Positions 1 through 64,000 of a stretch of 64,000 bases of DNA are shown here, piece by piece. Each line of letters begins with the position of its first letter. The stretch's first letter is position 1. A model generated the notes under the pieces. The model did no database searches. It saw nothing but the letters and a program-made list of their open reading frames with translations, and was not told the origin of the DNA. Both the position numbers and the translations under genes were made by a program. Location of the stretch: NCBI GenBank assembly GCA_021772895.1, contig JAJFLC010000012.1:310001-374000 (forward strand), read 5' to 3'. The DNA is from Mariprofundaceae bacterium. Its GTDB lineage: Bacteria > Pseudomonadota > Zetaproteobacteria > Mariprofundales > Mariprofundaceae.

Positions 1-3
1 ACT

Positions 4-855
4 TTGCGTAAAATTGTTTTTCCTGCGGCAGGTTTGGGGACACGGTTCCTTCCTGCAACCAAGGCGACGCCAAAAGAGATGATGCCAATCGTTGATAAAC
101 CGCTGATTCAATATGGTGTGGAAGAAGCGCTGGCAGCAGGTATGGATGAAGTGATCATGGTGACGGGTCGCGGTAAACGTGCGATTGAGGATCATTTCGA
201 TATCTCCGCTGAGCTTGAAGCCAATCTTCACGAGGCTGGAAAAGATGCGCTTCATGAAAAAGTTTCAACGGTTGCACGCATGGTTGATATGTCTTATATC
301 CGTCAAAAACATGCGATGGGCCTTGGCCATGCTGTTCTGTGTGCTGCGCCCTGGGTAGGTGATGAGTGTTTTGGTGTTTCTTTAGCAGATGAACTGGTTG
401 TGAGTGATGTGCCTGCCATGAAACAATTGCGTCAGGTGCATGAGAAGACAGGTGCTTCAGTGATAGGGCTTGCACGTGTCCCGGCAGAAGAAGTGAATCG
501 TTATGGTATGGTCAAGGCAGAGGATGAAAATGGACTGCTGCGGCTCAGTGAGATGGTTGAAAAACCGCCTGTTGGCGAGGCTCCTTCTGATATGGCTATG
601 ATTGGACGATATATTTTCACACCCCGGCTGTTTGAATTACTTAAAAATACTGAGAAAGGGGCAGGTGGGGAAATTCAGCTTACGGATGCGATTGCCCGTT
701 TGGCAAAAGAAGAGCCTGTTTATGGTGTGTTGATTGAAGGTGAGCGCTTTGATGCCGGGAACCCGTTGGGGTTTTTGATCGCCAACACAATATTGGGGCT
801 CCGGCATCCAGAATTTGGCGATTCGCTTCGAGCTGTGATTAAAAATAACCTTTGA
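4..855 (+). CDS. galU: UTP-glucose-1-phosphate uridylyltransferase GalU (5' end at window edge)
   Basis: Makes UDP-glucose from UTP and glucose 1-phosphate in the cytoplasm, feeding LPS, capsule and other polysaccharide synthesis. Residues 8-21 carry the nucleotidyltransferase signature AAGLGTRFLPATKA, followed by TPKEMMPIVDKP. Near residue 127 the usual LADD reads LADE. EKPP and the C-terminal FDAGNPLGF block are present. Length (283) is near the family's 280-300. The first in-frame start is TTG at base 4, with only three bases before it. Relatives usually have a few residues ahead of RK, so the true start probably lies left of the window. The stop overlaps the tsaB start by 4 bases (TTGA). 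Confidence 0.93.
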   Translation: MRKIVFPAAGLGTRFLPATKATPKEMMPIVDKPLIQYGVEEALAAGMDEVIMVTGRGKRAIEDHFDISAELEANLHEAGKDALHEKVSTVARMVDMSYIRQKHAMGLGHAVLCAAPWVGDECFGVSLADELVVSDVPAMKQLRQVHEKTGASVIGLARVPAEEVNRYGMVKAEDENGLLRLSEMVEKPPVGEAPSDMAMIGRYIFTPRLFELLKNTEKGAGGEIQLTDAIARLAKEEPVYGVLIEGERFDAGNPLGFLIANTILGLRHPEFGDSLRAVIKNNL

Positions 856-1505
856 CGTACCCTGTGTTGGCACTTGATGCTGCCGTTGGTAAAAGCTTTG
901 CCTGTCTGCTTCTATCGGATCGCGAAGCGTTGTATGCTAAAAGTGAAGGAAGTCGCGCTCATTCACAGAGTCTCATGCCTATGCTGGAAGGACTGCTTAA
1001 AAAAGCAGATATCACCTGGAAGGATCTAAATATACTGGCGCTTGGCGTTGGCCCGGGCTCGTTTACAGGCCTTCGTATTGCGGCTGCAGCACTGGCTGGA
1101 ATTAACGCTTCGCTTCAACTACCGGTGCTTTCCATCTCATCTTTGGCTATCACAGCTGTTCAGGCGAATGGTGAAGGGCCTTTATATGTTCTGGAGGATG
1201 CCAGAGCAGGTGAAGTGTTTGTGGGCTATTACCATGGAACGGTTGCAATGCAGGATGATCTTTGTATCAGTTGGGATGCATTGAATGAGGTCAAGCAAGG
1301 TAATTATACATCTGTTGCCATGCCTCCTGAACCTCTTTCAGGTTGGAAAAGACTTGAGCCTGCCATTGATAGGGCAGAGGCCATTGCAACGGTGGTGAGA
1401 GCCGCAATGGAACAGCAAGTGTTATCAAACCTGCCAAAATATGTGCAGCCGGCTTATCTTCAGATGTCTCAAGCAGAGCGTAGCCTTCAGGCTAGGGAAA
1501 AATAA
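852..1505 (+). CDS. tsaB: tRNA threonylcarbamoyladenosine biosynthesis protein TsaB
   Basis: TsaB is the scaffold and partner of TsaD in the complex that places t6A at position 37 of ANN-decoding tRNAs. The N-terminal ASKHA-fold strand (VLALDAAVGKS, residues 5-15) and the conserved GVGPGSFTGLRIA block (about residues 66-78) identify it. Length 217 is typical (E. coli YeaZ is 231). The start is a TTG overlapping the galU stop, which implies translational coupling. TsaD is not in the window. The C-terminal tail reads YVQPAYLQ, as in relatives. Confidence 0.92.
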   Translation: MTYPVLALDAAVGKSFACLLLSDREALYAKSEGSRAHSQSLMPMLEGLLKKADITWKDLNILALGVGPGSFTGLRIAAAALAGINASLQLPVLSISSLAITAVQANGEGPLYVLEDARAGEVFVGYYHGTVAMQDDLCISWDALNEVKQGNYTSVAMPPEPLSGWKRLEPAIDRAEAIATVVRAAMEQQVLSNLPKYVQPAYLQMSQAERSLQAREK

Positions 1506-1509
1506 TCAG

Positions 1510-1989
1510 ATGAGTGCTGTTCAGGTCCTTTTTGTTTGCCTTGGAAACATCTGTCGCTCTCCTTTGGCAGAAGTGGTTGTGCGGGATCGGGCAGTCAGGC
1601 GCGGTCAGGCCAGCAGATTTAATTTTGCATCTGCGGGTACAGGAGACTGGCATATTGGCAAGGGCGCAGATCAACGTTCAGCAGAGACAGCAAAAAAATA
1701 TGGGCTTGATCTTAGTCGCCATGCAGCTCAACAGATCACCGCTAGGAAAGTTGATCGCTGGCAGTGGTTTGTAGCGATGGATAAAAATAATCGTAGTGAG
1801 CTGATAAGGATGGGTGTGCCGGAAAATCGAGTGTTATTGATGCGCCAGTTTGAACTGGGCTGTGAGATGATTCCAGATGTTCCAGATCCATATTATGGTG
1901 GCCCGGATGGTTTTGAAGATGCTTATGCGATGCTGTGTGAAAACGCCGATAGACTATTAGATTATTTGGAAAGGTCCTCTGAAGAATAA
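1510..1989 (+). CDS. low-molecular-weight protein-tyrosine phosphatase
   Basis: Class II protein-tyrosine phosphatase. The P-loop CLGNICRS (CX5RS) lies at residues 11-18 and the DPYY acid loop near residue 120, with the general-acid Asp in VPDPYYGG. The start at 1510 (ATGAGTGCTG) is preferred over an upstream in-frame ATG at 1441, because the extra 23 residues overlap tsaB and lie ahead of the conserved strand VQVLFVCLGN. Proteins of this family in galU/polysaccharide contexts often dephosphorylate BY-kinases (Wzb type), but no BY-kinase is visible here, so the substrate is open. It sits 4 bases after the tsaB stop, likely in one operon. Confidence 0.9.
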   Translation: MSAVQVLFVCLGNICRSPLAEVVVRDRAVRRGQASRFNFASAGTGDWHIGKGADQRSAETAKKYGLDLSRHAAQQITARKVDRWQWFVAMDKNNRSELIRMGVPENRVLLMRQFELGCEMIPDVPDPYYGGPDGFEDAYAMLCENADRLLDYLERSSEE

Positions 1990-2021
1990 TTAGGAAGTAA
2001 AGAAGCTTTCATAGCTTTGCA

Positions 2022-2492
2022 TTAGCCTCCAGAAGTGGGCCCAACCCGAATAACCAGCTTGGTTGATAATGATCCCTCTTCGATAGAAATGGAACAGGAT
2101 CGGTTTGATTTCAGGAAAGTCAGTGTATAACGCTTCCCTTCACTGAAGGCATTGATGAATTGCCATTCATATTTTGGCATTTCAGTTCGGAAAAATTTTG
2201 AGATACTGGCGGATTTATAATATCCCTCATAAGCAATCACACCCACGGCGAATCCGGGCGCTTCATACACTGAGCTTTGTTCATCATCACGGGAAAGTTC
2301 AACCGGAACTGGAATATCATCAAACTCTGCAATCATGTTTACAGGGGTTGCCGGAGGTGTCGAATTGACGGCTTCACTTGATTTTGAAGTCATCGGTTTT
2401 TTGGGTTTGCCTGCTTCCTGTTTGGGTACGAGACCACATGCAGTGATGGAAAGTGCAAGTCCGATTAAAAGAGTCCCGGTTAAGATACGCAT
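2022..2492 (-). CDS. putative lipoprotein of unknown function
   Basis: 156 residues. The N-terminus MRILTGTLLIGLALSITACG is a lipoprotein signal with lipobox ITAC, so the mature protein starts at Cys19 and is lipidated. A Lys/Pro/Ser-rich linker follows. Then comes a compact domain with FDDIPVPVEL, then YEAPGFAVGVIAYEGYY and a FFRTEMPKYEW-type block. FDDIPVP lipoproteins with this order are familiar from delta- and other proteobacteria, but I know of no function. The start at 2492 has a GGAG ribosome site about 7 bases upstream; an in-frame ATG at 2534 would spoil the signal peptide. It is convergent with the galU operon and monocistronic. Confidence 0.75.
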   Translation of the reverse strand: MRILTGTLLIGLALSITACGLVPKQEAGKPKKPMTSKSSEAVNSTPPATPVNMIAEFDDIPVPVELSRDDEQSSVYEAPGFAVGVIAYEGYYKSASISKFFRTEMPKYEWQFINAFSEGKRYTLTFLKSNRSCSISIEEGSLSTKLVIRVGPTSGG

Positions 2493-2824
2493 GCTTTTCT
2501 CCACTTCATCATGATTCACCGTAAGGATGTGCATCTGTTACGCGAAGTGCAAGCTTTTGAGTTGTAGGTTATTAGGCTGGATCATCCCTTGACATGCCAA
2601 ATTGTGAGATTGAATAAACCTTTGGGAGGGGAATGGATATTATTAATTCGGGTGGGCATAATACTATTGTTAAGTGCGTATTTACGACTGACTTATAACA
2701 GATATTGAAAAAGGGACTCAATATCTGGGACAGCCTCATATTTAATTTGGTTAAACACGCCTAGTTTGACAAACTTCTGGCTCTAGGCAAAGGCACCTTG
2801 CCACGGTAGTTAAGCAACTTGGCT
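2493..2824. other. 332-base intergenic region with several hairpins
   Basis: No convincing gene. The left part holds the promoter and leader of the lipoprotein gene. The right half contains three consecutive inverted repeats. A perfect 10-bp stem CAGATATTGA / TCAATATCTG (2699-2708 with 2718-2727, 9-base loop) comes first. GCCTAG / CTAGGC (2759-2764 with 2783-2788) encloses the palindrome GTTTGACAAAC. A small GGCA/TGCC hairpin follows just after. None is followed by a T-run on either strand, so they do not look like simple terminators. They lie downstream of rluE (minus strand). Confidence 0.5.
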
Positions 2825-3445
2825 TTATCTACGAGGCAGCTTTTTGTTGGTTTGATGTGAGGCGCTCTGTTTTGGAAAGAGATTCCAGAGTTGTTGGGCA
2901 TTGATTGCCTGGAATTCACCCGGACTCAATCCATCGAGCGTGATTGGGCCGATGGCGTAGCGGATTAACCTGAGGGTTGGAAAACCAACGGCAGCGGTCA
3001 TGCGTCTGACCTGACGGTTACGCCCTTCATTGATTTCCAGTTCAATCCATGAGGTGGGAATCTCTGCCCGAAAACGCACGGGTGGATTTCTTGGCCAGAG
3101 ACTTGCCGGCTCTGCGATGATTTTGGCTTGTGCCGGTGCGGTCATACCATCTTTGAGCTCAACACCACAGCGGAGCTTGGCGATGGCATCTTCGGTGATC
3201 TCACCATCAACCTGCACCCAGTAGACTTTTTTCAGTTTGTGATCGGGATGAGAGATACGGTTTTGCAGTTGTCCGTCCGAAGTTAACAGCAATAGCCCTT
3301 CACTATCACGATCAAGCCGACCGGCAGCATAAACACCGGGAACATCAATGAAATCCGCCAGTGTCTGGCGATTGTCTGTATCCGAATGGGCATCCGTGAA
3401 CTGGGTCAGAACCTGAAAGGGTTTATTAAAGCGAAGTGTGATCAT
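2825..3445 (-). CDS. rluE: 23S rRNA pseudouridine synthase, RsuA/RluE family
   Basis: Isomerises a uridine in 23S rRNA to pseudouridine (U2457 in E. coli for RluE). The catalytic loop [14 protein letters not shown], with Asp45, places it in the RsuA/RluB/E/F family. There is no N-terminal S4 domain: the protein begins directly with the catalytic core ([16 protein letters not shown]), which matches Rlu[17 protein letters not shown] is the conserved second block. Length 206 is normal for RluE (217). RluE is preferred over RluF/RsuA because of the missing S4 domain; the exact target uridine is inferred. Confidence 0.85.
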
Positions 3446-3518
3446 ATCAACGGCCTACTCTGCCTGTATAGAGATCAGGAAGGACAGTCGAACATTGGCG
3501 ATACCACATTACTCTGAA

Positions 3519-4478
3519 CTAAGACTGCACGTAGAGCAGAACAAGGTATGCAGAGAAACCACTGACCAACAGCGCACCCTCAATACGATTTACGCGTCCC
3601 TGTGCACGAAAACCAAAGGCCATCAAAAAGAGAAGCATGGAAAAGGCAAACATGATCGGGAAATCGCGAAGCAGTGCGTCACTGGCAAATACCTGCGGGC
3701 GAATCAAAGCTGGCATACTCAATACCGCCAAAATATTGAACATATTCGAGCCGATTACATTCCCAATCACCAGATCATGTTCGTCTTTCAACACGCCCAT
3801 GACAGCCGCCATCAGCTCCGGTAAACTGGTGCCGATCGCAACAATCGTAAGCCCGATCACCAAATCACTGATACCAAACATATGTGCAATTTCAATTGAA
3901 CCCCAGACGACAATCCGGGAGCTGATTAATAACAGCACCAGACCCAGAATAAACCAGACAATCGATTTTTTCAATGACATATCAGCATGAATAACATCGG
4001 AGAACTCATTTTCCAGTGGATCATTGCGTTCCTGCATGCCGAGCCGGGCCAACCAGCAGAGCATCAAAAGCAATCCTGTCAGAAGAACCATGCCATCCAT
4101 TCGACTTAAATCGCCATCGACCATCAGGGTCAACGCAAACAACATGATCAGAAAAAGTACCGGCATCTCTCGCCTGAGTGTGAGTGACTGCACGGAGATT
4201 GGTGAAATCATCGCGGTGATGCCCAATACCAGTCCAATATTTGCAATATTTGAGCCCAGCGCGTTGCCAATACCGAGATCACTATTACCCTCCAGGGCTG
4301 CCAAGCCAGATACCAGCATTTCGGGTAACGAGGTGCAAAGACTGACAATGGTCAGACCAATAATCATTGGAGAAACATGAAAATGACGTGCAATAGAGGC
4401 CGCGCCATCGACAAAGCGATCTGCGCCCCAGGCCAATAGAACAAAACCGATGATAACCGCCAAAATGGCCAGAAACAT
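3519..4478 (-). CDS. calcium/sodium antiporter, CaCA family (YrbG-like)
   Basis: Inner-membrane cation/Ca2+ exchanger of 319 residues and about ten hydrophobic segments. It shows the two inverted alpha-repeats of the family: SLCTSLPE with GNALGSNIANIGLVLG in the first half, and IGTSLPEL with GNVIGSNMFNILAVL in the second. A DPLENEFSD hydrophilic loop separates the halves. Acidic Glu residues in both SLPE motifs, the cation ligands, are retained. It resembles E. coli YrbG, without the lptC/kdsD neighbours found there. It runs in the same direction as trhP upstream (18-base gap), so it may be cotranscribed. Ion specificity is inferred from family only. Confidence 0.88.
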   Translation of the reverse strand: MFLAILAVIIGFVLLAWGADRFVDGAASIARHFHVSPMIIGLTIVSLCTSLPEMLVSGLAALEGNSDLGIGNALGSNIANIGLVLGITAMISPISVQSLTLRREMPVLFLIMLFALTLMVDGDLSRMDGMVLLTGLLLMLCWLARLGMQERNDPLENEFSDVIHADMSLKKSIVWFILGLVLLLISSRIVVWGSIEIAHMFGISDLVIGLTIVAIGTSLPELMAAVMGVLKDEHDLVIGNVIGSNMFNILAVLSMPALIRPQVFASDALLRDFPIMFAFSMLLFLMAFGFRAQGRVNRIEGALLVSGFSAYLVLLYVQS

Positions 4479-4496
4479 TGTCAGGCCATTTACAAA

Positions 4497-5897
4497 TCAG
4501 GCAGCCGCTGCCTGATCTACCTCGGGTGCGATATTTTTAGCCAGCAACGCAAATTTCGATGGCTCCACAGGCAAGTTGATTGTAACACAATGACCACTGC
4601 CCGGTGCGACATTCATCGTCTCACCCGTTTCCGCTTTCTGCATAGCATCGATGATGAAAGTCTGGTTACCGTTCGGACAGATGAGTTCGATGGAATCACC
4701 CACTGAGAATTTATTTTTCACAATAATTTCTGCTTTGCCACTGGCTTTGTCATACGATGATACTTCACCAACAAATCGCTGGTTAAACATCAGAGATGCA
4801 CCCTGCTCATAATTCTGATGTGCAGCGGTATCATTGCGCTGGTAGAAACCATCGGTGTAACCCCGGCTAGCCAGGCCATCGAGTTTTCGCATCAGTGACC
4901 AGTCAAACGCGCGGCCTGCCAAGGCATCATCAATCGCCTGACGATAAAGTTGCGCTGTACGTGCCACATAATAGTGAGACTTGGTACGCCCTTCGATTTT
5001 CAACGAATTCACACCGATCTTTACCAGACGCTCCACATGTTCAATGGCACGCAGATCTTTGGAGTTCATAATGTAAGTACCATGCTCATCTTCAAAGACA
5101 GGTATCTGTTCACCGGGCCGACCCTCTTCAGTCAGCATATACACCTCATCTGCCAGAGGATGCCGTGGCAGATCCCCACAGCTGGAGGTCGATTCAGAAA
5201 ATGGTGCCGGATTCAGTGACATCAGATCTTCCATTTTCAGCATATCACCACTGACATCTTCCGCACCTTTCTCCATGCCGTATTTCCAGCGGCAGGCATT
5301 GGTGCATGAACCCTGATTGGCATCACGATGATTAAAATAACCCGATAACAGACAGCGGCCGGAATAAGCCATGCACAATGCACCGTGCACAAACACTTCA
5401 ATTTCCATATCCGGGCATTCCTGCCGAATTTCTTCAACTTCATCCAGTGAAAGCTCGCGAGACAAAATCACCCGGCTCACCCCAACAGATTGCCAGAATT
5501 TCACAGCTGCATGATTCATAGTGTTTGCCTGCACAGAGAGATGAACCGGCACCTCAGGCCATTTTTCACGCACCATTGAAATCAGGCCCGGATCAGCCAT
5601 GATCAATGCATCCGGTTTCATTTCGATCACCGGCTCCATATGTTCCAGATAGCGTTTCAGCTTATTGCCATGTGGCAGAAGGTTACTGGCTACAAAAAAC
5701 TTCTTCCCCTGTGCATGCGCTTCATCAATACCGGTTTTCAAATTATCCAGCTGAAAATCATTGTTACGCACACGCAAAGAGTAACGCGGCTGACCCGCAT
5801 ACACGGCATCCGCACCATAAGCATAGGCATAACGCATATTCCGAATGGTTCCGGCAGGTGATAATAGTTCGACAGTTTGATTCATAACCTTGCTCAT
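4497..5897 (-). CDS. trhP: U32-family tRNA hydroxylation protein TrhP (YegQ)
   Basis: TrhP uses prephenate-linked, Fe-S-dependent chemistry to form 5-hydroxyuridine at U34 of certain tRNAs (E. coli YegQ). The 466-residue protein has the U32 signature region EVFVHGALCMAYSGRCLLSG followed by NQGSCTNACRWKY, giving the clustered cysteines that ligate the cluster. A C-terminal beta-barrel domain follows (VGEVSSYDKASGKAEIIVKN). It starts with a double Met (MSKVMNQ). ATG at 5897 overlaps the protease stop upstream (ATGA), so the two are translationally coupled. The annotation peptidase U32 is historical; proteolysis is not implied. Confidence 0.87.
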   Translation of the reverse strand: MSKVMNQTVELLSPAGTIRNMRYAYAYGADAVYAGQPRYSLRVRNNDFQLDNLKTGIDEAHAQGKKFFVASNLLPHGNKLKRYLEHMEPVIEMKPDALIMADPGLISMVREKWPEVPVHLSVQANTMNHAAVKFWQSVGVSRVILSRELSLDEVEEIRQECPDMEIEVFVHGALCMAYSGRCLLSGYFNHRDANQGSCTNACRWKYGMEKGAEDVSGDMLKMEDLMSLNPAPFSESTSSCGDLPRHPLADEVYMLTEEGRPGEQIPVFEDEHGTYIMNSKDLRAIEHVERLVKIGVNSLKIEGRTKSHYYVARTAQLYRQAIDDALAGRAFDWSLMRKLDGLASRGYTDGFYQRNDTAAHQNYEQGASLMFNQRFVGEVSSYDKASGKAEIIVKNKFSVGDSIELICPNGNQTFIIDAMQKAETGETMNVAPGSGHCVTINLPVEPSKFALLAKNIAPEVDQAAAA

Positions 5898-7162
5898 GCT
5901 GTTTTCATACCCTCTTCAGTTCCCATCACCGTTTCAAGATGTGCCACCCGTACAGGTGCCGGAGGATGTGAATCATGCCAGGCCGAATGCAGCGGGTCAG
6001 GCGTTAGTGTCGCCGCATTATCTTCATACATCTTCACCAATGCCGTAATCAAATCTGCAGCATTGGCATGACTTGCAGCATATGCATCCGCCTCAAATTC
6101 ATGTTTGCGTGAAAACCAGCTTGAAAGCGGTGCCAGCCAGAACAGGAAATGTGGCAATGCCAATGTAAAAAGAATCAACAAAGCATGGTTTGAAGCCTGA
6201 GGCACACCCAGTGCCTGATAAAACCACAGCTGATCCGATAACCAGCCCAGCAATGCAAAACCTGCCAATGACGTTGCAAACATCACCAACATGCGTTTTT
6301 TGATATGCCCATGTTTGAAATGCCCCAACTCATGTGCCAACACAGCTTCAGTCTCGTGGACAGTGAGTTGCTTGAGTAAGGTATCAAAAAACACAATACG
6401 TTTGGATTTTCCAAAACCTGTAAAGTAGGCATTGCCATGGCTGGACCTTTTTGAGCCATCCATCACAAACAGGCCTTTACTCTCAAAACCACAACGACTA
6501 AGCAGTGCTTCAATACCTGCTTTCGTTTCCCCCTCTTCCATGGCCTCGAACTTATTAAACAGCGGTGCAATCAGGGTCGGGTAGGCCCACATCATAAAAA
6601 TGGAAAACCCTGTCCAGAATGCCCAGGCCCAGACCCACCAGAGATCACCGGAAGAGGCCATCAACCAGAGAATGACGGCAGCAATCGGCACACCTATCAA
6701 TAACATCAAAACAATGCCCTTAAGCATATCGATGATAAGTAGCTTGGGTGTCATACGGTTAAAACCAAATCGTTCTTCAAGCACAAACGTGTTATAGAGT
6801 GAAAATGGCAGATCAAGCAATGTACCGATCATGGCAAAACTAATCAGAAAAGCCGTTCCCATCCAAAGTGACGACCAACCCACAGCAGTCCACACACCAT
6901 CCAGCCATGCCAGACCACCACCCAACGTCCAGATGAACAGCAGTACCAACCCGTAAAGACCACTCCATTTACCGATTCTCAGCTTAGCCAGTGTATAATC
7001 GGCTGCTTTCTGATGTGCCTTCAACGAAATCGCATCGGCAAAACGTGCGGGCACAACATCACGATGACTGGCGACATGTTTGCCATGCCGTGCCTCAAGC
7101 CATGATTCAATCGTAAAATGCAGCGCAACGGCCACAAGAAATATCCAGGTAAATGTTAACAT
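5894..7162 (-). CDS. M48-family integral membrane metalloprotease (Ste24/CAAX type)
   Basis: Zinc metalloprotease in the inner membrane, 422 residues. The N-terminal half is a multi-helix CAAX_M48_N-type membrane domain containing EERFGFNRMT, typical of Ste24 relatives. The catalytic site HELGHFKHGH lies near residue 276 (HEXXH), and the third zinc ligand Glu is in RKHEFEADAYA. Bacterial members are thought to act in membrane-protein quality control; the prenyl-protein substrates of eukaryotic Ste24 are not expected here. It differs from the shorter HtpX (about 290 residues). It is first in a leftward unit with trhP (4-base overlap). Confidence 0.88.
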   Translation of the reverse strand: MLTFTWIFLVAVALHFTIESWLEARHGKHVASHRDVVPARFADAISLKAHQKAADYTLAKLRIGKWSGLYGLVLLFIWTLGGGLAWLDGVWTAVGWSSLWMGTAFLISFAMIGTLLDLPFSLYNTFVLEERFGFNRMTPKLLIIDMLKGIVLMLLIGVPIAAVILWLMASSGDLWWVWAWAFWTGFSIFMMWAYPTLIAPLFNKFEAMEEGETKAGIEALLSRCGFESKGLFVMDGSKRSSHGNAYFTGFGKSKRIVFFDTLLKQLTVHETEAVLAHELGHFKHGHIKKRMLVMFATSLAGFALLGWLSDQLWFYQALGVPQASNHALLILFTLALPHFLFWLAPLSSWFSRKHEFEADAYAASHANAADLITALVKMYEDNAATLTPDPLHSAWHDSHPPAPVRVAHLETVMGTEEGMKTA

Positions 7163-7602
7163 CGGCGCATATTAAACACGCAACATACAGAAGTCATTGA
7201 AACGGGCTTTCGATTTACAGTCAAATAGTCACAAATATTTAAAGGAAAAGCCCGTTTATTTTCTGCAACGCAATCAATGAAATACTATCCATCTCATTGA
7301 ATTACATAGAGGTTTTAAAGATAATAATGAGAATTTATTCAGAACATGAATAAGTATTCGCTGAAGACAAGTTGTTTAAATAACGCTTCACAACAAACGC
7401 CACTTCGATCTATCGCGGGCAGGTAAACCTTGTCAAAAATCACTCAGGGCAAGTTAGCCATACTAGTTAAGTGGTTATTTTTTTCTGTAAAACTATCTCA
7501 AATAGGATATAATAAGTCATTGGGTCTTAAGAGCCCGGTCTCATTCGGTGAAGGGAAGGGGATTAGAATCTGAAAAAGGAATATTTACTCCGGCACGAAC
7601 AG
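7163..7602. other. 440-base divergent promoter region
   Basis: No gene seen. It separates the minus-strand protease/trhP unit from the plus-strand sensor kinase and is AT-rich (7200-7350). On the plus strand an exact TATAAT lies at 7508-7513, but no good -35 hexamer stands 16-18 bases upstream. A strong purine-rich ribosome site AAGGGAAGGGG (7551-7561) precedes the kinase reading frame. Confidence 0.45.
7508..7513 (+). promoter_or_regulatory. candidate -10 element for the hybrid kinase gene
   Basis: Exact TATAAT about 50 bases ahead of the ribosome site of the hybrid kinase. No recognisable -35 box, so an activator-dependent promoter would be needed. Confidence 0.3.
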
Positions 7603-10077
7603 GTGAAGCTTCTTTACGAAGCGATGCCATTGACGATTATTGCCACCTTGATCAATGCAATCGTTCTGGTTGTTTTTGAATGGCCGATCATTGACCATTA
7701 TTTATTAACCGGCTGGCTCTTCATCATCGTCATCGTTACAACTGCCAGGGCGTGGATGACGTATGTCTACCATCTGATCACACCAAAACCAGAGCAGGTA
7801 AAACGCTGGGAAGCATATTTCATGATAGGTTCTATTGCTGCGGCAATGCTTTGGGGCTGTGTTTCGATTTTTCTGTTCCCGGAAACCTCAATCATCCATC
7901 AGGTTTTTGTGGCATTTATCGTCGGTGGTATGAGCATTGGAGCCGTTACCTCACTGTCGCCATTGCTATTGCCAATATTTGCTTTTTTAGGCATCGCATT
8001 AAGCCCACTCATTGCCCGTTTTTTCATGCTTGAATCCGAGATCACCCATGTGATGACAGGCATGTTATGTGTGGCCCTTATCATGTTCTCAGCAAGCGCA
8101 CTTCGATTTTACCGCAATACCAAACAAAGTATTGAGCTTCGAATACAAAACCAGACACATGAAAATATGATCGTAAAGACCAAACTGGAACAGCAGATTA
8201 TTTTTGATCATGCCCCCATTGGCATTTGGCTTGTTGACATGGATGGACGATATCAATTTGTAAATAAGGTCTGCTGCGATGCCCTTGGCGTGCCTGAAAG
8301 TAAATTTCTTACAGCCACGAGCCTCACCGATATTTTAGGAAAAGGAATGGCTGCAAAAGCTTTGAAGTCGGATCGTGAATGTCTGAAAAAAGAAGGCCCG
8401 TCTCTTTCGCATACAACCATCACCTTTGCTGATGGAAAAAAACATTTATTGGAAATCACCAAGACCAAAGTTAAAAATCAGGCAGGCGAAGTGACTGGCA
8501 TTATCGGAATCGCGACGGACATCACTGAACGCAATCTGACTGAAGAAAAATTGCGCAAACTTTCACATGCAGTTGAGCATGCTGGCGAATCCATCATCAT
8601 CACTGATAAAAAAGGAGTGATTGAATATGTAAATCCTTCTTTTACAAAAATCACAGGTTATACATCTGAAGAAGTTATGGGCAAAAACCCGAGAATTCTT
8701 AAAAGTGAGACTCATACCGCGGACTATTACAAACAGCTTTGGAGCACCATCACAAGTGGTCATACCTGGCATAATACCGTGGTGGACCATCGAAAAGATG
8801 GCAGCCAATATCCAGCGATTATGTCTATCGCCCCTATCCTGAATCACAAAGGTAAGATTACCCACTATGTAGGCATTCAGCAGGATATGACTGATCATGA
8901 AATACTCGAAGAAAAATTTCGTCAGTCTCAAAAAATGGAAGCACTCGGAACATTGGTCGGTGGCATTGCCCACGATTTCAACAACATGCTGACAGGCATC
9001 ACCGGAAATCTCTATTTGGCTAAGAAAAAAATTACGGATCGCCCCGATGTACTAAAAAAACTGGAAAGCATAGAGCAGCTCAGCTTTCGTGCCGCAGAGA
9101 TGATCAAACAGTTGCTGACCTTTTCCCGCCGGGGCACTGTTTCGATGAAACCCTTTGGTCTGACCTCATTTATGAAAGGCTTGTCTAAGCTGAATGAGGC
9201 CAGTATTCCTGAAAACATCAATTTTGATAGTATGTTTTGCCATAAAGAACTTGTCGTGAAAGGTGATGCAACGCAACTACAGCAAGTGTTAATGAACCTG
9301 TTAAACAACGCGCATGATGCAGTTGCAAGCAGCCCCAATCCAATGATTTCCGTAACCGTTAAAGAATTTGAAGCCGATAGTAATTTCATCAACCATTATC
9401 CTGATGTCAACGCGCGCACGTTTGCACATCTGGTTATTCGGGATAATGGTTCTGGCATTACTGATCAAGATAAAGAACATATTTTTGAGCCTTTTTACAC
9501 GACCAAAGGTGTTGGTCAGGGAACAGGGTTAGGGCTTTCTATGGCTTATGGCGCTATCAAAAGTCATCACGGCATCATTGAAGTCGATAACACACAGAAA
9601 AAGGAGACCTCTTTTCATATTTATCTGCCATTAATAGAGGAAAAAGAAATAGTTACTGCTCATGAGAATTTGGAGGGTGTGATATTAGGTAATGGCGAGA
9701 CCATACTGATTGTTGATGACAATGCAGATGTCCGAAAAACCAGTAAAGACCTGCTGGAAAGTATCGGCTACCGGGCCTTGCAAGCATCAAATGGCCTTGA
9801 AGCCATTAAAAAGTCCGCTGAACATCAGGATAGCATTTCACTCATTATTATGGATGTTGTGATGCCAATACTCGGTGGTGTACAGGCCGCCAGTCAGATT
9901 AAAAGGCTTCATCCGCATATAAAAATAATATTTGCTACCGGATATGACAGGGATGAAACATTAAAAAGTGATATGCCATCAAATGAAGATGTTGTTCTAT
10001 CCAAACCTTACCATATTGTAGAACTAAGCCATCACATCAACAGCAGCCTGATCTGTAAAGAAACGATCACATTGTAA
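7603..10077 (+). CDS. membrane-bound PAS hybrid sensor histidine kinase/response regulator
   Basis: Signal-transducing kinase of 824 residues. Five to six N-terminal membrane helices span residues 5-165, a coiled linker follows, PAS1 covers about 200-310 and PAS2 about 318-440. The HisKA domain has the H-box GGIAHDFNNML near residue 455. HATPase_c shows NLLNNAHDAV, DNGSGI and TGLGLS. A C-terminal receiver (about 700-815) has the phospho-acceptor Asp in LIIMDVVMP and the Lys in SKPYH. No DNA-binding output is attached, so it probably phosphorylates a separate partner. The frame is open upstream to 7567. GTG 7603 has no ribosome site, while CTG 7570 follows AAGGGAAGGGG by 8 bases and would add LKKEYLLRHEQ, as in relatives. 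Signal unknown. Confidence 0.88.
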   Translation: MKLLYEAMPLTIIATLINAIVLVVFEWPIIDHYLLTGWLFIIVIVTTARAWMTYVYHLITPKPEQVKRWEAYFMIGSIAAAMLWGCVSIFLFPETSIIHQVFVAFIVGGMSIGAVTSLSPLLLPIFAFLGIALSPLIARFFMLESEITHVMTGMLCVALIMFSASALRFYRNTKQSIELRIQNQTHENMIVKTKLEQQIIFDHAPIGIWLVDMDGRYQFVNKVCCDALGVPESKFLTATSLTDILGKGMAAKALKSDRECLKKEGPSLSHTTITFADGKKHLLEITKTKVKNQAGEVTGIIGIATDITERNLTEEKLRKLSHAVEHAGESIIITDKKGVIEYVNPSFTKITGYTSEEVMGKNPRILKSETHTADYYKQLWSTITSGHTWHNTVVDHRKDGSQYPAIMSIAPILNHKGKITHYVGIQQDMTDHEILEEKFRQSQKMEALGTLVGGIAHDFNNMLTGITGNLYLAKKKITDRPDVLKKLESIEQLSFRAAEMIKQLLTFSRRGTVSMKPFGLTSFMKGLSKLNEASIPENINFDSMFCHKELVVKGDATQLQQVLMNLLNNAHDAVASSPNPMISVTVKEFEADSNFINHYPDVNARTFAHLVIRDNGSGITDQDKEHIFEPFYTTKGVGQGTGLGLSMAYGAIKSHHGIIEVDNTQKKETSFHIYLPLIEEKEIVTAHENLEGVILGNGETILIVDDNADVRKTSKDLLESIGYRALQASNGLEAIKKSAEHQDSISLIIMDVVMPILGGVQAASQIKRLHPHIKIIFATGYDRDETLKSDMPSNEDVVLSKPYHIVELSHHINSSLICKETITL

Positions 10078-10174
10078 ATCCAGTTTATCGTTTAAGTTGT
10101 AGGAATTAATCGCGTTGTTTATTTCAAAAAATACAAAGAATATAATTTTCATATACGATAAGTTTTCTTATCCA

Positions 10175-10825
10175 TTATCCATTCAGATAAATGGGCGTGT
10201 CCCCTTGCTGCCATACCATATATTTAATCATCGCGTTTTCAAATAACGTACTGCTTAGAAGCACTTCCAGCCAACGCTTCAGGGCTGGCCACGGTTGCCG
10301 GGCAAACCATTCACGATCCACATGAGAAAACTGGCGCACAAATGGAAAAACCGCGATATCAGCAAGACAGATTTCATTCCCAAATAAAAAGTTATGCTGG
10401 TTCAAAACATTTTCAAGTTTCATCAGAAACTCACTGCCTTGTTGTCGATGAAAAGCCGACTCTACCCCTTCATAACGCTCGGGGTATTTGTATCGATCCA
10501 AGTGATATTTAAATGCACCATCATTTTTTTCAATCAGTGCGAACATCTCCTCTCGTGTCCCTGATTGAGGGCAAAGCCATGTATCCAGCTCATCATCAGG
10601 GCCTGATTGACCCAAAGCCCACTGCATAATATCCAGGCTTTCATCAATCACACGCCCATCATCGAGCTGTAATACAGGTACGGTGCCTTTGGGCGAGATA
10701 TCCAGCATTTCGACAGGTTTGTTTTTTAATGCCACTTCCCGCAATTCACAGAAAACACCCGCTTGAAGCAGTGCCATTCGCGCTCGCATCGCATATGGAC
10801 AACGCCGAAAGCTGTACAGGATCAT
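10175..10825 (-). CDS. glutathione S-transferase family protein
   Basis: 216 residues. The N-terminal thioredoxin-fold domain has CPYA (residues 9-12, MILYSFRRCPYAMRAR), the GTVPVLQLDDG cis-Pro segment and DESLDIMQW. A helical C-terminal domain follows (FLFGNEICLADIAVFPFVRQF). The redox Cys and cis-Pro are those of Omega/Grx2-like GSTs, which suggests a thiol transferase or deglutathionylase role rather than drug conjugation. Substrate unknown. Lies 14 bases downstream of apaG on the same strand, likely cotranscribed. A small GATAAG-TTTT-CTTATC hairpin (10157-10172) follows its stop. Confidence 0.82.
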   Translation of the reverse strand: MILYSFRRCPYAMRARMALLQAGVFCELREVALKNKPVEMLDISPKGTVPVLQLDDGRVIDESLDIMQWALGQSGPDDELDTWLCPQSGTREEMFALIEKNDGAFKYHLDRYKYPERYEGVESAFHRQQGSEFLMKLENVLNQHNFLFGNEICLADIAVFPFVRQFSHVDREWFARQPWPALKRWLEVLLSSTLFENAMIKYMVWQQGDTPIYLNG

Positions 10826-10839
10826 AATATTGGAGGTGA

Positions 10840-11217
10840 TTAATTCAGTTTGCCCGGCATCGCCAGCATGAACGTAGGAATGTCAGCTTTAAACAACGTG
10901 CCATCCTCAGCGATCATCTGATAGTTCCCATGCATCGTACCTACCGGCGTATCGAGGATACAGAAGCTGCTATATTGATATTCACCGCCGGGTGCAATCA
11001 GAGGCTGCTCACCCACGACACCTTCACCCATCACCTCTTCGATCTGTTCGGCTTCATCGGTGATAAACCAGTGTCTGCTCAGTAATTGCGCAGGCACACG
11101 CCCTGTATTGCGAATGCTGATATGATAGGCAAACACATAACGCCCCGCATCCGGCTCAGATTGATCGGCGAGATATTCAGGCAATACATTGACTTCAATT
11201 TTGTAAGCATCAGACAT
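10840..11217 (-). CDS. apaG: ApaG domain protein
   Basis: ApaG is a small fibronectin-III-like beta protein (125 residues, the normal length). Its cellular role is unclear; it is often linked with ApaH/RsmA. The conserved GRYVFAYHISIRNTG, LLSRHWFITD, VGEQPLIAPG, YSSFCILDTPVGTMHGNYQM and IPTFML blocks are all present. The start at 11217 gives MSDAYKIEV; a longer frame up to 11280 would add a hydrophobic stretch absent from the family. Here it pairs with a GST rather than rsmA, which is elsewhere in this window (54.3 kb). Confidence 0.92.
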   Translation of the reverse strand: MSDAYKIEVNVLPEYLADQSEPDAGRYVFAYHISIRNTGRVPAQLLSRHWFITDEAEQIEEVMGEGVVGEQPLIAPGGEYQYSSFCILDTPVGTMHGNYQMIAEDGTLFKADIPTFMLAMPGKLN

Positions 11218-11306
11218 GTCACATATGTTAGATAGAAATTCGCTCCCGACAACCGCAAAAAATATAATGGCACCAACCATTCGTTAAAACTGCTAGACTT
11301 TCCCGC

Positions 11307-13472
11307 ATGCACAACACCTCAAGCAGCCATGCCATGCCTCACGCTGCCCCTCTATTTACATCACCCAAATACTGGTCCGAGTGTTTTGGTACCGCGTCTG
11401 AGCTACCCATGTCCCGTGCGGAGATGGATCAGCTTGGCTGGGATAGCTGCGACATTATTATCGTCACAGGTGATGCTTATATCGATCACCCCAGCTTCGG
11501 CATGGCTGTGATCGGGCGGACACTGGAGGCACAGGGATTCCGGGTTGGCATCATCAGTCAGCCGGATTGGAAGTCAGCTGACCCTTTTAGAGTGCTTGGC
11601 AAACCCAATCTCTTTTTTGGTGTCACCGCTGGCAATATGGATTCGATGGTGAATCATTATACCTCCGAGCGACGCATTCGTTCTACCGATGCCTACACAC
11701 CCGGTGGTGGTTCCGGGAAACGTCCTGATCATGCTGTAACAGTCTATGCTCAGCGCTGCCGCGAAGCCTTCAAAGGTGTGCCAGTCATCATTGGCAGCAT
11801 TGAAGCAAGCCTTCGCCGCATTGCCCACTACGACTACTGGTCGGATAAAATAAAACGTTCCGTTTTGCCTGATTCCAAGGCGGATATGCTGGTATTTGGT
11901 AATGGCGAACGCCAGATACTTGAGATCGCACAACGTCTCTCCGCAGGTGAATCCATCAAAGCGATGACGGACATTCGCGGCACGGCTTTTATGCGCAATG
12001 AAATGCCCGTTGGCTGGACTGAGCTGGACTCAACCGAGGTGGACACGCCCGGCGAACTGATTGTACACCCTGACCCCTACGCCATGAAAACGGCTTCGAC
12101 ATGTTCAAGCTCAAAGGCTTCAAAGAACTCAGATGAACCTAAAACCACGGCCGATGTTCAGCCCATCACGTTTGTAAAACGCCGGAATGAGCGCAAAACA
12201 ACCGTCATCCGCCTGCCTTCATTTGAAGCTGTGAAAGATGACCCGGTACTCTACGCTCACGCATCACGGCTACTGCATCTGGAAACCAACCCCGGCAATG
12301 CACGCGCTTTAATCCAGCGTCATGGCAATCGTGATGTCTGGCTCAACCCCCCGCCGATTCCGTTGGAAACCAGCGAACTTGATGCCGTGTTTGATCTACC
12401 CTATTCGCGCAAACCTCATTCTTCTTACGGTCATGCAGATATTCCAGCTTATGGCATGATCAAAAACTCTGTCAACATCATGCGCGGCTGTTTTGGCGGT
12501 TGTACTTTCTGCTCCATCACCGAACATGAAGGCCGTATTATTCAGAGTCGATCCGAGGATTCGATTATCCGCGAAGTGGAAAATATTCGGGATAAAACAC
12601 CGGGATTTACCGGCACCATTTCTGATCTCGGTGGCCCGACCGCCAATATGTACAGGCTTGCCTGTAAAAGCCCAAAAATTGAAGCAGCCTGCCGCTTGCC
12701 CTCCTGCGTTTACCCGGGCATCTGTAAAAATCTGAATACCGACCACACACCCTTGATCAAACTCTATCGCCGAAGCCGTAATCTCAAAGGCATTAAAAAA
12801 GTGCTGATCGCTTCAGGCCTGCGTTATGATCTGGCAGTCGAGTCACCTGAATATATTGAAGAGTTGGTTACCCACCACGTTGGTGGGTATCTCAAAATCG
12901 CCCCGGAACATACCGAGGAAGGCCCGCTCTCCAAAATGATGAAACCGGGCATTGGCAGTTTTGATGCATTCAAAAAATTGTTTGATAAATTTTCGAAAAA
13001 AGCTGGCAAAAAACAATACCTCATTCCATATTTCATTGCCGCACATCCCGGCACAACCGATAAGGATATGCTCGGCTTAGCGCTCTGGCTAAAAGCCAAT
13101 CAGTTCAAACCGGATCAGGTGCAGGCATTTTTGCCATCGCCGATGGCCACAGCCACAGCCATGTATCATTCAGAACGCAATCCGCTGGGTAAAATCAGCC
13201 GTCGCATTACGGAGCGTTCACGTCCGGTATTTACACCCAGACGTAAGAAACAACGCGATCTGCATAAAGCATTTCTTCGGTATCATGATCCTGAAAACTG
13301 GCCGGTGCTGCGCGATGCCTTAACACAAATGAACCGTACTGATCTGATTGGCAATGGCCCCGAGCATCTTGTGCCTGCTGCGAAACATCACAGAACGCAT
13401 AGCACACCAAGGCATCGTCCGGCTCAGATAAAAAAAGCCACTGTTTCCCATATCAAGCGGAGAAGAAGGTAG
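11307..13472 (+). CDS. YgiQ family radical SAM protein
   Basis: 721 residues. The N-terminal UPF0313 domain ([40 protein letters not shown]) is followed by the radical SAM core with cluster motif CFGGCTFC near residue 396 (CX3CX2C, SITEHEGR after it). A Lys/Arg-rich C-terminus ends the protein. Members cleave SAM, but the physiological reaction is not known to me. Transcribed divergently from apaG across about 90 bases, and convergent with the EamA gene (10-base gap). Confidence 0.9.
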
Positions 13473-13482
13473 TAATTAAAAG

Positions 13483-14415
13483 CTAACCTTTTTTCATGCC
13501 CAAAATAAAAACACCGCCAATCACACAGCCTGCACCCAGCATTTGCATCAATGAAACCGGCTCGGCCAGAAAAACAACTGCCATGCCAATGGTCGCAACC
13601 GGCCCCAAAGAGCCAATAATCGAGGCATAAGAGGCACCAATCCGGTGAATCGCCGATGCCAGTAAAAATGCTGGAATCACGGTTGAAAAAACAGCCATGG
13701 CAAGTCCGTATCCGTACACCGCAACAGGTTGGTCGAAATGTTCAATGTCACGAAGCAAGGCAAATTGAATCAACACCGCCAGACATGAAATAATCATGGC
13801 ATAAGCGGTAAAACGCTTGGCCCCGACTCTGGGAATCACTTCGCCACTACCCACAAGAAAAACCGAGTAGGTCAAGGTCGCTCCAAAAATCATCATTGAA
13901 CCCAGCAATACATTTTCCCCGGATAGCTGAATATCATGCAACATCGCCATAGCAATGCCTATGTAACTTAAAATCAACGCTATCGTGGCCTCTTTATGAA
14001 TGCGTTTACCAAAAAAGATTGCCGATAAAATGACCACCATCGTTGGATAGATAAAAAGAATCAATCGCTCTAATCCGGCACTCACATATTGCAAACCCAC
14101 AAAATCGAGAAGACTTGAAAGATAATAACCAATCAATCCCAGACCCATGATCAGCATCATGTTTTTTGCTCCCACCGGTGCCTTTGCCTTGCGCTCTTCC
14201 AGCACAGCAATCAGCACAAAGAATGGCAATGCAAACGCCATGCGAAACATTAGTAAGGTGATGGCATCCACATGGTAGGTATAGGCTAGTTTCACAAAAA
14301 TAGCCTTGGCTGAAAAGCCCAGTGCAGCCCCGGTCGCCAGTAAAACGCCAGCAACCATGTGTGGATTTTTTTGAGATGGTGAACGGTTCTCTCCGTTCGA
14401 TTTAATGTTCATCAA
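13483..14415 (-). CDS. EamA/DMT-family transporter
   Basis: 310-residue inner-membrane protein with ten predicted helices in two EamA repeats (about residues 20-150 and 165-300), the drug/metabolite transporter layout. The start at 14415 has AAGGAG upstream. Hydrophilic N-terminal 17 residues precede the first helix (MVAGVLLATGAALGFSAKAIF). Substrate cannot be told from sequence; amino acids, cofactors and nucleotide sugars are all known in the family. The end of the second repeat (LAEPVSLMQMLGAGCVIGG) is classic for the family. Confidence 0.82.
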   Translation of the reverse strand: MMNIKSNGENRSPSQKNPHMVAGVLLATGAALGFSAKAIFVKLAYTYHVDAITLLMFRMAFALPFFVLIAVLEERKAKAPVGAKNMMLIMGLGLIGYYLSSLLDFVGLQYVSAGLERLILFIYPTMVVILSAIFFGKRIHKEATIALILSYIGIAMAMLHDIQLSGENVLLGSMMIFGATLTYSVFLVGSGEVIPRVGAKRFTAYAMIISCLAVLIQFALLRDIEHFDQPVAVYGYGLAMAVFSTVIPAFLLASAIHRIGASYASIIGSLGPVATIGMAVVFLAEPVSLMQMLGAGCVIGGVFILGMKKG

Positions 14416-14855
14416 AAGCTCCTTTTTCAGAGCAATCGCGGAGCAATGACATGGTAATAAAAGTGAAAAGAAAACACAGGCATCACGCGGGCATAACTCC
14501 GCGGTTGCTGTGTGGGTGTGTTACAAACTAGGTAAACATCAGATAGCAAAAACCGCGGTGAATGGCACAAGTAGCCATAGCCCGTGTTTAAGAAGTTTCA
14601 CTGTAATCAATTTCATAGCGCCGCGAACTATCGTCCTCAAACAACTGATGTCAACAAGCACCAGATTTCAAGCCATCTGGACATTTACAATAAAAACCAA
14701 CTAAGCTGAGTGATTATTTTGATCATAACAGCATCACCGAATTCGGTTGCCGCTATAGGCGAAAAAAGAACTTGATGCATTTTATAGTTAAGAGAAGCCA
14801 CGTATCCGCATCCTGTGCGCTTCATGCCGATATGCCTCTCAAGGCACTAAAACCC
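14416..14855. other. 440-base intergenic region between deaD and the EamA gene
   Basis: No gene seen. It is the upstream region of the EamA gene and the downstream region of the helicase gene (both minus). It contains an inverted repeat CCGCGGTT (14499-14506) / AACCGCGG (14551-14558) that would close a 60-base loop in the EamA leader. I do not recognise a known riboswitch in it. No clear terminator follows deaD. Confidence 0.4.
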
Positions 14856-16790
14856 CTATTTGCGAGGGCGTTTTTTATCCTGACCCTGTCGGATCTTAGA
14901 ACCACGTCCACCAGCATCACGCGACTTGCGTTCGGGCCGGCCACCGCCCGGACGCCCAGCACCTGAACGATTCATTGGTTTGCGACGTTCTCGGATTTCG
15001 CCCGATGCATGTTCCGAACTTTCCAGAACTGAAGCGTCCAACTCCTGACCTGATACTCGAACCTTCTTCAGCGTATTAAGAATCTTTTTAGGCATACCTT
15101 CGGGCAGATCGACAGTGCTGTAATTACCCTGAATATTCACTTTACTGATAAATTCACTTTCGATACCAATTTCATTGGCAATCGCACCTACGATATTACC
15201 CGGTTTTACACCATGGGATTCGCCAACTTCCAAACGATAACGCTCCATGCCACGCTCCGGCCTTGGCAGACTACTCTCATCCATCATTGGCCTGCGTCTT
15301 GGCGGCTCACTGCCTTCATCACCACGGGAACTGCGGTCAATCCGGGATGCTCGTGGACGATCACGTCCAGCCTCACCCCTGGGGTTTCCTCTGGAATCGC
15401 CGCGCGAGTCTCCTCTGGATCCTCCTCTTGGCTCACGTCTCGAGCGCTCTTCCATGTGCGGTGAATCTTTCACCAACAACGGCTTATCACCCTGTACCAT
15501 GCGCGCCAGAGCTGCTGCAACTTCGATGGCAGGCACATTATGTTCCTGCGTATATTGCTCAACGATCTGTCCGAACAGCTCCATATTTTCTTCAGCCAAC
15601 GTATCGGTGATACGCTGTTTAAAACCAGCAACACGTTTATCATTAATGTCTTCGGTTGTTGGCATTTCCAGCTTTTCGATCTTCTGTCTTGTTGCACGCT
15701 CAATCGAACTGAGCATACGTTGTTCACGCGGTGCTACAAACAAAATGGCATCACCGGTACGCCCCGCACGACCTGTTCTGCCGATTCGGTGAACATATGA
15801 TTCGGTATCATGCGGAACATCATAGTTAATCACATGGCTGATTCGCTCAACATCCAGACCACGTGCAGCTACATCTGTGGCAATAATGATATCAAGATGG
15901 CCTTTTTTCAGACGGTTGATGACTTGCTCACGTTGTTTTTGTGCAATATCGCCATTCAGTGCAGCAGCAGCATAACCACGCGCTTCGAGTTTCTCAGCAA
16001 TCTCCGCGGTGGCCGTCTTGGTGCGCACGAAAATAATCATACCATCAAAAGGTTCAGCTTCGAGAATTCGAGTCAATACATCCATCTTGTTGCGGCCACT
16101 GACTGTCCAGTAACGCTGGCGAATGGTGACAGCCGTGGTGGTTTTTCCTTTGATGGAAATTTGCATCGGGTCAGTCAGATGTTTCTCTGCGATTTTTCTG
16201 ATTACCGGCGGCATGGTGGCGGAGAAAAGTGCGATTTGACGTGTGGGTGGTGTCTGTTCAAGCACCCACTTCACATCATCAATAAAGCCCATACGCAGCA
16301 TTTCATCGGCTTCATCAAGTACCAGCGTTTTTAACTTTTCCAGCTTCAATGTACCGCGCCGCATATGATCCATCACCCGGCCCGGTGTACCCACCACAAC
16401 ATGTGTACCACGTTTAAGCTGACGTAACTGAATGCCGTAATCCTGACCGCCATAAATCGGCAGCACATGAAAGTCTTTCATATGTTTGGCATATTTTTGG
16501 AACGCTTCGGCTACCTGAATCGCCAATTCACGTGTTGGTGCTAATACCAATACCTGCGGATCGTGTTCATCCATATCAATGCGGGATAAAATCGGCAAAG
16601 CAAAGGCAGCTGTTTTGCCCGTACCTGTCTGGGCCTGACCCAGCACATCCCGGCCATCAAGCACATAAGGAATAATCTGAGCCTGAATGGGTGAGGGTGT
16701 TTCATAACCCACATCATCCAATGCCTTAAGCACGGATGGGATAAGATTCAGCTCACTAAATGTGGGCTGAGAATTGTTTTCTTCTGTCAT
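14856..16790 (-). CDS. deaD: DEAD-box RNA helicase DeaD/CsdA
   Basis: ATP-dependent RNA helicase for ribosome assembly and mRNA turnover, 644 residues. It has the Q motif (TPSPIQAQ), Walker A AQTGTGKT, DEAD box LDEADEM, SAT, and in the second RecA domain RGLDVERISHVINYD and HRIGRTGR. A low-complexity arginine/glycine segment with SRGDSRG-type repeats follows (about residues 440-500). Then comes a DbpA-type RNA-binding domain (YRLEVGESHGVKPGNIVGAI) and a basic tail. The start at 16790 (MTEENNSQ) has GAAGGTG upstream; a frame extending to 16907 is not homologous. CsdA-type helicases are often cold-induced, but no cold-shock leader could be confirmed. Confidence 0.93.
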   Translation of the reverse strand: MTEENNSQPTFSELNLIPSVLKALDDVGYETPSPIQAQIIPYVLDGRDVLGQAQTGTGKTAAFALPILSRIDMDEHDPQVLVLAPTRELAIQVAEAFQKYAKHMKDFHVLPIYGGQDYGIQLRQLKRGTHVVVGTPGRVMDHMRRGTLKLEKLKTLVLDEADEMLRMGFIDDVKWVLEQTPPTRQIALFSATMPPVIRKIAEKHLTDPMQISIKGKTTTAVTIRQRYWTVSGRNKMDVLTRILEAEPFDGMIIFVRTKTATAEIAEKLEARGYAAAALNGDIAQKQREQVINRLKKGHLDIIIATDVAARGLDVERISHVINYDVPHDTESYVHRIGRTGRAGRTGDAILFVAPREQRMLSSIERATRQKIEKLEMPTTEDINDKRVAGFKQRITDTLAEENMELFGQIVEQYTQEHNVPAIEVAAALARMVQGDKPLLVKDSPHMEERSRREPRGGSRGDSRGDSRGNPRGEAGRDRPRASRIDRSSRGDEGSEPPRRRPMMDESSLPRPERGMERYRLEVGESHGVKPGNIVGAIANEIGIESEFISKVNIQGNYSTVDLPEGMPKKILNTLKKVRVSGQELDASVLESSEHASGEIRERRKPMNRSGAGRPGGGRPERKSRDAGGRGSKIRQGQDKKRPRK

Positions 16791-16920
16791 GATTACACCT
16801 TCGGATATGGCCGGATCGCGAAGAATGCCTGTATAAACATTAAGAAACCATGAGAATATTGAATATTTGTAGGCCACATCACTTATTGCCCAAATCAAAC
16901 TATGCAATCATGCTCCACAT

Positions 16921-17745
16921 ATGAGCGCTTTAGAGAACAAAATATTACACATTCGCATCATGTTAGGGTTTAGCGCTTTTTGCTTCGCAGCCCTTTTTTT
17001 TGTGCCGCCTATCGCTCAACCGCTTGAATATCACCAGTTTGCTGATTCCAGATCTTTTTTGGGCATTCCAAATTTTCTGAATGTAATCTCCAACATCCTT
17101 TTTCTTGCTGCTGCCGTGTATGGTTTAAAACTTCTTTTTGACCCCCGCGAAGGTACACAAGGGCCCTGTCTTGAATCACGCATTGAAGCGATTCCCTACA
17201 CCATCTTTTTTGCAGCAGCAGCTCTCGTTTGTTTCGGTTCGGGTTATTATCACTGGTCTCCTGACAATGCATCACTGGTCTGGGATCGTTTACCCATCAC
17301 CATACTATTCACCTCGCTCTTAGCCATTATGATCAGTGAGCGGATCAATCAACGTGCAGGATTGATACTCCTCCCTTTCATGCTTGCACTTGGCATATTC
17401 AGCGTTTATCACTGGCATCAAAGTGAGTTGATGGGTGCAGGTGACCTTCGCCTTTACCTGATCATTCAGTGTCTCTCCGCTCTGCTGATTCTCTATATGC
17501 TGTTTTTCCTGCCATCACATTATAGTCGCAGCAATCGTTTTGGCTGGATGCTTATGCTTTATATTGTTGCTAAAGCAGCCGAATTCTTTGATCAGGAAAT
17601 TTTTAATCTCCAGCAATGGGTCAGTGGCCACACCGTCAAACATATGCTGGCAGCACTGGCTGTCTTAATATTGGTAGAAATGCTCCGGTGTCGTATTTCC
17701 ATCAATCGGGTTCAACGGATCACAAACGCACTTGATCGATACTGA
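16921..17745 (+). CDS. CREST-superfamily membrane hydrolase, alkaline-ceramidase-like
   Basis: 274 residues with about seven membrane helices. Conserved polar residues match the ceramidase/PAQR/Per1 (CREST) superfamily: FADSRSFLGIPNFLNVISN after helix 1, GSGYYHWSPDNASLVWDRLP, and the late SGHTVKHMLAAL. The set of Ser, Asp and His residues is the proposed zinc-dependent hydrolase site. An amide or ester lipid substrate is inferred from family; sphingolipids are not expected in most proteobacteria. It starts 130 bases from the divergent deaD start, so the two share an upstream region. Confidence 0.72.
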   Translation: MSALENKILHIRIMLGFSAFCFAALFFVPPIAQPLEYHQFADSRSFLGIPNFLNVISNILFLAAAVYGLKLLFDPREGTQGPCLESRIEAIPYTIFFAAAALVCFGSGYYHWSPDNASLVWDRLPITILFTSLLAIMISERINQRAGLILLPFMLALGIFSVYHWHQSELMGAGDLRLYLIIQCLSALLILYMLFFLPSHYSRSNRFGWMLMLYIVAKAAEFFDQEIFNLQQWVSGHTVKHMLAALAVLILVEMLRCRISINRVQRITNALDRY

Positions 17746-17777
17746 TTTATCCGCATAAGTCGTCTAGCATTGCTAAC

Positions 17778-18167
17778 ATGACCCATAATAATATTCTCAA
17801 AAAAATATCCATCGCCAACAATCTGAAACATTACGAAATCAAAACCTGTTTCGAACTTGGCGGGCTTGAGCTAAGCAGTAGCCAGATCAAGGCATTCATG
17901 GCCGGATCAAAAAACAAAAACTATGAAGCCTTGAACGATGAAACGTTTGAAGCTTTTCTTAACGGTTTCATCACCTATTCCCGTGGTTCAGTTGATGAAC
18001 CCAACCTGCTGCCACGTACGGTAGAAAACTACATCATCGGGCTTGTTGAATCAGACAACATTGACGCCATCGAAGAGATCAGATGCCTCATTGATGATGC
18101 CAAAGATGCCCTTGAAGAAAACAGCGAAACAACAAACGCAGAAGCGAATATAAAAGCTGATGACTAA
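17778..18167 (+). CDS. DUF1456 protein, YehS-like
   Basis: 129 residues with two copies of the DUF1456 helical repeat. The first is NNILKKISIANNLKHYEIKT...FELGGLELSSSQIKAFM with FEAFLNGFITYSRG after it. The second half is more diverged. E. coli YehS has the same architecture and no established function. Typical copies read GGLEVSREQV. The acidic C-terminal tail (EENSETTNAEANIKADD) is not conserved. Starts 32 bases after the membrane hydrolase. Confidence 0.75.
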   Translation: MTHNNILKKISIANNLKHYEIKTCFELGGLELSSSQIKAFMAGSKNKNYEALNDETFEAFLNGFITYSRGSVDEPNLLPRTVENYIIGLVESDNIDAIEEIRCLIDDAKDALEENSETTNAEANIKADD

Positions 18168-18195
18168 CTGTTTCGTTTATATTTAAAGACCAGTT

Positions 18196-18714
18196 TTGGA
18201 CATCACAGCGGCAAATAAAATTTCCATCGTTGGAAATTCCGGTGCAGGAAAATCCACACTGTCCAAAAAACTTGGTATATCACTTGGAATAGAAGTCTTT
18301 TCAATCGACAAAATCTATTGGTTGCCCGAATGGCAGCGAAGAGATCAACCATCCTTTCAAAAGCTTCATGATGAATGGCTCAACGCAGAGACATGGATTA
18401 TTGATGGCGTTGGATACTGGAAAGAAATGAAAACACGCCTTTCTGAATCTGATATGGTCATTTTTCTGGATACACATTTCTCCTTATGCAAAAAAAGAGC
18501 AGCGACAAGGATAAGAGAAGAAAAACTGGCTCCAAATCCTCACATCACAGCAGGGTGCCTGTATGGTGATATGGAAAAGATGCAAATAAAAACCATAGAA
18601 ACATTTGATCGTGAACTCAAACCAAAATTAGCACATTATTTGGCTGGGCTTAACCCGGAAAAAGTTAAAATCATAAAAAACTTTGAAGCATTGAATATAA
18701 AGAGCGCGATATAA
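18196..18714 (+). CDS. P-loop NTPase, adenylate-kinase-like (topology-modulation/FlaR type)
   Basis: 172 residues. Walker A GNSGAGKSTLSKKLG lies at residues 13-27, then SIDKIYWLPEWQ and WIIDGVGYW, typical of the small kinase-like NTPases annotated as DNA topology modulation proteins. A CKKRAATRIREEK lid-like segment follows. The only usable start is TTG 18196 with a poor ribosome site. Real function unknown; a nucleoside- or small-molecule-kinase role is inferred. Its stop codon lies inside an ATATAAC box that is mirrored by GTTATAA 13 bases later, as in the cassette-like block at 31-35 kb. Confidence 0.7.
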   Translation: MDITAANKISIVGNSGAGKSTLSKKLGISLGIEVFSIDKIYWLPEWQRRDQPSFQKLHDEWLNAETWIIDGVGYWKEMKTRLSESDMVIFLDTHFSLCKKRAATRIREEKLAPNPHITAGCLYGDMEKMQIKTIETFDRELKPKLAHYLAGLNPEKVKIIKNFEALNIKSAI

Positions 18715-18735
18715 CAACTAAGCCCAACGTTATAA
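18709..18735 (+). repeat. attC-like inverted box pair between the P-loop gene and the GNAT gene
   Basis: ATATAAC (18709-18715) and GTTATAA (18729-18735) are near-perfect complements, 13 bases apart. The left box contains the stop codon of the upstream gene, and the next start is 18 bases downstream. The spacing is shorter than normal integron attC sites (about 55-140 bases), so it may be only a chance hairpin or a collapsed site. Confidence 0.25.
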
Positions 18736-18752
18736 GTTATAAGGAAAAAAAT

Positions 18753-19178
18753 ATGCCAAAACAAGCCACCACAGATATCGAAATTGAAAACTGCTTTGAT
18801 GTTATGTCCGAGCTGCGTACGCAACTAAAAAAAGATACGTTTTTAAGTACCGTTCGGCAGATGGAAACAGAAGGTTATAAACTCGCGTTTATTGAAGATG
18901 GAGGAAAAGTTGTTGCGGTTGCGGGCTACCGTATTTACAGCAATTTATTCATGGGTAAACATCTTTACGTAGATGATCTTGTCACTTCAGAAAACGCACG
19001 TTCAAAGGGGTATGGCGAACAGCTGATCCAATGGTTGCGCAATGTGGCAAAAGAAGAGAGTTGCAACTTCTATCACCTCGATTCCGGCACCCATCGAGGT
19101 GCCGCTCATAAATTCTACTTCAAACAAGGTTTCACGATTGCCAGTTATCACTTTAGCGAACAACTCAATGATAAATAA
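18753..19178 (+). CDS. GNAT-family N-acetyltransferase
   Basis: 141 residues with the acetyl-CoA fold. A central strand (LYVDDLVTSENARSKGYGEQLIQWL) contains the motif A pyrophosphate loop R-S-K-G-Y-G at about residues 87-92. YHLDSGTHRGAAHKFYFKQGF follows, typical of the C-terminal GNAT half. Acceptor unknown. The start has AAGGAAAAAA upstream. No regulatory clue is visible beyond the inverted boxes just upstream. Confidence 0.82.
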   Translation: MPKQATTDIEIENCFDVMSELRTQLKKDTFLSTVRQMETEGYKLAFIEDGGKVVAVAGYRIYSNLFMGKHLYVDDLVTSENARSKGYGEQLIQWLRNVAKEESCNFYHLDSGTHRGAAHKFYFKQGFTIASYHFSEQLNDK

Positions 19179-19253
19179 TTCAGCCTGTTCCTCTTAAGAA
19201 GAATCACCCCATTTAATGATGCAATTCACAGCATTCTATGGGGTGCCGACCAA

Positions 19254-20378
19254 TTATAAACTCACAAGTCCATAAGTAATCCCTGCAATCACGGCAGCAA
19301 TAGGCAGCGTGAGTACCCAGGCAAATACAATGTTTCGAACGATCGACCAGTTGGTCTCTCCATTAATACTTCCGATACCAAAAATCGAACCGCATGAAAC
19401 ATGTGTGGTTGAAACAGGCACACCCCATTTGGACGCAAACAGTACCATCACACTTGTCACCAGATTGGCCGCAAGGCCCTGCCCGTGATTGATCGACGTG
19501 ATATCTTTAGACATCGTTTTGGCAATCTTTTGAGACTGGAATATGCCACCGAGCGTCATGGCAATCGCAGCGATAAAGGTGACCCAATATAAATCAAGTG
19601 CGCCCGCTGCCATCGCAACACCCACGATTTTGGGCGTATCATGTAAACCACGTGCAAAACTGACCGCACCCGCACTCAGCACGTGTATTGCATCAACCAC
19701 GCCCTGAATCCCAATGCCAAACATACGCCCCTGATACACATCAATCGCTTTGATATCACAATTTTCCTGATCATCAATCACAATATCCAGCGAAGAAAAC
19801 ACCACCGATGGGCTAACCCCTTCAGGCACCGCCACATCCAATCGGCGTTCGCCCACACAAAGACAACTCTGTTTGTGGATACGAAACCTTTTTCGAATGG
19901 TGGTAAGTATGTAATAAAGAAATCCGGCAACGACAACAGCAATCAACGGGCTAATTGCCAGCGGAATTAAATATGTGCTGCCAAGTGCATCAAGATTCAT
20001 ATCACTGCCTGCTGCCACAAGGCCTGCACCCACAAGCCCACCGATTAAGCTATGGGTTGTCGAAATAGGAATACCTGCTTTTGCTGCAACAAAAACCGTC
20101 AACGCAGCTCCCATCATCACCGATAACATAAATTCAGGCGAGGTAATCAACGCATCTGGCACCAACCCCTTACCACTAAACACCTTGGCAAGTTCTGTTG
20201 CAAAAAATGCCGCAGTAAGCGCCCCGGCCAGCGTGGTGACAGTCGCCCATATCAGTGAATTCCGATGGCTGAGCGTGTGACTACCAAACAGCGTAGCAAC
20301 ACCTTTAAAATTATCGTTTGCACCATTGGCATAAGCCAAAAAAATCATGCTGGCAAAAATAAGAAGTATCCAATCCAT
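19254..20378 (-). CDS. inorganic phosphate transporter, PiT family
   Basis: Cation-coupled phosphate permease, 374 residues with about ten helices and a central hydrophilic loop (residues 150-225). The two PiT signatures are present: GANDNFKGVATLFGS near the N-terminus (family GANDVANA/GANDxxN) and STTHVSCGSIFGIG near the C-terminus, with STTHSLIGGLVGAGL in the first half. The start at 20378 (MDWILLIF) has a perfect GGGAGGG ribosome site 7 bases away; a frame to 20423 lacks one. No PhoU-like partner is adjacent, unlike many pit loci. Confidence 0.87.
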   Translation of the reverse strand: MDWILLIFASMIFLAYANGANDNFKGVATLFGSHTLSHRNSLIWATVTTLAGALTAAFFATELAKVFSGKGLVPDALITSPEFMLSVMMGAALTVFVAAKAGIPISTTHSLIGGLVGAGLVAAGSDMNLDALGSTYLIPLAISPLIAVVVAGFLYYILTTIRKRFRIHKQSCLCVGERRLDVAVPEGVSPSVVFSSLDIVIDDQENCDIKAIDVYQGRMFGIGIQGVVDAIHVLSAGAVSFARGLHDTPKIVGVAMAAGALDLYWVTFIAAIAMTLGGIFQSQKIAKTMSKDITSINHGQGLAANLVTSVMVLFASKWGVPVSTTHVSCGSIFGIGSINGETNWSIVRNIVFAWVLTLPIAAVIAGITYGLVSL

Positions 20379-20447
20379 GTTTAATCCCTCCCGAAAAATG
20401 GTATGAAAGAGAGTATAGTCCATGAAATGACTTAATTCTTACAAACG

Positions 20448-20663
20448 ATGTTCACAGCTCTGTTTCACCAAATGATGGTCTCAAGGAATGGATGCGATAC
20501 TTTATCTGAAATGGATAGATAGAGTATTAGGCAAGATGAAGATGTATCAGGTGAAACTTCTGCTCTATCCAGAAATGAGCTTGTTGAGTCCATCATCCCT
20601 AATCCTGGCACTAGCCTTCAAGAGAAGAGGGAAGCGCTGGATAAAGTTTATCTGTCCAAATAA
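20448..20663 (+). pseudogene. possible decayed short gene with one in-frame stop
   Basis: One frame reads MFTALFHQMMVSRN onward to a TAG at 20520, then continues open to TAA 20661 with protein-like composition (DEDVSGETSALS, ELVESIIPNPGTS, EKREALDKVYLSK). The last part faintly resembles the stretch before the C-terminal domain of sigma-70 family proteins (IPDP..S.EE), but that is weak. No ribosome site. It could equally be chance. Confidence 0.2.
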
Positions 20664-20668
20664 TTAAA

Positions 20669-20693
20669 AAAGGCCGCTCAATGAGCGGCCTTT
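20669..20693 (-). terminator. rho-independent terminator of hemE
   Basis: Perfect 11-bp stem AAAGGCCGCTC / GAGCGGCCTTT with a 3-base loop. On the minus strand it is followed by TTTTTTAATT and lies 20 bases past the hemE stop. On the plus strand the T-run is only three bases, so it is effectively one-directional. Confidence 0.88.
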
Positions 20694-20712
20694 GAAATAG
20701 ATGAGAATCTAA

Positions 20713-21780
20713 TTATTTGTGATACTTCACAGACTCTTCACGCACAGCCTTGAAAAATTCAATCGCGTGTTCAGGTGGTACATCCGGTGTAATACCATGA
20801 CCAAGATTAAACACATGGCCATTGCCATGACCAAACTTGGCCAGAATATCTTTTACCTCTTCACGAATACGTTCAGGCTTGGCATACAACATGGTTGGAT
20901 CCATATTGCCCTGTAGCGCCACCTTATTACCCACACGACGGCGTGCCTCATCAATATCAATCGACCAATCCAGACCTAAAACATCACAACCGGTATCAGC
21001 CATAGCTTCAAGCCAGCCCATACCACCTTTGGAATAGAGGATTACAGGCACTTTTCGGCCTTCATGTTCACGGGTCAGCTGCGATACGATCCGCTGCATG
21101 TATTGCAGAGAAAATTCGTTGTAATCACGGGTATTAAGAATGCCGCCCCATGTATCGAAAATCTGCACAGCCTGCGCACCACTGGCGATCTGACCATTCA
21201 AATAAGCTGCAACCGAATCTGCCAGTTTTTCCAGCAGTAAATGCATGCTCTCCGGTTCATTGAACATCATCGCTTTGACTTTGGAAAAGTTTTTGGAGCC
21301 GCCACCTTCAACCATGTAGGTGGCAAGTGTCCAAGGAGAGCCTGCAAAACCGATCAGAGGAACACGACCATTCAAATCTTTACGGATGGTGCTCACCGCA
21401 TCCATCACATAACCCAGCTCTTTTGATGGATCATTTAATACGGGAAGTTTTTCCACATCTGCACGGCAAGTGATCGGATCAGGAAATTTCGGCCCTTCGC
21501 CCACACCAAATGTCAGCTCCATACCCATGGCTTCAGGAACCACCAAAATATCTGAGAACAAAATGGCCGCATCGGCATCAAGAATATCAATTGGTTGCAG
21601 GGTCACTTCACTGCACAGCTCAGGTGAACGGCACAAATTCAGAAAACCGCCAGCCTTGGCACGTGTTGCTCGATATTCAGCCAGATAACGGCCTGCCTGA
21701 CGCATCATCCATACTGGCGTGCGTTCTACATCCTGACGCAGGCATGCCCGCAAAAATAAGTCATTTTTCAATTCAATCAT
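20713..21780 (-). CDS. hemE: uroporphyrinogen decarboxylase HemE
   Basis: Decarboxylates the four acetate side chains of uroporphyrinogen III to give coproporphyrinogen III in haem synthesis. The 355-residue protein has the signature [16 protein letters not shown] (about residues 22-37), [12 protein letters not shown] with its substrate-pyrrole Asp, [16 protein letters not shown], and the C-terminal [15 protein letters not shown]. The start at 21780 (MIELKND) has AAGGAA upstream; the frame open to 21813 adds only LCLKKKE-like residues. It is last in a leftward series thiS-thiG-hemE, but a 184-base gap with an inverted repeat separates it from thiG. Confidence 0.96.
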
Positions 21781-21847
21781 TTCCAATTCCTTTTTCTTTA
21801 AACACAAAGGCATAAAGAGACAAAATACAGTCCGTTAAACGTTAGCG

Positions 21848-21960
21848 AAAATTTTTCTTCGAGAACAAGGCGCGGGAAGTTTGAGCAGCGGAATCTATGA
21901 TGTCCATACATGAACAGCGCAAAACTGTTTGCAACGCAGCCAGCCGAAGAAAAAAATTGT
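21848..21960. repeat. long imperfect inverted-repeat element between thiG and hemE
   Basis: Arms AAAATTTTTCTTCG (21848-21861) and CGAAGAAAAAAATT (21945-21958) can pair over about 13 positions. The interior, containing GCGCGGGAAGTTTGAGCAGCGG and GCAAAACTGTTTGCAACGCAGCC-type halves, is partly palindromic around TGTCCATACATG. Elements of this general design are scattered in intergenic regions of marine proteobacteria, as far as I recall. It may be a mobile palindromic repeat or a structured leader for hemE. Only one copy is visible in this window. Confidence 0.45.
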
Positions 21961-21964
21961 TAAA

Positions 21965-22741
21965 TCAATCCCAAAAATAGCCATCGGTTGGCGATGATGC
22001 TGAAGCAAATGCTCGCTTCGGCATCCGCCCCGCCAAATGAGCCAAACGCCCTGCCCGTACTGCATCACGCATGGCCCTTGCCATCATGCACTCATCTTTG
22101 GCTTCGGCAATCGCCGTATTAATCAATGCCGCATCTGCACCTAACTCCAGTGCTTTGGCGGCATCGGAAGCTGTGCCGATGCCTGCATCGACCACAATCG
22201 GAACATTGGCACGTTCTTTGATTACCCGGATATTAAACGGGTTAGCCAGCCCGCGACCCGAGCCAATCGGGTTACCCAATGGCATCACAGCCACACAACC
22301 AATCTCTTCCAGCGTGCGGGCAACAATTGGATCATCATTGGTATAAACCATCACCTGAAAACCATCTGCAACCAGTGTTTCAGCAGCTTTGATGGTTTCA
22401 ACGACATTTGGATACAGCGTCTCGGTATCACCCAGCACTTCCAACTTCACCAGATCCCAACCACCAGCCTCACGTGCCAAGCGTAAGGTGCGCACCGCAT
22501 CTTCAGCATTAAAACAACCTGCGGTATTAGGAAGTACCGTATACTTTTTTGGGTCAATATAATCGAGCAGATTCTCTTTACCCGGATCAGTGATATTCAC
22601 ACGACGAACAGCCACCGTGATCATCTCTGCCTCTGATGCTTCAGTTGCATCTTTGGTGGTCTGGAAATCTTTATATTTTCCCGATCCGACAATCAACCGT
22701 GACTTAAATTCGTAGGTTCCAACTTTTAGTACATCCGTCAT
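21965..22741 (-). CDS. thiG: thiazole synthase ThiG
   Basis: Builds the thiazole phosphate ring of thiamine from 1-deoxyxylulose 5-phosphate, dehydroglycine and the thiocarboxylate of ThiS. The 258-residue TIM barrel shows [13 protein letters not shown], the Schiff-base Lys in [21 protein letters not shown] for phosphate binding and [22 protein letters not shown]. Length is standard. thiS lies just upstream on the same strand (104-base gap), so substrate carrier and enzyme are co-located. No thiC, thiO/thiH or TPP riboswitch is seen nearby. Confidence 0.95.
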
Positions 22742-22845
22742 GTAACGCTATCTCCACTCCACCCATGGAAAGGTGTTTCAATTTATCAAATCAGTCGTCT
22801 GAATCTGCCTACTCGCATATCAAAGTGCAGAAGCATCTCACTTCT

Positions 22846-23043
22846 TTATCCACCACCAATCATATGCACTACTTCAATCCGGTCACCTTCAATCAATTTG
22901 GTTTGTTCATATTCACTTTTTGGAACCACTTCCAGATTTCGCTCCACAGCCAGCATCCGTTTCTCCAGACCCAGTTCAAGCACAAGTTGCGAAACTGTGG
23001 CTGCTGCAACCTTTTTTTGATCACCATTAAGTAAAATATTCAT
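22846..23043 (-). CDS. thiS: sulfur carrier protein ThiS
   Basis: Ubiquitin-fold sulfur carrier, 65 residues, ending in the obligatory GG (VVHMIGGG). The C-terminal Gly is adenylated by ThiF and converted to a thiocarboxylate, the sulfur donor for ThiG. The N-terminal MNILLNGDQKKV and internal MLAVERNLEVVPKSEY are characteristic. The ribosome site AAAGGTG is a little far (11 bases) from the ATG. A ThiF partner is not in the window. Confidence 0.93.
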   Translation of the reverse strand: MNILLNGDQKKVAAATVSQLVLELGLEKRMLAVERNLEVVPKSEYEQTKLIEGDRIEVVHMIGGG

Positions 23044-23164
23044 GCCAAAAAATCACCTTTATGTATACAAAATGAACAAAATCGACTGTTTTTTGAATAA
23101 AAAAGGGTAGAAAGCCACCAATTAGCGTTTGACCCAATTTTTCCTGCCGCGTAGCTTGGGGCAC

Positions 23165-23629
23165 ATGGTAACAGCATCTGCTTCTACCCCCAACATGCAG
23201 CATGGGGAAAATACCAAGTCTGCTCCCATACCAGACAATTGGCATGGCGTAACTGAGGGCTTGAACAAGGCCCGCAAACAGACTGCCGATGCACATTATC
23301 AGGAAGCCATCAACACATTAAAAGAAGTGCTTGAGTTTGCACCATCTGAACCACAGGCATGGCGACTTCTTGGCGATATTTTGCGTCTGCACGGCCATAC
23401 AAAAGCAGACGCATGCCATACAAAAGCAGCCTCGTTTGAAAAACATGCAAATATGGATGCCAACGCAACACCGATATCCGAGCGTCTGGCAAAGCTGCTT
23501 TGGTCTCAAGGTGAAGCCGATGCCGCACGTGCGATGTTGGCTTTGTTGCTGCTTCGCAGCCCTGACAATGAAGGCCTGATTGAAATGCGTAACACATGGG
23601 ACATATCCACTTCGGAGGGGCAAATATGA
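23165..23629 (+). CDS. TPR-repeat protein upstream of aroQ
   Basis: 154 residues. Helical repeats of TPR type: [20 protein letters not shown] and [19 protein letters not shown] cover about residues 45-90, then [33 protein letters not shown]. No signal peptide. The start is uncertain: ATG 23165 is poorly preceded, and TTG 23129 would add MTQFFLPRSLGH. Its stop overlaps the aroQ ATG by 4 bases (ATGA), so it is translationally coupled to aroQ-accB-accC. Function unknown; a scaffold role is only a guess. Confidence 0.7.
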
Positions 23630-24084
23630 AAGCTTTACGTATTCTTGTCCTGAACGGCCCGAACCTGAATCTTCTTGGTACACGCGAACCGGGCCATTAC
23701 GGCGTTCAGACTTTGGCTGCCATCACTCAGGAACTGATCTCACTCGCCGACACACTTGGCGTAGAAATAACATCACATCAAAGCAACCATGAAGGTGAGC
23801 TGGTAGATTTCATCCAGAAAGCTGGCAATGATTCCATAGATGCCATCATCATCAACCCTGCCGCTTATACACATACCAGCGTAGCGCTTCGAGATGCCTT
23901 GCTTGCAACTCGTATTCCTTTTGTGGAAGTGCATCTATCCAACATTCATAAACGGGAAGAGTTCAGACATCGCTCTCTTCTGGTTGATGCAGCAGTCGGC
24001 AGCGTTGCCGGTTTTGGCCCTGTATCCTATACGATGGCACTTCGTGGCATCACCGAACATTTACGAAACAAACAAGGAGATTAA
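23626..24084 (+). CDS. aroQ: 3-dehydroquinate dehydratase, type II
   Basis: Third step of the shikimate pathway: dehydroquinate to dehydroshikimate. The 152-residue protein has [18 protein letters not shown] (catalytic Tyr), [32 protein letters not shown] and [17 protein letters not shown] (catalytic His and Ser). The start at 23626 has a GGAGGGG site; a frame from 23596 starts inside the upstream gene. The aroQ-accB-accC order with 2-33 base spacing is a very common proteobacterial operon. Confidence 0.96.
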
Positions 24085-24086
24085 TC

Positions 24087-24533
24087 GTGGATATTTCTCA
24101 AATCAGAAAATTAATTCGCCTCATTCAAAGCAGTGACATCACTGAAATTGAAGTGACCGAGGGTGATCACACTGTACGTGTATCACGTCAGGGAGCAGTT
24201 GCAGCACCCGTCGTTCAACAGGTCGCTGCACCCACTATCCCGACTCCCGTGTCCGCTGTGGTTTCACCCCTTGCAGAAGAGAGTATGGAAGATGAAAATA
24301 TTGTTGCATCTCCCATGGTCGGCACCTTTTACCTTGCGGCATCTCCCGATGCAGAGCCGTTCACATCTGAAGGCGTCAAAGTGAAAAAAGGTGATACGCT
24401 CTGCATCATTGAAGCGATGAAACTGATGAATGAGATTGAAGCTGAATATGATGGTGTGATCGAGAAGATTCTACTTGAAAACGCATCACCGGTTGAATAT
24501 GGGCAAGCCCTTTTTGTCATCACTCCGCTTTAA
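24087..24533 (+). CDS. accB: biotin carboxyl carrier protein AccB
   Basis: Carries biotin between the biotin carboxylase and carboxyltransferase halves of acetyl-CoA carboxylase, the committed step of fatty-acid synthesis. The 148-residue protein has an N-terminal helix (MDISQIRKLIRLIQSSDITE), an Ala/Pro/Val-rich linker and a biotinyl domain with EAMKLMNEIEA; the biotinylated Lys is residue 112. The GTG start at 24087 sits 7 bases after AAGGAG. The biotin pathway genes of this organism are also in the window. Confidence 0.96.
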   Translation: MDISQIRKLIRLIQSSDITEIEVTEGDHTVRVSRQGAVAAPVVQQVAAPTIPTPVSAVVSPLAEESMEDENIVASPMVGTFYLAASPDAEPFTSEGVKVKKGDTLCIIEAMKLMNEIEAEYDGVIEKILLENASPVEYGQALFVITPL

Positions 24534-24566
24534 TTCCATTCTTCTCAGATTCTCCAAGAGGCTTCC

Positions 24567-25916
24567 ATGTTCAATAAAATACTGATCGCCAATCGAGGCG
24601 AAATTGCTGTACGCATCATCCGAGCCTGTAAAGAGCTCGGCATTCGAAGTGTTGCGGTCTATTCTGAAGCAGACCGTGATGCCATGCATACCCGGCTTGC
24701 TGATGAGGCCATCTGTATTGGTCCCGCAGCAAGCAACCTCTCTTATCTGAATATCCCGGCCATCATGAGTGCGGCTGAAGTCACCGATACTGAAGCGATT
24801 CATCCCGGTTATGGTTTTCTGGCTGAAAACTCTGAATTTGCAGAGATCGTCATTGAGTCTGGCTACACATGGATCGGCCCCTCGCCTGAATCCATGCGTA
24901 CGATGGGCGATAAAGTAAAAGCCAAAGCTAAAATGGAAATTGCAAAGGTTCCACTGGTACCCGGCTCTGATGGTGCGGTAGCCAGCGTTGATGAAGCCAA
25001 AGCGGTCGCAAAAAGCACCGGCTTTCCATTAATCATTAAAGCTGCCTCCGGTGGTGGTGGTCGTGGCATGAAGATTGTCCATTCCGAACCGGCTTTACCC
25101 AATGCATTTAATATGTGCCAGACCGAGGCAGGTGCCGCCTTTGGTGATGACACCGTATTTATCGAAAAGTTTCTGGAAGAACCACGTCATGTAGAGGTTC
25201 AGGTTCTTGGTGATACACATGGCAGTCTCATTCACCTCTATGAACGTGAATGCTCCATGCAACGAAACAATCAAAAAGTTCTGGAAGAGGCTCCCAGCCC
25301 ATCACTGGATGAAGAAACCCGCCAGGCCATCTGTGCCGCAGGTGTTGCTGCTGCTAAGGCCGTGAATTACGTCGGTGCGGGTACCATCGAATTTCTGGTG
25401 AATCCGGATAACTCGTTCTATTTCATGGAGATGAACACCCGTATCCAGGTCGAGCACCCTGTCACGGAATGGATTACCGGTGTTGACCTGATTGAGTGGC
25501 AGATTCGTGTCGCCAATGGTGAAAAACTCGCATTTACCCAGAAAGAAATTAAAATCAAAGGGCATGCGATTGAGTGCCGCATCAATGCGGAACATCCATT
25601 CAAATTCACCCCTTCTCCGGGTACCGTAGAGCTCTATCATGCACCGGGTGGGCGCAGTGTGCGCGTAGATTCGGCCGTTTATACAGGCTATAAAATTCCT
25701 CCACACTATGACTCCATGATTGGTAAAATCATTACCCATGCCCGCAGTCGCGAAAAATGTATCCGTAGAATGCAGCGTGCTATTGATGAGCTTGCCATTA
25801 TCGGCGTCACAACCAATCGGGAACTACATCAACGCCTGTTGGCAAACCCTGGTTTCCAATCCGGCGATTTCAATATCCACTTTCTGGAAAACTGGCTTGA
25901 CCAGATGCGCCTGTAG
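24567..25916 (+). CDS. accC: acetyl-CoA carboxylase biotin carboxylase subunit AccC
   Basis: ATP-grasp enzyme that carboxylates the biotin of AccB with bicarbonate. The 449-residue protein has all family blocks: MFNKILIANRGEIAVRIIRA, HPGYGFLAEN, the glycine-rich ATP lid KAASGGGGRGMK, EKFLEEPRHVEVQVLGD, the catalytic MEMNTRIQVEHPVTEW and the C-terminal HAIECRINAE. Length matches E. coli AccC exactly. A strong terminator follows. Confidence 0.97.
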   Translation: MFNKILIANRGEIAVRIIRACKELGIRSVAVYSEADRDAMHTRLADEAICIGPAASNLSYLNIPAIMSAAEVTDTEAIHPGYGFLAENSEFAEIVIESGYTWIGPSPESMRTMGDKVKAKAKMEIAKVPLVPGSDGAVASVDEAKAVAKSTGFPLIIKAASGGGGRGMKIVHSEPALPNAFNMCQTEAGAAFGDDTVFIEKFLEEPRHVEVQVLGDTHGSLIHLYERECSMQRNNQKVLEEAPSPSLDEETRQAICAAGVAAAKAVNYVGAGTIEFLVNPDNSFYFMEMNTRIQVEHPVTEWITGVDLIEWQIRVANGEKLAFTQKEIKIKGHAIECRINAEHPFKFTPSPGTVELYHAPGGRSVRVDSAVYTGYKIPPHYDSMIGKIITHARSREKCIRRMQRAIDELAIIGVTTNRELHQRLLANPGFQSGDFNIHFLENWLDQMRL

Positions 25917-25937
25917 TTATCAGCATACTTGAATCCG

Positions 25938-25973
25938 GATCATCCATGGCCTGCGTGGATGATCTGTTTTTTT
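25938..25973 (+). terminator. rho-independent terminator after accC
   Basis: GATCATCCA / TGGATGATC, 9-bp stem (25938-25946 with 25956-25964), 9-base loop, then TGTTTTTTT. It begins 22 bases past the accC stop and closes the aroQ-accB-accC operon. Confidence 0.88.
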
Positions 25974-26139
25974 AATCGCTCCCCCTCATTTTCACCAAGC
26001 TGTGATAAAATCGTGATACTTCTGCGATAACAGCATGATATTTATCATTTACCATTCACGAATTCTCAATGATGAAAACGTCAAAATAGCGTGTTCAAGC
26101 TTATGTTTAGATGTTTTCAAAGGTAAAAGGTGATTCAAA

Positions 26140-27231
26140 ATGAATAAAATCTATCGTTGGTGTTTCTCTGCCATCACATCAATTCTGGCCATTGCATTGA
26201 TCATACCGCTCACTTCAATTGCTGAAAACAGCCCAAAAAATAAGCACAAAGCGGCGATGGAAATGTCGTCCACTTCTGAAAAAGCAATCTTTGCCGGTGG
26301 TTGTTTCTGGTGCATGGAAAAACCATTTGAGAAGCTTGCAGGTGTTATTTCTGTCACATCAGGCTATACAAATGGACACTCCAAACATCCCACTTATAAA
26401 AATTATGGTGCGGGCGGACATTTGGAAGCCGTTGAAATTGTTTATAACCCAAAAAAGATCAGTTATGCGGAGCTTCTGGATGTTTTCTGGCGCCAAATTA
26501 ACCCGACAGATGCAGGTGGCCAGTTTGTTGACCGCGGATACCCTTATACATCCGCTATTTTTTATCTGAACAAAAAACAACGTGTTCTGGCCGAAGCCTC
26601 CAAAAAGGCACTGGCTGCAAGCAAGCGTTTTAAGCAACCCATTGTCACCCCGATTCAAGCGGCAAAACCATTTTTTGCAGCTGAAGATTATCATCAGGAT
26701 TATTATAAAAAGAATCCTGTGCGTTATTGGTATTATCGCAAAGGTTCCGGCCGGGATCAGTTTCTGGACAAAACCTGGGGTGAAGAGAGAAACAACCATG
26801 CTGCCACCAGTCTGAAAGATCGTCTCACACCGTTGCAATATCAGGTCACTCAGGAAAACGGTACAGAGCCACCCTTTAACAATACCTATTGGAACAATAA
26901 AAAAGCGGGAATTTATGTGGATATTGTTTCCGGTGAGCCGCTGTTCAGTTCACTGGATAAATACAAATCAGGCACCGGGTGGCCAAGCTTTATTCGTCCG
27001 CTGGTCAAAGAAAATATCGTCGAGCGGGAAGACCGAACACTCTTCTCCACCCGCACAGAATTGCGCAGCAAACAAGGTGATTCGCATCTCGGACATGTGT
27101 TTAATGATGGTCCAAAACCAACAGGCCTGCGCTACTGCATCAATTCAGCATCTTTGCGTTTTATTCCTGTCAGCGAACTGAAAAGTGAGGGGCATGGGCA
27201 ATTCATTCCTCTGTTTCAGCCACAGCAGTAG
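26140..27231 (+). CDS. msrAB: exported bifunctional peptide-methionine sulfoxide reductase MsrA-MsrB
   Basis: Repairs oxidised methionine (both S- and R-sulfoxides) in envelope proteins. Residues 1-28 form a signal peptide (hydrophobic core [17 protein letters not shown]). The MsrA domain (about 48-200) has the catalytic [20 protein letters not shown] and EDYHQDYY. The MsrB domain (about 222-355) has [45 protein letters not shown] with its catalytic Cys. The zinc CxxC pairs of many MsrBs are missing ([13 protein letters not shown]), as in PilB-type fusions. Followed 11 bases later by an exported thioredoxin-like gene, its likely reductant, and faced by a Met-rich secreted peptide gene. Confidence 0.94.
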
Positions 27232-27242
27232 GAGATGATGAT

Positions 27243-27755
27243 ATGCAAGCTGGCAAACACAAATCGATTCTCGCATGCCTGATATTACTAAGCCCCTTGT
27301 TGCTCGGCGCAGGTGGCTCGACAACGCCTGTCGCACCCGAAATTCATGCCCAACAATGGCTAAACAGCGAACCACTTAGCATGCAATCACTTCGTGGCAA
27401 GGTGACACTGGTTGAATTCTGGACGTTTGGCTGCTGGAACTGCACAAACGTCGAGCCACATATCAAACAATGGCATGAGAAGTATAAAGATGAGGGTTTG
27501 ACTGTCATCGGCGTGCATAGGCCTGAGTTTGCATATGAGCGGAAGCTGGATAATTTGCGTAACTATCTGAATAAACACGATATCCAATATCCCGTTGCTG
27601 TAGATAATGACTCCACGATATGGCATGCCTTTAACAACTGGGCCTGGCCGAGCATTTATTTGATTGGAAAAAAAGGACATATTCGTTATAAACACGTGGG
27701 TGAAGGTAGCTATGAAGCAACCGAGCAAGCCATTCGCAAACTATTGGATGAATAA
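27243..27755 (+). CDS. exported thioredoxin-like protein (TlpA/DipZ C-terminal type)
   Basis: 170 residues with a signal sequence (about residues 1-23, SILACLILLSPLLLGAGG). The thioredoxin fold has the active site FGCWNCTNVEP (CWNC), then GVHRPEFAYERKLDNLRNYL, as in the periplasmic domain of DipZ/CcdA-linked redoxins, and the cis-Pro in WAWPSIYLIG. Likely recycles the neighbouring MsrAB in the periplasm, as the N-terminal domain of PilB does in Neisseria; that link is inferred from adjacency. ATG 27243 follows GGAGATGAT. No CcdA/DsbD homologue is in the window. Confidence 0.85.
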   Translation: MQAGKHKSILACLILLSPLLLGAGGSTTPVAPEIHAQQWLNSEPLSMQSLRGKVTLVEFWTFGCWNCTNVEPHIKQWHEKYKDEGLTVIGVHRPEFAYERKLDNLRNYLNKHDIQYPVAVDNDSTIWHAFNNWAWPSIYLIGKKGHIRYKHVGEGSYEATEQAIRKLLDE

Positions 27756-27791
27756 ATCAGTTCTAATTTAAACAATAAAATTTTGTGACAA

Positions 27792-27822
27792 AAAAACGCC
27801 GGATAATAAATCCGGCGTTTTT
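27792..27822. terminator. bidirectional terminator between the msrAB operon and the Met-rich gene
   Basis: AAAAACGCCGGA / TCCGGCGTTTTT, 12-bp stem with a 7-base loop. It has T-runs on both strands, so it serves the plus-strand msrAB-redoxin unit and the minus-strand Met-rich peptide gene. Confidence 0.88.
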
Positions 27823-27848
27823 AATTATCACTTTAAATACCGTGTTCC

Positions 27849-28022
27849 TTAATGGCCGGTCATTTTGTCGCCCTTCATCATTTTGTCGCCCTTCATCATC
27901 TTGTCGCCCTTCATCATCTTATCATCTTTCATCTCATGATGTGCCGCTGTTGCATGTGTGGCATTCAAAAGAAGCGGTATCATTCCAGCCATGATTACCG
28001 AAAAAATAATTCTGTGTTTCAT
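27849..28022 (-). CDS. secreted Met-rich repeat peptide (MXKDX-type), 57 residues
   Basis: Translating the minus strand gives a signal peptide (MKHRIIFSVIMAGMIPLLLN, about residues 1-27, ATA-A end). A tail of repeated K-M-M-K-G-D units follows: MKDDK, then MMKGDK three times, ending MTGH. Eight of about 30 mature residues are Met, the rest mostly Lys, Asp and Gly. ATG 28022 has a GGAG site 8 bases away. This matches the MXKDX pentapeptide-repeat family. Met-rich periplasmic peptides can act as oxidant sinks (MrpX of Azospira) or bind copper. It converges on exported MsrAB, which could repair it. Confidence 0.8.
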   Translation of the reverse strand: MKHRIIFSVIMAGMIPLLLNATHATAAHHEMKDDKMMKGDKMMKGDKMMKGDKMTGH

Positions 28023-28294
28023 TGTGTATCTCCATTTTAATAAATTTGATTGGCATCACACCATCTACAAAAATGAAGTTAATAAAAAATAACCACAGCT
28101 TGCTCACAAAAGTTTAACATTTTAATAACTTTTAACTCAATCCCCAATGAATAAAGCAATCCTTTCCAGGCTCTGGCATGTCCCCATTGCCTTGTTATAA
28201 AAAAGTTAAATGTTGGTGATATTTATGTGAACTCACTGTGCCTTAATGCTTCTTCTCTTAAACAAGAGCCAATCAACAAATGGAGAAGAATTAA

Positions 28295-28678
28295 ATGAAA
28301 AAAATCATCTCTCTGGCCGGAATGGTTATCGCTATGCTGCTATCACAGCAAGCTTTGGCACAAAATTTCACTGTAAAAATTGATAACCTGACACATGGTA
28401 TTTTTTTTACTCCCTTGCTGGTGAGCGCACATCCTGCAACCACACACCTGTTTCAGGCAGGCACCGCAGCTTCAGCCAGTCTTCAGGCGATGGCAGAGGC
28501 TGGTAACATCACAGGGCTCACCACAGATTTGAATGCCATAGGTGATGATGTGAACAATTTCGTTTCCATTCATCGCGGTGTTATCACCGCATTGGACGGG
28601 CTCACCACCTCAGCATTGAATGAATCACACCGCTTTGATAACCCTGCGATTCGCATCAATATTCGGCGAATCAGTTAA
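28295..28678 (+). CDS. exported spondin-domain protein, internally shortened
   Basis: 127 residues with a signal peptide (MKKIISLAGMVIAMLLSQQALA). The mature start FTVKIDNLTHGIFFTPLLVSAHP, then AASASLQAMAEAGNITGL, is the N-terminal half of bacterial Spondin_N-domain proteins. The end (SIHRGV, then HRFDNPAIRINI) is their C-terminal strand set. Full-length relatives are about 200-250 residues, with some 80-90 residues between these parts, so the middle appears deleted in frame. Extracellular or surface role, function unknown. It precedes the response regulator gene by 45 bases, so it may be a target or part of the operon. Confidence 0.65.
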   Translation: MKKIISLAGMVIAMLLSQQALAQNFTVKIDNLTHGIFFTPLLVSAHPATTHLFQAGTAASASLQAMAEAGNITGLTTDLNAIGDDVNNFVSIHRGVITALDGLTTSALNESHRFDNPAIRINIRRIS

Positions 28679-28723
28679 GCACAGGACTTTGACAAGATTA
28701 TCCGGCACAGTTGAGATACTGAT

Positions 28724-29425
28724 ATGAAAAAAAATATTCTTATCGTTGAAGACAACGTCGATCTTGCCAGCCTGATTCAGCTCCATCTGGGCGATATCAA
28801 CTGTACGGCTGATATCGCTCACGATGGGGCCGAAGGGCTGAAAAAATACCGTGCCAAACAATATGACCTGATCATTCTGGATATTATGTTGCCCATCATG
28901 GACGGCATCACCCTGTGCCGGAAATTCCGTGAGGATAAACATTATATTCCCATCATTATGCTGACCTCCAAATCATCTGAGATTGACCGTGTTGTCGGCC
29001 TCGAAATGGGCGCAGATGATTACATCACCAAACCTTTCAGCATCCCTGAGCTGCTGGCACGTATCAAGGCCCGTTTTCGTTCAACAGAGGCGCTAAGTCA
29101 GGGTTCCCAACAGGAAACACAGGAAATAACCACAGGAGACATGTCGATTAACCTGCAAAAACGACAGGTCAGCATTGATCAGGAACAAATCACCTTAACG
29201 GCCAAAGAGTTTGATCTGTTGGTTCATTTTGCCAAAAGTCCGGGCAAGGTATTCACCCGCACGCAACTGCTTGATCAGGTCTGGGGTTATCAGTTTGAAG
29301 GTTATGAACATACGGTGAATACACATATCAATCGCCTGCGCCTGAAAATCGAAAAAGAACCCGCCAAACCCGCGTATATCCTGACCGTATGGGGTGTGGG
29401 TTATAAATTTACGGAACCCACATAA
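28724..29425 (+). CDS. OmpR/PhoB-family response regulator
   Basis: 233 residues. The receiver domain (1-118) has acidic residues in VEDN, the phospho-acceptor Asp52 in LIILDIMLP and the Lys in ITKPF. The winged-helix DNA-binding domain (about 135-230) has LTAKEFDLLVHFAKSPGKVFTR and VNTHINRLRLKIE, with WGVGYKF at the end. Its kinase follows after 2 bases. The upstream neighbours are a spondin-domain gene and the Met-rich peptide/MsrAB block, so envelope redox stress is a plausible, unproven, theme. Direct TTTAAC repeats at 28113 and 28131 may be binding boxes. Confidence 0.93.
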   Translation: MKKNILIVEDNVDLASLIQLHLGDINCTADIAHDGAEGLKKYRAKQYDLIILDIMLPIMDGITLCRKFREDKHYIPIIMLTSKSSEIDRVVGLEMGADDYITKPFSIPELLARIKARFRSTEALSQGSQQETQEITTGDMSINLQKRQVSIDQEQITLTAKEFDLLVHFAKSPGKVFTRTQLLDQVWGYQFEGYEHTVNTHINRLRLKIEKEPAKPAYILTVWGVGYKFTEPT

Positions 29426-29427
29426 TC

Positions 29428-30897
29428 ATGCGCACACTTTATGCCCGGCTTGCAGTCACACTCGCCCTCACCCTTGGCCTTACGGGTCTCATGTATGCAC
29501 TGTTTGTTTTTGTCGCAGTTCAGAAAAATACCCAGCACACAGATCAGGCGCTTAACCGGAATCTGGCAAAAACGCTGGTTGCTGAACGCAACCTTGTCCG
29601 TGAAAATGAATTGGATAAACAGGCTCTGAAAGAAACATTTCAGATGTATATGGATGTAAACCCCAGCATTGAAGTTTATCTGATTGATCTGTCCGGGAAG
29701 ATATTATCTTTCTCCGCCGACCCGGGACGCGTTCAACGCACACATGTTGACCTTGAGCCGATTCACGCTTTTTTGAAAGAAAATGCCATGTTTCCGATTC
29801 TGGGCGATGACCCGCGCGCACCGGACAGCCATAAAGTTTTTTCTGTCACCCCCATTCCTTCTGCCGCCAATGCCAGCGGCTATCTTTATGTCATTCTCAG
29901 GGGTGAGCAATATGATAAAGTAGAGCAATTTGCGCGTGACAAAAACCTGTTGTATTTAAGTGGGTGGGTCGTTGGTATCGCATTAATTATCAGTTTGCTG
30001 ATTGGTTTGCTGGTATTTTACCCGTTAACACGCCGTTTGCGCCATTTATCAACACAAATTGACACATTTCGAAAAAGTGATTTTAAAACACCTCCAAGCA
30101 TCACACTTTCGACAGCAGCAGGCGATGAATTAAATCAGTTAGAAAACAACGTTCATCTGATGGCAAAACAAATTGCTCAACAATTTGAGCAACTCTCTGA
30201 ACAGAATGTGCAGCGTCGCGATCTTTTTGCCAGTCTCTCACATGATCTGCGCACACCCCTGGCAACCCTGCACGGATATCTGGAGACCATGCAGATCAAA
30301 GCGTCCGAGCTGACGCCGGAAACGCATGAAACCTATCTGCTGCGTGCGCTCAAATTCAGCAATCGTTTGAAGCTGTTGGTGGATGAACTGTTTGAAATGG
30401 CCAAGCTTGATACCTTTCAAACTGCACCCCATATCGAACCCTTTTCATTGCCCGAACTGGTACAGGATATTTTGCAGCAGTTTGAAACCACAGCTCAACA
30501 GGCAAACATTCAGCTACAGATGCAGGGTGACACCGAACTGCGATTTGTAGATGGCGACATTGGCCTGATTCAGCGCCTGTTTGAAAACCTTGTCTCCAAT
30601 GCTCTGCGGCACGTCAACAGTGGCGGCAACATTGTCATCTCCCTGCGTGCCCTGAATGGTCAGATTGAAGTGCAGGTATCCGATACTGGCTGTGGCATCG
30701 AAGCCAAAGAACTCGATAACATTTTTGACCCGCTCTATCAGGTCAACAACAGTCACCGTGGTGGCGACCACTCAGGCCTTGGTCTCGCCATCGTTCACCG
30801 CATTCTGGAGCTGCACGGCAGCAGCATCGCCGTAACAAGTGAGGTGGATCAGGGAACCACCTTTATCTTTGCACTGTCGACGGTATCCGACAGCTAA
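29428..30897 (+). CDS. two-component sensor histidine kinase
   Basis: 489 residues. Transmembrane helix 1 covers about residues 8-30, a periplasmic sensor domain 31-175, helix 2 about 176-196. HAMP and coiled coil follow (QIAQQFEQLSEQNVQRRD). HisKA has the H-box ASLSHDLRTPLATLHGY. HATPase_c has NLVSNALRHV, VSDTGCGIEA, a G1 box and HSGLGLAIVHRILE. Cognate partner of the regulator 2 bases upstream. The sensor domain lacks motifs I recognise, so the stimulus is unknown. Confidence 0.92.
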   Translation: MRTLYARLAVTLALTLGLTGLMYALFVFVAVQKNTQHTDQALNRNLAKTLVAERNLVRENELDKQALKETFQMYMDVNPSIEVYLIDLSGKILSFSADPGRVQRTHVDLEPIHAFLKENAMFPILGDDPRAPDSHKVFSVTPIPSAANASGYLYVILRGEQYDKVEQFARDKNLLYLSGWVVGIALIISLLIGLLVFYPLTRRLRHLSTQIDTFRKSDFKTPPSITLSTAAGDELNQLENNVHLMAKQIAQQFEQLSEQNVQRRDLFASLSHDLRTPLATLHGYLETMQIKASELTPETHETYLLRALKFSNRLKLLVDELFEMAKLDTFQTAPHIEPFSLPELVQDILQQFETTAQQANIQLQMQGDTELRFVDGDIGLIQRLFENLVSNALRHVNSGGNIVISLRALNGQIEVQVSDTGCGIEAKELDNIFDPLYQVNNSHRGGDHSGLGLAIVHRILELHGSSIAVTSEVDQGTTFIFALSTVSDS

Positions 30898-31082
30898 AAG
30901 AGGCCAGCACTTCTTTCGGATATAGAACGCATCCGTACAGACTTTCTATTTTATCTCCACAGGTTTACAGTCAACATTGAAGGGCTGGTGGAAAATACAA
31001 CATATTCTGTATTCATCCCTTAATATGCAATATGGAGGAAAAATGTCCGTACATTATAAAAAAACACGTGGAATTTTCCCCC

Positions 31083-31112
31083 CTGTATCAACACTGTTAT
31101 GTTTAAAGATAG
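31083..31112 (+). repeat. imperfect repeat, copy 1 (cassette-boundary-like, ends in GTTATGT)
   Basis: CTGTATCAACACTGTTATGT (31083-31102) matches 19 of 20 bases at 32711-32730, and looser similarity extends to about 40 bases on both sides. It lies just ahead of the yjbR-like gene and carries a GTTATGT box, which is the exact complement of ACATAAC found after that gene (31500-31506). It fits the right half of an integron attC-type site, but a left half is not seen next to it. Confidence 0.45.
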
Positions 31113-31136
31113 TACCAACAGTACCAGTGAGCCATA

Positions 31137-31493
31137 GTGAAAAAAGATAAACTTGGGATGTACCTATCAAAGCTTAAAGGCTCCGAAGGAAGTTTTCCAT
31201 TTGGGCCTGAAGCATTGGTGTTCAAGGTGATGAGCAAAATGTTCGCTCTCGTATCACAGAAAGAGGATGTTACGAGGTTAACATTAAAATGTTCACCAGC
31301 TGATGCAAAGGTTTTGATAGACCTACATGAATCAGTTGTTCCAGGCTACTACATGAACAAAAAGCATTGGGTGACGATTCTACTAAATGGGGAGTTACCA
31401 GAAAAAATGATAACCGACTTAGCTAAGCAATCATACGAGCTAGTAGTTAAAAAGTTAACTAAAGCAGACAGGAATAAACTTGAGCAGCAATAG
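31137..31493 (+). CDS. MmcQ/YjbR family protein (DUF419)
   Basis: 118 residues; MmcQ/YjbR proteins have a CyaY-like fold with unknown function. The conserved SFPFGPEALVFKVMSKMFAL opens the domain, followed by LTLKCSPADAKVLIDLH and VVPGYYMNKKHWVTILLNG. GTG start at 31137. A 35-codon frame with a better ribosome site (31043-31150) overlaps it. First gene of an AT-rich, same-strand run of small unrelated genes. ACATAAC lies 6 bases after its stop. Confidence 0.8.
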   Translation: MKKDKLGMYLSKLKGSEGSFPFGPEALVFKVMSKMFALVSQKEDVTRLTLKCSPADAKVLIDLHESVVPGYYMNKKHWVTILLNGELPEKMITDLAKQSYELVVKKLTKADRNKLEQQ

Positions 31494-31499
31494 CAAAAA

Positions 31500-31550
31500 A
31501 CATAACCAGAGAATGCACGCGAACAGCCATAAGCGTCGCGACTTTTTAAT
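31500..31550 (+). repeat. possible degenerate attC-like site after the yjbR gene
   Basis: Starts with ACATAAC (31500-31506), complement of the GTTATGT box that precedes the same gene. A CGCGA / TCGCG hairpin lies at about 31520-31541. No GTTRRRY right box could be found at the far end, so the site is incomplete or absent. Confidence 0.25.
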
Positions 31551-31564
31551 AGAGGTAATTAATA

Positions 31565-32146
31565 ATGCCAGCATTAGAGCCATTATTAATCGAGATTAGA
31601 AAATGCACTATTTGCGAAAAGCATTTACCTCTTGGTGCGAACCCTGTTTTACAGGCTAATCGAAAAGCCAAAATCTTAATTGCAGGGCAAGCACCAGGGA
31701 AAAAAGTTCATGAATCAGGCGTTCCCTTTGATGATGCTAGCGGGGATCGTTTGCGAGAGTGGATGGGTATTTCAAGTAATATATTCTACGATCCTACTAT
31801 AATCGCAATAATACCGATGGGCTTCTGTTATCCCGGCACAGGAAAATCTGGAGACCTTCCTCCACGGCCTGAATGTGAATCTGCATGGCGTCGTCAACTA
31901 CTTGAGCAACTTCCAAACATTAATATGAGTTTAGTATTAGGCAAATACGCACAGACATACCACTTTGGAAAAACGAGTTCTTCTCTAACTGAGTTAGTAA
32001 AGTCATGGGAAGATTATTGGCCAGATGTTGTTCCTCTACCACACCCTAGCCCTAGGAATAATATTTGGCTTAGCAAAAACACTTGGTTTGAGAAAGAAGT
32101 ACTTCCACGACTACGAGCGAGAATATCGGATATTATTGGACTATGA
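31565..32146 (+). CDS. uracil-DNA glycosylase superfamily protein
   Basis: 193 residues. N-terminal CTICEKHLPLGANPV, then motif A GQAPGKKVHESGVPF with DDASGDRLREWM, as in the UDG-superfamily proteins of family-4/5 appearance. The C-terminal motif reads PLPHPSPRNNIW (family HPSPxN). The Cys pair near the N-terminus resembles part of the Fe-S ligand set, but only two cysteines are obvious there, so cluster binding is doubtful. Probable DNA repair or DNA-modification role. ATG 31565 follows AGAGGTAATTAATA. Small, AT-rich, in the cassette-like block. Confidence 0.78.
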   Translation: MPALEPLLIEIRKCTICEKHLPLGANPVLQANRKAKILIAGQAPGKKVHESGVPFDDASGDRLREWMGISSNIFYDPTIIAIIPMGFCYPGTGKSGDLPPRPECESAWRRQLLEQLPNINMSLVLGKYAQTYHFGKTSSSLTELVKSWEDYWPDVVPLPHPSPRNNIWLSKNTWFEKEVLPRLRARISDIIGL

Positions 32147-32151
32147 GCAGG

Positions 32152-32237
32152 TTAACAAGGCAAATTAACATGGACAAAAATATGCGTTATGATAAAGCTG
32201 CAACACTTATTTTTCCCAGTTATTTGCGACGTTAGGA
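32152..32237 (+). repeat. attC-like recombination site after the UDG-family gene
   Basis: Best candidate of the block. The left box TTAAC AAG starts 6 bases after the upstream stop. GCAAATTAACATGG (32160-32173) pairs with CCCAGTTATTTGC (32215-32227) with one bulge. The right box GTTAGGA (32231-32237) completes an 86-base folded site, in the normal attC size range. The extreme left box (GGTTAAC) only partly complements GTTAGGA. Confidence 0.5.
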
Positions 32238-32277
32238 CGCTACAAACTGACAATGTCTCAGAATTAGGAGTTGTCAT

Positions 32278-32690
32278 ATGGAAATATCCCTTGCATCAAA
32301 AATTAAGGAAGCGAATACAACGCTTATCGTCAATGGAAATTTAGATCGGATTGGTAATTTCTTCACGCAAGACTATGCCGTGCATCTAACAGACCGCGTT
32401 GTGAAAGGGGGGCATGACATCGTTCAAATACACTTGGTGCACTTCACCAAAGTTTTCCTGACATTCAAATGGATATAGATATACTTTTGGAAGGTGAGGG
32501 TCGGATAGCATGGCAAAGGACGCTTCGGGCAACACACAAAGATAAATTCAAAGGTTTCCCTGCCAGCGATCTTAAAATTGTTTGGCGCGATATGGTTACG
32601 AGTCAGTTTCGTGATGGGCTCATCGCTGAGGAATGGGTGATAAGTGACCTTGCAGAGCAATTACTACTTTCCAGAAAGCGTAAAGCGTAA
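32278..32690 (+). pseudogene. SnoaL-like ester cyclase family gene, frameshifted
   Basis: Two overlapping frames make one SnoaL-like (NTF2-fold) protein. Frame 1 (32278-32478) gives MEISLASKIKEAN, NLDRIGNFFTQDYAVH and GGHDIVQIH. Frame 2 (from about 32455 to 32690) continues FPDIQMDIDILLEGEGR, AWQRTLRATHKDKF and SQFRDGLIAEEWVISDLAEQ. The break falls at the T-run in AAAGTTTTCCTGAC: one extra T would restore KVFPDIQMD. Either a real frameshift in a decaying gene or a sequencing error. The product would be about 137 residues, normal for the family. AGGAG precedes the ATG. Confidence 0.7.
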
Positions 32691-32710
32691 AGCGTAAATG
32701 GCCTTTTTTT

Positions 32711-32740
32711 CTGTATCAACATTGTTATGTGTTAAGAGAG
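32711..32740 (+). repeat. imperfect repeat, copy 2 (cassette-boundary-like)
   Basis: CTGTATCAACATTGTTATGT (32711-32730), then GTTAAGAGAG. It is 19/20 identical to 31083-31102, and like it stands just ahead of a small gene (ogt). In both places the same frame reads VSTLLC. A triple AAAGCGT heptamer repeat (about 32675-32697) precedes it. Confidence 0.45.
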
Positions 32741-32748
32741 GTATTCAG

Positions 32749-33246
32749 ATGAGTCAAATAAATATTCAGTATCACAAAACAAAAATAGGTGAGCTGATAC
32801 TTGGAACTTTTGATGAAAAACTTTGTATTTTGGATTTCAGATATAGAAAAATGAGGCCAACCGTTGATAATAGAATTAAGAGAGGGCTCAAGGCAGATTT
32901 TGTAGAACAAAATGATGAAACTAATGACGAAGCAAAAAGGCAGGTTGATGAGTATCTAAACGAAGGAAGAAAAAAATTTGATATTCCATTATTAATGGTG
33001 GGAACTAACTTTCAAAAAGATGTTTGGAATGGGTTAATGAAAGTGCCATATGGATCAACATCCACTTACCTGAAGCTAGCAAAAAGTATCAATAATGAGA
33101 AGGCTGTTCGAGCAGTGGCTAGTGCAAATGGAGCGAATTCTATAGGCCTAATAGTCCCATGCCATCGCATAATTGGTAGCAACGGAGAGTTGGTCGGGTA
33201 TGGTGGTGGGTTGCCTGTAAAAAAACGACTGCTAAGGTTAGAATAG
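32749..33246 (+). CDS. ogt: methylated-DNA-[protein]-cysteine S-methyltransferase
   Basis: Suicide repair protein that takes the methyl group from O6-methylguanine onto its own Cys. 165 residues with the active site IVPCHRIIGSNGELVGYGGG and helix-turn-helix region FQKDVWNGLMKVPYGSTSTY (family FQxxVWxALxxIPxGxT). The start at 32749 has GAGG 8 bases upstream; the frame open to 32698 begins in the repeat sequence. Atypically Lys/Asn-rich for this genome, consistent with transfer. Single-domain, without an Ada-type regulatory part. Confidence 0.9.
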   Translation: MSQINIQYHKTKIGELILGTFDEKLCILDFRYRKMRPTVDNRIKRGLKADFVEQNDETNDEAKRQVDEYLNEGRKKFDIPLLMVGTNFQKDVWNGLMKVPYGSTSTYLKLAKSINNEKAVRAVASANGANSIGLIVPCHRIIGSNGELVGYGGGLPVKKRLLRLE

Positions 33247-33317
33247 GTAGGTCAGTAATGAATAGTGTGGTGAATTTAGGAAAAAGGGGACGTTACCCTT
33301 TTGGACCAGAAGGTTTT

Positions 33318-34085
33318 ATGAGTTCAAACAAAAAAGAACGGATATGCGAATTGCTGAAAGGAATAGAAACGGGTGACCCGACAGTGGTATCTGTAGTCAA
33401 CGAAGCTAAGTATATCCAACACAATCCACAAACTCATGAGGGCAGCGAAGGGTTAGCCAGTCTATTCAAGCGCCTGTCTAAAACATCTCCTCAAGTGAAT
33501 ATTGTGCGTGTTTTCGAAGATGGTGATTTTGTCTTCGCTCATACGGAGTACGACTTTACGACTCGGAATATAGGCTTCGAAATATTCCGCTTTGAAGATG
33601 ATCAAGCGGTTGAGCATTGGGATAATATCCAGAAAAGAGAAGGGCCTAACAGCTCTGGTCATACAATGGTCGATGGATCAACAGAAGTTACAGATCATAA
33701 AACAGGAGAAAACAACCGTATAGTGATTCAATCATTTATTGAAGATGTGCTCATTCACGGTGATCTCGAAAAATTGGATGATTACATAGATCAAGAACAC
33801 TATACGGAGCATAGCCCGCATCTTGGTGATGATCTGGTCGGATTGCGCACTATTCTATCGAAACCCGCTACCGAGGGTTCAATTCCAGTCAGTTATGAAA
33901 AATGTCATCGTCTATTGGCTGAGGGCAATTTTGTTCTATCCGTTTGCGAAGGGTACACCAACCAGACCCCATCCTCCTTCTTTGATCTCTATCGCTTACG
34001 AGTCGGAAAAATTGTTGAGCACTGGGACACGACAGAAGCGATTCCACCTCGCAGCGAATGGAAAAACAACAACGGAAAATTTTAA
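33318..34085 (+). CDS. tandem SnoaL-like (NTF2-fold) protein
   Basis: 255 residues made of two SnoaL-like domains (about 1-120 and 130-255), each ending with an EHWD motif (QAVEHWDNIQ and KIVEHWDTTE). YIQHNPQTHEG and YTEHSPHLGDDL are the matching substrate-side segments. Such proteins are seen as predicted SnoaL-like aldol condensation or hydrolase proteins; reaction unknown. ATG 33318 has AAGG nearby. The frame opens at 33258, but its first 20 residues (including RGRYPFGPEGF) look like a leftover of a YjbR-type N-terminus. A TAAC box lies 8 bases after the stop. Confidence 0.75.
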   Translation: MSSNKKERICELLKGIETGDPTVVSVVNEAKYIQHNPQTHEGSEGLASLFKRLSKTSPQVNIVRVFEDGDFVFAHTEYDFTTRNIGFEIFRFEDDQAVEHWDNIQKREGPNSSGHTMVDGSTEVTDHKTGENNRIVIQSFIEDVLIHGDLEKLDDYIDQEHYTEHSPHLGDDLVGLRTILSKPATEGSIPVSYEKCHRLLAEGNFVLSVCEGYTNQTPSSFFDLYRLRVGKIVEHWDTTEAIPPRSEWKNNNGKF

Positions 34086-34092
34086 ATCAACG

Positions 34093-34132
34093 CTAACGTG
34101 GTAAAAAAAGAGAAAGGGATTGGCCGTTAGAC
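34093..34132 (+). repeat. attC-like box pair between the SnoaL and GNAT genes
   Basis: CTAACG (34093-34098) and CGTTAG (34125-34130) are exact complements, and the right box GTTAGAC (34126-34132) fits the GTTRRRY rule perfectly. It starts 8 bases after the SnoaL stop and ends 6 bases before the GNAT start. Length 40 is short for an attC and inner arms are weak. Confidence 0.4.
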
Positions 34133-34138
34133 TTTAAT

Positions 34139-34594
34139 ATGATTGAATATATAAACTTGTCTCAGTGTAATTCCGACGCATTGATTTCTATTCTAAATTC
34201 CGAAGATGTTCGGAAGCATCTTATGCCGCATGACCCATTCGATCATGTGTTGTTAGCTAATTGGATCAAGCAAAAAAACGCTTGTGACGCACTTCCGGGC
34301 TGTCGTGTCCGGGGCATACGAATTGATCAGCAACTGGCCGGTTGGTGTGGGATTCAAGATGACGAGCTTGGTTATGAAATAGGTATTATTTTAGCCAAAC
34401 CTTTTTGGGGCTACGGCAAGCTTATTTTTGAAACAATGCGGGTTTGGGCTAAAGAATTCGGGCATAGTGAACTTATCATCCATCTTCATGAGTCCCGGCC
34501 AAATTACAAATTCCTATCAAAATTGTCCCATAACAAAATCACTAAATCCGTGATACTTGGTCATAAGTTTAATTCATACCATGTACAAATCTAA
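34139..34594 (+). CDS. GNAT-family N-acetyltransferase (RimJ/RimL-like)
   Basis: 151 residues. VRKHLMPHDPFDHVLLANWIKQ, then RGIRIDQQLAGWCGIQ and LGYEIGIILAKPFWGYG match RimJ/RimL-type GNAT folds, with the acetyl-CoA loop at FWGYGKLIFE (usually QRKGYG/WGKGYA). Acceptor unknown. No ribosome site of note. The stop TAA is embedded in an ATCTAAC box, the arrangement seen at the 3' ends of integron cassettes. Confidence 0.75.
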   Translation: MIEYINLSQCNSDALISILNSEDVRKHLMPHDPFDHVLLANWIKQKNACDALPGCRVRGIRIDQQLAGWCGIQDDELGYEIGIILAKPFWGYGKLIFETMRVWAKEFGHSELIIHLHESRPNYKFLSKLSHNKITKSVILGHKFNSYHVQI

Positions 34595-34640
34595 CAAGGC
34601 GCTTCATCCTAGCTATCCATGGCGCATATTTTTTAGGAAA
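34589..34640 (+). repeat. attC left-half-like sequence after the GNAT gene
   Basis: ATCTAACAAGGCGC (34589-34602): ATCTAAC satisfies the RYYYAAC left-box rule exactly, and AAGGCGC is a common second box in integron attC sites. A GCGC recurs at about 34622, but no GTTRRRY right box is found, so only half of a site seems to remain. Confidence 0.4.
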
Positions 34641-34674
34641 ATAAAATTTAATTTTCAAGAAGGGAGAAACGCAT

Positions 34675-34992
34675 ATGACTCAATATGTTCTTGTTTATCT
34701 GGGCGGCAATCAGCCATCCAGTCCAGAGGAAGGTCAGAAACATTTCGCAAAATATAAAGCGTGGTTATCTTCATTGGGCGATGCAGCAGTAAGCCCTGCC
34801 AACCCGCTTAAAGGTACAAGCACAGTCAACGCCGATGGAACGGTTTCCGCCGGAGGCACAACATCCATGTCTGGCTTTACCATCATTGAAGCTGACTCTC
34901 TGGACGCAGCAATCGCTATCGCAAAAGCGTGCCCTTTTCTTGACATCGGCGGGTCACTTGAGGTGTCTGAGCTGATGCAGATGCCTTTTTAA
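34675..34992 (+). CDS. YCII-related domain protein
   Basis: 105 residues. The alpha-beta dimer-forming YCII fold starts MTQYVLVYLGG and has FAKYKAWLSSLGDAAV and SGFTIIEADSLDAAIAIAKACPFLDIGGSLEVSEL, the typical ACPFL..GGxLEV ending. Relatives are annotated YciI-like or DGPF-type proteins; function mostly unknown, some act near ECF sigma factors. GGGAG lies 7 bases ahead of ATG. More G+C-rich than the preceding genes, so it may be outside the AT-rich cassette-like run. Confidence 0.78.
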   Translation: MTQYVLVYLGGNQPSSPEEGQKHFAKYKAWLSSLGDAAVSPANPLKGTSTVNADGTVSAGGTTSMSGFTIIEADSLDAAIAIAKACPFLDIGGSLEVSELMQMPF

Positions 34993-35019
34993 TGAATATG
35001 ACAAGTATCGGAGAACACG

Positions 35020-35445
35020 GTGAACGATAAAAACAGTGCTGGAACCCACTGGAGTTTCTGGCTAATCAGCACGGTCGCGCTGCTTTGGAATGTGATGGGC
35101 GTCATGAACTTTTTTGTGCAAATGAATCCCGATGTGCTTGCTGCATATCGCGAGTCCGAGCGCGCGATCATCGAAGGCAGGCCCGCATGGGCCACCGGAG
35201 GTTTTGCCATTGCTGTTTTCGGCGGTGCGCTTGGCAGCTTTCTACTTCTGTTCAGAAAATCAACTGCGTACTATCTGTTTATCGCGTCTCTCCTTGGTGT
35301 GATTGTGACCATGAGCCACGCTCTTAGTGTCGATATCGATTTCGGCCTCGGTGAAATCATGGGCATTATTCTGATGCCGCTGGTGGTAGCAGCGTTTTTG
35401 ATCTGGTATTCAAAATTGGCCAGGAACAAGGGTTGGATCAGTTAG
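35020..35445 (+). CDS. small four-helix membrane protein
   Basis: 141 residues with four predicted membrane helices (about residues 11-31, 57-77, 81-101, 111-131). The GTG start at 35020 follows GGAG. The pattern SFWLISTVALLWNVMGVMNFFVQ with PAWATGGFAIAVFGGALGSFLLLF is common in unannotated proteobacterial membrane proteins. Role unknown. 27 bases after the YCII gene, likely cotranscribed. Confidence 0.7.
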   Translation: MNDKNSAGTHWSFWLISTVALLWNVMGVMNFFVQMNPDVLAAYRESERAIIEGRPAWATGGFAIAVFGGALGSFLLLFRKSTAYYLFIASLLGVIVTMSHALSVDIDFGLGEIMGIILMPLVVAAFLIWYSKLARNKGWIS

Positions 35446-35485
35446 GAACGGTAAACGCCAGATGATAAGCGAGTTTAATTAAAGA

Positions 35486-35623
35486 ATGACTGACATGACA
35501 TCGAAACCCGCAACAGACACAACAAGTCTAGATGCTAAAGTGTAGGAATTAATCGCGGGAGAGTTATGGAAAACAGGCGTTATGGCATTGGACTGGAGAA
35601 GGCCGTCAGTTTCCGATGCATAA
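35486..35623 (+). pseudogene. possible short gene remnant with internal TAG
   Basis: Reads MTDMTSKPATDTTSLDAKV, TAG at 35543, then in the same frame ELIAGELWKTGVMALDWRR to a TAA at 35621. The continuity suggests one decayed reading frame at the edge of the accessory block. The TAG lies in a 17-base string (35541-35557) found also at 10098-10114. No family recognised. Confidence 0.25.
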
Positions 35624-35662
35624 AAAGATGCGTTTGTTTGTGCATACCTCTAATATTCGCTG

Positions 35663-36853
35663 ATGAATAATGTAATGCAGACTTACGCACGCTTTCCTTT
35701 GACCATCGTGAATGGCGAAGGCGCGTATGTATTTGATAATGATGGGAACAAATATCTGGATTTTGTTGCGGGTATTGCGGTGAATACATTGGGCCATGGA
35801 CATCCGGCTTTGGTGCGTGCGGTGAGTGAGCAGGCAGCAAGTATGTTGCATTGTTCAAACCTTTATCATATTCCTAAACAGATTGAATTGGCGGCTAAAC
35901 TGACGGGGCTTTCAGGTCTGGATCGGGCCTTTTTCTGTAACTCGGGTGCGGAAGCCAATGAGGCTGCGATTAAAATTGCGCGGAAATATTTCCATGATGC
36001 GGGTTCGCATCGTCGGACTGTGATTACAGCAACCCATTCATTCCATGGCCGGCTTCTGACTACGCTGACCGCGACCGGACAGGATAAGGTTAAGATTGGA
36101 TTTGATCCTTTGCCACCGGGTTTTCAACATGTGCCTTTGAATGATTTGGGCGCGTTGACGGATGCGGTTGATGAAAACACGGCCGCTGTATTGCTTGAAC
36201 CTTTGCAGGGTGAAGGTGGTGTGAACATCGCTGATACTGAGTATTTGCGTGGTGTGCGGAAGCTGTGTGATGAACATGGCATATTGCTGATGCTGGATGA
36301 AGTGCAGACAGGCATTGGGCGAACCGGGAAAATGTTTGCGTTTGAACATGCGGGAATCAAGCCGGACGTGCTTACTCTGGCTAAAGGCCTTGGTGGCGGT
36401 GTGCCGATTGGTGCGATGCTGGCATCTGAAAAGGTGGCGGCTTCTTTTGGTCCGGGAAGTCATGGCTCTACATTTGGTGGTAACCCGCTTTCATGTGCGG
36501 CAGCACTTGCTGTGTTGGATACGATTGAAAAAGAGGATCTGTTGAACAACGTGGCCGAGCAGAGTGCACGGATTAAAATCAGACTTGAGGTCATGGTTGA
36601 GAAATTTTCGATAGCCAAAGCGGTGCGTGGCAGTGGTTTGTTGTTGGGGCTTGCCTGTTCTGAAGCTGTTGCACCCATCATTGAAGGTTGTCGATCCAAA
36701 GGATTATTGTTGCTTGTTGCAGGGCCAAATGTGCTCAGGTTTCTTCCTGCTTTGAATATTCAGGCGGATGAAGTGGATCAGGCGATGAGGATTCTTGAAG
36801 AGGTGTTTGCTGTCATTGAGGCGTCCGGGGCGGGAAGTGAGGTGACAAAGTGA
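35663..36853 (+). CDS. argD: acetylornithine aminotransferase ArgD
   Basis: PLP-dependent class III transaminase; makes N-acetylornithine from N-acetylglutamate semialdehyde, and may also serve lysine synthesis. 396 residues with [18 protein letters not shown] (PLP phosphate loop), [29 protein letters not shown] (PLP-N1 Asp) and the PLP Lys in [14 protein letters not shown] at about residue 241. The start at 35663 gives [13 protein letters not shown], as in relatives. The stop overlaps the argF GTG start by 4 bases. Confidence 0.95.
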
Positions 36854-37761
36854 GGCATTTTTTAACATTGCTGGATGTCACAGAAGATGAGGCTCATGCA
36901 CTCTTAAAACGTGCGGCTGAACTTAAATCCATGCAGCAGCGCGGTGAAGCCCACCCGACCCTTGCAGGCAAAACACTGGGCATGATCTTTGACAAGGCCA
37001 GCACCCGAACCCGTATTTCATTTGAAGTGGGTATGTATCAGTTGGGTGGGCATGCCCTGTTTTTACACTCAGGCACAACACAGCTGGGCCGGGGTGAACC
37101 TGTTGAAGATTCAGCACGTGTTTTGTCTCGTATGGTTGATGCGGTAATGATTCGCACACATGCACATGAGATCGTTCAGCGATTTACGCAATATTCCACG
37201 GTGCCGGTGATCAATGCTCTGACCGATCTCACACATCCATGCCAAATTTTGGCTGATATTTTCACGTTTGAAGAGCATCGCGGTGATATCAAGGGCAAAA
37301 CCGTGGCATGGATTGGTGATGGCAATAATATGACTCACTCATGGATCAATGGGGCGGTGACCTTTGGTTATAAGCTGAATATTGCTTGTCCGGCTGACTA
37401 TTCACCGGATGAGACATTGTTACAGGCCGCTCGGGATATGGGCGCGGATGTGAGCATCAGTTCAGACCCTTTGCTGGCTGCAAAAGATGCAGATCTGGTG
37501 ACAACCGATGTATGGGCCTCCATGGGGCAGGAAGAAGAACAGGCAGAGCGGGAAAAAGCATTTATGGGTTATCAGGTTGATGAGCGTGTGATGGCTTATG
37601 CGAAACCGGATGCGCTGTTTATGCACTGTTTGCCTGCACACCGGGGTGAAGAAGTGGCTGCCAGTGTGATTGATGGGCCTCAATCTGTGGTTTGGGATGA
37701 GGCAGAAAATCGATTGCATGTGCAAAAAGCATTGCTTGAATTCCTGATATTACAGACGTGA
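36850..37761 (+). CDS. argF: ornithine carbamoyltransferase ArgF
   Basis: Forms citrulline from ornithine and carbamoyl phosphate. 303 residues with the carbamoyl-phosphate loop [32 protein letters not shown]-type HPCQ block (here [11 protein letters not shown]), and [11 protein letters not shown], which contributes the ornithine-site Cys. [11 protein letters not shown] segment confirms the anabolic family. GTG start overlaps argD, so the two are coupled. argG follows after a 97-base gap. Confidence 0.96.
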
Positions 37762-37858
37762 AAGCGATACGATGTCATTGCGTTGTAACGAGCATGGCTT
37801 AAACTGCCCCGCGTTTAGTTTATCAAGACAACATATCAAAAACTAGTTGAGGTCATGC

Positions 37859-39082
37859 ATGGCTCATTCGAATATAAATAAAGTTGTATTGGCCTATTCA
37901 GGTGGACTGGATACCTCCATTATTCTGAAGTGGTTGCAGGATACCTATGCATGTGAGGTGGTTACCTTTACAGCGGATATCGGGCAGGGCGAAGAGGTTG
38001 AAGAGGCGCGTGTTAAGGCAGAAGCCTGTGGTGCTTCGGCTATCTATATTGAAGATCTCACCGAAGATTTTGTACGTGATTATGTGTTTCCAATGTTTCG
38101 TGCAAATGCCATTTACGAAGGCGAATATCTGTTGGGCACATCCATTGCCCGACCCTTGATCTCTAAACGTATGATTGAAATCGCAGAAGTGGAAGGTGCG
38201 GATGCAGTTTCTCATGGCGCAACAGGTAAGGGGAACGATCAGGTTCGTTTCGAATTGGGTTTTTATGGCCTGAAACCGGATGTGAAAGTGATCGCACCAT
38301 GGCGTGAATGGGACCTGAATTCACGTGAGCAGATGCTGGCGTATGCCGATCAGCATGGTATTCCTGTTGAACGCAAACGTGAAAATTCAAAATCGCCTTA
38401 TTCGATGGATGCCAACCTGCTGCATATCTCTTATGAAGGTTATGACTTGGAAGATCCATGGACAACACCGGGCGAAGATATGTGGCGCTGGAGTGTTTCA
38501 CCTGAAGCTGCACCGGATCAGGCAGAATATATCGAACTGACCTATCAGGGCGGTGATATTATAGCGATCAATGATGCGGTGATGACACCGGCTGCTGTGT
38601 TGCGGGAACTCAATCGTCTGGGTGGTAAACATGGTATTGGCCGAATTGATATTGTCGAAAATCGTTATGTGGGTATGAAGTCACGTGGTTGTTATGAGAC
38701 ACCGGGTGGCACCATTATGTTGAAGGCGCACCGGGCGATTGAATCGCTGACCCTTGATCGTGAAGCGGCGCATTTAAAAGACGAGTTGATGCCACGTTAT
38801 GCCAAGCTGGTGTACAATGGTTACTGGTTTGCACCTGAATGTAAGATGATGCAGAGCATGATTGATGCCTCACAGGCGACGGTCAATGGTGTGGTTCGTT
38901 TGAAGCTTTACAAAGGCAATGTGATGGTGCTTGGGCGTAAATCGGATCAATCACTGTTTGATGAACGCCTTTGCACATTTGAAGATGATGAAGGGGCATA
39001 CAATCAACAGGATGCCGAAGGTTTTATTCGATTAAACGCTTTGCGTCTACGTTTGTCTGCGATTGCTGGTAAAGGAAACTGA
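37859..39082 (+). CDS. argG: argininosuccinate synthase ArgG
   Basis: ATP-dependent condensation of citrulline and aspartate. 407 residues; the N-terminal PP-loop [16 protein letters not shown] and later blocks [33 protein letters not shown] are all present. The start at 37859 (MAHSNINK) is preferred to a TTG at 37847. argH is not in the window, so the pathway's last step is elsewhere. The stop TGA overlaps by one base with the ATG of the cytochrome gene. Confidence 0.96.
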
Positions 39083-39675
39083 TGATGAACTACGATAAAA
39101 TTACCCGTTTATTACACTGGGGTATTGCCGTTGGTATCCCGTTGCAGTTAATCAGTGAAATGCTGATGAAACGACCCAAGCCCGGACGTATTCGTGCGGA
39201 AGATCAGATTTTCTTTTTCGAAATGCATGAATGGGTGGGCATGATTGTATTGTCGCTGATTGTGATGCGCCTGATCTGGGGCGTGATTGGCATGGGTGAT
39301 GGACGTTTATCGAAGCTGTTCCCTTATGCTACAACCACAGGACGTCAAGGCATCATGCATGAGCTGCGTACGAAGGTTCCCGGCTGGCTCAGAGGCAAAT
39401 TTGAAGTTCCGGAAAAAGAAGATTACATCGCAGGCACAGTGCATGGCTTAGGTGTATTGCTGGTGCTTGCATTGGGCGCGACAGGGGCTGTGATGTTGTA
39501 CGGTATGGAAGAAAGCGGGAAAATGCTTGGTTTTGTCCACGAAATGAAAGAAGTGCATGAAATTCTTGGCACCGTGTTATGGGTTTACATAGTAGGCCAC
39601 GTTGTCATGGCTCTCGTGCATCAGCTGGCTGGCCATAAATCGCTACAGCGAATATTCACTTTTAAAGGTCAATAA
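39082..39675 (+). CDS. cytochrome b561-like membrane protein
   Basis: 197 residues with four membrane helices and His residues placed for b-haem ligation: RLLHWGIAVG (helix 1), EMHEWVGMIVLSLIVMRLIWG (helix 2), VHGLGVLLVLALGATGAVMLYG (helix 3) and VYIVGHVVMALVHQLAG (helix 4). It resembles the prokaryotic b561/Ni-Fe hydrogenase-type b cytochromes. Probable role: electron transfer from quinol or a periplasmic partner; partner unknown. Its start overlaps the argG stop (TGATG), and arsR begins 4 bases later, an odd arg-cytochrome-ars string. Confidence 0.82.
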   Translation: MMNYDKITRLLHWGIAVGIPLQLISEMLMKRPKPGRIRAEDQIFFFEMHEWVGMIVLSLIVMRLIWGVIGMGDGRLSKLFPYATTTGRQGIMHELRTKVPGWLRGKFEVPEKEDYIAGTVHGLGVLLVLALGATGAVMLYGMEESGKMLGFVHEMKEVHEILGTVLWVYIVGHVVMALVHQLAGHKSLQRIFTFKGQ

Positions 39676-39678
39676 AAG

Positions 39679-40005
39679 GTGCAGTCAGCGCTTGTTTTTA
39701 AGGCGCTATCTGATCCGCTTCGTTTGCGGATCATCTATTTGCTGACATGCAGGCAGGAACTCTGTGTATGTCATTTTACGGATGTGCTGGCTCTGCCGCA
39801 GAGCACGGTTTCAAGGCATTTATCCCAGCTCAGGCATTTGGGGCTGGTTGAAACACGCCGTGATGGAAAATGGGTTCATTATCGACTTTCTCAGAATGAT
39901 CACTCGGTGCTAAAAGAGCTTATGCCTACGATTGCAGGCTTAGCAAGTTTGGAGGATCAATTGGCGACGGATGCTAAAAAATTACCTTTGTCTGTCTGTG
40001 ATTGA
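39679..40005 (+). CDS. arsR: arsenical resistance repressor ArsR
   Basis: SmtB/ArsR-family winged-helix repressor, 108 residues. As(III)-binding motif ELCVCHF (two Cys, E. coli type ELCVCDL), recognition helix LPQSTVSRHLSQLRHLGLV, then ETRRDGKWVHYRL wing. GTG start. It should dissociate from the operator on arsenite or antimonite binding and derepress acr3-arsC downstream. The gap of 125 bases to acr3 contains a palindrome fit for its operator. Confidence 0.92.
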   Translation: MQSALVFKALSDPLRLRIIYLLTCRQELCVCHFTDVLALPQSTVSRHLSQLRHLGLVETRRDGKWVHYRLSQNDHSVLKELMPTIAGLASLEDQLATDAKKLPLSVCD

Positions 40006-40091
40006 ATCAATCACGACAATGATTCACGATAGAATAAATCATGACGGAATAAATCGACTGTAGCCGACTTTATATTTACATATCCGCATTA

Positions 40092-40106
40092 GCGAATATG
40101 ATTCGC
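40092..40106. promoter_or_regulatory. candidate ArsR operator ahead of acr3
   Basis: Perfect GCGAAT-ATG-ATTCGC palindrome, 24 bases ahead of the acr3 ATG. ArsR-family sites are 12-2-12-type imperfect AT-rich palindromes of this character. Placement in the arsR-acr3 gap supports it; the flanks are only weakly symmetric. Confidence 0.45.
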
Positions 40107-40129
40107 CCCATTCATATGGGAGATCACGC

Positions 40130-41179
40130 ATGTCATCCAATACTCAACCGATGGGTCTGTTTGCCCGCTATCTAACTATCTGGGTTTTTCTGTGCATTAT
40201 TGCAGGTATAACGTTGGGCGCATTTTTTCCAACGTTGTTCCACACATTGGGAGGCACGGAAATCGCCCATATTAACCTGCCAGTGGCGATACTTGTCTGG
40301 GCAATGATTCTTCCGATGCTGCTCAAGATTGATTACGGCTCACTGCATGAAGTGTGGGATCATCGGCGTGGGGTCGGGGTGACTCTGGCGATTAACTGGC
40401 TGGTGAAACCTTTTTCTATGGCACTGCTTGGATGGTTGTTTCTACAATATCTTTTTGCACCGTTTCTCGAAGCAGATAAAATTTCCGAATACATTGCCGG
40501 TCTCATTCTTTTGGCTGCGGCACCTTGTACGGCGATGGTGTTTGTCTGGTCGCGACTTGTGGACGGGCACCCTCAGTTTACGCTTTCACAGGTTGCACTC
40601 AATGATGTGATTATGGTTGTGGCTTTTGCACCCATTGTGGGTCTGTTGTTGGGAATTGCTTCGATCCATATACCCTGGAACACGCTGTTGCTTTCGGTGT
40701 TGCTGTATATCGTGATTCCTGTTGTGCTGGCATACCTCGGACGTAAAATGTTATTGGTAAAAGACAGACTGGGTGATGTGTTACATATCATGGATCCGAT
40801 CTCAATGGGTGCATTATTGGTGACGGTTGTATTGTTGTTCGGATTTCAGGGTGAGCAGATACTTGCTCAACCTTTGGTGATTTTATTGCTTTCTATCCCC
40901 ATTATGATTCAAGTCTATTTTAATGCCATGCTGGCCTACTGGATGAATAAAACATTGAAGGTGGTACATAGTGTCGCAGGCCCATCGGCGTTGATCGGGG
41001 CATCGAATTTTTTCGAATTGGCGGTGGCGACTGCGATTGCATTGTTTGGATTTGAATCAGGTGCAGCATTGGCCACGGTTGTAGGCGTGTTGGTTGAGGT
41101 GCCTGTCATGTTAACAGTGGTTTCGATCGTGAATCGAAGTAAAATTTGGTACGAACGTGGTATAAAAGAGGTTGGGTAA
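40130..41179 (+). CDS. acr3: arsenite efflux transporter Acr3
   Basis: Ten-helix antiporter of the BASS superfamily that expels As(OH)3. 349 residues. It shows LPMLLKIDYGSLHEV, the essential Cys in AAAPCTAMVFVWSRL, and ALNDVIMVVAFAPIVGLLLG, plus FELAVATAIALFGFESGAALATVVGVLVEVPVML in helices 9-10. GGGAG lies 7-8 bases before the ATG. arsC starts 1 base after the stop. Confidence 0.94.
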   Translation: MSSNTQPMGLFARYLTIWVFLCIIAGITLGAFFPTLFHTLGGTEIAHINLPVAILVWAMILPMLLKIDYGSLHEVWDHRRGVGVTLAINWLVKPFSMALLGWLFLQYLFAPFLEADKISEYIAGLILLAAAPCTAMVFVWSRLVDGHPQFTLSQVALNDVIMVVAFAPIVGLLLGIASIHIPWNTLLLSVLLYIVIPVVLAYLGRKMLLVKDRLGDVLHIMDPISMGALLVTVVLLFGFQGEQILAQPLVILLLSIPIMIQVYFNAMLAYWMNKTLKVVHSVAGPSALIGASNFFELAVATAIALFGFESGAALATVVGVLVEVPVMLTVVSIVNRSKIWYERGIKEVG

Positions 41180-41180
41180 T

Positions 41181-41591
41181 ATGAAACAGAAGGTTTTATT
41201 TCTTTGCACAGGTAACGCATGTCGCTCACAGATGGCTGAGGGCTGGTTAAAACATTTGGGTGGAGATCGTTTTGAAGTCTATTCCGCAGGCATTGTTGCG
41301 CATGGTAAAAACCCGCGTGCGATTGCCGTGATGAAAGAGGCAGGCGTGGATATCAGTGGGCAGGAGTCTGAGCAGTTAGATATGGCAATGCTCAATGAAC
41401 TTGATCTACTGGTAACGGTGTGTGGTCATGCAGATGAGAGCTGCCCTGCTGTTCCCGTCAGCTGTGAAAAACAGCATTGGCCTTTTGACGACCCGGCAAA
41501 AGCAACGGGTATGGAAGAAGAAATCATGGCAGAATTTTGCCGTGTGCGTGACCAGATCCGCAAACGAATCGAGCGCTTTATTAACAAATAA
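41181..41591 (+). CDS. arsC: arsenate reductase ArsC, LMW-phosphatase type
   Basis: Reduces arsenate to arsenite for export by Acr3. 136 residues with the PTP-like loop CTGNACRSQMAEGWL (nucleophile Cys10) and the redox pair in TVCGHADESCP (about residues 80 and 88), the thioredoxin-coupled triad of the B. subtilis/S. aureus class. The start at 41181 (MKQKVLF) is preferred to TTG 41172, which overlaps acr3. It differs from the tyrosine phosphatase at 1510 by having these extra cysteines and lacking DPYY. Confidence 0.92.
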   Translation: MKQKVLFLCTGNACRSQMAEGWLKHLGGDRFEVYSAGIVAHGKNPRAIAVMKEAGVDISGQESEQLDMAMLNELDLLVTVCGHADESCPAVPVSCEKQHWPFDDPAKATGMEEEIMAEFCRVRDQIRKRIERFINK

Positions 41592-41651
41592 TCGCTTAAA
41601 TTAAACGTTTTTCAAAGCATGAAATTAAACAGAAATTAAGATTTTTTCATA

Positions 41652-41667
41652 TGTGATGCATATCACC
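41652..41667. promoter_or_regulatory. CRP-like binding site upstream of the PD40 gene pair
   Basis: TGTGA-TGCATA-TCACC fits the CRP/Vfr pattern TGTGA-N6-TCACA at nine of ten fixed positions. It is centred 105 bases ahead of the first PD40 gene and about 70 after arsC, in an AT-rich setting. Confidence 0.55.
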
Positions 41668-41668
41668 C

Positions 41669-41696
41669 GGATCATGTATTATTGCCGACATGATCC
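41669..41696. repeat. inverted repeat next to the CRP-like site
   Basis: GGATCATG / CATGATCC, perfect 8-bp arms with a 12-base loop. No T-run follows, so it is more likely an operator or mRNA leader hairpin of the PD40 genes than a terminator. Confidence 0.45.
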
Positions 41697-41764
41697 GCCG
41701 CGTTTGCTGGCGAAAAGTAAAAGGTCAGTAAATCAATTTCATTGAAAAAAAGGAGAACTTTCAC

Positions 41765-42859
41765 ATGCATAAACCATGGGCTGTTTTAATGCTTACTGGG
41801 ATTGCTTTTACTTCGTTGGGTCAGGATGTTTTAGCTCAGACGCAACAGAAGGTGCCAGAGGCGATTTACCCAATTCATAGTGTGTTGGAAGACAAAAAAC
41901 GAGAAATAGTTTATCCATCGGTGGCAGGTAATTTTGTTGTTTATAGCCAGCGCAAAAACAATGAATTCAGTGTTGTGCGTGTATCCAAGGGTGATTTGAA
42001 TGCAGATGGACGCTCGATTGCTGCGGCACAGCCACATGAAGCGATTCGTTATGGCGTTGCTGTTCAGGATGGCTCGATTGGTTATATCAGTAATCGTATG
42101 GGGCCAATTTCTGCATGGATGCGGCAAGCTGAAGGTGATGGCCACATCGCGATTGGTAATATCAGCACATTCACAGGTGCATTGATGCCTGCGAATCTTA
42201 AAGCATCCGGCAATGGTGAGGTCTGGGTGTTTGACTCATCACTTGAAAAAACACGCCGTGCTCGTGTGCTGGATGATTTTAAAGATGGATTTAAACAGCC
42301 TGAATTGATGGGACAGACCTGGCGGATGTATCACTCCGAGGCATGGCGTTATAAACAGGGTTACAAATCTACTGAATCGGGAACGAAAAATAAGTTTCAG
42401 TCACCGTCACTGTTTCTTTTTGATCGCAAAAGCAGTCAGTTGATGATGATTCCAAATGCATTTAACGGTGCAATTTCGCCGGATGGAAAGCGTGTCGTTT
42501 TTGTACGTGAAACAAGTGGTAATTATGATCTGTGGATGCAAAATGTGGATGGCTCAGATTTAACGCAATTGACCTCAAACCGTTTTGGTGATTTTGAACC
42601 GGTATTTAGCCCGGATGGAAATCGAATTGCCTTTATTTCTAATCGGGATACCAAAGGCAATGTGCGTGAAACCTCTATCTATGTGATCAGTCTGAAAAAC
42701 GGACAGATTGATCGCGTGACCAATGCGCTTCGTGCAACGGATGGTGGTCCGGCGTGGAAAGATAATCGGAGCATTTTGTTTCATTCAAATCGTGACCTTA
42801 AAAAACCGCAGGCGCGTGCGGGAGAAAAATGGAACCTTTGGGAGGTTGAATACCAATGA
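41765..42859 (+). CDS. exported PD40 (TolB-like) beta-propeller protein 1
   Basis: 364 residues with signal peptide (about 1-24, WAVLMLTGIAFTSLGQDVLA). WD40-like PD40 repeats include FNGAISPDGKRVVFV, FEPVFSPDGNRIAFISNRD and the DLWMQNVDGSDLTQLT strand typical of TolB C-terminal propellers. There is no TolB N-terminal domain and no Pal partner nearby, so it is not TolB itself. Role unknown; periplasmic or surface scaffold inferred. The stop overlaps the next start (ATGA). A second, diverged copy follows. Confidence 0.8.
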   Translation: MHKPWAVLMLTGIAFTSLGQDVLAQTQQKVPEAIYPIHSVLEDKKREIVYPSVAGNFVVYSQRKNNEFSVVRVSKGDLNADGRSIAAAQPHEAIRYGVAVQDGSIGYISNRMGPISAWMRQAEGDGHIAIGNISTFTGALMPANLKASGNGEVWVFDSSLEKTRRARVLDDFKDGFKQPELMGQTWRMYHSEAWRYKQGYKSTESGTKNKFQSPSLFLFDRKSSQLMMIPNAFNGAISPDGKRVVFVRETSGNYDLWMQNVDGSDLTQLTSNRFGDFEPVFSPDGNRIAFISNRDTKGNVRETSIYVISLKNGQIDRVTNALRATDGGPAWKDNRSILFHSNRDLKKPQARAGEKWNLWEVEYQ

Positions 42860-43908
42860 GCATTATCATGACACGCTTATTTATCATTGCAGTGGGGTTG
42901 CTAATAGCAACACCGATGGCTTCGGCAGAAAATCTGTTTGATTGGTTAAAGTCACCCACGTTTGAAAAGAAATCTATCGTGGCAAAACCCGCAGATGATG
43001 CACGCCTGTTAACCTTGGAGCCCAAAGAGTCTGAAATGTACCCACGGGTTTCGGCAGGTGCTCATACAATACTTGTGAATGTCAGCCATGGTAAAAAAAG
43101 CTGGATTTCCAGGCGCTCAATGTCGAATGGGGATCCACTAAATATGGTGTCTGAGGATGTGCATGCTTTGGATTCTATTCGCTGGCATGGTGAAAAAGTA
43201 AGCTTCCTTTCACAGAGAGGAAATGGACTGGGACTATGGGAAAAGCCTGTTGATGGCGGCGGACTTATGAAACGGCTGTATGAATTAAACGGCCATCTTA
43301 CCCAGCCAGTGATGCTCCATGATGGAGGCTTGATTGCTGTGCGGTTAACTGTTTTGAGAAATATGAAAAAAGCATCGCGTGGAACTCGGAATGAATTTAA
43401 TAACTGGCAGGTTTCCGGTTATCGCGGTGAGATTATCCGGATTGAAAAAGATGGTTCGGAAAAAGTTTTAAACGAAGGTATGAACCCTGCGTTGTCGCCT
43501 GATGGAAAGTGGATTGTTTTTTCAATGCCTGACGGACGGGATATGCATCTCTACCTGATGAGGGTTGATGGTTCTGAACTCACGCAGTTGCCATCTTCCC
43601 GAAGTGTGGATGTGCAGCCGGCATGGAGCCCGGATGGAAAGTGGATTGTATTCACATCCAACAGGGCAAAGGTCGATCTTCGTCATACTTCACATAGTGA
43701 TTGGGATATTTGGGCGATTGATCGTGAAGGTAGAAACCTGACGCAGCTGACAAAAGATACAGGCCGTGATGGTGCGCCGAGTGTGAGTGCCGATGGACGT
43801 GTGTATTTCCATTCGGATCGTAAAGTAAGTTCAGATTTGAAAAAAGAGCACCAGCTTAAGGGCAGTATCGGTGCGTTTCATGTTTGGTCCATTGCATTGC
43901 CAAAATAG
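42856..43908 (+). CDS. exported PD40 (TolB-like) beta-propeller protein 2
   Basis: 350 residues with signal peptide (about 1-25, TRLFIIAVGLLIATPMASA). Repeats MNPALSPDGKWIVFSMPDGRD, VQPAWSPDGKWIVFTSNRA and GAPSVSADGRVYFHSDRK make a blade series with the same layout as the preceding protein. Both end with a HSNRDLKK/HSDRK-type strand and begin the mature part with PSVAG/PRVSAG-like strands, so they are tandem paralogues. Translationally coupled. A strong terminator follows, making this a two-gene operon. Function unknown. Confidence 0.8.
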   Translation: MSIIMTRLFIIAVGLLIATPMASAENLFDWLKSPTFEKKSIVAKPADDARLLTLEPKESEMYPRVSAGAHTILVNVSHGKKSWISRRSMSNGDPLNMVSEDVHALDSIRWHGEKVSFLSQRGNGLGLWEKPVDGGGLMKRLYELNGHLTQPVMLHDGGLIAVRLTVLRNMKKASRGTRNEFNNWQVSGYRGEIIRIEKDGSEKVLNEGMNPALSPDGKWIVFSMPDGRDMHLYLMRVDGSELTQLPSSRSVDVQPAWSPDGKWIVFTSNRAKVDLRHTSHSDWDIWAIDREGRNLTQLTKDTGRDGAPSVSADGRVYFHSDRKVSSDLKKEHQLKGSIGAFHVWSIALPK

Positions 43909-43928
43909 TTGTTTGATGTTTACTTCAA

Positions 43929-43957
43929 GGGCAGTGGGTGACCACTGCCCTTTTTTT
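43929..43957. terminator. terminator after the PD40 operon
   Basis: GGGCAGTGG / CCACTGCCC, 9-bp stem with 4-base loop GTGA, then TTTTTTT on the plus strand. The T-run borders the stop of the convergent kinase gene. Confidence 0.9.
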
Positions 43958-45371
43958 ATGTGTGTTCGATCAGAGAATGAAGCCGTTGAGAAAATTCCGG
44001 GTTGGTACTGCTCAACGATAAACGCACGATGAATTTCGAGCCTTCTCCCTCTGTGCTTTCAACGCTGATCTCACCATTATGTGCTTCAATGATACGTTTG
44101 CAGATTGCAAGGCCAAGACCGGCTCCACCACCCTCATTGCGGGCTCTGGCTTCATCTGCACGATAGAAACGGTCAAACAGACGTGCTTGATGTTCTTTGG
44201 CAATGCCCGGGCCTTCGTCCTGGATCGTGATGATTGCCAGGTCATCTTTGGCTTGTGCTGATAATGTGATGGTTGAGAGCTCAGGCGCATATTTGAAGGC
44301 ATTGTTGAGCAGGTTAAAAATGACACGTTCAATATGATTCTGATCTCCCATGACCTCCAGATGATCCTGAATATCCATGTTTAAATTGATATGGTGATCG
44401 GCAAAAAGAATCAGGTGATGTTGGGCGACTTCCTGTAATAAAAGTGACAGATCAACTGGCTCCTGTGCCAGCTCCAGTAGCCCTGCATCGGCGCGTGCAA
44501 GTGTCAGTAAATCATTCACGATGCGTTGCATGCGCTCGATGATGTCCAGATGTTGTTTGAGCAACTGCTTATAATCCTGCTCGCTACGTGGGTGCCTTAA
44601 TGCAACCTCAACTTCGCCTTTCAGAATTGTTAAGGGGATGCGAAGCTCGTGGGAGGCATCGGCTGTAAAACGTTTCTGTGCCATGAAACTTGATTCGAGG
44701 TCTTCGAACATCTTATTCAGCGATTTAACCAGAACCCGGATTTCTTTATCCTGCACTTTTGATTGCAGCCGTCTGGTCAAGTCGCCAGCGGCCACCGCCC
44801 GTGCTGTGGAGGTGATTTCATTGATTGGTTTCAGAGCCCTGCGAGCCATGACATAGCCTGCTACGCCACTGATAAGCATTGAAAGCAACCCGAGCACGCC
44901 ACCAAGCAAATAGAGCCACTTGAAAAAGCCTTGAATCTCATTGGTGCTCCGGCCAAGCAATAATATTGCGATCACATGATTGTCCCGGTGAACCGGCATG
45001 GCAATGACCCGAATGTTATCTTTTCGAAGCAGTGAAAGGGTGGAAATAAATACAGTGGATTCATCATCTCGTGCTTTGCCAAGGGCTTTGCTGACCTCAT
45101 TGCCACCTTTTCCGATCAGGTTGCTGTTTGTGGCGAATTGAATCACACCGTTGGCGCCGATCAGTTGTACTGTACCGTGAAAATGTTTGGCAAATTCATT
45201 GAGGTGAAAGGACCAGTAGTGAAAACGTGAACGTTCCAATTCACTCACGATACTCTGGGCTTGCAGGTAGAGGGATTCATCCACTTCATCATAAACCTGT
45301 TTGGATAGGGTGAAATAGATCAGAGCTCCGGCAATGATCAGAATCGATAGCTCAACCACAATATAGAGCAT
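43956..45371 (-). CDS. sensor histidine kinase (EnvZ/CusS-like)
   Basis: 471 residues from ATG 45371. Helix 1, periplasmic domain to about 150, helix 2 about 155-178, HAMP (RRALKPINEITSTARAVAAGD). HisKA has ADASHELRIPLTILKGEVE, an unusual I for T in the H-box. HATPase_c has NLLNNAFKYA, IQDEGPGI and GGGAGLGLAICKRIIEAH. The ATG leaves helix 1 without its basic anchor. CTG at 45449 stands 6 bases after GGGGAG, is in frame, and adds PSLSLNALFNRLRSN and FYTFRGRLA, as in relatives. So 45449 is the likelier start. It follows its regulator gene. Confidence 0.9.
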   Translation of the reverse strand: MLYIVVELSILIIAGALIYFTLSKQVYDEVDESLYLQAQSIVSELERSRFHYWSFHLNEFAKHFHGTVQLIGANGVIQFATNSNLIGKGGNEVSKALGKARDDESTVFISTLSLLRKDNIRVIAMPVHRDNHVIAILLLGRSTNEIQGFFKWLYLLGGVLGLLSMLISGVAGYVMARRALKPINEITSTARAVAAGDLTRRLQSKVQDKEIRVLVKSLNKMFEDLESSFMAQKRFTADASHELRIPLTILKGEVEVALRHPRSEQDYKQLLKQHLDIIERMQRIVNDLLTLARADAGLLELAQEPVDLSLLLQEVAQHHLILFADHHINLNMDIQDHLEVMGDQNHIERVIFNLLNNAFKYAPELSTITLSAQAKDDLAIITIQDEGPGIAKEHQARLFDRFYRADEARARNEGGGAGLGLAICKRIIEAHNGEISVESTEGEGSKFIVRLSLSSTNPEFSQRLHSLIEHT

Positions 45372-45472
45372 CGCAAGTCGCCCGCGAAAGGTATAAAAAG
45401 TATTTGAACGAAGACGATTGAATAGCGCGTTTAGACTTAGTGAAGGCAGAGGTGACTCCCCAGTAACAAATT

Positions 45473-46156
45473 TTAAGAGGGTGGTGCTTCGTCGCTTAAA
45501 ATATAACCCTGGCCACGCAGCGTGTGGATCAGTGCTGGCTCAAAACCTTTGTCCACCTTGGTGCGCAGGTGACTAACATAAACATCAATCACATTGCTTT
45601 CAGGATCAAAATTCATATCCCATACATGTTCACCAATCAGGGTACGTGAAAGTACCTTTTTCGGGTTGCGAAGCAGATATTCAAGCAGTGCATACTCTTT
45701 GGTGGTCAGGCGGATCGCCTTACCGGAACGTGAGACCTGACGGCTCATGGGGTCAAGTTCAAGGTCTGCCATTTGAAGTGTCGGGGTTTTACTTTCTGAT
45801 TGGCGTCGCAGCAAAGCGCGCACACGGGCGAGCAACTCTTCAAAGGCAAAGGGCTTGGCCAAATAATCATCGGCACCTGCATCGAGGCCGCGGACTTTAT
45901 CTTCTACACTGTCTCTGGCAGTGAGCATCAGTACGGGTGTATTGATGCCATGATCCCGAATCTCTTTACAGGTTTGTAAACCGTTCTTCTTGGGTAACAT
46001 CAGATCAAGGATAATCAGGTCATAATCGTTTACTTCTGCCAGAAAACCGCCGTCTTCCCCATCATAGGATACGTCAACGGCATGGCCTTCCTCTTTCAAT
46101 CCTTTTTGGATGAAATGGGCAACACGCTCTTCGTCTTCAACAACCAGAATTTTCAT
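45473..46156 (-). CDS. OmpR-family response regulator
   Basis: 227 residues. The receiver has VEDEERVAHFIQKGLKEEGH, phospho-acceptor Asp51 in LIILDLMLP and Lys in LAKPF. The winged helix has LTTKEYALLEYLLRNPKKVLSRT and VIDVYVSHLRTKVDKGF with TLRGQGY. It is of the CusR/PcoR/QseB type. First gene of the pair with the kinase downstream; 95 bases from the divergent NUDIX gene. It sits opposite the PD40 operon and may regulate it, which is only an inference from position. Confidence 0.93.
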   Translation of the reverse strand: MKILVVEDEERVAHFIQKGLKEEGHAVDVSYDGEDGGFLAEVNDYDLIILDLMLPKKNGLQTCKEIRDHGINTPVLMLTARDSVEDKVRGLDAGADDYLAKPFAFEELLARVRALLRRQSESKTPTLQMADLELDPMSRQVSRSGKAIRLTTKEYALLEYLLRNPKKVLSRTLIGEHVWDMNFDPESNVIDVYVSHLRTKVDKGFEPALIHTLRGQGYILSDEAPPS

Positions 46157-46251
46157 GTGGCCTAGTGTAGCAGCAAGCGGTCTGTTTCGTGAAGGGTGCT
46201 TGTTATTTTCGTTTCTAAAAAATACAGATAGTATGATGCATGGGGTGACTT

Positions 46252-46836
46252 ATGCAGTTTAAACTATTGAATAAAAAAGCTTTGTACCAAGGTTTTTTTG
46301 AACTTGATGCCTATGATGTTGAACACGAATGTTTTGCAGGTGGCAGTCAGAGTATCCGTCGTGAACATTTGGAGCGGGGCGATGCCATTGCGATACTTTT
46401 ATATGATCCACAATGTGATGAGGTACTCTTGATCGAGCAGTTTCGGATTGGTCCTGCTGTGCGTGAAGATAAGGCATGGTTGATTGAAGTGGTGGCGGGC
46501 ATGGTGGATGAAGGGGAGAGTCCTGAGGTGGCTGCCTGCCGTGAAGCGATTGAAGAGGCAGGTTATGAACCGTTTAAAATAGAGTCGCTGGGGCAATATT
46601 ATTCAACTCCCGGGGGTTCATCTGAACGTATTGATCTTTATCTGGGTCTGGTTGATAAATCGAAACCTTGCGGAGCAGGGGGCGGTATGAAACATGAGCA
46701 TGAAGATATTCGACCTTTTTGGATAGGTCGTGCACAAGCCATGCAGTGGTTGGGCAATGGAAAAATCAATTCGGGCGCGCCGATGCTGGCATTGCTGTTA
46801 GCATTTGGTTCGACGGGAAAGTTTGCCAGGGCATGA
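46252..46836 (+). CDS. nudF: NUDIX ADP-ribose pyrophosphatase NudF-like
   Basis: Hydrolyses ADP-ribose and related nucleoside diphosphate sugars to AMP and ribose 5-phosphate. 194 residues with the full Nudix box GMVDEGESPEVAACREAIEE-AGY (GX5EX7REUXEEXGU, about residues 84-106) and downstream YYSTPGGSSERIDLYLG, the TPG motif of the ADPRase subfamily. E. coli NudF is 209 residues. Promoter region shared with the divergent response regulator. Confidence 0.9.
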   Translation: MQFKLLNKKALYQGFFELDAYDVEHECFAGGSQSIRREHLERGDAIAILLYDPQCDEVLLIEQFRIGPAVREDKAWLIEVVAGMVDEGESPEVAACREAIEEAGYEPFKIESLGQYYSTPGGSSERIDLYLGLVDKSKPCGAGGGMKHEHEDIRPFWIGRAQAMQWLGNGKINSGAPMLALLLAFGSTGKFARA

Positions 46837-46838
46837 GT

Positions 46839-47243
46839 TTACAAGCAGTGCTCTTCGCTCGCATAGTGCTGATGCACATCATGAATTTTTGATTCAAATA
46901 TATCATAACGAAAAGGTTTACCCAGTACATGCAGGTTTTGATTGGGAAGTTTTTCATAGACTGCGTTTGGCGATGCGGTGATGAAAACAATTCGATCCAG
47001 AAGTTCAGGTGCTTTTTTTGAAATGCTTTTGTAAATTTGATCACCGCCAAACTTTGGCAGGCGCACATCCAGGAGAATCATGTGATAGAAATTTTTATGA
47101 TCGGATAGCTCGATGAGTCCTTGTACCGGATCATGCAGAGCCTTAAGTGTCACCTCAATTTCATATTTTTCGCCGTAACGCTGAAGAAAAACTGTGATAA
47201 TCTCATGCGTAATAAGATCATCATCGACTAAAAGAACGTTCAT
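46839..47243 (-). CDS. stand-alone receiver (CheY-like) protein after the biotin operon
   Basis: 134 residues containing only a receiver domain: acidic pair in LLVDDDLITHE, phospho-acceptor Asp in ILLDVRLPKFGG, conserved Thr/Ser in FITAS and Lys in LGKPFRYD. No output domain, so it works by protein contacts or as a phosphate sink. The start at 47243 has AAAGGGG; the frame open to 47303 runs into bioD. Lies 46 bases after bioD on the same strand. Convergent with nudF (2-base gap). Partner kinase not evident. Confidence 0.87.
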   Translation of the reverse strand: MNVLLVDDDLITHEIITVFLQRYGEKYEIEVTLKALHDPVQGLIELSDHKNFYHMILLDVRLPKFGGDQIYKSISKKAPELLDRIVFITASPNAVYEKLPNQNLHVLGKPFRYDIFESKIHDVHQHYASEEHCL

Positions 47244-47289
47244 TTGATATACCCCTTTCCCATGCCCCAAAAAAGAGTGTAGTGGAGCT

Positions 47290-47955
47290 TCAGTCTTTGG
47301 CAAGCAGGTTGTTGATAAGGGTTTGAAAATGCGTCTTTTTTGCTTTGTAAGGTATCATCATAATTTGTGTTCGGGGTGATATAAAAGTTTGTAGAGAAGT
47401 TTTTGTCTGTTCAGCAATATCGCTATCATTCAGCGCATTAATAATGATATATGTTGGTGATATATTCAACTTTTTAAGCTGTTCTAATGTAAGTAAAGCA
47501 TGGTTAATACAACCAAGCCGGGCACCGACAATCAACATGACTTCACAAGGTTGCATATCAGTGATCCAGTCACTGACAAGATATTGATCATTGAGTGGCA
47601 CCATCAATCCACCGATGCCTTCGATCAGGCAAATTTTGGTTTCCTTAGCCTTGTCATGGCACCATGAGACAAGCTGTTTGGGGTCAATACTTTTGTCTTC
47701 AGCGGTTGCAGCAATATTGGGCGATGCCGCTAGTGAGAAGGTGTGAAGATTGAGCAGGTTTGGATCAGAGATATGTTGAGCCTTCAATAAAGTGTCCACA
47801 TCTCCATTGATGCCATTGGATAATATGCCACTGGCAATCGGCTTGATTGCCGATGCATGGATACCCTGATCCAGAAGCAGTGTCACCAGATGGGATGTGA
47901 TAAAGGTTTTACCAGCGCCGGTATCCGTTGCTGTAACAAAGATCTTTTTACCCAT
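47290..47955 (-). CDS. bioD: dethiobiotin synthetase BioD
   Basis: ATP-dependent closure of the ureido ring from 7,8-diaminopelargonate and CO2. 221 residues with the P-loop FVTATDTGAGKTFITSHL (residues 6-23, TDTGxGKT), KPIASGI, and EGIGGLMVPLND. Length matches E. coli BioD (225). Last biotin gene of the leftward operon bioF-bioH-bioC-bioD, 2 bases after bioC. Confidence 0.95.
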   Translation of the reverse strand: MGKKIFVTATDTGAGKTFITSHLVTLLLDQGIHASAIKPIASGILSNGINGDVDTLLKAQHISDPNLLNLHTFSLAASPNIAATAEDKSIDPKQLVSWCHDKAKETKICLIEGIGGLMVPLNDQYLVSDWITDMQPCEVMLIVGARLGCINHALLTLEQLKKLNISPTYIIINALNDSDIAEQTKTSLQTFISPRTQIMMIPYKAKKTHFQTLINNLLAKD

Positions 47956-47957
47956 AT

Positions 47958-48854
47958 TTAATCGGCTTCATTCATCTGAATCGGAATGATTCTGTCGGCA
48001 TGTTCATAACCCGCGTCTTTGTACCATGCCTGTGCATAGAGCGCTTCAAAGGTGGCGTGAATACGCCCATGATCATCCTGATGTTTTGCACTGTAGACAT
48101 CTTCGAGCTGTTTCAGAAGGCGTCGCCCGTAAAGACCACTTGGGCGGTTTTGGATTGCAGCCGATGAAGCACCGATGTTTTTTAATTCGCGAACGAGTGC
48201 CATGGTGTTTGGATAGGTCAGTGTAAAAATGTCTGAGTCTGCCACGGGAAGTTCTACAGCAAGCTCCATCAATGAATTACCCAGTGATGTAATATCTGGA
48301 AATGGCAATACCAGCCCTGCCCGCTCATTGGCAATTTCAGCCAGAGATTGTCTGAGTTCCAGAAGTGTTCGGCGGCCAAACGTGGAAAACAGAATGAGAC
48401 CACCCGGCGCTAATACCCGGCGCATTTCCCGCATCATTAATGTGGGGTCAGGCACCCACTGCATGGCCAGATTTGAGGTGACCAGATCAAAGGAGGCATT
48501 GGCAAAGGGTAATTGGCACCCATCACTTACAACATGCTGGCGTCGGCCATGCCAGGGTAATCGTAAGCGATGCGCGGCCTGTGTGGTTTTGACCATGTTT
48601 TCTGAAAGGTCCAGGCCTGTCACTTCAGATTTTTTGAATTGTTGGCATAATAAACGTGTGAAATAACCGGTCCCACAGCCGATATCCAGAATACGTTTGG
48701 GATTAATTTTGGTGAAAGCAACATGCTGTAATAAGCGGTCAGCAATTTCACGTTGCAATACGGCATGTTCATCATAGGTACTTGTGGCAGATGAAAATGA
48801 ATGTTTCACCTGTGCTGTGTTGATGTGTGAGTTGTTTAAATCTTCAGGCACCAT
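47958..48854 (-). CDS. bioC: malonyl-ACP O-methyltransferase BioC
   Basis: Methylates malonyl-ACP so that fatty-acid synthase can build pimeloyl-ACP methyl ester. 298 residues, longer than E. coli BioC (251). Class I methyltransferase: KHSFSSATSTYDEHAVLQREIADRL at the N-terminus is typical of BioC, SAM motif I ILDIGCGTGYFTRLL, then SNLAMQWVPDP and LAPGGLILFSTFG. Overlaps the bioH end by 19 bases, so it is coupled to it. Confidence 0.93.
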   Translation of the reverse strand: MVPEDLNNSHINTAQVKHSFSSATSTYDEHAVLQREIADRLLQHVAFTKINPKRILDIGCGTGYFTRLLCQQFKKSEVTGLDLSENMVKTTQAAHRLRLPWHGRRQHVVSDGCQLPFANASFDLVTSNLAMQWVPDPTLMMREMRRVLAPGGLILFSTFGRRTLLELRQSLAEIANERAGLVLPFPDITSLGNSLMELAVELPVADSDIFTLTYPNTMALVRELKNIGASSAAIQNRPSGLYGRRLLKQLEDVYSAKHQDDHGRIHATFEALYAQAWYKDAGYEHADRIIPIQMNEAD

Positions 48855-49570
48855 GTCTCCACTGTTGCATTAAATGTTGTGTGCTGTGTTAAAAAGGGCG
48901 CGTGCCCGCACTGTTTGAATAGATGATATATTGCATGGGGTATTGATTCAGCAAGTGACTGGCCTGCGCTTGCAGGTATGATAGCGTCATTGTCACCATG
49001 CAATATCAATGTTGGCTGTTGGATATCTCTTACTGTTTTTCGAAGGTCGGTTGTTGCAAGGTAATCCAGTCCTGTTCTCAGCGTTGTGGTAGAAGGTTGC
49101 ATGGATGCATCAATGGCATTTTTTGCAATCTGATTATATTCACTACGATCCATGGCATCGCCATGCAACATGAGCGCAAAGAAACGGGAGATGGTTTTAG
49201 ATGCATTGTTTTTAATGCCGCTTTCAAATGCCTCGAACCATTCATGACTACAGCCAAATGCCCAGTTTTTTTGACGACAGAATGAGGGCGTTGTTGAGAT
49301 CAATACAAGCGCCGCAATTTTCTCAGGGCATTGCAGAGCCAGTTGCATGGCGATCATGCCACCCAGTGACCAGCCAACCATTACGGATGGTTGATCAGGT
49401 AGTTGTGCTGCGACGGACTCAATCCAGTCGGAAATATTTGTTTCTTCTTCATGATTGCTTCCATGGCCGGGAAGATCCAAAAATATCGCATCAGGAAACG
49501 TTTCCATTTGCCGGTACCAGATCTGTCTGGATTGGCCCCAGCCATGTAAAAATACGATGGGTTTGCTCAT
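48836..49570 (-). CDS. bioH: pimeloyl-ACP methyl ester carboxylesterase BioH
   Basis: Removes the methyl ester from pimeloyl-ACP methyl ester, ending chain elongation. 244 residues, alpha/beta-hydrolase with the oxyanion HGWGQS near the N-terminus, nucleophile Ser in VGWSLGGMIA, acid in LHGDNDAIIPA and His in QCGHAPFL. E. coli BioH is 256 residues. Start overlaps the bioF stop by 4 bases (ATGA). Confidence 0.93.
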   Translation of the reverse strand: MSKPIVFLHGWGQSRQIWYRQMETFPDAIFLDLPGHGSNHEEETNISDWIESVAAQLPDQPSVMVGWSLGGMIAMQLALQCPEKIAALVLISTTPSFCRQKNWAFGCSHEWFEAFESGIKNNASKTISRFFALMLHGDAMDRSEYNQIAKNAIDASMQPSTTTLRTGLDYLATTDLRKTVRDIQQPTLILHGDNDAIIPASAGQSLAESIPHAIYHLFKQCGHAPFLTQHTTFNATVETWCLKI

Positions 49571-50700
49571 ATAATCGTTTTTAATGCTTGTATAAGCTGA
49601 TGGATTTGTGTTTCAGAATGGCTTGCTGAGAGGGTGATGCGCAGCCTTGATGTGCCTTCCGGTACTGTGGGAGGGCGAATAGCGGAGATAAAAAAACCTG
49701 CATTTTTGAGTTTCCCGGACATCTCTAACGCATGACAATCACTTTTTGCCAGCAACGGCTGAATGGGTGTTTCAGAGGGCATGAGAGGCAGGCTGGAGGC
49801 TTCCTGTTTAAATAAGGCAACATTGTGATGTAATTGTTTGACCACATCACCTTGCTGGATGAGTGCCAGAGCTTCCAGTGCGGCAGCTGGAAGAGCGGCG
49901 GGGAGAGCGGTTGAATAGATCAACGTTCGCATGCGTTGACGTAAACCTTCGATCATCTCGGATGTACCGAGAATAAACGCGCCGTAACAGCCAAAAGCCT
50001 TGCCCAAAGTGCCGACTTCAATCAAGCGATGATGCCCGGCGATGTTTGATAGATCAGTGAGCCCTTTAGCATTTTTACCGAGCACACCTGTGCCGTGGGC
50101 ATCATCAATCAACAGGAGAGTGTCTTCCTGTTCTGCCAGTGTTATCAGTGCTTTGAGGTTTGCGATATCCCCATCCATGCTAAAGACTCCATCACTGATA
50201 ATGATGCGTTGAGCCGCTGAATGTTTTTTCAAAAGGGTTTGAAGTTGCGTGAGATCAAGATGATGATAGCGGTCGACTTTTCCTTCACTAAGCCTTGCCC
50301 CATCGACCAGCGACGCATGATTAAGCTTGTCTGTAAAAAGACGGGTATGCCGATCTGCAAGGGTTTGAATCAGGCCGATATTTGCTAACATGCCGGAGCC
50401 AACGACGAGGCAGGCATCAAATCCTTTCCACTGCGCAAGTCTGTTTTCCAGCTCATGCAGCAATGGATCATCACCGGATACAAGACGAGATGCTCCGCTA
50501 CCCAGGCCATGATCGCGAATTTCCTGAATGGCTGCATCACGCAGGTTTGGATGTGTTGCCAGCCCTAGATAATCATTAGAAGCGAAATTAATCAGTTGTT
50601 TATCATCTGCTTTGATAAACAGCCCATGACGTTGAGAAGAAAGTAACTTTCTTTCCCTTTCCGGCGGTATGGATTTGAACCAATTGCGACTGTCTGGCAT
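49567..50700 (-). CDS. bioF: 8-amino-7-oxononanoate synthase BioF
   Basis: PLP-dependent condensation of pimeloyl-ACP and alanine. 377 residues with NFASNDYLGLATHP, SGASRLVSGDDPLLHELE, DDAHGTGVLG and the PLP Lys in EVGTLGKAFGCYGA. The start is uncertain. ATG 50700 (MPDSRNWF) has AAGAG 10 bases upstream and leaves 43 bases to the divergent comF start; the frame opens at 50760, which would overlap comF. bioA and bioB are not in the window. Confidence 0.94.
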   Translation of the reverse strand: MPDSRNWFKSIPPERERKLLSSQRHGLFIKADDKQLINFASNDYLGLATHPNLRDAAIQEIRDHGLGSGASRLVSGDDPLLHELENRLAQWKGFDACLVVGSGMLANIGLIQTLADRHTRLFTDKLNHASLVDGARLSEGKVDRYHHLDLTQLQTLLKKHSAAQRIIISDGVFSMDGDIANLKALITLAEQEDTLLLIDDAHGTGVLGKNAKGLTDLSNIAGHHRLIEVGTLGKAFGCYGAFILGTSEMIEGLRQRMRTLIYSTALPAALPAAALEALALIQQGDVVKQLHHNVALFKQEASSLPLMPSETPIQPLLAKSDCHALEMSGKLKNAGFFISAIRPPTVPEGTSRLRITLSASHSETQIHQLIQALKTII

Positions 50701-50743
50701 TTGGGCCATGCTCTTTGCTATGGGAAGGCTGTCAACCAAATGC

Positions 50744-51484
50744 ATGAAATGGGTGAACAAAGGTGAAAGCCTGTTGTTTCCGCCCAGTTGTTTTTTTTGT
50801 CATGCTTCAGTCAGTAAATCAGGTTGTTGTAAGCAATGTCTGCAACATATTAAGCCATTGCTAAGCCCTTCTTGTCTCAGGTGTGGGCAGGCATTGAGCG
50901 AAGGTCTTGCACCGGGCCCATGTGGCAAGTGTTTACGTTTCCCCCCTTTTCAGATTGAAACGGTGAGTCTTTATGCTTATCAGGGAGCTGTTCGGGAGGC
51001 GATTCTTATCTGGAAGCTGGGTGGCGATGATGCAGGTGTGCGATGGTTGCTTGAAACGGCCAGACAGCGATTAAAAACGTTGTTTCAACCTGATGATCTA
51101 TTCATTCCTGTACCCATGCCACTTTCCAGAATGCAAAAGAGTGGACAACATCATGCTGCGGATTTGGCACGTCTGCTTGCGGAGGCCGCAGGATGTGAGT
51201 GGGATTGGCAATTATTAAGGCGTCATGGTCATCAGGCGCGGCAATCAGCATTGTCCGGGCTTGCGCGTCGAAAAAATCTTCGTAAGAGTTTTTGCCTTGA
51301 TGCAGACTATTTAACGTCGATGCAGTTGAAAGGCATTTTGAGAAAGCCTGTAAAGGGGCGTGTTTGGGTTGTGGATGACATTATGACAACCGGTGCAACG
51401 CTTCATTATGCATCAAAAGCACTGGGTGTTTTGCAGCAGCCTATTTATGCCTTTTCGCTGGCACGAACATTGCGTGACAGGTAG
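50744..51484 (+). CDS. comF: ComF family phosphoribosyltransferase-like protein
   Basis: 246 residues. The N-terminal zinc-ribbon-like part has CFFCHASVSKSGCCKQC and CLRCGQALSEG (paired cysteines). The C-terminal phosphoribosyltransferase domain has the PRPP-type loop VWVVDDIMTTGATL. ComF proteins support natural transformation, where ComFC helps deliver single-stranded DNA; in non-competent species the role (GntX-like) is unclear. The start at 50744 (MKWVNKGESLL) lies ahead of the first cysteines; a frame from 50669 would run through bioF's start region. Divergent from bioF. Confidence 0.88.
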   Translation: MKWVNKGESLLFPPSCFFCHASVSKSGCCKQCLQHIKPLLSPSCLRCGQALSEGLAPGPCGKCLRFPPFQIETVSLYAYQGAVREAILIWKLGGDDAGVRWLLETARQRLKTLFQPDDLFIPVPMPLSRMQKSGQHHAADLARLLAEAAGCEWDWQLLRRHGHQARQSALSGLARRKNLRKSFCLDADYLTSMQLKGILRKPVKGRVWVVDDIMTTGATLHYASKALGVLQQPIYAFSLARTLRDR

Positions 51485-51494
51485 AGTTTAACTT

Positions 51495-51755
51495 ATGGTA
51501 AAAATTGAAGTTTATTCGGGAAATTATTGTCCTTACTGCGTACGGGCTAAATCTCTGTTAAAACAGCGGCAGCTGAAATTTGTTGAATATGATGTGCAGG
51601 AAGAGCCTGAAAAGCGGGTGGAAATGACCAAGCGGGCACCGGGGGCACGTACAATTCCTCAGATATTTATTAATGACCGCCATGTGGGTGGTTGTGATGA
51701 TCTTTACGCGCTGGATCGTAAAGGCGAGCTTGATGCATGGCTGGGTGCACAGTAA
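51495..51755 (+). CDS. grxC: glutaredoxin GrxC
   Basis: Glutathione-dependent disulfide reductase of 86 residues. Active site NYCPYCVRAKSLL (CPYC, residues 11-14), then the cis-Pro in ARTIPQIFINDRHVGGCDDLYAL. E. coli Grx3 is 83 residues. It starts 10 bases after comF and ends 10 bases before the carbonic anhydrase, so comF-grxC-can are probably one unit. Confidence 0.94.
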   Translation: MVKIEVYSGNYCPYCVRAKSLLKQRQLKFVEYDVQEEPEKRVEMTKRAPGARTIPQIFINDRHVGGCDDLYALDRKGELDAWLGAQ

Positions 51756-51765
51756 GTTTCGCTTT

Positions 51766-52392
51766 ATGAGCAACGTGGATCACCTTCTCGAGAACAACCA
51801 TCGCTGGGCTGAAAAAAAGCTGGCCAATAATCCGGAATTTTTTAAGCATCTCTCCGAGCTAAGAAATCCTAAATATATGTGGATCGGTTGTTCGGATTCA
51901 CGTGTTCCAGCCAATGAAATCATTGGGCTTGAACCCGGACAGGTGTTTGTACATCGCAATGTAGCCAACCAGGTGCACCATACAGACTTAAATGTATTGG
52001 CTGCGGTGCAATATGCCGTGGAAGTTCTTGGTGTGGAGCACATTATTGTGACGGGTCATTACGATTGTGGTGGTGTTCGCGCCGCGCTGGGAAGCCAGCA
52101 TCATGGTATGGTTGATAACTGGATTCGCGGCATTCGTGATACCTATATGGTTCATGAGCAGGAGATGCTCGCTTGTGAAGCGTCAAAGCAACTTGATCGT
52201 TTGTGTGAGCTGAATGTGATGCGTCAGGTCGATAATCTCTGCCATACCCGCATTGTGCAGGAAGCTTGGGAAAGTGGGAGACCACTGACTGTGAATGGTT
52301 GGATTTATCGAATTAAAGATGGCCTGTTGCATGATTTAAAAGTCACGAAGGCAGAGGCTGAGGCCGTCAAACCAATTTATCGGGTTCGTTAA
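51766..52392 (+). CDS. can: beta-class carbonic anhydrase
   Basis: Interconverts CO2 and bicarbonate, supplying bicarbonate for instance to acetyl-CoA carboxylase. 208 residues. Zinc ligands in MWIGCSDSRVPANEI (Cys, with Asp-Arg dyad) and VTGHYDCGGVRAAL (His, Cys); HRNVANQV is also conserved. The start at 51766 (MSNVDHLLENN) fits E. coli Can; a frame from 51673 overlaps grxC. Confidence 0.94.
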   Translation: MSNVDHLLENNHRWAEKKLANNPEFFKHLSELRNPKYMWIGCSDSRVPANEIIGLEPGQVFVHRNVANQVHHTDLNVLAAVQYAVEVLGVEHIIVTGHYDCGGVRAALGSQHHGMVDNWIRGIRDTYMVHEQEMLACEASKQLDRLCELNVMRQVDNLCHTRIVQEAWESGRPLTVNGWIYRIKDGLLHDLKVTKAEAEAVKPIYRVR

Positions 52393-52488
52393 GCTTGAGT
52401 GGTGCAATCCATTTGCATCTTGAATGAACGTCTGATCAGACAGTACACATACACATTACACCTGAAATTAATCTAATTTGGGTTTTTA

Positions 52489-52496
52489 GCCGATAG
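52489..52496 (+). promoter_or_regulatory. sigma-28-like -10 box ahead of the chemoreceptor gene
   Basis: GCCGATAG matches the flagellar sigma factor -10 consensus GCCGATAA in seven of eight bases and lies 19 bases before the mcp ATG. The -35 (TAAA-type) is not at a clean distance, so this is supported mainly by the gene type. Confidence 0.4.
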
Positions 52497-52514
52497 TTAC
52501 CATTCGGGGTGACT

Positions 52515-54215
52515 ATGAGTAATGTATCGTTTTTTAATCGATTGAAAATATCTACGAAGATGAATCTGGCTGTGTTTTTTGCATTTACAGCCATTATTAT
52601 CGCTTCATCGATGATTTCCTATGAAGAGGAAAAATCACGGGTTCTCAGTTTGAGCACCAAACACCTTACCGTTATGAATGGAAACTATTTTGATAGCCTC
52701 AATACCTTGATGCTCTCCGGCGCGATGGATGAACGCCAGACACTGAGAGATAAACTTCTTTCGGTTGATAGTATCGAGGATATCCGGGTTATACGTGGTG
52801 ATGGCGTTAAGGCGCAGTATGGTGAAGGTGATCCTGACGAGCAGGCAATCGATGAAATAGATGCCCGTTTACTTAACGGTGAAGAGGTTATCGAGGTGGA
52901 GGAAAATGAACAGGGCCGTACATTAACTGTAGGCATCCCTTATTTTGCGACTGAAAACACCCGTGGTGTGGATTGTCTCATGTGTCATGAGGTTACTTCC
53001 GGAACAGTGAACGGCGGCATACGCATTACAACTTCACTTGCAGAAATGGACCAATCAATCAGTGATGCGCTGCTGTTTAATCTATTACTTAATATGGTGT
53101 TTCTCCTCATGGGCTTACTGGTGGTGACCTGGTTATTGAAAAGAATTGTGATTACGCCAATCAATTTTGCGCGTGATGCGGCGCAAATGATTGTCAGCGG
53201 TGATCTGGATACACAGATCAGAGTCAAGAGAACCGATGCCATTGGTGAATTGTTATCCGGCATGGAAGGTATGCGGTTGCATTTCAAAGAGGCTGAACGA
53301 GACCGTAAGCAGGCTGAGCAGGAGAAAGTGTGTCAGGAGGAAGAGCAAAAACAGGCCATCATTGCGATGGAGAAGGAAATGGCCAATGATTTTGATGCCA
53401 GTGTTGGCACACTTGTTGGTAAACTGGATGATGGTGCCAGTGAATTGCAACGTTCGTCTGAAAGCTTGTCTGAGATTTCTAAAAAGCTGAAGCAGCAATC
53501 TGACACCGCTATGGAAGGGGTGAATACCGGTGTGCAGAATGTCGAACAGACGGCTGCTGCGACTGAGGAAATGAGCACCTCGATATCGACGGTGAATCAG
53601 CAGGTTGTGGACATGCGTCAAATTTCTGAGCAGGCAGTCAGTGAGGCCAGACAGACCAATGAAAAGGTTGAGAAGCTGGTGTCTGTGTCGACTGAAATCG
53701 GCTCTGTTTTATCAACGATCACTGTGATTGCTGAGCAGACTAATTTGCTTGCTTTAAATGCCAGTATTGAGGCAGCGCGGGCGGGAGAAGCGGGTCTTGG
53801 GTTTGCTGTGGTTGCCAACGAAGTGAAAAGTCTGGCAGAGGAGACTGCAAAAGCGACGGAGGTGATCGAGGCGCAGATTTGTAGCATGCAGAGTGAAACG
53901 AAGACAGCTTCAGAAGCGATTCAGAATATTACGGGTATTATTGCTGAGATAAATGAGTCAAGTCAGAATGTGGCGATGACGATGGAGCAGCAGGCGCATG
54001 CAACCCGGGAAATTTCCCGAGGAGCCCAAAAAGCACAAGTGGGCATGCAGGCGGTGCAGGCTGCTTCGGCTGATGTCTCTGGAGCTGCCGATGAAGTTGA
54101 TCAAGCGTCAACGCAGGCGTTTAATAGCAGCTCAATGATGCTTGACCAGGTTGAGGAATTACGTGAAAAAATTGATCACTTTCTGGTTAATTTGCGTGAT
54201 GATAAGGTTGGTTGA
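52515..54215 (+). CDS. methyl-accepting chemotaxis protein with c-type haem motif in the sensor
   Basis: 566 residues. Helix 1 about 14-34; periplasmic domain 35-180; helix 2 about 184-206; HAMP; then a cytoplasmic signalling domain whose tip has [19 protein letters not shown] and [20 protein letters not shown]. The periplasmic part contains CLMCH at residues 154-158, a CXXCH c-haem attachment motif, followed by [13 protein letters not shown]. This resembles haem-containing periplasmic sensor domains known from Geobacter chemoreceptors, suggesting redox or gas/NO/O2 sensing. The start at 52515 has CGGGGTG; GTG 52509 is an alternative. No che genes adjacent. Confidence 0.9.
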
Positions 54216-54299
54216 GTATTTCGGAGATAAATACTATCGGGCAGTTGTGGCAGTCTTCTTCCCCCTCTTTTTTATGCGCGTAGAGTTGAAGTGTATCCG

Positions 54300-55088
54300 T
54301 CAGGTTGTCTTTGCATGTGTCGCAAGTGTGATCTCTACCCAGGCATCATAACCGAGTTGTTCAGGCCTTAATTTTGGATCAATGCCGATCAACGCCAATT
54401 GCTCTGCGCTGAGTAACCCCTTCATATTGTTGGCAATTGTTTTGCGGCGATGGATAAAGCCTTTTCGAACCATTTTTTGCAACGCTGCATATTCACATTT
54501 TGGGCTGTTGCCGTGTGGTGTTAGCAGGAGGACAACTGAATGTACTTTGGGTGGTGGTGAAAATGCCCCCGGTGGCAGCGTTAGCAGGCGTTTAACATGA
54601 TAATAGTGGCGAACCAATACACTTAGCCCGCCATAAACTTTGCTGCCCGGGCCAGCCATGATGCGCTCTCCTACTTCACGTTGATACATCAAAATCATGC
54701 CGCCGGAGAGGGCATGACCGGCAAGTTGTGCGGTTAATGGGCCGCTGATGTTGTAGGGTAAATTACCAACTATCCACTCGGGTTTATACGTGTGAATGCC
54801 TCCTTCCAATTCTTTGAGAACATCGCCATGCATGACAGATAATCCTGCTCTTTCTATTGATCGCTGCTGCCAGTGAGAAGCAAAGCGATCATCCTTTTCA
54901 ATGACAGTAAGTGATTGAACACGTTCAAGTAATGGCTCCGTAATAGCCCCGGGCCCCGGGCCAATTTCAATGGCGGAAGCACCCATAGGTACCGCTTCGG
55001 AGATCGTCCAAATGGCTTTTTTATCTTTTAAAAAGTGCTGGCCCAGTGCTTTTTTTGCGGTTTGTTTATGGTTCTCTAGCATGCGCAA
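54300..55088 (-). CDS. rsmA: 16S rRNA (adenine1518/1519-N6)-dimethyltransferase RsmA (KsgA)
   Basis: Dimethylates two adenines in helix 45 of 16S rRNA late in 30S assembly. 262 residues with KKALGQHFLKDKKAIWTISE, SAM loop IEIGPGPGAITEPL, GDVLKEL, NLPYNISGPLTAQL (NLPY catalytic motif) and FSPPPKVHSVVL. The start is MRML at 55088 or the second Met. Divergent from tpiA, sharing 119 bases. The end is close to the mcp gene, which is convergent. Confidence 0.95.
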   Translation of the reverse strand: MRMLENHKQTAKKALGQHFLKDKKAIWTISEAVPMGASAIEIGPGPGAITEPLLERVQSLTVIEKDDRFASHWQQRSIERAGLSVMHGDVLKELEGGIHTYKPEWIVGNLPYNISGPLTAQLAGHALSGGMILMYQREVGERIMAGPGSKVYGGLSVLVRHYYHVKRLLTLPPGAFSPPPKVHSVVLLLTPHGNSPKCEYAALQKMVRKGFIHRRKTIANNMKGLLSAEQLALIGIDPKLRPEQLGYDAWVEITLATHAKTT

Positions 55089-55207
55089 ACCATAGCCTCA
55101 GTAATTTTCTTGGCGAGGGTTCTTGTAGTTTCTCTTGCTATAAGGGCTGTTTTTCCTACACTTCGCGCCCCATTTTGGTGCATGTTTAATGCTGGAGGGA
55201 AGGTAAT

Positions 55208-55957
55208 ATGAGTGGTTCAACACGTTGTCTGATTGCAGGAAACTGGAAAATGAACGGTCTGGTTCAGGATTCAAAAGATTTTATAGCACAGCTGCGTGAA
55301 AATCCTGCTGCTGAGCACGTTGAGATTGCTTTAATGCCGCCATTTACGCTTCTTCATTCCATGAGCAAAGCCCTGAGCCAGAAGGGTGTTGTGTTGGGTG
55401 CGCAGAATGTTTATTACGAAGATAAGGGCGCGTTTACCGGTTCGATTTGTCCGATGATGTTGCGTGATGCGGGTTGTCATTATGTGATTCTTGGCCACTC
55501 TGAACGGCGTAGTATTATTGGTGAAAGTAATGCGCAGATCCGTTCTAAGCTGAATGCTTCCTGGTTGCATGGTTTGGAGCCAATCCTCTGTATTGGTGAA
55601 ACGCTCGAACAACGCGAACAGGGTGTAACCAATCATCTGTTGGCAGAACAGCTTGCAGTCCTGAAAGGTGCACCAAAAGATAAACCTTTGACGGTGGCTT
55701 ATGAACCGGTTTGGGCAATTGGTACGGGTAAAACAGCAACGCCGGAAATGGTTGTTGAGACGCACGCTTTTGTGCACGAAGAGTTACAACGTTTGGGTAA
55801 AGATTGCCGTGTGCTTTATGGTGGTAGTGTGAACCCGGGAAATGCCAAAGAGCTGATGGCCTGTAAAGGTGTTGAAGGTGCTTTGGTGGGTGGAGCCAGC
55901 TTGAAAGCTGATTCCTTTATGCAAATTGTAGAAGCCGCTGCAAGCGTAGCGAGCTGA
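55208..55957 (+). CDS. tpiA: triosephosphate isomerase TpiA
   Basis: Interconverts dihydroxyacetone phosphate and glyceraldehyde 3-phosphate. 249 residues with IAGNWKMNG (catalytic Lys), ILGHSERR (catalytic His) and VAYEPVWAIGTGKTA (catalytic Glu), then RVLYGGSVNPGNAKEL and ALVGGASLKADSF. The tpiA-secG-tRNA-Leu order is very common in proteobacteria. AGGGAAGG lies before the ATG. Confidence 0.97.
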   Translation: MSGSTRCLIAGNWKMNGLVQDSKDFIAQLRENPAAEHVEIALMPPFTLLHSMSKALSQKGVVLGAQNVYYEDKGAFTGSICPMMLRDAGCHYVILGHSERRSIIGESNAQIRSKLNASWLHGLEPILCIGETLEQREQGVTNHLLAEQLAVLKGAPKDKPLTVAYEPVWAIGTGKTATPEMVVETHAFVHEELQRLGKDCRVLYGGSVNPGNAKELMACKGVEGALVGGASLKADSFMQIVEAAASVAS

Positions 55958-55967
55958 GGAGAATCGA

Positions 55968-56336
55968 ATGACAACAATGTTGATTGTAATGCATGTGACC
56001 GTCGGCCTGCTACTGATTGGTGTCGTGCTGGTTCAGCGCGGTCAGGGTGCTGATATGGGTGTATCTTTTGGTGGCGGTGGAGCACAGACACTGTTTGGAA
56101 GCCGTGGTTCAGGATCATTTTTGGGTAAGGCGACGGGTGGTCTGGCGGCTGCTTTTATGGCAACAAGCCTAACGCTGGCATTTTTTACCCAACAGGATGC
56201 CGGTTCTGTGGTGGAACGTAACCTTACAGAGCCTGTCCAGAGTCAATCTGCCCCGGCATCTGAGCCAACGACTGGTTTTGATCCTAAGGCATTGAAGAGC
56301 AATGGCGATGAAGATGGCCTGCCAAGTGCTGAATAA
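55968..56336 (+). CDS. secG: protein-export membrane protein SecG
   Basis: Accessory subunit of the SecYEG translocon. 122 residues with two membrane helices (about 2-22 and 54-74) joined by the conserved cytoplasmic loop GVVLVQRGQGADMGVSFGGG and GSRGSGSFLGKATG. The C-terminal extension is Ser/Glu/Pro-rich and variable in the family. GGAG before ATG; 10 bases after tpiA. Confidence 0.95.
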   Translation: MTTMLIVMHVTVGLLLIGVVLVQRGQGADMGVSFGGGGAQTLFGSRGSGSFLGKATGGLAAAFMATSLTLAFFTQQDAGSVVERNLTEPVQSQSAPASEPTTGFDPKALKSNGDEDGLPSAE

Positions 56337-56435
56337 GTAATGTTATTACGCAATTGGTATAGAAGCCAATTGCCTGGGGCGCAGTGTAAATTTCACAAAA
56401 TCTACATTGCTAACAAAAGTCGTATGTAACAATGT

Positions 56436-56520
56436 GCCGGAGTGGTGAAATTGGTAGACACGCTACCTTGAGGGGGTAGTGGAGCAATCCGTGCTGGTTC
56501 GAGTCCAGTCTCCGGTACCA
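56436..56520 (+). tRNA. tRNA-Leu (anticodon GAG)
   Basis: 85 bases with CCA encoded. Acceptor GCCGGAG pairs with CTCCGGT (one G-U), the anticodon stem is CTACC/GGTAG with loop TTGAGGG giving anticodon GAG for CUC/CUU, and a long class II variable arm follows (TGGAGCAATCCGT), then GGTTCGAGTCC T-arm. Typical position after secG. Confidence 0.95.
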
Positions 56521-56546
56521 TTTGAATGTTCTTAGAGAACCTGAGA

Positions 56547-56580
56547 AAGCCTGTTTTCCCTTGTGGAGGCAGGTTTTTTT
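56547..56580 (+). terminator. terminator after tRNA-Leu
   Basis: CCTG / CAGG core stem extended by TTTTCC / GGAGG-type pairs, followed by TTTTTTT (56574-56580), 27 bases past the tRNA. Confidence 0.55.
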
Positions 56581-56628
56581 CGTCTATAATCATAAGTTGT
56601 ATGAAATCGGGAAGTTTGGAGGGGTAAT

Positions 56629-57465
56629 ATGACAAAAGTATTTTCAGTTGCATCCTGGAATGTCCAACACTTTAAAGGGGAAGCGAGCAGAGTTGCACGC
56701 ATTGTAGATTTTCTAAAAAGCCATAATCCGGATATTTTTGCTTTGTATGAAGTGACAGGCTCAAAAGTTTATGACGAATTAACCGAAAAATTTCCGCAAT
56801 ACACATTTCAAATAACGGAAGGTAAACAGACTCAAGAAATATTAGTTGGGGTTAGAAATAATCTAACCTCTTTCATAACTCAAAAAACCGAATTTAGGGC
56901 TGGCACAACTCATATGAGACCGGGGCTGCTTGTAACAATCAAAAAAGATGGCGTTAATTATTCTTTGCTATTTCTTCATGTTGCAAGTGGGAACAATCCC
57001 CGTGGAATGGGCTTAAGAGATGATATGATTGGAAGAGCGATAACATTTAGAAAAGTGTTGGATAAGAATGCTGGTGGAATAGGGACGTCGCGATATATCT
57101 TCCTTGGCGATCTCAATACAATGGGGATGGAGTATCCTTATAGTCATGATATTCCTGCAGTGGATGAGTTAAAGAAGGCTGATAATCAAGCATCAAGATA
57201 TTACGGGATGAAGCGACTCGGGAAAACTCATGATGTCTCGTGGAGTAGCAGTAAAACTGGCTCAAAGATACCTGATAGTAATTTGGATCACGTTTATGCT
57301 TCAACAAATTTAACTTTTAAAAAGTTTCAAAATGCAAATGGGGAAGCGAAAGAAGTTGATGTGAGAGGTTGGGTAAACGCTCTAACTAATTCTGAAAAGA
57401 AAAAATGGACGGGAAAATATTCAGATCATTCACTTTTGTATTTTGAGGTTCAGGCATCTGATTGA
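56629..57465 (+). CDS. endonuclease/exonuclease/phosphatase (EEP) family protein
   Basis: 278 residues, an EEP-fold Mg-dependent hydrolase: VASWNVQHFKGE at the N-terminus (catalytic Asn), ALYEVTGSKVYDEL (Glu), FLHVASG, FLGDLNTMGMEYPYS (Asp/Asn) and the terminal GKYSDHSLLYFEV (Asp-His pair). DNA, RNA or lipid phosphate substrate cannot be decided. No signal peptide. AT-rich and Lys/Asn-rich compared with the neighbours, and positioned directly after a tRNA gene, which suggests acquisition; no integrase or repeated tRNA end is seen. Confidence 0.78.
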   Translation: MTKVFSVASWNVQHFKGEASRVARIVDFLKSHNPDIFALYEVTGSKVYDELTEKFPQYTFQITEGKQTQEILVGVRNNLTSFITQKTEFRAGTTHMRPGLLVTIKKDGVNYSLLFLHVASGNNPRGMGLRDDMIGRAITFRKVLDKNAGGIGTSRYIFLGDLNTMGMEYPYSHDIPAVDELKKADNQASRYYGMKRLGKTHDVSWSSSKTGSKIPDSNLDHVYASTNLTFKKFQNANGEAKEVDVRGWVNALTNSEKKKWTGKYSDHSLLYFEVQASD

Positions 57466-57644
57466 ATCTAAGCGTTGCGTTTGCGTAGAATAGATTGCCT
57501 ATAGAAAATCTGTTTTCGTACTTATTTAAGCGTTTAAAAATCATGAGGTCCTGTAAGCCTTGTGTTTGCAGACTTTTTTTCTTTCCTTCTTAGTTTGAAG
57601 ATGATTGCAACTAGAGGGAATATCGTCGTTGTTGATGCCTTAGC

Positions 57645-57674
57645 TTGGCCTTGTGTCTGAATTTACTGTAAAAT
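57645..57674 (+). promoter_or_regulatory. promoter of rnpB
   Basis: TTGGCC (57645-57650) and TAAAAT (57669-57674) with an 18-base spacer. Predicted start about 57681, precisely at the first base of the RNase P RNA P1 stem. Confidence 0.6.
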
Positions 57675-57680
57675 TCGCCA

Positions 57681-58053
57681 GCGGAGTGGTTCGGGTGGTC
57701 GCGTCAGGGTTTATGTTCGCATATCCCTGCCGAGGAAAGTCCGGGCTACACAGGGCAGAATGCCGGATAACGTCCGGCGGGGGCGACCCCGGGAAAGTGC
57801 TACAGAGAATAGACAGCCAGTTTTAACTGGTGATGGTGAAAGGGTGCGGTAAGAGCGCACCGTCTCGTGCGGTAACGGGCGAGAGCTGAGGTAAACCCCA
57901 TTCGTAGCAAGGCCAAATAGGGAAGCACTAGGCGTGGCCCGCGCTGCTTCCGGGTAGGCTGCTTGAGCCTGTGAGTAATCACAGGCCTAGATGAATGGCT
58001 ACTGCTTTTGCCTTTGGCAGGAGTACAGAACCCGGCTTACAGAACCACTCCGC
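57681..58053 (+). ncRNA. rnpB: RNase P RNA, class A
   Basis: Catalytic RNA that removes 5' leaders from precursor tRNAs. P1 is GCGGAGTGG (57681-57689) with CCACTCCGC (58045-58053). Universal blocks are present: GAGGAAAGTCCGGGCTACACAG (P4 left side), ATGGTGAAAGGGTGCGGTAAGAGCGCACCG, the AGCAAGGCCAAATAGG segment and CAGAACCCGGCTTACAGAACC (P4 right side/3' domain). About 373 bases, bacterial A type. T-run follows. Confidence 0.96.
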
Positions 58054-58061
58054 AATTTTTT
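58045..58061 (+). terminator. 3' end of rnpB with T-run
   Basis: The right half of P1 (CCACTCCGC) is followed by AATTTTTT, which ends transcription in the manner of many rnpB genes. Confidence 0.5.
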
Positions 58062-58191
58062 GGATACGCAATAAGTATATGAAACACATTCAAATTATAT
58101 TCGGACTAATCATTTGCCTGTTTTTCTGCAATAATCGGCGCAGCCGGATTTCGGTTTAATTCGGTTTAATGGATAGAAGGAACAAGGTAGT

Positions 58192-59277
58192 ATGTCTGTA
58201 AGAGACCCCGTAACACATCCCGTAATGCATCAAACAGACGATTTGCGCATTTGCGGTATCAAAGAAGTGGCATCTCCTGTCCTGGTTCATACTGAGTTTC
58301 CAGTTAGTGAAATTGCTGCAAATACAACATGTCTGGCAAGGCAGGCGATTCATCGAATTCTTCATGGTGAGGATGATCGTTTGCTGGTGATTGTAGGACC
58401 ATGTTCTATTCACAATCCGGATGCGGCATTGGAATATGCACGGCGTTTAAAAGTGATTCGCGAAGAGCTTGCAGAAGATTTACTGATAGTGATGCGGGTT
58501 TATTTTGAAAAACCACGTACAACCGTGGGTTGGAAGGGCTTGATTAACGACCCCAATCTGGATGGTACATTTGAAATTAACAAAGGCATTCGTTTAGCAC
58601 GAAAACTGTTAGCAGATATCAATGATATGGGTGTGCCAGCGGGAACGGAATTTCTTGATTTGATTACACCTCAGTATTTTGCTGACCTTGTAAGCTGGGG
58701 TGCTATCGGAGCACGTACAACAGAAAGTCAGGGGCATCGCGAACTTGCTTCCGGTCTCTCCTGCCCGGTTGGGTTTAAAAATGGAACAGATGGCGGTTTT
58801 GGTATTGCGATTGATGCGATTCGGGCTGCAGTACACCCGCATCATTTCCTTTCGTTGACCAAAGGCGGGCATTCAGCGATTTTTTCAACCAGTGGAAATG
58901 AAGATTGTCATGTGATTCTGCGTGGTGGAAAAGAACCCAACTATGATGCTGGAAATGTCACCAAAGCTTTGGAACAACTTCAGTCCGCGAACATTAAAAC
59001 AGGAGTAATGGTTGATTGCAGTCATGCAAATAGCCGTAAACAGCATCAGCTTCAGATTGAGGTAGGTAAAGATGTTTCCGAGCAAATTGCGGCTGGGAAC
59101 CGACAAATTATAGGCATGATGGTAGAAAGTCACCTGAATGCAGGCAGACAGGATGTTAAAGCGGGTGAAATGCCCGAATTCGGGACGAGCATCACAGATG
59201 CATGTATCAATTGGGCTGATACTGAAGATCTTTTACGTGTGTTTGCCAAAGCTGTGCAAACACGTCGGGAGAAGTGA
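58192..59277 (+). CDS. aroG: 3-deoxy-7-phosphoheptulonate synthase (DAHP synthase, class I)
   Basis: First step of the shikimate pathway: phosphoenolpyruvate plus erythrose 4-phosphate. 361 residues, AroG/AroF/AroH type with VIVGPCSIHNPDAALEYA, MRVYFEKPRTTVGWKG, NDPNLDGTFEINKG, GARTTESQGHRELASGL, KNGTDG and VDCSHANS. Which aromatic amino acid feeds back on it cannot be told from what I see, so AroG is a family label. aroQ of the same pathway is at 23.6 kb. AAGGAA near the ATG. Confidence 0.93.
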   Translation: MSVRDPVTHPVMHQTDDLRICGIKEVASPVLVHTEFPVSEIAANTTCLARQAIHRILHGEDDRLLVIVGPCSIHNPDAALEYARRLKVIREELAEDLLIVMRVYFEKPRTTVGWKGLINDPNLDGTFEINKGIRLARKLLADINDMGVPAGTEFLDLITPQYFADLVSWGAIGARTTESQGHRELASGLSCPVGFKNGTDGGFGIAIDAIRAAVHPHHFLSLTKGGHSAIFSTSGNEDCHVILRGGKEPNYDAGNVTKALEQLQSANIKTGVMVDCSHANSRKQHQLQIEVGKDVSEQIAAGNRQIIGMMVESHLNAGRQDVKAGEMPEFGTSITDACINWADTEDLLRVFAKAVQTRREK

Positions 59278-59356
59278 TAGAGGGGATGTTGGAGACTCTG
59301 TTTTTTCAGAGTAGTTTGAGAGTTTACACCCTGTGTCTAGGGTCATGGAGGCGTCG

Positions 59357-59875
59357 ATGAGTTTAAGTTTTGCCGATGCAGCAAAAGCAAAAAAGCTGAA
59401 TGATTTTTTTCAGAAACATGGTCGAATCTATATTGTGGTTGATGCCACCAGCGATGAAGTCATCGTACCAAATTTCCTCAAGGGAGACCCTGCCTTACGA
59501 TTGGTCTTAAATATGCGGATGCCTCAGGCGATTCATATTCGTGATGATGCATTGGAATCCGATTTTTCTTTTTCCGGTCAGGTTTATACATGCCTTATTC
59601 CGATGGAACGCATATGGGCTGCCTATTTACCGGAGGGAGATATGGAGCATGGCATTGTCTGGGAAGAGAATGTGCCTGAAACGATTCGAGCGGTTGTGAG
59701 CGCTGTACGGAGTTTGCAGGAAGATGAACCGACTCAGGATGAATCTGTTGAGATTAGCGAAGAGAGGGCTGTAGAAAAGCAGTCGATTGCACAGGGTGAA
59801 AAAACAGAAGATGTATTAGAAACTGATGAAGAGCCGATTGCACGCAAGGTGCGCCACCTTCGTGTGGTGAAATGA
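59357..59875 (+). CDS. sspB: ClpXP protease specificity-enhancing factor SspB
   Basis: Adaptor that tethers ssrA-tagged proteins to ClpXP. 172 residues: a folded domain with IYIVVDATSDEVIVPNF, LRLVLNMRMPQAI, SFSGQVYTCLIPMERIWAAYL, then a long acidic linker, and the C-terminal tail HLRVVK. E. coli SspB ends in the same LRVVK ClpX-binding motif, which strengthens the call. The start at 59357 (MSLSFADA) has GGAGG 6 bases upstream; GTG 59333 and ATG 59345 are upstream alternatives. Overlaps the next gene by 4 bases. sspA is not adjacent. Confidence 0.88.
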   Translation: MSLSFADAAKAKKLNDFFQKHGRIYIVVDATSDEVIVPNFLKGDPALRLVLNMRMPQAIHIRDDALESDFSFSGQVYTCLIPMERIWAAYLPEGDMEHGIVWEENVPETIRAVVSAVRSLQEDEPTQDESVEISEERAVEKQSIAQGEKTEDVLETDEEPIARKVRHLRVVK

Positions 59876-60834
59876 CCATTTTCCAGAAACATGTGAAAAT
59901 TGATGTAAGGCGGTTGAAACAGCTGGCCTTATTGATGATGAGTCTGTTGATTTCATCTGCTTATGGTTATGCGGACACTGATTCAAGAATGATTGTTGAG
60001 GTGGCAGCCAATGAGCAGGGTCAAGTCCCTGCCGTACAGGAAGCCATTGAGCAGGCCTTGCCTGTGCTTTGGGATCGGGTGGTTGAGGATTCTGCTCGTA
60101 TGTCTTTGTCGGATAAAATCAAAGGGACGCCCTTTTTATTGCGTGTTGTACCTCATGCCGGCGGTGTACAGGTCACGTTTAACTCGCAGCGAGTCTGGCA
60201 GTATCTGGACGAACATGAGATTGCCTATCTAAAAGAAGCGCCACGTTTAAATTTGCAGATTCAAATGATCAATCAGGATGATAATCGTATGCCAAAAACG
60301 GCTGGGGCGATTCTTTCTTATGGCGAAGAGATTGCTTTGGCGCGAGGCATGGTGCTGGATCAACATGCGCCAGCACTGGTTGCTAACTGGCGTTGGCTTG
60401 ATGCTTCTCAGATTTATTTGAGTGTACAGGGAAGCTCGATTTTGGCGGGATATTCTGAAACGCGCAGTGTTGAGACAGGCGATCCGCTTGCTCAATTGCA
60501 GGCATGGGTGAAAGAGCTGTTGTTAAAGGTTCGAGATACAAAGTCCACGGATGTGGTCGGGGTGGTTGCTGGGGCTGCTGTACAAAAACACGATGATGGC
60601 ATTGAATTTGTTTTGACAATTGAGCAGGCAAGTAGCTTGTCGGAACAGGTTGTGCTGGAAGATTCTTTGCGCCAAAATAGCCGTGTGAAAGCGATGATAC
60701 CGGTGTATTTGAGTAGGACCAGTCGCCAGTATCGGATGCTTCTTCAGGGCGAAGATGATGCGTGGATTACAGCATGGTTTCAGCGTCGAGGCATGCAAAT
60801 TATTCCCACACCGTACGGTTGGCTGGTTCAATAG
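59872..60834 (+). CDS. DUF2066 exported protein
   Basis: 320 residues with an N-terminal hydrophobic segment (about residues 17-34, LALLMMSLLISSAYGYA) consistent with export. DUF2066 features: VEVAANEQG, AIEQALPVLWDRVV, SYGEEIALARGMVLDQHAP, then PVYLSRTSRQYRMLLQGEDDAW and IIPTPYGWLV at the end. These proteins sit beside hda-like genes in many gammaproteobacteria; function unknown. Start overlaps sspB (ATGA). Confidence 0.8.
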   Translation: MTIFQKHVKIDVRRLKQLALLMMSLLISSAYGYADTDSRMIVEVAANEQGQVPAVQEAIEQALPVLWDRVVEDSARMSLSDKIKGTPFLLRVVPHAGGVQVTFNSQRVWQYLDEHEIAYLKEAPRLNLQIQMINQDDNRMPKTAGAILSYGEEIALARGMVLDQHAPALVANWRWLDASQIYLSVQGSSILAGYSETRSVETGDPLAQLQAWVKELLLKVRDTKSTDVVGVVAGAAVQKHDDGIEFVLTIEQASSLSEQVVLEDSLRQNSRVKAMIPVYLSRTSRQYRMLLQGEDDAWITAWFQRRGMQIIPTPYGWLVQ

Positions 60835-60839
60835 CCTGT

Positions 60840-61391
60840 ATGAAAAGTATTCTTAATATTCCGAATATTTTAACACTCTCTCGCATTATCCTGACCCCTG
60901 TGATTGTTTATGCCATTTTAAGTGGTGAAGCGCTCATGGCATTGGTCTTGATGATTGCGGCAGGTGTGACGGATATGCTGGATGGTGCAATTGCCCGCTA
61001 TTTTGATCAACGGACAACGGTCGGTGCGTATCTTGATCCACTGGCAGATAAATTGATGCTGATCAGCATGGTAGTAACGCTTTTTATGATTGGGAAAGTT
61101 CCACTTTTTTTGTTTTTGGCCGTGGTGTTCCGGGATGCGATCATCGTACTCGGTGCCATAGCCTATGAGATGGTGACACACAGCTTGAAGATGGAGCCAA
61201 GCCTGATCTCTAAAGCCACTACGTTTATGCAGATTGTGTATGTTGTGAGCCTGCTGCTACAGATGGCCTATCCGTTGACTGAGTTATGGATTCAAACGGT
61301 GGTTTGGATCACGTTTACTGTAACCTGTGTTTCAGGCTTGCATTATATGCTGGTCTGGACCCGTAAAGCGACGTTTGAAGAGAATCAATAG
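60840..61391 (+). CDS. CDP-alcohol phosphatidyltransferase family protein (PgsA-like)
   Basis: 183 residues with about five to six helices and the complete family motif DGAIARYFDQRTTVGAYLDP, then LADK (DGX2ARX8GX3DX3D). Begins MKSILNIPNILTLSRIILTP, as phosphatidylglycerophosphate synthases do. So it is PgsA-like, but a role in another CDP-alcohol lipid is possible. The start at 60840 is preferred over a frame from 60762 that overlaps the upstream gene. The DUF2066/CDP-alcohol transferase/hda-like cluster is a conserved neighbourhood. Confidence 0.85.
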   Translation: MKSILNIPNILTLSRIILTPVIVYAILSGEALMALVLMIAAGVTDMLDGAIARYFDQRTTVGAYLDPLADKLMLISMVVTLFMIGKVPLFLFLAVVFRDAIIVLGAIAYEMVTHSLKMEPSLISKATTFMQIVYVVSLLLQMAYPLTELWIQTVVWITFTVTCVSGLHYMLVWTRKATFEENQ

Positions 61392-61396
61392 GCTTT

Positions 61397-62110
61397 ATGC
61401 AATTTCCGATGCATCAACAGCGTCTCAATTATAAAATCCCAGTGAGTTATGAATATGGCCGATGGGTCAGGCATGCGGGTGTTGAGGATGCATGCAGCCG
61501 TATTGCGCTGTGGCTTGTTCAAGGCGGTACATTGTGGCTCGGTTCAGAAGCCGCTGCTGGTAAAACGCATTTTCTCCATGCTGTGAAACAGGAACATGCC
61601 CATGTAGGACTTGTTTTGGCAAATGAACAACAGGAACCAGCCGCTAGTTTAGTACGTCACTGGGTTGAAACGCTGGAGCCTTATGTTTATTGGATGGTGG
61701 ATTTAGAAGCAGGTTCAGCAAGTGCTGCTCATGGTTTGGCATTGTTTCATTTGATTGAACGTGCACGGGAAATGAATCGGCCATTACTGATCTCCTGGCG
61801 TTGTGAAGAGCATGATTTGGCCCCTGCCGAACTGAGTAGTCGCATGCGTATGATGGAGCGGGTTTTGATGATTGCTCCAAAAGTGGATGATGATTTAAGA
61901 GCTGTGATGCATTCTGTGGCTGAAGGACTTCAGTGGCAGGTGAAGGATAGTGTTTTATCGCTTATGCTGACGCAGTTGCCCCGAAATTTATCAGAGCAGA
62001 TTACGGCTTTGACGCAACTGGAATCGGCTTCTTTAGAAGAACGGCAGCGTATGACTCAGGCTTGGGCAAAAGAGAAACTTAATCTGGATGCAATAAATTC
62101 ATCGATTTAA
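61397..62110 (+). CDS. hda: DnaA-homologue regulatory protein, Hda-like
   Basis: 237 residues of the DnaA AAA+ homologue family. Walker A is degenerate (LWLGSEAAAGKTHFLHAV); the Walker B region reads YWMVDLEAGSASA, then AELSSRMRMMERVLMIAPKVDD and MLTQLPRNLSEQITAL, corresponding to the Hda C-terminal lid. Hda with the beta clamp turns DnaA-ATP to DnaA-ADP after initiation. A clamp-binding QL[SP]LP-type N-terminus would be expected: here MQFPMHQQRLNYKIPVS is only a loose fit. Weak Walker A suggests altered nucleotide use. Overlaps the convergent gene by 4 bases. Confidence 0.75.
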   Translation: MQFPMHQQRLNYKIPVSYEYGRWVRHAGVEDACSRIALWLVQGGTLWLGSEAAAGKTHFLHAVKQEHAHVGLVLANEQQEPAASLVRHWVETLEPYVYWMVDLEAGSASAAHGLALFHLIERAREMNRPLLISWRCEEHDLAPAELSSRMRMMERVLMIAPKVDDDLRAVMHSVAEGLQWQVKDSVLSLMLTQLPRNLSEQITALTQLESASLEERQRMTQAWAKEKLNLDAINSSI

Positions 62111-62907
62111 TCGTAAGTTGCTGTGTAAGTGTTGATCCGTTTTTTCCAGCCAGCCAGCCAGCGTTTTTCATGACGATCCGGTGGAGCGTGTTGCACACGT
62201 TGTGACAGTACTGCTTTTGCCGATGTTGCAAAACTGATGAGGATTCCGTTCTCACTGTCAGCATTTTTCATCCCCTGTAACACTTGCAATAATCCCCAGC
62301 CTTTACCCTGATAACGCTCAGAGGGACTTGTTCCTTCGCCTTTGAAATTCACATAATCAATCAGTGCGTAATATCCCATGCGTGTGGAGGCAACACGATC
62401 AAACTGCTGCTGAATCAATGCATGTTCTGGAACCGGGGTGATGGCAAACATACGAGACAACGCCTGATTTAAGCGTTGAATCATAAAACTTGTTTGAATG
62501 TCTTTGGTCTCGGATAGAAGCTTTCTTAGCTGGCGCATTTTTTGAGTATTCTGAGCGGCTAAAAACAGGTCTCTTGATGACCACGGTGCACCTGTTTTAA
62601 CCGCATGACTTAACCATGACGGAATTTGAACACTGCTGCGGGTTTGCATAAACCGAATCAGTGCTGGAAAACTCTCTTTAAAGGGTCCCGTGCTGTTTTT
62701 TGGATACCAGATGAAGTGCCCAATTCCCAGGGATGGGAAACCTTCACCCTGATTCCAGGATGTCAGACAGGCAGTTTTTCCGGCACATTCATTCTGGAAT
62801 ATTTTTTTACCAATCAACATTGCCTGTTGATCACTGATAGAGATGTCAGTTGCAATACTTATGCCTGAAAAGGTGAAGCAGACCAGTGCAATAAACAAAA
62901 ACCGCAT
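62107..62907 (-). CDS. secreted protein of unknown function with lysozyme-like GIGH motif
   Basis: 266 residues with a signal peptide (about 1-19, FLFIALVCFTFSGISIA). The core NQGEGFPSLGIGHFIWYPK resembles the beta-turn of T4-type lysozymes (a Glu followed some residues later by GIGH), and is preceded by NECAGKTACLTSW with two Cys. FDRVASTRMGYYALIDYVNFKGEG and RYQGKGWGLLQVL follow. I do not know a named family with experimental function; peptidoglycan hydrolysis is a guess. Convergent with hda. Confidence 0.55.
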   Translation of the reverse strand: MRFLFIALVCFTFSGISIATDISISDQQAMLIGKKIFQNECAGKTACLTSWNQGEGFPSLGIGHFIWYPKNSTGPFKESFPALIRFMQTRSSVQIPSWLSHAVKTGAPWSSRDLFLAAQNTQKMRQLRKLLSETKDIQTSFMIQRLNQALSRMFAITPVPEHALIQQQFDRVASTRMGYYALIDYVNFKGEGTSPSERYQGKGWGLLQVLQGMKNADSENGILISFATSAKAVLSQRVQHAPPDRHEKRWLAGWKKRINTYTATYD

Positions 62908-62931
62908 CAGAGCGAAGAGCTTTAACAGTCT

Positions 62932-63312
62932 CTAGTCCTGTAGGGATGAAAGAATGTTTTTTGAAATACCGTTGTTATAATGTTTCACAATAATCTGTGA
63001 ACGAAACAGCGCATAGAGTTCAAGCAAAGTAATGATAGCAAATAGAATAAAACCATTTTGCCACTGGCCCAAATACATCAGATAAATACTTGCAAAGAAT
63101 ACGGCTAAATTTGCCAGACCACGCAACCAGCGACCAAGATAAAAGTGATGCAATCCGGCAATAAACAGATAATTGAGTACAGCAAACGTATCCGGGTCTT
63201 TCAGTTTTTTTTCAGCACGTTCATAAAAAACCTTGCGCTTCTCATCTGGTAATTCTCGAATTTCAAGCCGAAGTGCCTCTTCACGGGCATTCACTTCGCT
63301 CTGTTTCAGCAT
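62932..63312 (-). CDS. TM2-domain membrane protein
   Basis: 126 residues. Hydrophilic helical N-terminus (MLKQSEVNAREEALRLEI, about 1-40), then a TM2-type pair of helices: FAVLNYLFIAGLHHFYLGRWLRG (family GxxGxHrFYLG, here GLHHFYLG) and LANLAVFFASIYLMYLG, then a third helix. The start at 63312 lies 2 bases after the stop of the small DUF4177 gene. A frame up to 63402 reads through that gene. Function unknown. Confidence 0.75.
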   Translation of the reverse strand: MLKQSEVNAREEALRLEIRELPDEKRKVFYERAEKKLKDPDTFAVLNYLFIAGLHHFYLGRWLRGLANLAVFFASIYLMYLGQWQNGFILFAIITLLELYALFRSQIIVKHYNNGISKNILSSLQD

Positions 63313-63314
63313 GA

Positions 63315-63527
63315 TTAGCGCCCCAGTGTGATGATGACATTTTCCCGGGACCAAAATAGCCAAAATCGTTTCTTTTCCACCACTTGGAATACGATTTGCC
63401 AACCATCGGCAGCCTCTTTGTTCAGCGATGATTCCATTTGTTTGATTGGCATGCCTGATGCGCCCAAAAAGATGGTGCCAAGCGCACCTTCTGAAACCTG
63501 TATAACTTTGTATTCTTTGTAGGCCAT
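63315..63527 (-). CDS. DUF4177-like small protein
   Basis: 70 residues. MAYKEYKVIQVSEGALGTIFLGASGMP, then MESSLNKEAADGWQIVFQVVEKKRFWLFWSRENVIITLGR, fits the DUF4177 pattern (YKVV..., LN..A.DGW.......). AGGAG-like purines precede the ATG. Coupled to the TM2 gene. Function unknown. Confidence 0.7.
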   Translation of the reverse strand: MAYKEYKVIQVSEGALGTIFLGASGMPIKQMESSLNKEAADGWQIVFQVVEKKRFWLFWSRENVIITLGR

Positions 63528-63754
63528 AGCAGTCTCCTGTGATCTATGATGAAGGGTATATAAACTTTAGAAAAGGCGCACTGTTTCTCTTTTCGGATAG
63601 CTTGCTGTTTTTTAAGAGCCAGTGTGGTGATTTTCCAATCCATTTTTCAGCAAGCGTGAAGGTGGCAACACCGGCATCATCCTCTAACCAGCTCGGAGCT
63701 TGCGTAGAGCGTGACAAATGGTGTGTGTCCAATCTAAGCCGGCGAATGATCTCA

Positions 63755-64000
63755 TTACATATTTTCTAGCCATTTTCTCAATGTTTCCAGAGCATTGTCT
63801 GAGACAGATCGTCGTCGCTCCGCCCTTGATAAACGTCGTTTACCTTCCCTCTTTTTGCCCGGTGGAAGCAGGCCGAAATTGATATTCATGGGTTGAAAAT
63901 CTTCAATGCGTGTGCCGGAGATGTGCCCGAGAAGTGCGCCATGCGCGGTGTCGGCTGGTGGCGCATCAGGCTCTTTGCCTTGTGCGATGGCTGCGAGAAA
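63755..64000 (-). CDS. trmFO: TrmFO, 3' end only (tRNA U54 methyltransferase, FAD/folate-dependent)
   Basis: The C-terminal 81 residues are in the window, running off the right edge. TAHGALLGHISGTRIEDFQP then MNINFGLLPPG is the diagnostic TrmFO end (TAxGALLxHIT...FQPMNINFGLxPP), followed by a basic segment and ALETLRKWLENM. TrmFO makes 5-methyluridine 54 in tRNA from 5,10-methylenetetrahydrofolate; enterics use TrmA instead, so this helps place the organism. The 63528-63754 gap has no convincing gene. Confidence 0.85.
   Translation of the reverse strand, partial: FLAAIAQGKEPDAPPADTAHGALLGHISGTRIEDFQPMNINFGLLPPGKKREGKRRLSRAERRRSVSDNALETLRKWLENM

Follow-up and report, generated by a model that had tools for sequence, protein, structure and literature searches.

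Results

Six small genes between two conserved chromosomal neighborhoods

Within the window (the entire 64,000-nucleotide stretch of the Mariprofundaceae genome analyzed here), six small genes lie on the same strand between the histidine kinase of an MsrAB-RR-HK cluster and a YciI-domain gene followed by argD-argF-argG (Table 1). From left to right the locus reads attI, YjbR, UDG, attC, SnoaL pseudogene, partial attI, Ogt, double SnoaL, collapsed attC, GNAT and a half attC at the right edge. The GC content of the array is 0.406, compared with 0.466 +/- 0.029 in 62 control genes, in agreement with the preliminary description, which had presented six AT-rich genes as an eroded cassette array without an integrase. 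Pfam likewise bears out its family assignments (YjbR, UDG, SnoaL, Ogt, double SnoaL and GNAT), with a weak match for GNAT and a frameshift in the first of the SnoaL genes.

Both flanks are found in relatives, and neither is adjoined by cassettes: downstream of the histidine kinase no attI or cassette was found at 18 loci, no cassettes were found upstream of argD-argF-argG, and the six genes are absent beside either cluster. A tblastn search of relatives' loci, integron arrays included, returned no cassette relatives of the window genes apart from two weak Ogt matches. Relatives of the UDG gene lie beside attC at 2 of 80 loci (four attC matches, with three at a Nitrotoga locus). As most of them do not adjoin attC, the UDG gene is not a cassette specialist, and its relatives were dropped as the main proof of cassette origin.

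Table 1. Features of the locus and its flanks, in window coordinates.
Feature	Position	Strand	Basis or detail
Sensor histidine kinase, left flank, part of MsrAB-RR-HK cluster	29428-30897	+	Pfam
Orphan attI, type A; crossover within GTTATGT 31096-31102	31004-31102	+	Profile search and alignment
Shine-Dalgarno-like GGAGG	31034-31038	+	Read from sequence; putative function
Short ORF, starts within attI, reaches into YjbR start	31043-31150	+	Read from sequence; putative function
Gene 1, YjbR family, 118 aa	31137-31493	+	Pfam PF04237, E = 9.6e-27
Eroded attC, R'' box ACATAAC alone	31499-31506	+	Read from sequence; no model score
Gene 2, uracil-DNA glycosylase (UDG) superfamily, 193 aa	31565-32146	+	Pfam PF03167, E = 2e-24
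Intact attC, 88 nt; boxes R'' TAAC, L'' CAAAT(T)AAC, L' GTTATTTG, R' GTTAGGA	32150-32237	+	Model R1, 46.5 bits, E = 3.6e-9 in window
Gene 3, SnoaL-like frameshifted pseudogene (pieces 32278-32478 and 32469-32690)	32278-32690	+	Pfam
Partial attI copy (3' third of attI), GTTATGT 32724-32730	32696-32730	+	Between SnoaL and Ogt
Gene 4, O6-methylguanine-DNA methyltransferase (Ogt)	32749-33246	+	Pfam PF01035, E = 1.5e-29
Gene 5, double SnoaL-like, 275 aa	33258-34085	+	Pfam PF12680 (SnoaL_2), E = 2.8e-12
Collapsed attC, CTAACG ... CGTTAG, no L boxes	34092-34132	+	Read from sequence; no model score
Gene 6, GNAT-like acetyltransferase, 151 aa	34139-34594	+	Pfam PF13302, E = 2.2e-5 (weak)
attC 5' half, CTAACAAGGCGCTTCA, right half lost; right array edge	34589-34607	+	By eye; no model score
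YciI-domain gene, first gene past array	34675-34992	+	Pfam PF03795, E = 2.3e-7
argD-argF-argG, right flank	35663-39082	+	Order conserved in relatives

One intact attC and its eroded neighbors

Because Rfam gave no match in the region, we built a covariance model (R1) from 15 attC of arrays beside or near relatives' intI, leaving the window sites out. A structural attC scanner missed the site at the UDG gene until its R-box threshold was relaxed, and it therefore served only to gather training sites. The R and L stems of these 15 sites covary (0.471, against 0.142 when shuffled and at most 0.089 for slid versions).

In the window R1 returned one match, the site following the UDG gene, which is thus a genuine attC; with filters off, nothing else in 30900-35600 exceeded 8.6 bits. 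Every reported box is present in the sequence (TAAC at 31503, 32153, 34094 and 34592; GTTA at 32231 and 34126), but the remaining sites are too eroded to score as attC. The 34094/34126 pair amounts to a 40-nt remnant devoid of L boxes, and the "textbook left half" described after the GNAT gene does contain a 5' half, near-identical by eye to that of the attC at L091, and nothing beyond it. There is no site between the Ogt and double-SnoaL genes, and a 106-bp DNA search for relatives of the intact attC gave mostly short matches. TAAC occurs near the stop codon in four of the six array genes versus 7 of 62 control genes (one-sided Fisher p = 0.005, the test window having been set after the claim). 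With a single attC left intact, YjbR, SnoaL, Ogt and GNAT are taken for cassettes by their position.

An attI at the left end and no detectable integrase

The clue to an attI at the left end of the array was a repeat of 30 nt, with copies at 31083 and 32711. A profile built from only four attI of intact intI matched 31005-31099 (E = 7.4e-14, nhmmer, 64-kb window). The site scored 52.0 bits with model R2 and 44.4 bits with model R3, the latter built from attI beside intI of the class with the window left out. Over ~100 bp it is homologous to the intI-adjacent attI of relatives, and the homology ends at G/TTATGT (the slash marks the crossover). The 18-nt core of the repeat, GTATCAACAYTGTTATGT, has two copies in the host genome, both at this locus; few relatives have it, and in these it sits on the cassette side at a fixed spacing, 121-127 nt from where the intI profile match ends.

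The second copy of the repeat belongs to a partial attI, 87% identical over 30 nt to 31083-31112, which is also the second-best attI match in the window, though a weak one (32696-32727, E = 0.6/0.12). If translated from an ATG farther upstream (32698), the Ogt gene would be fused to this copy. The preliminary description had missed both the attI and its partial copy, and the array start that it gave, 31083, falls inside attI.

GGAG and ATG are conserved in all three aligned attI types. The window attI may have been retained as an expression platform that lends a Shine-Dalgarno sequence and a start codon to the first cassette, and attI would probably also carry a promoter. A pattern search found no sigma-70-like promoter at 30850-31300.

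The host genome yielded no intI: the TIGR02249 profile detected Xer-like matches only, the best at 70.8 bits against a cut-off of 265. This extends the earlier remark that intI is lacking from the window to the genome, a draft of 2.45 Mb in 24 contigs (98.5% complete) in which an intI could lie in a gap. With no intI found in the host, the sites in the window would be expected to be inactive at present, barring the arrival of an integrase.

An attI and one intact attC in a genome with no intI found identify an integrase-less chromosomal integron, and we consider it very probable that 31004-34607 is one in decay, with an attI platform on the left followed by integrase-inserted cassettes. Decay is visible in the frameshifted SnoaL gene, the half attC and the collapsed attC. 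The cassettes would have entered by recombination between attI (G/TTATGT) and the attC of the cassette, catalyzed either by an IntI in cis that has since disappeared or by one supplied in trans from another location. The earlier proposal of an eroded cassette array without integrase thus gains the attC match, the attI at its left end, the genome-wide lack of detectable intI and the absence of these genes next to either flanking cluster in relatives; a combination of no attC-model match with conserved synteny, which it had named as contrary to its reading, is not what the locus presents.

Orphan attI in the host genome and in the class Zetaproteobacteria

The intI-linked attI of the class align and comprise at least three types. 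R3 detected 14 attI in the host genome at E <= 1e-4, and 15 when the threshold was relaxed to 0.01, the highest number among the class genomes searched, whereas none was found in 12 same-phylum control genomes of other families. Across the class, 58 of 78 genomes hold 205 attI (summed by hand), compared with 34 intI, a ratio of ~6:1; 26 of the 78 have an intI above the curated cut-off.

The host genome has five attC, and four of them follow an attI of the same strand within ~1.2 kb. When weaker matches are included, seven host attI loci, the one in the window and six others, are followed by an attC, always on the strand of the attI. This recurring attI-attC order supports the integron reading of the window. 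It also bears on whether the locus could consist of unremarkable small genes gained by horizontal transfer, whose TAAC and GTTA boxes arose by coincidence. Most boxes do not score and UDG relatives are mostly not cassettes, as such a coincidence would have it; however, two independent models match here (attC, E = 3.6e-9; attI, E = 7.4e-14) and the order is repeated at the six other loci, so that we regard chance as extremely improbable.

Loss of intI in place or insertion of attI as a unit

Orphan attI could arise solely by decay in place, whereby a complete integron at the locus had its intI deleted and its array frozen and eroded, the other orphan attI being relics of the same kind. An active integrase is costly and soon lost, as found by experiment (PMC3510236), and repeated inactivation is known as well (PMC3510236; in Xanthomonas, PMC12444791). 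An intI start or leader is still recognizable at host loci L154, L317, L318 and L281, the rest of the host sites being without recognizable intI sequence, and at G087:C35 the attI adjoins a truncated intI. Among 55 orphan attI copies that were read, 16 still have 14-373 nt on the intI side, whereas 39 keep nothing past the TTCC edge of attI, including copies such as L385, L368 and L335 that are ~95% identical to intI-linked attI. These 39 copies speak against decay in place as the sole route, as do two orthologous pairs whose cassettes changed with intI already absent. We give this explanation an even chance.

Alternatively, attI came in, bare or already with a cassette, as a unit that carried no intI, and a trans-acting integrase loaded it. 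The window attI begins at the common TTCC-like edge with no recognizable intI remnant. At G059:C74, attI and one cassette form an insert of ~1.2 kb whose ends are a 38-bp imperfect repeat and whose site is empty in seven congeners, and a unit of ~165-bp leader and attI occurs at two loci of one genome. In the G019 array, beside an intact intI, the second attI is a 160-bp, 99.4% identical copy that includes the intI start and ends at G/TTA, showing that an attI can be copied en bloc. Against this, no transposition mechanism was identified, no empty site is found for the window locus, and the window copy is old, with a left flank that may no longer be recognizable after divergence. We rate arrival as a unit as possible but somewhat below even.

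Different cassettes at orthologous orphan attI

G058:C132 and G059:C74 have in common the upstream gene, an intI-less spacer and the attI (93% identity) up to G/TTA, past which G058:C132 continues into unrelated sequence with a different gene and an intact attC. In the second pair, G059:C31 and G055:C84, the upstream gene and attI are common (94.4% over 682 bp) to G/TTA, with no homology after it. Because the intI-less flank is common to both members of a pair, the cassettes would have changed after intI was lost, which calls for an integrase in trans. No intI was found in G055, G058 and G059, which are 88-90% complete drafts, two of them with 6-8% contamination. The sequences of these two pairs of relatives, rather than the window locus itself, point to probable cassette exchange at orphan attI by an integrase acting in trans.

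Discussion

The locus has the attI and the attC-bearing cassettes of a complete integron and lacks an intI beside the attI. It resembles the CALIN of IntegronFinder, cassettes and attC without intI that are read as a degraded integron (PMC9024848), and a loose definition (one attC, no intI) covers it. The label CALIN-like, used in the preliminary description, accordingly holds for attC in the absence of intI. It does not hold for the default call, for which IntegronFinder 2 needs at least two attC (PMC9024848), whereas the 64 kb contain one scoring attC by R1, a model built here and not IntegronFinder's; moreover, the window has a full attI, an element that IntegronFinder ignores outside class 1.

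The sedentary chromosomal integron at ilvD in Xanthomonas (PMC12444791) likewise lost its integrase and kept an eroding array. That case concerns one locus, in contrast to 14-15 orphan attI per genome here; and while the same intI lesion in Xanthomonas usually goes with the same array, here two orthologous orphan attI pairs differ in their cassettes. The partial attI after the SnoaL pseudogene recalls the delta-attI-type cassettes of class 1 and 2 integrons, in which a partial attI replaces attC (PMC12901181); the parallel is putative, and the locus differs in its setting, a chromosomal environmental integron, in its attI family and in the ~35 nt kept. Insertion of cassettes at attG, as cited in PMC12901181 and PMC12444791, similarly yields scattered cassettes without a local intI; going by those citations, it differs in that most lone cassettes here lie behind a recognizable attI and not at an unrelated GTT site.

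The array in the window is a worn relic, and the surplus of orphan attI is the more interesting result. It suggests that docking sites and recombinase are commonly separate in the Zetaproteobacteria, and the cassette changes in the two orthologous pairs make it likely that orphan attI act as docking sites independently of a linked integrase. Tentatively, and not far short of an even prospect, the integron of the class may be split: attI would form a dispersed family of docking and expression repeats, up to 14-15 per genome, that persists or spreads in the absence of intI, its cassettes being exchanged by a trans-acting integrase that is either transient or encoded at another place. The attI in the window would be one worn member of this family, accompanied by a partial attI within the array. 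To our knowledge, a class with multicopy orphan attI outnumbering integrases is new. The integron literature searched contained neither "orphan attI" nor variants of the term, which is weak evidence of novelty, and no papers on integrons in Mariprofundus were found in it.

Integron surveys seek intI and attC and by default not attI, which is skipped because it is poorly described outside class 1 (PMC9024848). A class-wide attI model proves workable and exposes the surplus of attI over integrases. If orphan attI are used in trans, intI by itself would be no guide to how far a genome can capture and express cassettes, and lone cassettes would be explainable as the cargo of orphan attI. Whether "dead" integrons are still docking sites once an integrase arrives thereby becomes a testable question.

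Orphan attI sites and related loci

Besides the attI of the window, the source genome carries 13 further orphan attI, that is, attI with no integrase gene (intI) beside it. Behind the one at L318, at most three attC sites are found.

Coordinates of attI sites, genes and repeats
Feature	Location	Position
Orphan attI	Source genome, C7	90609; 1602; 113374; 131170; 318738
Orphan attI	Source genome, C4	237749; 238995; 72110
Orphan attI	Source genome, C10	31836; 91240
Orphan attI	Source genome, C1 (L318)	109697
Orphan attI	Source genome, C15	132442
Orphan attI	Source genome, C5	36950
Orphan attI	G069, C3 (L161)	6461
Two attI copies	L155	3750-3847; 4996-5070
Tandem attI	L089	2209-2306; 3014-3111
Direct repeat of upstream gene end	L407	3-766; 2463-2936
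Relative of UDG gene	L170	4001-4591
Low-GC trio	Window	17778-19178
arsR, acr3-like and arsC-like genes	Window	39679-41591

A Candidatus Nitrotoga region that has three weak same-strand attC matches holds the gene most closely related (73%) to the window's UDG cassette gene. Elsewhere in the window, a low-GC trio encodes a 129-aa protein, a P-loop kinase and a GNAT protein; ATATAACAACTAAGCCCAACGTTATAA, which contains the stop of the kinase gene, resembles a collapsed attC. The ars genes follow argD-argF-argG, which arsR/acr3 also adjoin in several relatives.

Two loci carry duplicated attI. The L155 copies, 1.2 kb apart, share a 207-bp block (96% identity) including non-intI upstream sequence, and the second copy provides the next gene with its start codon. 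In L089, where intI is intact, the architecture is attI-ORF-attI, with a 160-bp copy including the intI start after the first cassette.

Among relatives, G058 has an orphan attI (L407) whose cassette array lies between the copies of a 474-bp direct repeat (91%), and a 38-bp imperfect repeat occurs in G059 at the insert matching this locus. The G069 orphan attI adjoins a dihydroxyacid dehydratase (ilvD-like) gene, a neighbour in common with the Xanthomonas integron.
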